DNA of 35,875 nucleotides, taken from NCBI GenBank assembly GCA_018822885.1, contig JAHJJA010000160.1:1-35875 (forward strand), in the 5' to 3' direction. A program made the position numbers and the translations under genes. Of the stretch, positions 1 to 35,875 are shown piece by piece. This DNA is from Candidatus Omnitrophota bacterium (lineage in GTDB: Bacteria; Omnitrophota; Gorgyraeia; Gygaellales; Profunditerraquicolaceae). Within the stretch, counting starts at the first letter, position 1. Every line of letters starts with the position of its first letter. The notes under the pieces were generated by a model, which had not been told where the DNA came from, ran no database searches, and saw nothing but the letters and a program-made list of their open reading frames with translations.

Positions 1-840
1 CTTCTCAAGCAATCCCTGCGCAAGAAGTTTCTTGCATTCGGTACATCCGATATTGGCATTCTCGCACCAATTCCTTGCCTCATCTTTGCTTTCAGGAACA
101 AATACGCAATAGTAGGAAAACACATTGCAGGTATCGGGATGGCCCTTATCGTTTAATTTTATCCTCTTTGGATCTGTAAACATACTGGAGACTTTTTGTT
201 TCAGCGTCTCTTCTGAATCGGAAAGATTTATTGTGTTATTATAGCTCTTACTCATCTTCCTTGCGTCCAAACCAAGGAGCCGGGGGAATTTAGTCAAAAT
301 TGCGTCGGGATAAGGAAATATCTCCTTTTTATAAAGCCCGTTGAAACGGCGCGCGATCTCACGCGTCAGCTCTAAATGCGGAAGTTGATCATCTCCCACA
401 GGGACTTTTTCCGCCTTATAAACCAGGATATCCGCGGCCTGCAAAACAGGATACCCTAAAAAGCCATAAGTATGCAGATCGCGCGTCTTTATTTCACGCA
501 TCTGCTCTTTATAAGTCGGGCATCTCTCAAGCAGGCCCAAAGGAGTAAGGCAGGAAAACATCATAAACAAATCCAAATGGGCGCTCACCTTTGACTGAAC
601 GAATAAAACAGCCTTTTGCGGATCAATACCCGCTGCCAGCCAATCCACTACATTATCAATAATAGATTCTGATAGGACAGCGGTATTTTCATACTCGCTC
701 ATAAGCGCGTGCCAATCGGCAACCATAAAAAAGCAATCATATTCATCCTGCAGTTTAACCCAGCTATCAAGAGCGCCGACCAGATGGCCCAGGTGCAGCT
801 TACCGGTGGGACGCATACCGCTTAGAATTCGTTTTCTCAT
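1..840 (-). CDS. trpS: Tryptophanyl-tRNA synthetase, C-terminus truncated by window edge
   Basis: Reverse-complement translation from ATG at 840: MRKRILSGMRPTGKLHLGHLVGALDSWVKLQDEY...; HIGH-like HLGH and KMSKS (ARKMSKSYNN). Not in the ORF track because it runs off the edge. Confidence 0.95.
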   Translation of the reverse strand, partial: MRKRILSGMRPTGKLHLGHLVGALDSWVKLQDEYDCFFMVADWHALMSEYENTAVLSESIIDNVVDWLAAGIDPQKAVLFVQSKVSAHLDLFMMFSCLTPLGLLERCPTYKEQMREIKTRDLHTYGFLGYPVLQAADILVYKAEKVPVGDDQLPHLELTREIARRFNGLYKKEIFPYPDAILTKFPRLLGLDARKMSKSYNNTINLSDSEETLKQKVSSMFTDPKRIKLNDKGHPDTCNVFSYYCVFVPESKDEARNWCENANIGCTECKKLLAQGLLEK

Positions 841-844
841 AGTA

Positions 845-871
845 TTATATGTCTTATGACTTGTGACCTTA
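845..871. repeat. GTCAYAAG-type intergenic repeat (locus A)
   Basis: Minus strand TTATAAGGTCACAAGTCATAAGACAT starting in the infB stop codon. Confidence 0.45.
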
Positions 872-3067
872 TAATTTCCTGGCTATCCTCTCGATATCAT
901 ACGATTCGATGAGGTCGCCTTCCATAATCTGATCAAAGCCGGAAACGCTTATGCCGCATTCAAAACCCTCGGCGACATCGCGCACATCATCCTTAAAACG
1001 CTTTAAAGAAGATAGCTTCCCCTCAAAGACAATTTCACCGTTACGCACAATATTTATTAAACTTGCGCGGTTAATCTTACCCTTAGTCACAAAACTTCCG
1101 GCAACAGTGCCTGCCCGCGAAAGCCTAAAGACTTTTCTTACCTCGGCCCTGCCGAGAAAAACCTTCTTTATCTTAGGGGCAAGCATCCCCTCCACAGCCG
1201 CTTTTATCTCATTGCCCAATTCATAAATAATATTATAGATCTTTATCTCTACGCCTTCTTTATTCGCCAGGTCTTTAGCAAGATCATCTGCCGAGAGATT
1301 AAAACCCACTATCAGCGCGTTTGATGCCGCCGCAAGGATAACGTCGGAGGAGTTGATATTACCCACCCCGGCGTGGATTATAGAGATCTTTATTTCCGAT
1401 ACATTTAGTTTCTCAAGTATATCTTTTATCGCTTCCAGAGAACCCTGCACATCCGCTTTGACGATCAACTTAAGCTCTTTAAGCTTTCCCTCCTGTATCT
1501 GGGCATGAAGGTCTTCGAGGCTGATCCTTTTTACTACCTTTATCTGCTGCTCTTTCTCTTTTTCTTTGCGCGCCTCGACCAGCTGCTTTGCCTCTTTCTC
1601 ATCCCGAATAACAAAAAACTGTTCACCCGCAGCTGGAACGCCTTGGATACCAAGGACCTCGACAGGGAATCCCGGTCCGGCAGAAGTGACTGATTCGCCA
1701 TGATCATTAAACATAGCCTTAATCTTTCCGTAAAGGCTGCCGACGATTATATTTTCGTTAAGCCTAAGCGAACCGTTTTTTATTAACAAAGTCGCTACAG
1801 GGCCCCTGCCTTTTGATATTTTTCCTTCGATCACTACTCCGCTTGCGATGCGGTTCGGATTTGCCTTTAATTCGAGCATCTGTGCCTCAAGAAGCATCAT
1901 CTCAAGAAGATTATCTATGCCCTCGCCTGTCTTGGCCGAGACAGGACAAGTAATAGTCTTACCACCCCAATCCTCCGGAGCCAAATCATACTTAGCAAGC
2001 TGCTTCTTGATCTTATCAAGATCAGCCCCTGGCTTATCGATCTTATTAATAGCTACAATTATAGGGACTTCGGCTGCGCGGGCATGGTCAATAGCCTCTT
2101 CTGTCTGGGGCATGATCCCGTCGTCAGCAGCCACGACCAAAATAACGATATCAGTGACACTTGCACCTCGGGCGCGCATAGCGGTAAAAGCCTCGTGACC
2201 CGGGGTATCAAGAAAAGTTATTTCACCATGCGGCAGGACAACCCTGTAAGCACCAATGTGCTGGGTGATACCTCCATGTTCAGACTCCACAACCTTTGAT
2301 TTTCTTATAGAGTCCAGAAGCGAAGTCTTACCATGGTCGACATGGCCCATGATCGTGACAATAGGAGCCCTGAATTTTAAATCAGCCGGATCTTCCGGTT
2401 TTTCATGCGCCATGAGGGCCAACTCTTCTTTACCGGGAGCTTTCTTTATTACATAATGATATTTCTGACAAAGCTTACCGGCAGTTGCTTCATCAAGCGA
2501 CTGATTGATCCCGGCCATTACACCAATAGCCATCAGGTCCTTAATTATTACTGAGGGCTTCTCCTGTAATCTTATTGCCAGGTCCTTTACTGTAATAGGC
2601 AGATCCAATTCCAATTCTTTCCCGGGCTTTTCCTCTTTAATTTCCTTCGGCTCTAACTTTTCTGTTTTTTGAGGCTCTTCTTTTATAACTGCCGCCGGCT
2701 TTGGCTTGGAAAAAGGGATTTCCTTCTTAGAAACAACAGGGGCCTCTTTTTTTACCGGAGGTGCTTCTTTCTTCGCTACAACAGGCGCTTCTTTGACAAC
2801 AGGCGCCACAGGGATAGGCTTAATTACCGCGGCAGGAGCCTCTTGCTTGGAAACTTGCGCAACAACCGGGCTAACTATTGCCTTTGGCTTTTGTACGATC
2901 CCTTTCTTTTTAGCAGCCGGCGCGCTATTGGCTTTTACCGAAACTTTCTTTTTTGCCTTCTGCGCCGAAAGTAAAACCTTAGGTTTTGCAAGCTTCTTCA
3001 AAGGTTTCTTTATTTTTTCCTTTTTATCCTTCTTAACGGAGATTTTTTCTTTTTTGTCTTTAGTCAT
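869..3067 (-). CDS. infB: Translation initiation factor IF-2
   Basis: [48 protein letters not shown]-rich N-terminal extension. Confidence 0.97.
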
Positions 3068-3094
3068 AATAGCGTCTCTTTCTCTTTTATTAAA

Positions 3095-4348
3095 TTAGGC
3101 GGTTAATTTTTTTGCTTCTTCTATTAATTTCTCGGCTTTCTTTTCTCCTATTCCCTTAATATTAGTCAGATCCTTAACCGTTGCGCCTGCTATATCAGCC
3201 ACAGTCTTTATTCCAGCGGCCCTAATAAGCTCTAAGGTCTTTTCCCCGACTCCGGGCAGGTCTTTAAGCGGGACTTTTTCTGCTGCCTTCTTTTTCTTTT
3301 CTTTCTTTGCCGCTTTGACTGGCTTTTCCTCTTTCTTTTCGGCCTCTGCCGCAGCCTCTTGCTCGGCCTGCGCTTTAGCAACTTCCTGCTTCAGTGTTTC
3401 TTCCGCTACCATTGCCTTAGTGCGGATATCCAACTCCCAACCAAGAAGCTTTGAGGCAAGCCTGACATTCTGGCCATGTTTACCTATAGCCAGAGAAAGC
3501 TGGTCATTCTCAACAATGACTTCCGCCTTCATCTTCTCTTTATTTAGTTTTATCTCGGAAACCTGTGCCGGAGAAAGTGAATTCTTGATATACTCTCGGA
3601 TATCTTCATTAAAAGGAACTATATCTATTTTCTCGCCTTGAACCTCGGTTACGATATTTCTCACGCGGTTTCCGCGCATGCCAACGCAAGCGCCCACCGA
3701 ATCCACTTTTTCATTCTTTGACCAGACAGAAATCTTGGTGCGCTCTCCGGCCTGCCTTGAGATCGCCTTTATCTCCACAATGCCTTCATAAATCTCCGGC
3801 ACCTCAAGCTCAAATAATTTTTTTACCAGATTAGGATGCGTACGGGAAAGGATTATCTGCGGGCCCTTGACATCCTTTTTTACTTCAAGTAAATATGCGC
3901 GTATGCGCTGGCCCTGTTTAAACTCTTCTTTAGGGGACTGCTCGCGCTTAGGAAGCAGGCCTTCAGCCTTTCCTAAAAGATCTACGACGATATTGCCTTT
4001 TTCAAAACGATAGACCGTACCGCTGATGATCTCTCCCACTTTGCTCTGAAACTCATTAAAAACGACATCCTTCTCCGCTTCGCGCAATTTCTGGATGATC
4101 ACCTGTCTTGCGGTAGAGGCGGCGATCCGGCCGAAGTCAATAGAAGTGACCTCTTCGTTATTCCTGAAAGCGCGGATCTTGCCGTTATTACGGTCAAGTT
4201 CGACCTTTAACTCCTCATCAGGTTTTACATCGATCACCTTTCTGGTTGCGCTTAATAAGGCGCTCTCTATTGCCTCGAATAAAACCTCTTTTTTAATCCC
4301 CTTTTCTCTCTCAATCTGCTCTACGATAGCTAATAATTCTTGACTCAT
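3095..4348 (-). CDS. nusA: Transcription termination/antitermination factor NusA
   Basis: NusA N-domain, S1/KH signature (GACVGMRGNRVRNIVTEVQGEKIDIV), C-terminal helix-hairpin-helix repeats (LPGVGEKTLE, IKGIGEKKAEKL); position between rimP and infB. Confidence 0.96.
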   Translation of the reverse strand: MSQELLAIVEQIEREKGIKKEVLFEAIESALLSATRKVIDVKPDEELKVELDRNNGKIRAFRNNEEVTSIDFGRIAASTARQVIIQKLREAEKDVVFNEFQSKVGEIISGTVYRFEKGNIVVDLLGKAEGLLPKREQSPKEEFKQGQRIRAYLLEVKKDVKGPQIILSRTHPNLVKKLFELEVPEIYEGIVEIKAISRQAGERTKISVWSKNEKVDSVGACVGMRGNRVRNIVTEVQGEKIDIVPFNEDIREYIKNSLSPAQVSEIKLNKEKMKAEVIVENDQLSLAIGKHGQNVRLASKLLGWELDIRTKAMVAEETLKQEVAKAQAEQEAAAEAEKKEEKPVKAAKKEKKKKAAEKVPLKDLPGVGEKTLELIRAAGIKTVADIAGATVKDLTNIKGIGEKKAEKLIEEAKKLTA

Positions 4349-4369
4349 GATTTTCTCCGATCTTTTAAG

Positions 4370-4828
4370 CTAAATGATCTGCTTTGCTTTGTTTATTTTT
4401 GTTAACGGTATCTCCAACACTTCTGCCTTGACATCTATTAATACCGATTCATTCTCCACTTTCTTTATAATGCCATCCCACTCGATCTTTCCGTTTACAG
4501 GCTCAATAAGAAAAAACTTTGCCTGCCTGCCCAGGCACCTCAAGAAATCTTTTTCTGTCTTGAGCGGCCTGTCCAATCCCGGGCTTGAAACCTCAAGGAT
4601 ATAGCTTGCCTCAAAAATATCTTTTTCATCCAGGACAGCGCTGATCTGGCGATTAAGGTTAGTGCACTCATCAATAGTTATTCCGCCTTCAGGCCTATCA
4701 GCAAGAATCCGCAGATAGAGATCGCGACCCTCATACCTATAAATCAGGTCAACTAAATCAAGCCCCTTCGCGACCAGATAATCACCTATTATCTTTTTTA
4801 ACTCCTCTATGATTAATTGCTTATCCAT
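4370..4828 (-). CDS. rimP: Ribosome maturation factor RimP
   Basis: YILEVSSPGLDRPLKTEKDFLRCLG motif; upstream of nusA. Confidence 0.93.
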   Translation of the reverse strand: MDKQLIIEELKKIIGDYLVAKGLDLVDLIYRYEGRDLYLRILADRPEGGITIDECTNLNRQISAVLDEKDIFEASYILEVSSPGLDRPLKTEKDFLRCLGRQAKFFLIEPVNGKIEWDGIIKKVENESVLIDVKAEVLEIPLTKINKAKQII

Positions 4829-4837
4829 AGTAATCCC

Positions 4838-6076
4838 CTATTCACTGATTATTGAGATTAAATCTTGCGCGGCTTTTATGATTTTTTCTCCGCTTGCGCG
4901 CTTCTTTAACTCCATCGCAGCGCTCTTTAAAAACTCTTTTCCGATAATTATCTGCGTAGGGATCCCTAAAAGGTCAGCGTCTTTAAATTTTACACCCGCG
5001 CGCTCGTCCCGGTCGTCCAAAAGCACTTCGATTTTATTGTCTTGAAGACTTTTATACAATCCAAGTGCCGCCTCCATGATCTGATTATTACTCGCTTCCA
5101 GAGGCAAGATAATAACCTGATAAGGAGCCACTTGCTTAGGCCAGATAATGCCGGCATCATCATTATTCTGTTCGATTACAGCCGAGACAAGCCTTGAAAC
5201 TCCTATCCCGTAACAGCCCATGATTATCGGCAGAAGCTTTCCCTGCGCATCGAGAAAATTAGCCCCCAACAAAGAGCTGTATTTAGTCCCTAGTTTAAAG
5301 ATGTGCCCGACCTCTATGCAATTCATCTTGTCAGTATCTGCGCCACATTTTGCGCAAGCCTCTTTATCGCCTTCCTTATAAGTCTTGACTGCGTTACAAC
5401 TCCTGCACTTCAAGACTACGTCCTCCCCGTCTTTTGCCGGCACCATAAATTCATGCGAGACCTTGCCACCCATGACTCCTGAATCCGCTTCTGTGGTCAA
5501 AATATCTAAACCGCACCTTTTAAATATCCTCTTATATGCTTCATACATCACCTGATAATTTTTATCTAATCCTGCTTCATCTTTATCAAAACTATACGCA
5601 TCTTTCATTATAAACTCACAGCCACGTATCAGCCCGAATCGTGGACGCATCTCATCGCGGAATTTAGTCTGGATCTGATAAAGGATAAGCGGCAGTTGCT
5701 TATAACTTGAGACGTGTGATTTGACTAAATCAGTGATCACCTCTTCATGCGTCGGGCCGAGACAAACCTTTCTCCCCCTTCTATCGGTAAACCTGACCAT
5801 CACTTCTCCGATATCCTTGTCGCGGCCGGTCTTCTGCCATAATTCAAGCGGCTGCAACGCGGGAAGCAGGACTTCCGCCGCTGCGCTTGCGTCCATCTCT
5901 TCCCGGATTATCTTCTGAATATTATTTAACGCCTTTAGCCCCAAAGGAAGATAAGAATAGGCCCCTGCCATAAGCATACGCACTAATCCGGCGCGTAAAA
6001 GCAACCTGTGACTGGTTGATTCTGCCTCTTGAGGGTTTTCTTTTAAAGTCGGTATAAATGTCTTTGACCAGATCAT
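4838..6076 (-). CDS. proS: Prolyl-tRNA synthetase lacking the INS editing domain
   Basis: Class II motifs RDEMRPRFGLIRGCEFIMKDAYSF and MGCYGIGVSRLV; anticodon-binding domain present; only 412 aa. Confidence 0.95.
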   Translation of the reverse strand: MIWSKTFIPTLKENPQEAESTSHRLLLRAGLVRMLMAGAYSYLPLGLKALNNIQKIIREEMDASAAAEVLLPALQPLELWQKTGRDKDIGEVMVRFTDRRGRKVCLGPTHEEVITDLVKSHVSSYKQLPLILYQIQTKFRDEMRPRFGLIRGCEFIMKDAYSFDKDEAGLDKNYQVMYEAYKRIFKRCGLDILTTEADSGVMGGKVSHEFMVPAKDGEDVVLKCRSCNAVKTYKEGDKEACAKCGADTDKMNCIEVGHIFKLGTKYSSLLGANFLDAQGKLLPIIMGCYGIGVSRLVSAVIEQNNDDAGIIWPKQVAPYQVIILPLEASNNQIMEAALGLYKSLQDNKIEVLLDDRDERAGVKFKDADLLGIPTQIIIGKEFLKSAAMELKKRASGEKIIKAAQDLISIISE

Positions 6077-7116
6077 CTTAACTCCCTTAATAACACGTTA
6101 ACACATTCACTAACAGAAATCTTTCTTACCGGTTTTCCCTTTTTAAATAAAAGCCCGTCCTTCTTGCCAAAGGCGACTCCGATATCCGCTTCCTTTGCTT
6201 CTCCGGGGCCGTTAACAACGCAACCCATTACCGCTATTTTTACAGGCCTTTTGATCCTGACCACTGAAAGCCTATTTTCCAATTCTCTGACGATGCTCAC
6301 CAAGTCGACCTCGCACCTTCCGCAAGTCGGACAACTAATGATCTCCGGGCCAAAATTACGCAACTCTAAAGACTCAAGTATCGCTTTTGCGGCCAATACT
6401 TCTGCTTCCGGTTTCTCAGTCAAAGAAACTCTCAACGTATCTCCGATACCCTCGAGTAACAATGCCCCTAGAGCAACGCTGGATTTTATGCCGCCCGCAT
6501 TTGGAGAACCTGTAGCAGTAACCCCCAAGTGCATTGGATAATCGCAAAGTTTCGAGATCTTGCGATATGCCTCGACTGTATCCAGGATATTCGAGGCCTT
6601 CAAAGAAAGAACGATCTCATAAAACTTAAAACCTTCTAAGATCTTTATATAATCAAGAGCGCTTCTCACCATCGCATCCACTTGTGACTTTTCTACCCCT
6701 ACAATCAAAGAACCAGAATTCACTCCCACCCTTATCGGTATATTATTTGCCTTGGCTGCGCAAACAACTTCCCTTATCTCTTCTCTCTTGGAAATATTCC
6801 CGGGGTTAAGCCTGATCTTATCAACGCCGCTTTCAATTGCCTGTATAGCAAGCCGCCAGTCAAAATGAATATCCGCCACAAGCGGCAAGTTTACTCTTGA
6901 TTTTATTTTTTTCAAAGCCAAAGCATCTTCATTATCTTTTACCGCAAGGCGCACAATCTCACATCCGCAGCATTCTAAGGCTTTAATCTGTTTGACCACC
7001 TCTTGCACGGAAGAAGTCTTGACCTTAGTCATAGACTGAATGACAACAGGATTGTCTCCCCCGATACGGACATTTCCGATTTTTATTACTCTGCTTTTGC
7101 GCCTTTTAATCCGCAT
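6073..7116 (-). CDS. ispG: 4-hydroxy-3-methylbut-2-enyl diphosphate synthase
   Basis: NPVVIQSMTKV, IRLNPGNI, ISCPTCGRCEVDL, MGCVVNGPGEAKEADIG. Confidence 0.96.
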   Translation of the reverse strand: MRIKRRKSRVIKIGNVRIGGDNPVVIQSMTKVKTSSVQEVVKQIKALECCGCEIVRLAVKDNEDALALKKIKSRVNLPLVADIHFDWRLAIQAIESGVDKIRLNPGNISKREEIREVVCAAKANNIPIRVGVNSGSLIVGVEKSQVDAMVRSALDYIKILEGFKFYEIVLSLKASNILDTVEAYRKISKLCDYPMHLGVTATGSPNAGGIKSSVALGALLLEGIGDTLRVSLTEKPEAEVLAAKAILESLELRNFGPEIISCPTCGRCEVDLVSIVRELENRLSVVRIKRPVKIAVMGCVVNGPGEAKEADIGVAFGKKDGLLFKKGKPVRKISVSECVNVLLRELR

Positions 7117-7119
7117 CTT

Positions 7120-8199
7120 TTATTTAAAAAACTGCGTTATCCTGGGCCCGAAGAATCTGGAGATATCATTCAAGGTCACAAGTAAAGCCAGGCCGATAAT
7201 TACGGTGACCCCGACCTGCGTGATAACGCGCTCTGTCTTTACGCTTAATCCCTTGCCCCGTATTTTCTCAATACCTAAAAATAAGATATGGCCTCCGTCT
7301 AATATCGGAAGCGGCAAGAGATTAAAGATCGCTAAACTAACACTTAAAACAGCTACCAGATGCAGCACTGCCGTAATACCTGCTTTTGCTGCCTTTGAAG
7401 TTATATAATAAATACCTAAGGGCCCGGTTACAGAGTCACGCACAGACATCTTTCCGGAAATCATCAAATAAAGCCCCTTGTAAGTCAGGACCGTCAAATC
7501 CCAAGTCCGCTGCGCCCCGAGAATAAAAGATTTAAATATACCATGCCTTACCTTTACGAATTCATCAAAAGGCGTGATCCCGATTAAGCCAATATTTCTT
7601 TTCTGCCCCAGCTGATCGTTAAATTCCTGCTGTTTTACTTTCACGTTGACTTCAAACTCTTTACCTTCTCGTTCTACGGTCAGCTTTACGCTTGAGGCGT
7701 CTTTTTTCTCCTGGATTATTTTCTGCAGATCCTCCCAATAAGCGACCGGAGACCCGTCAATAGCCTTTATCGTATCCTGTGTTTGAAGGCCGGCTTCCTG
7801 TGCGCCCATCCCGTCAATGAGTGTGCCGACCTTTGTGGTAAAAGTAGGATACCCCACCACAAACACAAGCCAAAAACATAAAAAACCAAGTATATAGTTT
7901 AATAGAGGCCCGGCAAAAATTATCTGAAAGCGCTTACCCGGAGATTTAGAAAAATATTCATACGGCTCACCTTTATACTCCTCTAAGTTATCTCCGGCAA
8001 GCTTTACAAACCCCCCCATAGGTACGGCACTTAAGCTATACTCGGTATCACCTTTTTTTCTTTTCCATAGCTGCTTGCCAAAGCCCAGAGAGAACTTCTC
8101 GACCTTTACCCCCACCCTTCTTGCGGCAATAAAGTGGCCGAATTCATGCACCACGATCAATACACTCAAGATCAATATATAAATGAGTAAGCTTATCAT
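7120..8199 (-). CDS. rseP: Site-2 protease RseP (M50), single PDZ
   Basis: VVHEFGHFIAARRVGVKVEKFSLGFG (HExxH), PDZ region, LPLPILDGGHI. Confidence 0.93.
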   Translation of the reverse strand: MISLLIYILILSVLIVVHEFGHFIAARRVGVKVEKFSLGFGKQLWKRKKGDTEYSLSAVPMGGFVKLAGDNLEEYKGEPYEYFSKSPGKRFQIIFAGPLLNYILGFLCFWLVFVVGYPTFTTKVGTLIDGMGAQEAGLQTQDTIKAIDGSPVAYWEDLQKIIQEKKDASSVKLTVEREGKEFEVNVKVKQQEFNDQLGQKRNIGLIGITPFDEFVKVRHGIFKSFILGAQRTWDLTVLTYKGLYLMISGKMSVRDSVTGPLGIYYITSKAAKAGITAVLHLVAVLSVSLAIFNLLPLPILDGGHILFLGIEKIRGKGLSVKTERVITQVGVTVIIGLALLVTLNDISRFFGPRITQFFK

Positions 8200-8202
8200 A
8201 GT

Positions 8203-9351
8203 CTAAGGTTTAATGAATCTTTGCGCCTCTTGACGAGCCCAGCTATCCGCCGAAAAGACATCTTTCAAATCAAAATTTACAACATTTTTATGCTTTAACA
8301 TAACCCTTTCTATTACTTTAGGAATAGAAAGGAAGTCTAACTTCTTATTCAGGAACTCTTCCACTGCCACTTCGTTTGCGGCATTAAGTACAGCCGGCAT
8401 CGTGCCTAGATCCTGGGCCGCTTTATAAGAAAGCCCAAGGCAGGGGAATTTCTTAAAATCAGGCTTTTCAAAATGTAACTTCCCTAACTTCCAGAAATCA
8501 ACTCCCGCGATCGTGCAAGGATACCTTTCAGGGTAAGAAAGCGCATATTGAATAGGGATGCGCATATCAGTGACAGACATCTGCGCCAGAATCACACCGT
8601 CTATAAATTCCACCATCGAGTGTATTATCGCCTCGGGATGCACCACTACCTTCACCTTGTCGCAAGGCAGGCCGAATAAAAACATCGCTTCAAGAAGTTC
8701 CAGGCCCTTATTTAAAAGTGTAGCGGAATCTACGGTGATCTTGGCCCCCATCTTCCATCTGGGATGACGCAGGACCTTGCTAACGCTGACTTTCTTTAAC
8801 TCGCTAAGCCTTGTCCTTCTAAAAGGACCTCCCGAAGCAGTGAGAATAATACCCTTTAGCTTCTTATGGTCCTCACCATCAAGGCATTGCCAGATCGCCG
8901 ACTGCTCGCTATCTACCGGAAGTATCTTTGAGCCGTTCTTAGCAGCCTGGCGCATTATCAGAGGCCCTGCCATGACCAATGCCTCTTTATTTGCCAAAGC
9001 CACGTCTTTACCATTATTAATCGCGGTTAATAAAGGTTTTAGAGCCCTAGAGCCACTTATGGCTAATAAGACCCTGTCGACTTTACGCATCTTACAAAGA
9101 GCGGTTAACCCATCCTGGCCTACGAGGATCCTGGTTTTTGCTCCGATCCTCTTGGATAATCTCAAAGCGGCGCGATCATCATTTATCGCAACGGCTTCCG
9201 GACGGAATAACTTTATCTGCTCCTCCAGCAATTCTATATTTGAATGCGCGCTTAAAGCCGTGACGCGGAATATATCCGGAAAACTTTTGATTACCCGCAA
9301 AGCGCTCCTGCCGATAGAACCGGTAGAGCCCAGTATCGCGATGTGTTTCAT
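8203..9351 (-). CDS. dxr: 1-deoxy-D-xylulose 5-phosphate reductoisomerase
   Basis: ILGSTGSIGRSALRVI, ALANKEALVMAG, PVDSEQSAIWQCL, NKGLELLEAMFLF. Confidence 0.97.
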   Translation of the reverse strand: MKHIAILGSTGSIGRSALRVIKSFPDIFRVTALSAHSNIELLEEQIKLFRPEAVAINDDRAALRLSKRIGAKTRILVGQDGLTALCKMRKVDRVLLAISGSRALKPLLTAINNGKDVALANKEALVMAGPLIMRQAAKNGSKILPVDSEQSAIWQCLDGEDHKKLKGIILTASGGPFRRTRLSELKKVSVSKVLRHPRWKMGAKITVDSATLLNKGLELLEAMFLFGLPCDKVKVVVHPEAIIHSMVEFIDGVILAQMSVTDMRIPIQYALSYPERYPCTIAGVDFWKLGKLHFEKPDFKKFPCLGLSYKAAQDLGTMPAVLNAANEVAVEEFLNKKLDFLSIPKVIERVMLKHKNVVNFDLKDVFSADSWARQEAQRFIKP

Positions 9352-10169
9352 TTTAAAATAGCACTAAGATAAAAGTAAAAAGCAGGAGCTGTAAATAATA
9401 CGCTGTCAATCGAATCCAGCACTCCCCCTAAACCGGGGAAGATACTGCCTGAATCCTTTACCTTGCAATCCCTCTTTATCAAAGATTCGGATAAATCTCC
9501 AAGCTGCCCTAAGATCCCCAAACAAACCCCGATAATCGCAATATGCAAATAGTTGAAATTAAAAAATGGTTTACACGCTAAAGCCGCCAAGACGCTGAAA
9601 AACAACCCTCCTATGGCACCCTCTACAGATTTCTTGGGGCTTATTCGGGGAATAAGCGGAGTCTTGCCGAAACGGCTGCCGATAAGAAATGCCCCGATGT
9701 CTCCGAGCTTTGTGATCAACACAACGCTGATCAAATAACCGACGCCATCCGGCAGATAAGTTATCTTGATCAAAAAACTAAAAAACCAGGAAACATAGAG
9801 TATCCCGAAAAGCGTTGTTGAGATATCCACAACAACCCCGGAGTTGTTCCGGCGGCGAAACTGCATCAAAATTAAAGAGAACAGAGCCAGCATTATAAAA
9901 AGAAGCTCCCATCTCTTCGTAAGCTCAAAGCGCAATAATATAGAAAGGGGCAATATTGTCCCCATGGTAATGCCGAAATACTTGTAGATGCATAATCCCT
10001 TATTCTCAAGCATAGTAAAAAACTCATAAAGCCCGGCGACTATAAAAATTATCACCAGGATACCGGCTAAACTGAAATCTAACATCCTATGCCAGTCGAC
10101 AAACAAGGAAGCCGCGATCACAATGATGAGTATGCTTGAACTGATTATCCTATTCTTTAGCATCGACAT
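9348..10169 (-). CDS. cdsA: Phosphatidate cytidylyltransferase; start trimmed from the 302-aa ORF
   Basis: C-terminal CDP-alcohol signature SPKKSVEGAIGGL...LGDLSESLIKRDCKVKDSGSIFPGLGGVLDSIDS; MSMLKNRIISS is a more natural start than the upstream extension, which lies in uppS. Confidence 0.9.
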   Translation of the reverse strand: MSMLKNRIISSSILIIVIAASLFVDWHRMLDFSLAGILVIIFIVAGLYEFFTMLENKGLCIYKYFGITMGTILPLSILLRFELTKRWELLFIMLALFSLILMQFRRRNNSGVVVDISTTLFGILYVSWFFSFLIKITYLPDGVGYLISVVLITKLGDIGAFLIGSRFGKTPLIPRISPKKSVEGAIGGLFFSVLAALACKPFFNFNYLHIAIIGVCLGILGQLGDLSESLIKRDCKVKDSGSIFPGLGGVLDSIDSVLFTAPAFYFYLSAILK

Positions 10170-10872
10170 CGCCAAACCTTCTTTCTCTGCGCTGATATTC
10201 CCTGATCGCTTCCTCCAGGTCCTTACGCTTAAAATCAGGCCAGTATTTTTTCGCAAAATAAAGTTCCGCGTAAGAAAGCTGCCAAAGCAAAAAATTACTT
10301 ATACGCATCTCGCCGCTGGTACGTATCAAAAGATCCGGATCAGGGATCCCGGCGGTATAAAGATACCTGCCAAAATCTTCGGGCCTCAGGCTGTCAATCT
10401 TGATCTTTCCCTTTTGGGCATCCAGGGCGAATTGCTTGGCCGCATCCACTATCTCCTGCCTGGAACCGTAATTAAGGGCGAGTACTACGGTAAGCCCGGT
10501 ATTCTTCTTTGTCAGTGCTTGGGCACTGATGATCTTTTCCTGTATATTCTTAGGCAAGGGTTCGTTTTGCCCGACAACTTTAAAGCGGATGTTCTTTTTA
10601 TTTAACTTCTTGACCTCGCGCTCAAGAAAACTATCCAGATAGCGCATTAAAGCATCGATCTCTCTTTTCGGCCTGTTCCAGTTCTCTGAAGAAAAGGCAA
10701 AAAAAGTTACCGTGCCCATACCTATCTCTGCGGCAGCGCTCACTATCTCTCTGACCCGCTCGACCCCCTCCCTATGCCCTAGAGTACGCATAAGGCCGCG
10801 CTCTTTTGCCCATCGCCCGTTACCGTCCATAATAAAGGCGATGTGTTTAGGCAGCCTATTCTTATCAATCAT
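10150..10872 (-). CDS. uppS: Isoprenyl transferase / undecaprenyl diphosphate synthase
   Basis: HIAFIMDGNGRWAKERG, FFAFSSENWNRP, PDLLIRTSGEMRISNFLLWQLSYAELYF. Confidence 0.96.
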   Translation of the reverse strand: MIDKNRLPKHIAFIMDGNGRWAKERGLMRTLGHREGVERVREIVSAAAEIGMGTVTFFAFSSENWNRPKREIDALMRYLDSFLEREVKKLNKKNIRFKVVGQNEPLPKNIQEKIISAQALTKKNTGLTVVLALNYGSRQEIVDAAKQFALDAQKGKIKIDSLRPEDFGRYLYTAGIPDPDLLIRTSGEMRISNFLLWQLSYAELYFAKKYWPDFKRKDLEEAIREYQRRERRFGDVDAKE

Positions 10873-10888
10873 AACAATAAATAAAATA

Positions 10889-10946
10889 TAAAAGATTAAA
10901 GATTAAAAATAAATCTTGAGCACTATTTTTGATCTTTGATCTTTTA
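10889..10946. repeat. Long AT-rich imperfect hairpin between GH57 gene and uppS
   Basis: 23-nt arms TAAAAGATTAAAGATTAAAAATA (10889-10911) and TATTTTTGATCTTTGATCTTTTA (10924-10946), 21/23 Watson-Crick complementary, 12-nt loop. Confidence 0.75.
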
Positions 10947-10956
10947 CTTTTGATTT

Positions 10957-12543
10957 CTACTGGTGCACCCTGTAATCAATATTAGGGAAAACATTATCAC
11001 TGCTTTCGATCTCAGAAAGCCACTGCTCGTCAATTGTATTAGATTTTATTTCATCATAAAGGCGGTTAAATCTTAAAAGGTGGTCTTTGGTGCGGCGGAT
11101 TGCATAAGAGGTATGCGTTCCTGTACCTAAAATAAACGCCCAGTCAGAACTCTGAGCAAGTAAAAGTTCGCGCAGTGCCTGGTTCAGAGCCCTTTGATGC
11201 AGCCCATTAACATTAGGATAGCTCTTGGCTAATTCAGTCATCCTGTCGGAACCGGCGTGCAGATGGCGATAGATCCAGTCATTCGGACCTTGCAGCCACA
11301 TTTCACTGTAACCCTTCCACCCCCAGCTAGACATTGAAGGCGTAATAACTTGATTACGGGGATTCTCCGCCAAATACTCCGAGGGAGTAATCAAGCGGAT
11401 ATCATCCTGATCGCAGGCGATCTTCCTGAATAAAAACTCAAGCCATAACGGCCCCTCATACCACCAATGCCCGAATAACTCCGCGTCATAAGGAGAAACA
11501 ATCAAAGGCTTCTTTTGCATAAAACCGGAAAGATGTTCCACTTGTTTCTGCCGGTTAAACATAAAATTTCCAGCGTGATCAGCAGCCCTGTCTCTTGCCC
11601 ACTGCGGGACATAGGGCTCTTTATGATTACCTGTTCCGGTAATACGGAAATATTTTATTCCGGTATTGATCCTAACTCCATCCGGATGAATGTAGGGCCT
11701 GATGTAGTCAAACTCCAGATCAAAACCTATATCGCGGTAGAACTCGCGGTAGTTATAATCTCCGGGATAGCCCTCGATAGAAGACCAGACCTGCTTTGAA
11801 GACTCAAGGTCCCTTCCGAAACAAGCGACTCCGGTATTCTTGCAATAAACAGGGGCAAAAACGCCGTATTTTGGCCTGGGCGTACCATGCAAGACGCCAT
11901 GCGAATCAGTAAAAAAGAAACGAATCCCGCAATCTTTTAATATCTCATCATGCCCTGGCTGATACCCGCATTCAGGCAGCCATATCCCGCGAGGTTTCCT
12001 TCCAAAAACACTTTCATAGTGGCTGGAGGCGACCTTGACCTGCGCCCTTATAGAATCCCTGCACACATCCATAAGAGGAAAATAACCGTGAGTCGCTCCG
12101 CAAGTTATTATTTCAAGTTTACCTAGATCCTGAAAGCGCTTAAAGGCATTGACTAAATTGCGGTTATACCTTTCAAAGGTGCTGCGCGCGTGGCAAAACT
12201 CATTCAGATACATTATGGCAAGGTTTTGAAAATGCGGCTGCCACGATGTCCTTTCTATTTCTTTATGCGATAGCTCAATCAGTTTGTTGATATGCTTGAG
12301 GTAGCGCTCCTGCAGAAGTTGATCGCCTAACATGGAAAGTAACGTCGGGCTTAGGGTCATGGTGAGGCGGAAATCTATCTTATCATCAGTCAACCTCTCA
12401 AAAACAGAAATCAGAGGAATATAGGTCTCGGTGATCGCCTCATAAAGCCAATCCTCCTCTAAGAAATCCTCGTGCTCCGGATGCCTTACAAAGGGAAGAT
12501 GGCCGTGCAAAACCATACAAAGATATCCTTTATGCATTTTCAC
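10957..12543 (-). CDS. GH57 family protein with DUF1957-type C-terminus, probable 1,4-alpha-glucan branching enzyme
   Basis: YLCMVLHGHLPFVRHPE, GIWLPECGYQPG (GH57 nucleophile motif), SPYDAELFGHWWYEGP. Confidence 0.88.
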   Translation of the reverse strand: MKMHKGYLCMVLHGHLPFVRHPEHEDFLEEDWLYEAITETYIPLISVFERLTDDKIDFRLTMTLSPTLLSMLGDQLLQERYLKHINKLIELSHKEIERTSWQPHFQNLAIMYLNEFCHARSTFERYNRNLVNAFKRFQDLGKLEIITCGATHGYFPLMDVCRDSIRAQVKVASSHYESVFGRKPRGIWLPECGYQPGHDEILKDCGIRFFFTDSHGVLHGTPRPKYGVFAPVYCKNTGVACFGRDLESSKQVWSSIEGYPGDYNYREFYRDIGFDLEFDYIRPYIHPDGVRINTGIKYFRITGTGNHKEPYVPQWARDRAADHAGNFMFNRQKQVEHLSGFMQKKPLIVSPYDAELFGHWWYEGPLWLEFLFRKIACDQDDIRLITPSEYLAENPRNQVITPSMSSWGWKGYSEMWLQGPNDWIYRHLHAGSDRMTELAKSYPNVNGLHQRALNQALRELLLAQSSDWAFILGTGTHTSYAIRRTKDHLLRFNRLYDEIKSNTIDEQWLSEIESSDNVFPNIDYRVHQ

Positions 12544-12571
12544 TCTCCATATAAGCGATTGAATGAACCTG

Positions 12572-13627
12572 TTATTTGTGGATTTCTTCCTTAACCAGGA
12601 TACTGGACTTAGTTTCTCTTGTAACTGTGGGCGTGATCGTGCGCTCTTCTATATTATCGGAGGAAACCGCCTTCACCGGTATGACCTGTTTGCCGTCCGG
12701 AAGAGCATAACGCATGGTAAAAGTCCCGTCAGGCCTTAATTTTATTTCCCTGCCCTGCACCGTCACTTTCGCATCCGGCTCTGTTGCGCCGTAAACTATC
12801 AGCTCGCAATCCAATATAAACCAGAATTTTCTCTCTTTCTTCTGTTTCTTAACCGGACTTGCCATCGAGGCCATCCCGGGAGAAGCCAGGACACCTGAAA
12901 AAAGCACCTTCTTAATCCTTTCCTGCCAAGCCTTTCCGACAGGAGAACTCTGCCCTAACCCAAAACCCATACCATAGAGGCGCGCGAATATCTCATCCGG
13001 TATCATCCATTCTTCATCAGTGATCCATGAAGGACCGTCAAGAGGAGTCTGAACCGTATTTGAACGAAGCAAGGTAATAAACTTTCCGTCGGGAAGCAAC
13101 AACCCAAAATCCACGCACCATGCCTTGCCCGGGCCGTCAGTATTAATATACCAATTATTGGCATATTCATTTACGTTTATATCAAAATGGCTATGGGCGT
13201 TGGTACCGTTAAAAATAACATTGCTTACATCGTAAACGCGAAGGAGGCGCTTTGCGCGGTAAAAAAGCTCCTTAAGTTCATTTTTCAATCTTTCAATAGT
13301 GGAGCTCTTCAATTCCCAATAAGTGTACAACCAGCGCGGATCGCGCACAAGCAAAACCATCTTATCCTGATCATAACCATGAGGCAACTCATGCGGCATG
13401 ACTTTACGGGGACGCGAGACTTCAGGATGCGAAAACTTGGACTGGCCCACCATCAATTCATTAGTTCCAAGGATCTCTTTTTTGACAGCTATTTGTTCAG
13501 CCGGTGCCTGCTTAACAACCTTCTTCGCTGTCTTTGCGGGCTTTTTCCTAATAGCGGACCTTTTAATTGTAATCTTTTTATCGGCGATCTTCTTTATTCT
13601 ATCCTTGAGTTTACGTAATGGAGCCAT
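12572..13627 (-). CDS. DUF4912-domain protein with basic K/A-rich N-terminal tail
   Basis: KMVLLVRDPRWLYTYWEL...LRVYDVSN...HFDINVNEYANNWYINTDGPGKAWCVDFGLLLPDGKFI; next to a GH57 branching enzyme. Confidence 0.75.
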   Translation of the reverse strand: MAPLRKLKDRIKKIADKKITIKRSAIRKKPAKTAKKVVKQAPAEQIAVKKEILGTNELMVGQSKFSHPEVSRPRKVMPHELPHGYDQDKMVLLVRDPRWLYTYWELKSSTIERLKNELKELFYRAKRLLRVYDVSNVIFNGTNAHSHFDINVNEYANNWYINTDGPGKAWCVDFGLLLPDGKFITLLRSNTVQTPLDGPSWITDEEWMIPDEIFARLYGMGFGLGQSSPVGKAWQERIKKVLFSGVLASPGMASMASPVKKQKKERKFWFILDCELIVYGATEPDAKVTVQGREIKLRPDGTFTMRYALPDGKQVIPVKAVSSDNIEERTITPTVTRETKSSILVKEEIHK

Positions 13628-13673
13628 AACCCCACCTCCTTATATTAAAACGAATCTTTTCATTCAGCACCGA

Positions 13674-13704
13674 ATAAAAAAAGGGATATTCTCCCTTTTT
13701 TTAT
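13674..13704 (-). terminator. Intrinsic (Rho-independent) terminator, potentially bidirectional
   Basis: Perfect 13-bp stem ATAAAAAAAGGGA / TCCCTTTTTTTAT, 5-nt loop TATTC, T-tract on both strands; 30 bp after the stop of 13735..14103. Confidence 0.9.
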
Positions 13705-13734
13705 ATGTCGTCCCTTGTGCGCCTCCCTATATCA

Positions 13735-14103
13735 TTATTTAGATTTAGTTGGTTGTGCTGTTACAAGCGCTTCTTTCAGATTCTCTTCAAGCGTGTCCTT
13801 TAGTTTGTTCACCTTCTGCAGCTCTTCTTTTAAATTCTGCGTCATCAACTGTTCCTGGACCAAAGCCTTTTTACTAGCTTGATGCGCGGTTTTCTCCTCC
13901 TGAAGTTGCTTTTCAAGGTTGGCGCGCTCCCGGGTAAACTTACTCAATTTCTCTTCGGCATCAAGGCGCTTAGCTATTTCTTCCTGCCTGTTTCCCCTTG
14001 ATTGCTTTGCGTTAATACAGGAACTCAAAGAAGAAACAAACAAGATCACGGTCAATATAGAAAGGATCAATATTATCCTATTTTTTACGGAGTCTTCCAG
14101 CAT
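13735..14103 (-). CDS. Small membrane-anchored coiled-coil protein of unknown function
   Basis: N-terminal hydrophobic segment IILILSILTVILFVSSLSSC followed by long E/K/Q coiled coil. Confidence 0.75.
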   Translation of the reverse strand: MLEDSVKNRIILILSILTVILFVSSLSSCINAKQSRGNRQEEIAKRLDAEEKLSKFTRERANLEKQLQEEKTAHQASKKALVQEQLMTQNLKEELQKVNKLKDTLEENLKEALVTAQPTKSK

Positions 14104-14128
14104 TTTTCCTCACCTCTAGTCTAAAAGT

Positions 14129-14158
14129 ATTTTAAACTATATTATTTCAGATTTTCAA
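14129..14158 (-). promoter_or_regulatory. Possible sigma70-type promoter for the coiled-coil gene
   Basis: Minus strand TTGAAA-N18-TAAAAT, overlapping the 3' end of the OmpA-like CDS. Confidence 0.35.
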
Positions 14159-14789
14159 CCGGTTCACTCACTTGAGCCTCTTGCCCTAAAGATTTGGTTT
14201 TTGCGATCTTAGGCAAAATCACTATCTCGACCCTGCGGTTCAACTTGCGGCCCTCTTTTGTATCATTGGAGGCGACCGGCTGATATTCGCCGCAACCTTC
14301 GGCTTTAAGGCGGGCCGGGTCTACATCCTCTTTCTCGACGAGAAAATGCAATACGCTTAAAGCGCGCGCCGAAGAAAGCTCCCAATTGGATTTCCATCCG
14401 GAGTGGGAGATGGGCACATTATCCGTATGGCCTTCAATACCCACATTCAAATCAGGGACATTCTCTTTTAATATACGGGCCACTTTATCTAATATCGGAT
14501 AAGCATCTGTCTTGATCTTGGCTTTTCCCGAATCAAATAAAAGATCACCCACTACAGTAATGACCAGGCCCTTATCCTTCATCTGCAGCTTTATCTGCTG
14601 ATCCTGGATCTCCTGCCCAAGCCTCTCTTCAAGAAGCTTTTTGGCTTGGGTAAGCTCATCTAACTGCGCAGATAACTCTTCAATTTTTTGCACGTCTGAA
14701 CGCCTGCCAGCCTGAAATATAACAGTACACCCTGATAACATTATTACGCAAACAATTATTAAACCTGTTTTAAATAAATTGGATTTCAT
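14142..14789 (-). CDS. OmpA/MotB-family peptidoglycan-binding lipoprotein
   Basis: Start MKSNLFKTGLIIVCVIMLSGC with LSGC lipobox; OmpA_C motif IEGHTDNVPI...WELSSARALSVLHFLVE...GRKLNRRVEIVILP. Start trimmed from ORF 14142..14843 because a promoter and SD (GGGAGG) lie between. Confidence 0.9.
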   Translation of the reverse strand: MKSNLFKTGLIIVCVIMLSGCTVIFQAGRRSDVQKIEELSAQLDELTQAKKLLEERLGQEIQDQQIKLQMKDKGLVITVVGDLLFDSGKAKIKTDAYPILDKVARILKENVPDLNVGIEGHTDNVPISHSGWKSNWELSSARALSVLHFLVEKEDVDPARLKAEGCGEYQPVASNDTKEGRKLNRRVEIVILPKIAKTKSLGQEAQVSEPVENLK

Positions 14790-14814
14790 TTTGCCCTCCC
14801 TTTTCTGGAAAATC

Positions 14815-14843
14815 ACTATAACACAGTGCCGCCGCGCAGTCAA
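14815..14843 (-). promoter_or_regulatory. Near-consensus sigma70 promoter for the OmpA-like lipoprotein gene
   Basis: Minus strand TTGACT-N17-TATAGT; predicted start falls about 20 nt upstream of ATG at 14789, with SD GGGAGG between. Confidence 0.75.
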
Positions 14844-14865
14844 GAGTTTTATGGCTCGTTTAAGG

Positions 14866-16227
<1,362 letters not shown>

Positions 16228-16228
<1 letters not shown>

Positions 16229-17466
16229 CACGGTGTCATCGTAAAGATCTTACGCGCGATATCCGGATATTTCGCGATGAACTTTAATTCTTCGTCTACC
16301 AAAGGCTTCTGATTATGCACGTTGGCATAACGCACTAATTCCAAAACCTGCGCAGCTTCTTTATCGTCGCGGAATTCTACCTCAAGCTTCTCATATACGT
16401 TCCTAAAACCTTTAATGCCAGAATACTCTCCCGCGGTTATTTTGCGGCCGGTCTCGATTATCTCCGGATCCCCGCGCCCCAACTCCTCAAAATCATAAAG
16501 CTCATAATTGCGCCTGTCTTTAAGAGCACCGTCAGCGTGAATACCCGACTCGTGAGCAAAGGCATTTGCGCCGACACCCGGCTGATTAATCGGGATAGAC
16601 ACGCCAAAAGCATAGGAGGCATATTTACAGATCCTCCAGGCCATTTTTAAATTCACGCTTTCAGAAAGCACGTAATCCTGCATCCCATTTCCATATTTTA
16701 TCGCTAATATTACCGAAACCAGATCCGCGTTGCCAGCGCGCTCTCCCATGCCGTTTACGCAAGTATTAATATATGCATCAAAACCTGCGTCATTTACCGC
16801 CCTTGCTCCGGCAAGAGAATTCGCGACTACCAACCCAAGATCGTTATGACAATGGATTTCGATCGGCATTTTTACCGCATCAGCCAAAAGCTTGATCCTC
16901 TCATAGATTGAAAACGGGGTATCACAGCCAAGGGTATCGCAGTAACGTATCCTGTCAGCGCCTGCTTCTTTAGCGGCCAAGGCAAACTCTATCAAGTAAT
17001 CCGTGCGTGTACGCGAAGCATCCTCCGCGTTTACCCCTATAGACTCAGCCCCCAATTCATCCGCTTCCTTCACCGCTTCAGTCATCTCTTTTATCACGGA
17101 GGTGTGATCAAGCTTGCCTTTAAATTTATGGATTATCATCTGGTCAGAAGTCGAAATAGAAAGATTAAGGTGTTTGATCTTCGGAGTAAGGGAAAATGTC
17201 ATCTTAACATCCTCTTTAGTCGCCCTGATCCATCCTCCGAGCCTGATAGGCGCCAAAGCCCCTTTTTCAGCCAGCTCAAGGTTGGCATTCAAATAATTAG
17301 TCTCATGATGCGTCAGAGGAAAACCGAACTCCGACTGAAATACGCCCATCTCATTCAAATAAATATTGATCATTGTCTTTTGCAGCTTGGAAAGACAAAT
17401 CCGCGAAGTCTGGACTCCGTCGCGATTGGTGACATCAACTAACTGGATTACCGGTTTATCATTCAT
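16228..17466 (-). CDS. Homocitrate synthase / Re-citrate synthase / isopropylmalate-synthase-superfamily enzyme (HMGL-like)
   Basis: DVTNRDGVQTSRICLSK, EFGFPLTHHE, DTLGCDTPFSIYERI, IEIHCHNDLGLVVANSLAGARA, CVNGMGERAGNADL. Start trimmed to MNDKPVIQL at 17466 with SD GGAAGGAG. Confidence 0.8.
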
Positions 17467-17491
17467 AATTGCTCCTTCCCCATAAGAGGAA

Positions 17492-17562
17492 CACCAATCC
17501 ATCCACACAGAAGATGTGGCACTTGCCCATCATCTTGGGCAGGGTGCCTATAGGATTGGGTG
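17492..17562 (-). ncRNA. Candidate structured RNA element (possible three-way junction) in 5'UTR/intergenic region
   Basis: Outer stem CACCCAATCC/GGATTGGTG, internal stem GGCAC..GCCCA(agatga)TGGGC..GTGCC, and a further short stem CCACA/TGTGG that partly competes; fills the interval between stop 17563 and the downstream RBS. Confidence 0.4.
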
Positions 17563-19323
17563 CTATTTCTTCAGTACTTTCTTCAACTCTTCCCTTGTCG
17601 CCTTACCCTCTATTCCAAAGATTTCCTGATTGTCAGTCAAAAACACCGGCCCAAACATGACTTGCAATTCTTTATTAAGGCCGATATTCTGTTTTAACAG
17701 CGATTGCCCTTCTTTACCTCGTGCGCACGCCTTTATTTTAGAAGAGTCAAGCTTGCCCAGGCAATCTTCCCACCAGGTGCTCTTGATATCCTTTGCACGA
17801 CAAATAAGATAATCCCAGAAAATATCGGGGTAATATTTTTGCACGCAAACAGCGCGCAGATATTCCTCGACTTCAGGACTGCCATTTTTCGCGTCAAAAT
17901 TACCGTTATCTTCTACGGCAAGAAAATGCAAAGAAGGTTTTAGGTCCCGTACCGCCAAAAACAATCCTTTGATCCCCTTGTCATATAAGCTGATGAACAA
18001 ATCCAGCCTTCCTTCGATTCTCTCTCTATTCTGATAATAGGATATACCGGCATATTCCGGCTTTAAGAGATAAAACTTGCCCTTTTTATTCGCCTTCTTT
18101 TTAATCTCTTCAAAACCCTTCTCTTTCTCTATTTGCGTAGTAAAAATATACGCGGGCAGACCTTCAATATCAAGCTCTTTGATCAAATCCTTAGCGTTTT
18201 TTTCGGGATAATAAAAATAGGTAGTCTCAAGCCCCGGGAACCTTTTCTTCAACAAAGTAACTAAACTCAAGGTATTGCAAACACTGCATTCCTTGGGAGT
18301 GACTATTATAAGTTCGACCTTAGGCGCCTTAGTGAACTCGCAGGCAGCCTTGATCTCCCCAGCTTTAGAACAGCTGCCGATAAAACCTTTCTTTTTGCAA
18401 TTTATGTCCGAAAAACATTGCGGCAGGATCTTAAGGATCGCGGGATCATCCTTTATCTTATCCGAAAGCCTCAGGTCTTCTGTTTTATGGCTGGTTATTT
18501 TGCCTTTTTCCACATTTAGCAATAATTTTCCCAAATGCCTGCCCTGCCATGCAGTCCTCACTATCAGAGTACCTTTTTTATTGATAGAGGCGGCATCTTG
18601 CGAACTCCCCCTGCCTTCTATCAATACATCTATACCTTCTATATTGTTTATTAATCTTAAATTCTCATCTTCATCGAGATTACTGAGCAGTACGATAATG
18701 CCGGTTCCTTTTTTCTTAAGTTCAGCTACGCACTCTTTTACGGCCTTTTCCGGATCGATTAATTTCGAGCCGGGGGCTTTTTCCTTGATCAATGGCGAGG
18801 TAACACCGATAATGCCGATTTTGACCCCTGATATTTCCTTAATAATATACGGCAGTGTATTCTCAAGCCTTGCATTGCAGGAGATGACTTTAAGGCCGCT
18901 GTCCGTAATCTCTTTCTCAAAGAAACCTTTCCCTAAATTAAGCTCATCTTCTCCGAGGGCCACGGCATCATATTTCATAATCCCCATGCTTTTTAGGTTT
19001 ATCAGGGTGCGCTTGGTATCAAGCTCTGTGCCCTGCGTATAATCATCGATAAGCCCGCCGGCGAAGAAATTACCCGTATCCAAAAGCAATGCTTCGGGAT
19101 GATTCTTTCTGATCTCCTGCACTAGGCTAGCGCGCCTTGCCACTCCGCCATCAGGCTCTATCGGGCAGTTACAGGGGTAGATCATAGCGTGAGTTTCGCC
19201 GCTGTAAATTATCGCGATCTCCTTAGCATAAGAGTTAAGCACAAAGCTTAAGAATATAAACGAAAAACTCAAAAATAAGAAGCTTGTATATTTATTTTTT
19301 ATTTTTGATTTCTTATCTTTCAT
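17563..19323 (-). CDS. Exported UshA-like metallophosphoesterase-fold protein with degenerate metal site, fused to a CxxC thioredoxin-like C-terminal region
   Basis: Signal peptide; IAIIYSGETHAMIYPCNCPIEPDGGVARRASLVQEIR...LLDTGNFF...ALGEDELNLG; second part VELIIVTPKECSVCNTLSLVTLLKKRFPG (CSVC at 18277-18288). Confidence 0.65.
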   Translation of the reverse strand: MKDKKSKIKNKYTSFLFLSFSFIFLSFVLNSYAKEIAIIYSGETHAMIYPCNCPIEPDGGVARRASLVQEIRKNHPEALLLDTGNFFAGGLIDDYTQGTELDTKRTLINLKSMGIMKYDAVALGEDELNLGKGFFEKEITDSGLKVISCNARLENTLPYIIKEISGVKIGIIGVTSPLIKEKAPGSKLIDPEKAVKECVAELKKKGTGIIVLLSNLDEDENLRLINNIEGIDVLIEGRGSSQDAASINKKGTLIVRTAWQGRHLGKLLLNVEKGKITSHKTEDLRLSDKIKDDPAILKILPQCFSDINCKKKGFIGSCSKAGEIKAACEFTKAPKVELIIVTPKECSVCNTLSLVTLLKKRFPGLETTYFYYPEKNAKDLIKELDIEGLPAYIFTTQIEKEKGFEEIKKKANKKGKFYLLKPEYAGISYYQNRERIEGRLDLFISLYDKGIKGLFLAVRDLKPSLHFLAVEDNGNFDAKNGSPEVEEYLRAVCVQKYYPDIFWDYLICRAKDIKSTWWEDCLGKLDSSKIKACARGKEGQSLLKQNIGLNKELQVMFGPVFLTDNQEIFGIEGKATREELKKVLKK

Positions 19324-19332
19324 ATTCTTTCC

Positions 19333-20916
19333 TCATATCCTTATCACCTTTACCGATAAAACATTCTCTATTTTTCTGACCTTATCCAGGACCTCCGGAG
19401 ATACTTGGCTGTCCACATTCAAAACGCTGATCGCTTTTCCTCCCGGCTCGTCGCGGCCAAAAGTCATAGTCGCGATATTGATGCCACACTTGCCAAAAAA
19501 TGTTCCGAGATTACCGATTACCCCGGGCTTATCCCAATTCTGGATAAAAACCATTTCCCCCTCCGGCTGGCACTCTAAATAATACTTATCTATTTTTACA
19601 ATGCGCGGCTTCTTATTGGAGGATAATGTCCCGCAGACTTTTCTAGACTCTTTATCAGTTTTTATCTCCAAGGTAATAAGCGTGACAAATTCCTCCTCCG
19701 AGGAAGTCTTTGCCTCATTTATCTTGACCCCTCTTTCCTTTGCCAGGGCCGTGGAATTAATAAAGTTCACAGTTTCCTGCAAGACGGGTTTTAATGTGCC
19801 TTTTACCAAGGCAAGCGTCAAGGGAGTCAAATCATGTTTGATTATCTCTCCGCTATAAGTGATATTGACCTCTTGGAGCCTTCCTTCAGCAAGCTGACTG
19901 GCAAAAGCACCGAGTCTCTCCGCAAGATTTATGTAAGGCTCGATAATCCTGGAGACTTCCGGTTCTAAACAGGGATAATTTGCGGCATTACGAATCCCCT
20001 TGCCTAAAAGCGCATCTCTTACTATCTCTGCCACCTCGATCGCTACATTCACCTGCGCCTCTTCAGTAGAAGCGCCCAAATGAGGAGTCAGAACAACGCC
20101 ATCTAACTTCAAAAGCTCGCTCTCCGCAAGAAGCGGCTCTTTTTCAAATACATCGAGGGCAGCTCCGGCGACCTTGCCTTCTTTGATCGCAGCAATAAGT
20201 CCCTCCTCATCAATAATGCCTCCTCTTGCGCAATTGATTATACGCACACCCTTTTTCATGATTGCAAATTGAGGAGCAGAAATCACATGTTTTGTCTCAT
20301 CCGTCAAAGGGGTGTGCACGGTAATATAATCTGATTTCTCAAGAAGCTCCTTTAACTCGACTACTTCTACTCCGAGGCTACTGGCCACATCAACCGAAAG
20401 AAAAGGATCATAAGCAAGCACGTTCATTCCAAATGACAAGGCGCGCTTTGCTACTTCCCGGCCTATCCTTCCGAAACCGACGATCCCCAGGCTCTTACCG
20501 TAAAGCTCGACGCCCATAAATTTAGAGCGCTTCCATTCCCCTTTTTTCATCGAAGCGTTAGCCTGGGCTATATTTCTTGAAAGGGACAAAATCATACTTA
20601 TAGTGTGCTCTGCAGTAGAGATCGTATTGCCTCCGGGAGTATTCATGACAATAATGCCTTTTTGCGTAGCAGAATCTAAATCCACGTTATCCAACCCTAC
20701 TCCGGCGCGGCCAATAACTTTTAATTTTGAAGCCGCCGCAATAATATCTTTAGTGACCTTAGTAGCGCTTCTTACCACAAGAGCGTCATAATCCTTGATT
20801 TTTTCTTTTAACGCATCCGGTTTTAAATCAGTGACAACATCGACAGTGAACTCTTTAACATCCTTGAGTATCTGCACCCCTTCTTCAGATAATGGATCGC
20901 TGATCAAGATCTTCAT
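19333..20916 (-). CDS. serA: D-3-phosphoglycerate dehydrogenase, long form with ACT domain
   Basis: Start MKILISDPLSEEGVQIL at 20916; VGRAGVGLDNVDLDSAT, GIVGFGRIGREVAKRA, NCARGGIIDEEGL, LTPHLGASTEEAQ; C-terminal ACT region. Confidence 0.95.
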   Translation of the reverse strand: MKILISDPLSEEGVQILKDVKEFTVDVVTDLKPDALKEKIKDYDALVVRSATKVTKDIIAAASKLKVIGRAGVGLDNVDLDSATQKGIIVMNTPGGNTISTAEHTISMILSLSRNIAQANASMKKGEWKRSKFMGVELYGKSLGIVGFGRIGREVAKRALSFGMNVLAYDPFLSVDVASSLGVEVVELKELLEKSDYITVHTPLTDETKHVISAPQFAIMKKGVRIINCARGGIIDEEGLIAAIKEGKVAGAALDVFEKEPLLAESELLKLDGVVLTPHLGASTEEAQVNVAIEVAEIVRDALLGKGIRNAANYPCLEPEVSRIIEPYINLAERLGAFASQLAEGRLQEVNITYSGEIIKHDLTPLTLALVKGTLKPVLQETVNFINSTALAKERGVKINEAKTSSEEEFVTLITLEIKTDKESRKVCGTLSSNKKPRIVKIDKYYLECQPEGEMVFIQNWDKPGVIGNLGTFFGKCGINIATMTFGRDEPGGKAISVLNVDSQVSPEVLDKVRKIENVLSVKVIRI

Positions 20917-20932
20917 CGTAACCCTCCTAATT

Positions 20933-22312
20933 CTAAGTACGCTTCTTAATATGCATATCATAAACCTCAGAGCTAATCTTGCCTTCTTCAAATAACCTAG
21001 TAATTGAATCCTCCATAAGATGCATATTGGCCTTGCTGCCGGTCTGCACAACTGACGGAATCTGAACAAAATCTTCTGTATAAATAAGCCTGCGTATTGC
21101 CGTATTAGCAACGCAGACCTCGGTCGCTACTACGCGTCCGGTACCGTCTTTTTTCATTAAAAGCCTCTGGTTGATCGAGGCTCGGAAACACTGGGAAAGC
21201 CGGTTACAAAGAAGACGGCGCTGCTCCGCAGGAAACAAACTAATAATCCGCTCAAATGTCTGCACAGTATCAGTAGCATGAATAGATGTAATAACCAAGT
21301 GACCGGTTTCAGCCGCCTGAACGACTATCTCAAGAGTTTCGGCGTCAAAACTCTCACCCACAACAATCACGTCAGGATCCTGCCTGAGAGCCGCTCTTAA
21401 ACCACTGGCAAAACTCGTCACATCGATACCGACCTCGCGCTGTTTAACGATCGCTTTTTCATTCTTATGCACATACTCAATAGGCTGCTCAAGGGATAAA
21501 ATTACTCCACCGCGACGTTTATTAATATAATCCACCATGGCATTTATCGTAGTCGTCTTGCCTGCCCCTGAGGGACCGGAAACAAAAATAATCCCATCTT
21601 TTAAAAGGCTGATCTTGTGAATAATCTCCGGCAGCCCGAGTTCCTCCCGCGCCTTAATAAAAGATTGGATCTTACGAAAAACTACTTCCGGTACACCCCG
21701 TTGCTGATAAACGCTTACGCGAAACCGCGAACCATTCCTTAACGTGAAGGCAAAATCAAAATCCCTGACTTTCTCAAAAATGGCAAGCTGTTCTGAATTT
21801 AAAAGGCTATAAACCATCTCGGTGATCTCTTCCCCGCTTAATATTTGTTCGGATAAAGGTTTAATTACCCCGAATATGCGCACCATAGGCGGAGAATTAA
21901 AAGTGAGGTGTAAATCAGAAACATCCTTCTTATCAATGTTTTCTAAAAGCAGGTAAATATCCGTACGCTCAAGACGGCTTTTTATTTCTTCTTTATCCTG
22001 AGCAGGAGGATCAATAAATTCAATCCCGATAGCATAAGTAGTATCGGAAATCCGCTCTAAACGAACCACTCGAGCTTCAAGCTCTATAATGCTAACAGGC
22101 TCTCCGAGAAGAGACAATTCAATTTTTAAAACAGTGTCTAGAGGGATCTGGTTTTTAGTTTCAAACAATAAACCGGAAGCGCTAATATTAACGCTAACAG
22201 CATGATAAGTAAGATTCTTTAAGCCGTCACCGACAATTTGATATTTGAAACGAACGCGTAAACGTAGGCGCCGCTCTTTTCTTTTTTCTACAAAATCTTT
22301 TAACTTAATCAC
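20933..22312 (-). CDS. PilZ domain fused to a PilT-type retraction ATPase
   Basis: N-term EKRKERRLRLRVRF...VNISASGLLFET (PilZ RxxxR and NxSxxG); then VSGPSGAGKTTTINAMVDYIN (Walker A), LRQDPDVIVVGESFDAETL, TSIHATDTVQTFERII, AIRRLI. Confidence 0.85.
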   Translation of the reverse strand: MIKLKDFVEKRKERRLRLRVRFKYQIVGDGLKNLTYHAVSVNISASGLLFETKNQIPLDTVLKIELSLLGEPVSIIELEARVVRLERISDTTYAIGIEFIDPPAQDKEEIKSRLERTDIYLLLENIDKKDVSDLHLTFNSPPMVRIFGVIKPLSEQILSGEEITEMVYSLLNSEQLAIFEKVRDFDFAFTLRNGSRFRVSVYQQRGVPEVVFRKIQSFIKAREELGLPEIIHKISLLKDGIIFVSGPSGAGKTTTINAMVDYINKRRGGVILSLEQPIEYVHKNEKAIVKQREVGIDVTSFASGLRAALRQDPDVIVVGESFDAETLEIVVQAAETGHLVITSIHATDTVQTFERIISLFPAEQRRLLCNRLSQCFRASINQRLLMKKDGTGRVVATEVCVANTAIRRLIYTEDFVQIPSVVQTGSKANMHLMEDSITRLFEEGKISSEVYDMHIKKRT

Positions 22313-22332
22313 ACTTATACCCCCCTATCTGC

Positions 22333-23469
22333 CTATTTCAAGAATTCCTCTTCTGCTGCCCTGACACCCTTGCCCATCTCGAATTTATGGCCCATCTGCG
22401 CAAGGACCTTTTCAAGGCAGGAGATCCCCGCGATGATATCGAACTCCTCGATAAAACCCATATGCGCTATCCTGATAAGCTTTCCCTTCATCTCGCCCTG
22501 TCCTCCGGCGATAGTAACACCGTAAGTATCACGCATAGTCTTGACAAGTTTTTCTCCGTCTAAGCCCTGCGGCACCTTTGCCGCTGTAACCACATCAGAA
22601 GCTGCGGTAGGAGCAAACAGCCCTAAGCCGAGCGCTTGTACCGCTACCCTTGTGGCATCCGCCATTTTCTTATGGCGCGCAAAGACCTTTTCCAGTCCGT
22701 CCTCCTTGATCATTGCTAAAGCCTCATTAAGCGCTATGATCAAAGTTATCGCCGGAGTAAAAGGAGTATCGGTCTTGTCTATTGCTTTCTTGGCCTTTCG
22801 TAAATCGAAATAGTACCTCGGAGACTTTGAGGCCTCGATTAATTTGAAAGCCTTAGGGCTCACCGAAATAAATCCTAAACCCGGAGGAAGCATAAGGCCT
22901 TTTTGCGAACCGGAGACTACCACATCGCAAAACCATTCATCGGTTTTTAAATCAATAGCCCCTAAACCGCTAATGGCGTCTACCACCAAGACTGCTTCCG
23001 TTTTATTAACCACTTCCCCGATGGCTTTAATATCATTTACAACGCCTGTAGAAGTCTCGCATAAAGTCGTAAATACCACCTTGATCTTTGGATTAGCCTT
23101 TAATCTTTTTTCGATTTCAAGCGGGCTTACGGCTTTGCCCCACTCAACATCGATAATCTCGGCGTTGATCCCATAGGGCTTGCACAACTCTGCCCATCTT
23201 TCCCCGAATTTACCACCCTGTACGCTTAAAGCGGTATCACCGGGAGAAAGTAAATTAATAACCGAAGCCTCCATGGCGCCGGTTCCTGAAGAAGCCAGAA
23301 TGAAGACATCGTTCTTTGTCTGAAATACATACTTTAGCCCCTCTGTCGCCTCTTTTAATATCGCCTGAAATTGCGGCGTGCGATGATGTATTATCGGCCT
23401 GCTCATCGCTTCGGAAACTTTCGGCGGTAAAGGAGTGGGACCTGGGGTGAGAAGATAGTTCTTACGCAT
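22333..23469 (-). CDS. Class V aminotransferase (serine/alanine-glyoxylate aminotransferase family)
   Basis: YLLTPGPTPLPPKVSEAM, HHRTPQF, SSGTGAMEASV, VSGSQKGLMLPPGL (PLP lysine). Confidence 0.9.
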   Translation of the reverse strand: MRKNYLLTPGPTPLPPKVSEAMSRPIIHHRTPQFQAILKEATEGLKYVFQTKNDVFILASSGTGAMEASVINLLSPGDTALSVQGGKFGERWAELCKPYGINAEIIDVEWGKAVSPLEIEKRLKANPKIKVVFTTLCETSTGVVNDIKAIGEVVNKTEAVLVVDAISGLGAIDLKTDEWFCDVVVSGSQKGLMLPPGLGFISVSPKAFKLIEASKSPRYYFDLRKAKKAIDKTDTPFTPAITLIIALNEALAMIKEDGLEKVFARHKKMADATRVAVQALGLGLFAPTAASDVVTAAKVPQGLDGEKLVKTMRDTYGVTIAGGQGEMKGKLIRIAHMGFIEEFDIIAGISCLEKVLAQMGHKFEMGKGVRAAEEEFLK

Positions 23470-23488
23470 GTGTATCCTCCGTATTAAT

Positions 23489-23552
23489 TGGATTACAAGT
23501 CACAAGAGGATTACTTATGACTTTGTGACATTGTAACCTTATGACTATGTTA
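23489..23552. repeat. Intergenic GTCAYAAG-type hairpin repeat (locus C)
   Basis: Minus strand AGTCATAAGGTTACAATGTCACAAAGTCATAAGTAATCCTCTTGTGACTTGTAATCC; imperfect hairpin GGTTACAATGTCACAAAG / CTTGTGACTTGTAATCC. Confidence 0.6.
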
Positions 23553-24161
23553 TTATTTCTGTTTTCCGGGGACGATCACTTCATCGATAAGGCCGTACTC
23601 CCTTGCTTCCTGTGCGGACATAAAGAAGTCGCGATCGGTATCCTTCTGAATCTTTTCCAAAGGCTGACCGGAGTGAGTTGCTAATATCCCGTTTATCCTG
23701 TCGCGCATCAACAAGATTTCTTTAGCATGGCGGGAGATATCCTCCGCTGCCCCCTGCACTCCACCCCAAGGCTGATGGATCATAACCCTGGAATTAGGCA
23801 AAGTGTGACGCTTACCCTTGGTGCCGGCGCATAAAAGCAAAGCACCCATGCTGGAAGCCTGTCCTACGCAATAAGTGGCTACATCACATTTTACAAACTG
23901 CATGGTATCGTAAATAGCTAGCCCGCTTGTAACCGAACCCCCCGGAGAATTGATGTAAATACTGATATCCTTAGTCACATCCTCCATCTGCAAAAACAGC
24001 ATTTGGGCGACGATCAGGTTAGCCACATAATCATCGATTGGGGTGCCGATAAAGACAATGCGGTCCTTTAGAAGGCGCGAATAAATATCGTATGCGCGCT
24101 CATAACCGCGCGAGGTCTGTTCGATAACCATCGGAACCAATGTTTGATTTTTGATATCCAT
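23553..24161 (-). CDS. clpP: ATP-dependent Clp protease proteolytic subunit
   Basis: [35 protein letters not shown] (catalytic Ser and His), [20 protein letters not shown]. Confidence 0.97.
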
Positions 24162-24190
24162 GTTTACCTCCGGTTTTAAATGTTACAGGG

Positions 24191-25069
24191 TTAAGCCTCT
24201 TCCTGCCACTGTGCTTCTCTAAGCAGCATCTCCATCACCTTGCGAGGCATGTGATCGTCAAGGACTATACTTTCTTTTTTGGCTATATCGGCAAGCGCAA
24301 GGTATACCCTGACCTGTTTTTCTGCGTCAGGCTGAAGTTCTTTAGTGAGAGTCGTATCCTGTTCGTCGATTTTCTCGCGGGGAACGCCTTTTAACGCAAG
24401 GTCTACCTTTGCCTGGCGCACCATATCCGCCACCTGACGATTCACCATCGATTGAGGCACTTTAAAATCCAGCCCCTTCATCACACTCTCGATGATCTCA
24501 TTCTCTATCCTCTGGCGCTCCTGGTTCTCTTTATGCGCAAAGGCCTGACGCTCTATTGCTTTTTCTAATTCCGCCAGATTCGGATAACCCAGGCCCTTAG
24601 CAAAACCGTCATCCAGGGAATCGAGCTTGCGGGATTCTTTAAGAGAGTCAAGATTCCGCTTGATTTCTTCCGCAGAAACAGAGACTTTCTTGTATTTGAT
24701 CTTGATGCCTTTATAATCCTTTGCGTTTATCTCCGGACTTACTTCAACCGTAGCCTTAAAAGAAAGGTTTACCCTATCCAGCTTGACATCGGCGATCTCC
24801 GGCAATTCAATGACATCCAGCTTCTCCTGGTCAATGGCCTGATTATAAACATCCGGCACTAAATCTTTGAGCACCTGTTCGTGAACAAGGGAGGAATACT
24901 GCTTCTCGACCATGTCGCGAGGGGCATGCCCGGGACGAAAACCGGGGATCTTTGCCTCTTGCGTAACTTTCTTAAAAACTTCTTCGAATTTATTCTTTAC
25001 TAAATCTCCGCTAACCTCAATAATAAGTTCGCGCTTGTTGTTATCAAGTTTCTTTACTTCGATCTTCAT
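24191..25069 (-). CDS. tig: Trigger factor lacking the FKBP/PPIase domain
   Basis: IPGFRPGHAPRDMVEKQY ribosome-binding signature; C-terminal helical region; upstream of clpP; only 292 aa. Confidence 0.88.
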   Translation of the reverse strand: MKIEVKKLDNNKRELIIEVSGDLVKNKFEEVFKKVTQEAKIPGFRPGHAPRDMVEKQYSSLVHEQVLKDLVPDVYNQAIDQEKLDVIELPEIADVKLDRVNLSFKATVEVSPEINAKDYKGIKIKYKKVSVSAEEIKRNLDSLKESRKLDSLDDGFAKGLGYPNLAELEKAIERQAFAHKENQERQRIENEIIESVMKGLDFKVPQSMVNRQVADMVRQAKVDLALKGVPREKIDEQDTTLTKELQPDAEKQVRVYLALADIAKKESIVLDDHMPRKVMEMLLREAQWQEEA

Positions 25070-25084
25070 CTCTTTCCTTTCCTG

Positions 25085-25131
25085 TCCCGCACCTTTTTAC
25101 CACTTAAAATAGATTTATAAAACGTGCGGGA
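25085..25131. promoter_or_regulatory. 8-bp inverted repeat flanking an AT-rich segment upstream of tig
   Basis: TCCCGCAC (25085-25092) and GTGCGGGA (25124-25131) flank TATAAA-like sequence on the minus strand. Confidence 0.4.
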
Positions 25132-25143
25132 TAACTTCAGCCA

Positions 25144-25183
25144 ATGACTTATGTTCTCCGCCTCCGGCGGCTCCATAAGTCAT
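25144..25183. repeat. Nested hairpin with GTCATAAG-type outer arms (locus D)
   Basis: Perfect 10-bp outer arms ATGACTTATG / CATAAGTCAT enclosing CCGCC-TCC-GGCGG. Confidence 0.65.
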
Positions 25184-25191
25184 GGATTCAC

Positions 25192-25914
25192 TTACATCCT
25201 AAACTTTTCGCCCAGATAAATCTGACGTGCCTGCGGGTTATTAATCAGTTCTTCGGCTGTACCTGAAATAAGTATTTTGCCTTCTGCGATCAAATAAGCT
25301 CTATCGGTTATGGAAAGGGTCTCTCTCACATTGTGGTCCGTAAGTAAAATCCCAAGCCCCTTCTCCCTTAACTCTTTGATGATTTCCTGCGCCTCATTCA
25401 CAACGATCGGATCTATCCCCGAAAACGGCTCATCCAGAAGTATGAAAGACGGATTAGTTACCAGCGCCCGGGTTATCTCAAGGCGCCTTCTCTCTCCTCC
25501 GGACAAGGTATAAGCCTTGCTCTTTGCCAAATGCGCGATATTAAGCTCCTCAAGGAGTTTCTGGAGCCTGCGCTTTCTTTCTATCCTGGAGATCGGCAAC
25601 GTCTCAAGAATAGCCATTATATTCTGTTCCACGCTAAGCTTCTTAAAAACCGAAGATTCCTGCGCCAGATACCCAATACCCAGACGCGCGCGCTCGTGGA
25701 TAGAAAACTGCGTAATATCATTATTGTCGTAAATAATCGAGCCCCGCTCAGGGGGGATAATACCTACGACCATATAAAAGGTAGTGGTTTTGCCGGCGCC
25801 ATTGGGGCCCAATAAGCCCACTATCTCGCTGCGCTTTACAAGGATATCAACGCCTTTTACGACTTGCCTTCCGCCGTAACTTTTAGATAAACCCTTAATT
25901 TCCAGCAGATGCAT
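25192..25914 (-). CDS. lptB: LPS export ABC transporter ATP-binding protein
   Basis: GLLGPNGAGKTTTFYMVVG, YTLSGGERRRLEITRAL, FILLDEPFSGIDPIVV, LLTDHNVRETL. Confidence 0.96.
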   Translation of the reverse strand: MHLLEIKGLSKSYGGRQVVKGVDILVKRSEIVGLLGPNGAGKTTTFYMVVGIIPPERGSIIYDNNDITQFSIHERARLGIGYLAQESSVFKKLSVEQNIMAILETLPISRIERKRRLQKLLEELNIAHLAKSKAYTLSGGERRRLEITRALVTNPSFILLDEPFSGIDPIVVNEAQEIIKELREKGLGILLTDHNVRETLSITDRAYLIAEGKILISGTAEELINNPQARQIYLGEKFRM

Positions 25915-26866
25915 CTTTTAGATCCTCCGCAGAGTATAAGATCAATTTCGGCTTGCCGCGTAAAATAAGTTTTTTATCGGCAGCGGTATAGATGGCTTCT
26001 TCGCTGTAAGAGGCATTTTCTCCGCGCATGACCTTGACATTGCCGCGCGCGAGGATCTTATCGATCTTGCCTCCCATAAAAGCAGAAGGGGCAGCGCTAG
26101 CCTCTTGGACTTGCGCCTCCTCCTTCTTGGAAGAGAAAAAATATACATCCAGTCTATCGCTGTAAATGGCTAATTCTTGCCTAACTACTTTAACATTATT
26201 TTGAAAGTAAGCAACATTTTTTTCATAATCAACCTCAAGCGGCCCATCGCAGGTAATGGTGATCTTATCCTTTAATCCATCGGGCTTTGCCTTCTCCGCT
26301 TCAGTAGGATTAATATCAAGCTTGACATCCTTTTCTAAAGAGACTCTTTTTAAACCCGGCTCACCCTTGGCCCCCGTAGCGACCGTAACGACATTATCCC
26401 TCTCGATACTGACTAAATCAGGAGTGCTAAGGTTTGAGGCCTTCCTGTCCCAATCAAGGGAATTAGTAGTCAATTTTGTTCCGGAGCTGGTAGTGATGAC
26501 CACATTCTTCTCTAAGTGCAGCTTACCGTCTGTCTTATTGAAATCCCCCTTGTCAGCCTTTAATTTTACATTCTCATCCTTGCCGTAGAGATTTCCGGTC
26601 ACCTCATTAAGCTTGACCGTATCCGTCATAATATCGGCGGACTTGCCGGCGATATCCCAGGTCTTTTTGCCTTTTTCCCCGTATCCTGCGAGAGAAAAAT
26701 CATTGACTTGCCCCGCATCCGTGACATTCCCCATCTGAGGAGAAAGCTCTTCCTGTGGCTGCATATCTTGAGCAGATACAACAGAATAACCAAAAATCAA
26801 TGGCCAAATCCCGATCAACAGACAATATCTGATAGCTAATTTAGTAATTTTAAAATATTTAAACAT
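25895..26866 (-). CDS. LPS transport periplasmic protein, apparent LptC-LptA (OstA) fusion
   Basis: LptC-like FSLAGYGEKGKKTWDIAGKSADIM...LTTNSLDWDRKASNLSTPDLVSI followed by OstA-like ITCDGPLEVDYEKNVAYFQNNVKVVRQELAIYSDRLDVYF...ILARGNVKVMRGENASYSEEAIY; overlaps lptB. Confidence 0.75.
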   Translation of the reverse strand: MFKYFKITKLAIRYCLLIGIWPLIFGYSVVSAQDMQPQEELSPQMGNVTDAGQVNDFSLAGYGEKGKKTWDIAGKSADIMTDTVKLNEVTGNLYGKDENVKLKADKGDFNKTDGKLHLEKNVVITTSSGTKLTTNSLDWDRKASNLSTPDLVSIERDNVVTVATGAKGEPGLKRVSLEKDVKLDINPTEAEKAKPDGLKDKITITCDGPLEVDYEKNVAYFQNNVKVVRQELAIYSDRLDVYFFSSKKEEAQVQEASAAPSAFMGGKIDKILARGNVKVMRGENASYSEEAIYTAADKKLILRGKPKLILYSAEDLKDASAGN

Positions 26867-27395
26867 CGTAAGCCTTAAGAACCTCTTCCCATTTCCCCTG
26901 GGCTTTGAGTATAATCTCGGCGATCTCCCGGACCGCCCCCCTTCCGCCCTCTCTTATGGTAATATATGCGGCCGCCTTTTTTATATCTTGAGCGGCATTA
27001 AAGACCGCAACCGGAAAACCCACCCTTTTTATCAAGCAAAGGTCCACCAGATCGTCTCCGACAAAACAAACCTCATCTAGCTCGACCTTATATTTCTTAA
27101 GGATCTTATCCAAAACCGCGGACTTAGGCGAGATATTTTCGAATACCTCCGCCACGTGCATATCGCGGGCGCGAGGGCGTATAGCGCGCGAGCCTTTTGC
27201 GGTGATCAAAACAGTTTTTATTCCTGCCTTGTGAAGAAGATAAACTCCCAATCCGTCGTGGACATCAAAAAGCTTCATGTCGTGCCCGCGCGAATCATAA
27301 ATGATCCGTCCGTCGGTCAAAACGCCGTCCACATCAAGAAGAAATAATTTGATCTTTTTGACTTTATCTTTCAGGTCCTGGTAAAAATCCTGCAT
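26859..27395 (-). CDS. kdsC: Kdo 8-phosphate phosphatase (HAD IIIA)
   Basis: LFLLDVDGVLTDGRIIYDSRG, FVGDDLVDLCLIKRVGFPVAV; Kdo gene cluster. Confidence 0.93.
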   Translation of the reverse strand: MQDFYQDLKDKVKKIKLFLLDVDGVLTDGRIIYDSRGHDMKLFDVHDGLGVYLLHKAGIKTVLITAKGSRAIRPRARDMHVAEVFENISPKSAVLDKILKKYKVELDEVCFVGDDLVDLCLIKRVGFPVAVFNAAQDIKKAAAYITIREGGRGAVREIAEIILKAQGKWEEVLKAYDV

Positions 27396-27420
27396 TTTTA
27401 AGTTTTTTTGTTTAGGGAGA

Positions 27421-28389
27421 TTAAACGAGGCCTGCTTTTAATAGGTCCTGCACATCCAACAACCCCACCGGGCGCATAAAATCATCTACAACGGGGACCT
27501 CATCTATCTTCTTTTCCCTCAAGATCCTTAGCGCCTCAACCGCAAGCATCCCCTTCTTTACTACGGCAGGATCTTTAGTCATCACTTCTTTAATTTTACG
27601 CTTGGGCAGGTTCCCATCCGAATCAAGATGGCGCCTAAGGTCTCCGTCAGTAAATATCCCGATTAGTTTTCCGTTTTTATCCACAACACTGGCCGAGCCT
27701 GCGCGCGACTGGGTGATCTTTAACAAGACATCGGAAACTCTTCTGTCCTCATTGACAATCGGGTTTGCCTGGCCGCGGCGCATAATATCATCCACTTTTA
27801 AAAGCAGCCTCCTGCCCAATGACCCGCCGGGATGATACAAGGCAAAATCCTTTTCTTGGAAATTCTTAAGCTCCAATAAACAAACGCTTATGGCATCGCT
27901 CATCGCCAATGCCGCTGTGGTTGAAGCTGTGGGAGCCAGGCCCAAAGGACAAGCCTCTTTTTTTACCGAAACGTCTAAGACCACATCGCTGTATTTTGCC
28001 AATACAGAACCGGGGTTCCCTGTAAGTGCAATTATCTTTGAGCCGATCTTTTTTAAGATCGGAAGGAGCTTTTTCATTTCTTCCGTTGAGCCGCTATTTG
28101 AAAGCACGATTACGACATCCTCCTGCGTCACTTTGCCTAAATCGCCGTGAATCGCCTCTGCGGTATGCAAAAATAAACTCGGGGTGCCCGTCGAAGCAAG
28201 TGTCGCTGAAAATTTCTGGGCGATTATCCCGGTCTTGCCCATACCGCTTACCACGACCCTACCCTTAGTCTTAGTTATTATATCCAGGGCTTTTTTAAAA
28301 TTTCCGGAGATACGGGGCCTTAACGCCTTTATCGCATCGGCTTCAATATCTAAGACCTGCCTTGCCCTCTTGATCACATTCATCTTCAC
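27421..28389 (-). CDS. kdsD: D-arabinose 5-phosphate isomerase (SIS + two CBS)
   Basis: VVSGMGKTGIIAQKFSATLASTGTPSLFLHTAEAIHGDLG, HPGGSLGRRLLLKVDDIM, CBS repeats. Confidence 0.95.
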   Translation of the reverse strand: MKMNVIKRARQVLDIEADAIKALRPRISGNFKKALDIITKTKGRVVVSGMGKTGIIAQKFSATLASTGTPSLFLHTAEAIHGDLGKVTQEDVVIVLSNSGSTEEMKKLLPILKKIGSKIIALTGNPGSVLAKYSDVVLDVSVKKEACPLGLAPTASTTAALAMSDAISVCLLELKNFQEKDFALYHPGGSLGRRLLLKVDDIMRRGQANPIVNEDRRVSDVLLKITQSRAGSASVVDKNGKLIGIFTDGDLRRHLDSDGNLPKRKIKEVMTKDPAVVKKGMLAVEALRILREKKIDEVPVVDDFMRPVGLLDVQDLLKAGLV

Positions 28390-28403
28390 TCTAACCCTTT
28401 ATT

Positions 28404-29216
28404 TTAAACCGCCTCTTCTATCTTTCTTATCTGCTTCAGTAGCTTTTCCAGGTCTTTCAAACTGATCATATTGGGCCCGTCGCAAAGTGCCTTATCCGGA
28501 TGAGGATGCACCTCTAAAAACAGCCCGTCGCAGCCAAAGGCCACTGCCGCGCGGGACAGGCCTTCGACGAACTGCCTCTGCCCACCGGATGACTTTCCCT
28601 GCCCACCGGGAAGTTGCACGCTGTGAGCAGCATCATAAATAACCGGATACCCAAAATCGCGCATTATCGCAAGACTCCTGAAATCAGTCACTAAATTATT
28701 GTAACCAAAACTCACTCCGCGCTCGGTAATCAAAATCTGTTTATTTCCCGTAGCTTCGATCTTCTTAACGATCGGAAGCATATCCCATGGAGCTAAGAAT
28801 TGGCCCTTTTTGATATTTACAGCTTTGCCAGTCTTTGCCGCGGCCAAAACAATGTCTGTCTGGCGGCACAAAAACGCGGGTATCTGGATGATATCAGCTA
28901 CCCTCGCAACATCATCGATCTCCTTTTGGCAGTGGATATCAGTGAGGACCGGTAACTTTAATCTATCCTTGACCTTTTTTAAGACTTCGAGGCCTTTTTT
29001 TACTCCGGGGCCGCGGAAAGACTCTATCGATAAACGATTTGCCTTATCAAAACTCGATTTAAAAATATAGGGAATACCGAACTTTGCCGCTATCTCCTTG
29101 ATCCTCTTGCCTGTTTCAAGGCAAAGCTGTTCTGATTCGATGACGCAAGGCCCGGCAATAAGCACCAGCTGATTCCTTCCTCCGATAACGATATCTTTAA
29201 TCTTGACTTGTTGCAT
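28404..29216 (-). CDS. kdsA: 2-dehydro-3-deoxyphosphooctonate aldolase (Kdo-8-P synthase)
   Basis: LIAGPCVIES, FKSSFDKANR, SFRGPGVKKGLEVL, PVIYDAAHSVQLPGG. Confidence 0.97.
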   Translation of the reverse strand: MQQVKIKDIVIGGRNQLVLIAGPCVIESEQLCLETGKRIKEIAAKFGIPYIFKSSFDKANRLSIESFRGPGVKKGLEVLKKVKDRLKLPVLTDIHCQKEIDDVARVADIIQIPAFLCRQTDIVLAAAKTGKAVNIKKGQFLAPWDMLPIVKKIEATGNKQILITERGVSFGYNNLVTDFRSLAIMRDFGYPVIYDAAHSVQLPGGQGKSSGGQRQFVEGLSRAAVAFGCDGLFLEVHPHPDKALCDGPNMISLKDLEKLLKQIRKIEEAV

Positions 29217-29957
29217 TTAAACTATCCCCGTCTCTAAATAACTCTTGACCTTGTCCAGATCTTCAGGAGTATCCACCCCGATAGTGTCGTGTTTAGTCTC
29301 AATGACCTTGATACGAAAACCCTCTTCTAATACTCTTAACTGCTCAAGGCATTCGACCCGCTCCAAATAAGAAATAGGCTGGTTTTTATAAGTGAAAAGG
29401 AAATCCTTTGTGTATGCATATAAGCCTATATGCTTAAAATAAACAGGCAATTTTATCTGGGAGTTCACGGCGTGGTAAGGGATAGGTGAACGGGAGAAAT
29501 AAAGCGCAAAATTATGCTTATCGATCACGACCTTAACCACATTAGGGTCATTTACGACTTCAGGCTCTTCTATCGCCTTCATTATCGTGGCCATAGTGAC
29601 TTTCTTATCATCAATAACAGCCCTTGCCGCTGAATCTATCATCGAAGGATGGATCAGGGGTTCATCCGCCTGTATATTGACTATTACTTTTACATCCAGC
29701 TCGTTTATGACTTCGATGATCCTGTCCGTGCCGCAGGCGTGGCCCTTAGAAGTCATCACTACTTTTGCGCCGAAATGACGTGCTACGCTGGCTACCAGTT
29801 CGTTGTCGCAGGCAACGATCAGATCGTCAAGTGTCAACGCCTGCTTTGCGCGCTCCCAGACATGCTGGATCATAGGCTTTCCTAAAATGTCCGCGATGAC
29901 TTTCCCCTCAAAGCGGCTCGAAGAATACCTCGCAGGAATAATGCCAATTACGTCCAT
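29217..29957 (-). CDS. kdsB: CMP-Kdo synthetase (3-deoxy-manno-octulosonate cytidylyltransferase)
   Basis: IIPARYSSSRFEGKVIADILGKPMIQHVWERA, NIQADEPLI, HIGLYAYTKDFL, GVDTPEDLDKV. Confidence 0.96.
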   Translation of the reverse strand: MDVIGIIPARYSSSRFEGKVIADILGKPMIQHVWERAKQALTLDDLIVACDNELVASVARHFGAKVVMTSKGHACGTDRIIEVINELDVKVIVNIQADEPLIHPSMIDSAARAVIDDKKVTMATIMKAIEEPEVVNDPNVVKVVIDKHNFALYFSRSPIPYHAVNSQIKLPVYFKHIGLYAYTKDFLFTYKNQPISYLERVECLEQLRVLEEGFRIKVIETKHDTIGVDTPEDLDKVKSYLETGIV

Positions 29958-29972
29958 ATGCCCCCCTTGCCT

Positions 29973-30989
29973 CTATCTGTTTATTCTTTCGATCAATTCT
30001 TTTCTTGAAGTTGTCGCCGTGCCTACTTTGCCTACGACGATACCGGAAGCGTAATTCGCGATGTAAGCGGCATCAAGCTTATCGGCGCCGCAGGAAAGCG
30101 CAAGGCTAAACGTTCCGATAACTGTATCGCCTGCTCCGGATACGTCAAAGACTTCCTGCGCAACCGTCGGGATATGCGTGATGCGCCCCTGTTTCTCAAA
30201 CAAGCGCATCCCCTGTTCTCCCAAAGTGACCAGGATCGAATCAAGCTCCAGATATTCCAACACCTGACGCGCCGCGATATCGATATCCCTGTCCGAAAAA
30301 AGCCGGTCGTTATTCATCTTGAAACGATTAGTAGTATCAGTAAGTTTTAGATTGCGGACCGCGTTTTCTAATTCTTTGCGGTTAGGCGTGATCGAAGTGA
30401 CCCCCCGGTAAAGTTGAAAATGCTCTTCCTTAGGATCTACCGTCACTACCTTTTTTTGTGAATCCACAAGCGAAACGATCCCGTCTAGAAGATCTTTATT
30501 TATTACCCCCTTGCCGTAATCCTCGATAATTACAGCGTCAAAATTCTTGATATTCTTTTCGATAAAAGTAAAAATCTTTTTATTGATCGCGCGCGAAAGC
30601 GGCTCGGTATTCTCCCAGTCTACCCTTACGACTTGCTGATGCCCGGCGATAATACGCGTTTTTAAAGTAGTGTGCCTGCTGGATTCTATAAAAACTCCGT
30701 TTGAATCAATCTTTCTCTTTCTTAACTCGCTTAATAAGATTTCGGAATTCTTATCGCGCCCCACTACGCCGACGAGACAGACTTTTCCGTCGAGAGCGGT
30801 GATATTATTCGCGACATTAGCCGCGCCTCCCGGGACATTTGTACGGCGATTAGCCCAAACCACAGGCACAGGCGCTTCAGGAGAGATCCTATCTACCTTA
30901 CCCCAGATGTATTCATCAAGGATGAGGTCCCCGACTACTAAGACCCTGGCCTTATTGAACCTTTGAATTATTTTTTTCAATCTTTCCAT
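29973..30989 (-). CDS. hldA: D-glycero-beta-D-manno-heptose-7-phosphate kinase (stand-alone RfaE domain I)
   Basis: ARVLVVGDLILDEYIWGKVDRISPEAPVPVV, PGGAANVANNI, FDVSGAGDTVIGTFSLALS; no nucleotidyltransferase domain. Confidence 0.92.
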   Translation of the reverse strand: MERLKKIIQRFNKARVLVVGDLILDEYIWGKVDRISPEAPVPVVWANRRTNVPGGAANVANNITALDGKVCLVGVVGRDKNSEILLSELRKRKIDSNGVFIESSRHTTLKTRIIAGHQQVVRVDWENTEPLSRAINKKIFTFIEKNIKNFDAVIIEDYGKGVINKDLLDGIVSLVDSQKKVVTVDPKEEHFQLYRGVTSITPNRKELENAVRNLKLTDTTNRFKMNNDRLFSDRDIDIAARQVLEYLELDSILVTLGEQGMRLFEKQGRITHIPTVAQEVFDVSGAGDTVIGTFSLALSCGADKLDAAYIANYASGIVVGKVGTATTSRKELIERINR

Positions 30990-30991
30990 GT

Positions 30992-31924
30992 CTATTTGGC
31001 CTCTTCAATGATCGCTTGCGCCAATAACGGCAGCATGATCTCATGATGGCCGATAATATAAAATCCCTGCCCGCCCCCCATGACAGGGCGTGACACAACA
31101 TTTGCTGCCGGCCGATAATGATAAATCATATCAAAATTTGCCGTGGTAAAATTCTTGACTGTTGAGCCAAGATTGCGGCTTAAGTTTAAGGCCTTTAAGA
31201 ATACCTCCGGCATAATCACCGTAGAGCCAAAATTTAAAACCGCTCCCCCGTTATTTAAACCCTTGATATTCTCAACCAGCGCATGAAAATCGCGAAGAGA
31301 GCCCTCGCCGGTACTAGCGGCGTCAAAAGAAGGATGCTGATGGATTATATCTGTGCCCAAAGCAACAAAGATCAAAACCGGGACTTTATGGATAAATGCA
31401 TTATAAAGAATACTCGATCTTTTATTGGGTAACTTTGCTTCGCTGATCTTCTTAGCTACAGATTGGCCAAGCCCCAAACCTTGGCATACCCCCTCTTTTA
31501 CCGCGTAGTTTAAGAAATCAGCAGTTTCTTTACCCATGCCAAACTGCCCAGAGACTAAACTCTTTGCGACATCTTCAGAGGTCTTGCCCTGAAAAGCGAT
31601 CTCAAAATCATGAATGATCCCTGCGCCATTCAGGCAAACGCAGGTAATTATTTTTCTTTTTATTAATTCGATGATCACCGGGCTAAGGCCGCATTTTATC
31701 ACGTGAGCTCCGGCCATAAAAATTACAGACTTCTTAGCCTTACGCGCCTTGACAACAGCTTCGACCACGCAACGCAGATCCCGGGCCTTTAAAATATCAG
31801 GCAAAGAGCCGTAAAAATCCTTAAAACTCTTATTGCGGAAAGGAACCTTGGCAAAATCGCCTGATTTTACCTTGCTAAACCTGGACTTAACCGAATATCT
31901 CTTTACCTTATTAATATTAATCAT
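30992..31924 (-). CDS. Uncharacterised protein, possibly deoxyhypusine-synthase-like fold
   Basis: VIFMAGAHVIKCGLSPVIIELIKRKIITCVCLNGAGIIHDFEIA...GGGQGFYIIGHHEIMLPLLAQAIIEE; intact 310-aa ORF, 3 bp from hldA. Confidence 0.55.
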   Translation of the reverse strand: MININKVKRYSVKSRFSKVKSGDFAKVPFRNKSFKDFYGSLPDILKARDLRCVVEAVVKARKAKKSVIFMAGAHVIKCGLSPVIIELIKRKIITCVCLNGAGIIHDFEIAFQGKTSEDVAKSLVSGQFGMGKETADFLNYAVKEGVCQGLGLGQSVAKKISEAKLPNKRSSILYNAFIHKVPVLIFVALGTDIIHQHPSFDAASTGEGSLRDFHALVENIKGLNNGGAVLNFGSTVIMPEVFLKALNLSRNLGSTVKNFTTANFDMIYHYRPAANVVSRPVMGGGQGFYIIGHHEIMLPLLAQAIIEEAK

Positions 31925-31971
31925 GGGAAGTTTTTATTTTAGCATAAATTCCCGACAAATCAACTTATTTT

Positions 31972-32004
31972 ACCATTTACACACCTACGAGGTGTGTAAA
32001 TGGT
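31972..32004. repeat. Perfect 15-bp palindrome with 3-nt loop
   Basis: ACCATTTACACACCT-ACG-AGGTGTGTAAATGGT; overlaps the stop codon of the double GT9 gene. Confidence 0.85.
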
Positions 32005-34042
32005 TGTTTGGGCTGGCCAGGATTGACCACGCTGCTTTTATGACGTCGTCTACAGTTATCGCTTTAAGACAGGCGAACTCTCTTTTGCAATTATGCGCGA
32101 GGCACTCAATACAGCCGACCTCTTCATGCAAGATCCGGTCATTTTTACCTATCGGACCCCAGCGCTTAGGGCTTAAGCCAGCCTGTGAACGGCCAAAAAT
32201 CGAGATGACCGGTGTGCCCACTGCTGAAGCTATATGGACAGGTCCGGAATCATTAGAGATAAACAAGGTGCATCTTTTCAATACGCTTGCCAACTCGCTG
32301 ACAGAAGTCCTTCCGGCAAGATTCACTACCGGGGCCTTCATATTACCGACTACCGACTGCGCAAGCGTCATGTCTTTTGGTCCGGCAACAACCAGCACCT
32401 TAAAACCATATTCCTTGGCCAAGCTGTCGGCGACTTCAGCAAAACGCTGGTTAGGCCAGATCTTTGAAGGGCAGCTCGCTCCCGGATGAATTGCTAATAA
32501 CCTATCCGAACCAGCTATCCCTTCTCTCACAAATAGATCATCTACTAACTTTTCAGATTCTTTCTTGATCGGCATAAACAAATCTAAATCACTTGGCTCT
32601 ATTCCCAAATATCTCACTAAATCCAGGCTATATTCTAACTCGTGTTTTTCTCCTAACTGCTTGCTATGTTGAAACTTTTTACTCAACAGAAATCCCATCT
32701 TTTTGCCATAACCGATCCTATGAGGGATCCCGGCAAAAAAAGTTATTAGATGGACACGGTTGATAGGATGCAAAACCAAAGCCAAATCAAACTTTTTCTT
32801 TTTTAAATTCAGGGTGAATTTTATTGACCTGACCCAACTTTTATGTTTCTCGTCTTTATCATAAATAATCACCTGGTCTAAATAAGGATTACCCTCGACA
32901 ATATCCAAAGCATATGGGCTCACCATCATAGCAATAAAAGCATTGGGACAGGCCTTGCGCATCGCCTTTATCACCGGGGTCGACAACAACACATCCCCTA
33001 TCCTGTCCGTTCTGACAATTAATATTCTTTTAAACTTATCCTCCATACTCCTGACCTTACAACTCAACACCCTTCTTACCGAACCCAAAACATCTTCTAC
33101 CTTCACCAGATGAATACACTCCAAAGTCCCGAGTCTGCACTGTGCCTTTTCGCAAGGCCGACAAAGAATCTCTTTTCTCACCGCAGCGCAATTTGCCGAC
33201 CAAGGGCCGTATTTTCCCTGGTCGGTAGGGCCAAAAATGGAAACAACCGGAATATTAAGATAGCTCCCCAAATGCAAAGTCGCGCTGTCATTAGTAACTA
33301 ATAACTTGGCAAACATCAATAAATAAGCCAATTGCGAAAGATTAGTTTTGCCGGTCAAATCCAAAACAGGATATTTACAATTTGCAGTAATATATTCAGA
33401 GGTCTTGATATCATCACGATCCCCGGCTAAGACTATCTTTGCCTTAAACTCTTTCACTAAGTGCGGGATCAACAGGCAGAATTTTTCTTTTGCCCATCTC
33501 TTAGTATGGCTTTTTGCTCCGGGCGCAATAACAATAAGGTTGTCTCCGGCCGCAATGCCATTCTTCAATAACAACCCTTTAATAAAAAGCTTATCCTGTG
33601 GACTAATAAATAACAAAGATTCCTTTGCCTCGAATGCCTTTTTGACATTTAGCTTTTTTAATAAAGAGCGGACTTTATAAAGATGGCGCTCCTGCATGTG
33701 GCGGATATGCCCTGGCACACCAGTAATAATTGGAAGTTTATAACGGGCAGGCAAAAATATACCAAAAAATGTATTGCGTAGATCTATCGCCATATCAAAA
33801 TTCATTGCCTTAAGCTTATTAAACAGCTCGATCTTATCTCTTAGCTTGGCGCGCTTGTCAAATACTATGACCTCCTTAATATGAGGATTGTTTCCAAACA
33901 ATTCACTCGGACGCCGGGCAGTCATCACCGAAATTTGCGCATTGGGAAAATATTCCCTTAGCTCATCTAATGCGGGTAGGGTCAAGACCACATCGCCAAT
34001 ATTACTAAGAGTAATAAACAGGATTTTCTTTACTTCTTTCAT
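31985..34042 (-). CDS. Double-domain GT9 (heptosyltransferase-type) glycosyltransferase fusion
   Basis: Two full modules: ILFITLSNIGDVVLTLPAL...NDSATLHLGSYLNIPVVSIFGPTD and ILIVRTDRIGDVLLSTPVI...NDSGPVHIASAVGTPVISIFG. Confidence 0.9.
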   Translation of the reverse strand: MKEVKKILFITLSNIGDVVLTLPALDELREYFPNAQISVMTARRPSELFGNNPHIKEVIVFDKRAKLRDKIELFNKLKAMNFDMAIDLRNTFFGIFLPARYKLPIITGVPGHIRHMQERHLYKVRSLLKKLNVKKAFEAKESLLFISPQDKLFIKGLLLKNGIAAGDNLIVIAPGAKSHTKRWAKEKFCLLIPHLVKEFKAKIVLAGDRDDIKTSEYITANCKYPVLDLTGKTNLSQLAYLLMFAKLLVTNDSATLHLGSYLNIPVVSIFGPTDQGKYGPWSANCAAVRKEILCRPCEKAQCRLGTLECIHLVKVEDVLGSVRRVLSCKVRSMEDKFKRILIVRTDRIGDVLLSTPVIKAMRKACPNAFIAMMVSPYALDIVEGNPYLDQVIIYDKDEKHKSWVRSIKFTLNLKKKKFDLALVLHPINRVHLITFFAGIPHRIGYGKKMGFLLSKKFQHSKQLGEKHELEYSLDLVRYLGIEPSDLDLFMPIKKESEKLVDDLFVREGIAGSDRLLAIHPGASCPSKIWPNQRFAEVADSLAKEYGFKVLVVAGPKDMTLAQSVVGNMKAPVVNLAGRTSVSELASVLKRCTLFISNDSGPVHIASAVGTPVISIFGRSQAGLSPKRWGPIGKNDRILHEEVGCIECLAHNCKREFACLKAITVDDVIKAAWSILASPNNHLHTS

Positions 34043-35058
34043 TTTAATCGAATCTCTTTTATCACATCTTCCGGAGTTATCGCCTTCATACAGCGATTAT
34101 CCTGGCATTTTACTTTATAGCAGGGAATAGGACATCCTACATCCTTTTGCAAAATAACAGTATTACTCTGAGGAAGCGGCCCGGTGATCATAGTAGAGGT
34201 CGGGCCAAAAAGAGCGATGATCTTTTTTGCCCCTACCGCGTTAGCTATATGCAACGGTCCGCTGTCAGCAGTGATAAAGACATCCGCTCTTTTTGCCAGG
34301 GATCCGAGCTGTTTCAGGCTAAAAACTCCGCAGGCGACTACAGGCTTTTCTTTAACCGCCTCTCGTATTGACCTTGCCAAGGCAACATCCGTTTGTGCTC
34401 CGGTAATGACTATTTTAGCGCCAAAATTCTTTGCTAAACCTTCAGCTAAATGCACCCAATTCTCTTTTGGCCAACGTTTAGGGAGCCAATTTCCTCCGGG
34501 ATTAAGTACTGCCAAAAAATCCTGGCTTGCAATCCCGTGATGGCTTAACCAATCTTCAACACTCTTAGCATCCGTATCACTAAACACAAAATCAGCAAAT
34601 TTATCTTTTACTTTAAGCCCGGACTGCTCAATGACATTAAGATAATAATCAGCCCGATGCAGGCTATCCCTATCCGGAGCAATGATTTTTTTGGTCAGGA
34701 GAAACCCTCTTTTCTTGGTGTAATATCCGAACCTCTCGGGTATCCCGGCAAGACGCGCTACAAGCGCGCGGGTAAATGAACGGTGTAGCAAAAAAACCAT
34801 ATCAAACTTCTTGGATTTGAGCATCTTGATAAAACTCAACTGCGCAAATAATCCTTTGTGGCTATCTTTCTCATCAAAAATAATTATCTCATTCAGGTAC
34901 GGATTGCCTTCAAGAATAGAACGGCAGCGCTTTGGCACTGCACAAGCAATAAAGCTATCCGGGTAATTATAACGGATGTTCCTTATTACTGCCGTTGAAA
35001 ACAAAACATCCCCAAGCCAGTTCACATTAAAAATAAGAATACGCTTATTATCTCGCAT
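34039..35058 (-). CDS. GT9 heptosyltransferase-family glycosyltransferase
   Basis: ILIFNVNWLGDVLFSTAVIRNI...NPGGNWLPKRWP...ADSGPLHIANAVGAKKIIALFGPTS. Confidence 0.9.
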   Translation of the reverse strand: MRDNKRILIFNVNWLGDVLFSTAVIRNIRYNYPDSFIACAVPKRCRSILEGNPYLNEIIIFDEKDSHKGLFAQLSFIKMLKSKKFDMVFLLHRSFTRALVARLAGIPERFGYYTKKRGFLLTKKIIAPDRDSLHRADYYLNVIEQSGLKVKDKFADFVFSDTDAKSVEDWLSHHGIASQDFLAVLNPGGNWLPKRWPKENWVHLAEGLAKNFGAKIVITGAQTDVALARSIREAVKEKPVVACGVFSLKQLGSLAKRADVFITADSGPLHIANAVGAKKIIALFGPTSTMITGPLPQSNTVILQKDVGCPIPCYKVKCQDNRCMKAITPEDVIKEIRLK

Positions 35059-35848
35059 GTTTTCTCTTATTCTCTTTCATAAAGGTGTAATAACCGGAGG
35101 TCTCGACAGCAAATACGAATAAATTCTCCGCGTTCTCCGAGATCCTTAACCTCTTTAGCACAAAAATATCATCGTCGGGATAATCTTTCCCGGGGTTTGT
35201 GCCAACCGCTATTTTATAACCCGCATCTATCACAAGCTGCCGTATATGCTGGTTGAACATGCCTCCGGGGTAACTAAAGATGTCGACCTTGCGCCCCAGT
35301 TTTTCCTCAAGGATCTTCTTAGAATCAAAGATCTCCTTTCTTAGGTCTTTTTCAGATTTGATATTTATCAGCGGTTCAGGCCCAAGACAATGGCTTCCTA
35401 TAGTAATAAGGCCGGAATCCTGCATTATTTTGATCTCTTCCCAGCTCAATCTGTCCTCTTGCTGCCTGCCGACTTCATTGACTATTATAAATATAGTCGC
35501 AGGAAAATTATATTTTTTTAATATAGGAAACGCATAAATAAAATTATCCCTGTAGCCGTCGTCAAAGGTGATCGCGATAGTCCTCGGGGGGATCTTCCTT
35601 TTCTCTCTGATCAAATTTCCAAGGGCTTCTAAAGAAATCACATTATAATGGCGCTGTCTTAAAAAACGCATCTGCCGTTCAAAGGTTGCCGCCGAAACTC
35701 TGATCCTGTTCTCTGGCTGGGGTGTTTTTTCAACAGAATGATACATGATGATCGGCACCACGTATTGTCGCCGTAAAAACGCGCAGAAAGAAAGCGCTAC
35801 GGCAAAAACTATTCCAAGGATTATTATTACTCTGCGGCGCTTAAACAT
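35048..35848 (-). CDS. Polysaccharide deacetylase (NodB homology), membrane-anchored, with variant metal site
   Basis: N-terminal TM; YVVPIIMYHSVE, IAITFDDGYRDNFIYAFPILKKYNFPATIF, GSHCLGPEPL, FSYPGGMFN. Confidence 0.85.
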   Translation of the reverse strand: MFKRRRVIIILGIVFAVALSFCAFLRRQYVVPIIMYHSVEKTPQPENRIRVSAATFERQMRFLRQRHYNVISLEALGNLIREKRKIPPRTIAITFDDGYRDNFIYAFPILKKYNFPATIFIIVNEVGRQQEDRLSWEEIKIMQDSGLITIGSHCLGPEPLINIKSEKDLRKEIFDSKKILEEKLGRKVDIFSYPGGMFNQHIRQLVIDAGYKIAVGTNPGKDYPDDDIFVLKRLRISENAENLFVFAVETSGYYTFMKENKRKHAR

Positions 35849-35875
35849 TCCAAATACTCCTTTTCGGTTTCTAAA

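Follow-up and report, generated by a model that had tools for sequence, protein, structure and literature searches.

A protein consisting of an N-terminal PilZ domain and a PilT/PilU-type retraction ATPase is encoded in a genome of the Omnitrophota, and this architecture is real and ancient within the phylum. In most of these fusions, the arginine corresponding to R206 of PilT, which is nearly invariant in other members of the family, has been replaced. Sequence comparisons and modelled structures make it about an even chance that the protein is a c-di-GMP-responsive ring of the PilT family which modulates type IV pilus retraction.

A PilZ domain joined to a PilT/PilU-type ATPase

The fusion gene is located in the window, by which the whole analysed stretch of 35,875 nucleotides is meant (contig C155 of a genome of 1.75 Mb, 91% complete). 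The sequence-only reading had assigned the fusion to positions 20933-22312, and these coordinates are correct. Inspection of the reading frames assigned the gene to the minus strand, from 22312 to 20933, and a plus-strand reading was rejected because that strand is crowded with stops. The GTG start is preceded on its 5' side by the G-rich sequence GGGGGG. The features of the gene and its immediate neighbours are listed in Table 1.

Table 1. Features of the fusion gene and adjoining genes in the window
Feature	Position	Strand	Evidence or remark
PilZ-PilT fusion gene	20933..22312	-	459 aa, GTG start, stop included
PilZ domain (residues 9-112)	21977..22288	-	Pfam PF07238, E 4.4e-12
RxxxR c-di-GMP motif (R11-R15)	22268..22282	-	motif conservation among fusions
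[D/N]xSxxG c-di-GMP motif (NISASG, 42-47)	22172..22189	-	motif conservation among fusions
PilT/PilU-type ATPase (residues 122-449)	20966..21949	-	NCBIfam TIGR01420, E 2e-109
Walker A GPSGAGKTT (246-254, K252)	21551..21577	-	K252 in 73/73 fusions, 128/128 others
Asp box EQPIE (E275 retained, Q in place of D276)	21476..21490	-	E275 in 68/73 fusions
Walker B, catalytic Glu E320, F322 replacing PilT R206	21344..21379	-	E320 in 69/73 fusions
His box (H338, H345)	21278..21301	-	both present in window protein
Class V aminotransferase (BhcA-like), upstream, 20 nt before fusion gene	22333..23469	-	context, outside machine
serA (phosphoglycerate dehydrogenase), downstream, 16 nt after fusion gene	19333..20916	-	TIGR01327, E 2.5e-210

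An N-terminal PilZ domain with RxxxR and NISASG motifs had been proposed from the letters of the sequence, and profile and fold agreed in detecting PilZ within residues 1-115. The Pfam match scored 46.7 bits, where the cut-off is 22.5. When the N-terminal region was modelled alone with AlphaFold2, six strands and a C-terminal helix were obtained at a pLDDT of only 69, and the best Foldseek matches of this model were PilZ structures, many of them with c-di-GMP (prob 1.00). At the sequence level, a profile built from the N-terminal half of the family picked up YpfA/MotI, a PilZ protein (E 2.5e-05); no PDB chain containing both a PilZ and a PilT part was detected in this search.

In PilZ domains, the residues of RxxxR and [D/N]xSxxG contact c-di-GMP. 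Both motifs have been restated in the literature (PMC11731258). These residues are mostly kept in the homologues of the window protein. In an alignment of 27 fusions, R15 never varies, R11, S44, and G47 are conserved to at least 90%, and the domain varies freely outside these positions. Considering fusions of at least 430 aa (n=70), RxxxR was found in 67, the strict [D/N]xSxxG in 52, and both motifs in 51. Judged by the motifs, ligand binding may have been lost or changed in the part of the family departing from them, and in one fusion (L033) the middle of the PilZ domain is missing. With known PilZ receptors such as Alg44, PA4608, MotI/YpfA, and YcgR, the fusion shares the fold and both motifs, but its PilZ domain is joined to a pilus ATPase and ligand binding is a prediction.

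The C-terminal part had been read as a PilT-like ATPase from its Walker A motif and a DPDVIVVGE box (residues 312-320), an assignment on which family profiles and fold agree. TIGR01420, the PilT/PilU family, was matched with 366 bits (cut-off 319.1), Pfam T2SSE spans residues 195-390 (E 2.2e-35), and sequence matches to PilT in the PDB went down to E 1.8e-76. The AlphaFold2 model of the fusion protein has a mean pLDDT of 88.8, and its ATPase part superposes on PilT4 of G. metallireducens with a TM of up to 0.93 by target (Foldseek); identity of this part to Geobacter PilT4 is about 40%. In common with PilT and PilU (TIGR01420; PDB 6ojx, 3jvv, 9n32), the fusion has the ATPase fold, Walker A, the catalytic Glu, the Glu of the Asp box, the His box, and the RFR arginines. 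It differs from them by the additional PilZ domain, by replacement of R206 and of the Asp in the Asp box, and by AIRRLI at 405-410 instead of the C-terminal motif AIRNLI. The RFR arginines, present in the window protein, are retained in 72-73 of 73 fusions, whereas the two His-box residues are kept to different degrees, H345 in 67 and H338 in 37 of the 73.

Distribution and gene neighbourhood

With a profile of residues 1-215, full-length matches were obtained in at least 55 of 384 Omnitrophota genomes, two further ones being partial, and some genomes hold two or three copies. Searching 58 related genomes with the full protein yielded about 17 full-length fusions and additional partial ones. 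For the counts given here, 73 fusion proteins were extracted, and 128 other PilT/PilU proteins served as comparison set. A genome survey of PilZ-T2SSE architectures, as suggested by the sequence-only reading, thus revealed a recurrent arrangement in Omnitrophota and not a chance event. The fusions are distributed across many families and genera of the phylum.

In 1,120 genomes of five other phyla, Elusimicrobiota, Myxococcota, Planctomycetota, Thermodesulfobacteriota, and Pseudomonadota, no match above threshold extended over PilZ, and the few matches obtained were confined to PilT; at the cut-off applied, E <= 1e-36 to 1e-38, very divergent fusions could escape. The other genomes in a set of 38 diverse ones were likewise without a match, with one exception (L104). 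A locus search with the fusion protein alone as query gave no relative, and an alignment-based search retrieved ordinary PilTs for the most part and a single named fusion, which is this exception, from Omnitrophota isolate DeMMO3_15. Plasmid records contained ordinary PilTs only, none of them covering 80% of residues 1-215.

In trees calculated from the ATPase part only, all fusions and one further protein, L025, form a single clade (98% ultrafast bootstrap, 94 SH-aLRT), and repeated independent fusion was rejected for this reason. L025 has the same gene order, and pieces of PilZ were detected upstream of it by hmmsearch in two different frames. It is therefore regarded as a fusion orthologue with a broken or misassembled PilZ domain, and its classification as a non-fusion protein without R206 was rejected because of these frameshifts or assembly errors.

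In the window, the start of serA at 20916 is preceded by AGGAGG. The order aminotransferase, fusion gene, serA is also present in two other genomes, G028 and G018. Since the gene order is shared and 73 homologues were collected, a one-off fusion created by misassembly was rejected. Fusion genes of other subclades have different housekeeping neighbours, constant inside each subclade; read by eye from the sequence and not by profile, these are panB, glyS, and PPDK; dnaE and hisS; lysC and cimA; uvrC and ogt; mlaD and radA. A pil operon was not seen around the fusion genes at any neighbourhood inspected. In the genome of the window protein, the canonical pilT gene (C156, L056:1064-3882) is likewise part of a tight metabolic operon, lying by reading between leuC-like and leuD-like genes, so that the placement of the fusion among housekeeping genes is not evidence against a role in pilus function. 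Within subclades, fusion genes are repeatedly adjoined by genes for two small putative membrane proteins (about 241 aa and about 161 aa, family unassigned), upstream in L029, L035, L081, L084, and L090 and downstream of L093-type fusions.

Replacement of the arginine next to Walker B

That the Walker B region is variant, GESFD where PilT usually has GEMRD, had been noticed in the sequence-only reading, which gave this catalytic change no weight. The variant was confirmed: F322 occupies the position of R206 in PilT, and the change is clade-wide at a position where arginine is near-invariant elsewhere. Arginine is found at position 322 in 127 of 128 other PilT/PilU proteins from many phyla, but only in 15 of 73 fusions. 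The sole exception among the non-fusions is the same-locus orthologue L025, in which PilZ is broken by frameshifts. Among the 51 PilT positions that are near-invariant, position 322 shows the greatest change in the fusions. Position 276 is Asp in 121 of the 128 comparison proteins versus 33 of the 73 fusions, and Gln in the window protein. By plain counts, 20 fusions have Arg at 276, and 18 of these carry Asp or Glu at 322, which reverses the usual D276-R322 arrangement.

On the tree, a single branch within the fusion clade accounts for the loss of Arg 322 (39 rows, support 100/99), and two changes were counted in all, including one apparent regain. From the position of this branch it follows that the fusion came first and the loss of the arginine second. 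A separate fusion subclade of 14 rows retains the arginine in the form GE[MI]RD.

R206 has been described as normally invariant, adjacent to Walker B and part of a network of arginines round the ATP site, and PilT R206S of V. cholerae MO10 causes hyperpiliation like a Walker B mutant, with pilus function then depending on PilU (PMC6762196). PilT-R206S of V. cholerae looks retraction-defective; the phenotype is that of one PilT in one species. Judging from the residues concerned, ATP hydrolysis by the fusion is probably altered and weakened. With the R206 equivalent gone, it would probably be weak or conditional, and the protein would mainly be a modulator of retraction. The Walker A Lys, the Glu of the Asp box, the catalytic Glu, the RFR arginines, and both histidines of the His box are present in the window protein, and efficient hydrolysis is therefore possible.

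Stronger changes are found in five fusions of family f36 (L245-L248, L251), all of them second copies. Each lacks the Glu of the Asp box (E to Q), and four of the five are also without the catalytic Glu, the GE of Walker B being changed to DK, DQ, SD, or DG. Their His box is degraded, PilZ is retained, and the neighbouring genes were read as uvrC and ogt. An intact-looking fusion is encoded in the same genomes. Degraded paralogues in which PilZ is kept fit a trend towards regulation.

Further PilT-like genes were observed in these genomes. On contig C20 of G028 (L053), a canonical pilT gene and a fusion keeping R206 lie about 5 kb apart, and the same genome carries a fusion without R206 at the serA locus. 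The genome of the window protein (C86, L058:4198-5271) and 15 relatives (L274-L288) encode a second PilT-like paralogue without PilZ. Its catalytic Walker B Glu is replaced by Asn in all cases (GNIRD, ANIRD, or SNIRD), while Walker A, the Arg after Walker B, and the second His of the His box are retained; by these residues, it seems likely to be a conserved retraction pseudo-ATPase.

Possible function and alternatives

Three GGDEF matches, with GGEEF, GGEEL, and GGDDF-like motifs, and twelve PilZ matches were detected in the host genome, as were three PilB-PilC-like units. MshEN is present above cut-off in each of the three PilB/GspE-like ATPases, and in the one on contig C142 two full RLG...Q motifs of the binding consensus were recognised by eye. 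A Pfam profile search detected no MshEN in the window protein, and the fusion is thus distinct from the MshEN-type module, as had been stated beforehand. In most of the fusion genomes covered by the 58-genome search, a canonical PilT is present as well. From this domain content, extension and retraction could both be responsive to c-di-GMP through unrelated domains.

The action of c-di-GMP on pilus extension proceeds via MshEN. Retraction ATPases, being shorter and without MshEN, have been judged unlikely targets (PMC4624772), and an effect of c-di-GMP on PilT-driven retraction independent of MshE has been posed as further work (PMC7096442). There is a two-protein precedent for action of PilZ on a retraction ATPase. 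XC_2249 of Xanthomonas campestris, a separate PilZ protein, binds PilT and PilU; it also binds c-di-GMP, but this binding is dispensable for its effect on motility (PMC3749722). As proposed for the fusion, PilZ acts here on retraction ATPases; in Xanthomonas, however, two separate proteins are involved and a GGDEF partner is required (PMC3749722), whereas the Omnitrophota protein represents the covalent form. MshE and PilB with N-terminal MshEN (GSPII) likewise have a receptor domain for c-di-GMP preceding a pilus ATPase, but the receptor differs in fold and motif and the ATPase is of the extension type. In the PilB-PilZ-FimX complex of Xanthomonas, PilZ is reported to contact a pilus ATPase as well, but in trans, with an extension ATPase, and with FimX sensing c-di-GMP (PMC8389850). 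The sequence-only reading knew of no characterised protein with the fused architecture, and searches of full-text literature, with most subscription papers outside their reach, likewise revealed no description of a PilZ-PilT fusion.

A regulatory reading of the fusion is well supported by conservation of its sequence; direct control of retraction is a plausible hypothesis. PilT and PilU form separate homohexamers touching each other and PilC, and PilU works without PilT being an active ATPase (PMC6821130). A weakly hydrolysing PilT-like ring could thus still be useful, and the following mechanism is based on this consideration. A hexamer of the fusion would dock in the manner of PilT or PilU, either on the PilC platform or on the ring formed by canonical PilT in the same cell. 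Binding of c-di-GMP to the six PilZ domains would shift these relative to the neighbouring N-terminal subdomain of PilT, and ring conformation or docking would be altered by this movement. The fusion would then act mainly as a signal-gated modulator, a brake, clutch, or co-motor, beside ordinary PilT; meanwhile, c-di-GMP-binding MshEN-PilB could respond on the extension side. In a narrower form, the protein would be a regulator specific to the phylum, a PilT ring gated by the second messenger that, once PilZ had been gained, shed its arginine, and in some lineages also the catalytic or Asp-box Glu, to work as a c-di-GMP-operated brake or adaptor on ordinary PilT and not as a motor. This form is put forward tentatively, as a serious possibility. 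Several observations speak against a modulating ring: the core catalytic residues are retained in the window protein, roughly one fusion in four lacks the strict form of [D/N]xSxxG, the gene resides in a serine-type and not in a pil operon, the R206S evidence comes from a single PilT, and one fusion subclade retains the arginine.

In line with the sequence-only reading, which suggested direct control of retraction by c-di-GMP, the fusion could be a full retraction motor switched by this messenger; its D276-R322 contact would be replaced and hydrolysis be normal. The retained core catalytic residues, the TIGR01420 score above cut-off, and the 14-row subclade with GE[MI]RD are in line with such a motor, and the charge-reversed 276/322 pairs of 18 fusions suggest compensation. 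The window protein, however, has no pair of opposite charges (Q276/F322), R206 hardly varies outside the fusions, V. cholerae PilT that has lost it resembles a Walker B mutant (PMC6762196), and most fusion genomes in the 58-genome search already contain a normal PilT. A full motor is therefore considered rather unlikely. Because the arginine loss is clade-wide, a c-di-GMP-controlled retraction motor should not be assumed, and an impaired or regulatory ring appears, from the residues at these positions, at least as likely.

PilZ could also be a module for protein-protein contact or targeting, to which c-di-GMP is incidental. XC_2249 is a precedent (PMC3749722), and the fusions without the second strict motif as well as the incomplete PilZ of L033 would agree with it. 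Near-invariance of R15, S44, and G47 in an otherwise variable domain is hard to account for without ligand binding, and an incidental role of c-di-GMP is quite improbable. It is more doubtful still that the fusion works in a different type IV filament or in a secretion system resembling type II, and not in pilus retraction, or that it is degenerating baggage. The location of the genes in housekeeping operons, the three PilB-PilC-like units of the genome, and a frameshifted PilZ in G018 point in this direction, but the ordinary pilT of the genome shares the operon type, and score, fold, and tree place the protein in the PilT/PilU subfamily. To our knowledge, type II secretion systems have no PilT, which argues against another machine, and preservation of intact, conserved fusions in many genera argues against baggage.

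A natural single-chain PilZ-PilT is a simple protein for testing direct control of retraction by c-di-GMP. The lineage offers built-in comparisons: R206 is retained in some fusions and replaced in others, some copies are catalytically dead, and in one orthologue PilZ is broken.

Two observations concern other genes of the window, both on the minus strand. An open reading frame of 685 aa (31985-34042) contains two tandem Glyco_transf_9 (heptosyltransferase) domains and adjoins a single-domain copy at 34039-35058. A protein of 586 aa with a cysteine-rich C-terminal half (17563-19323) has no Pfam match and only weak UshA-like and SoxB-like matches below cut-off; it adjoins serA in G018, too.
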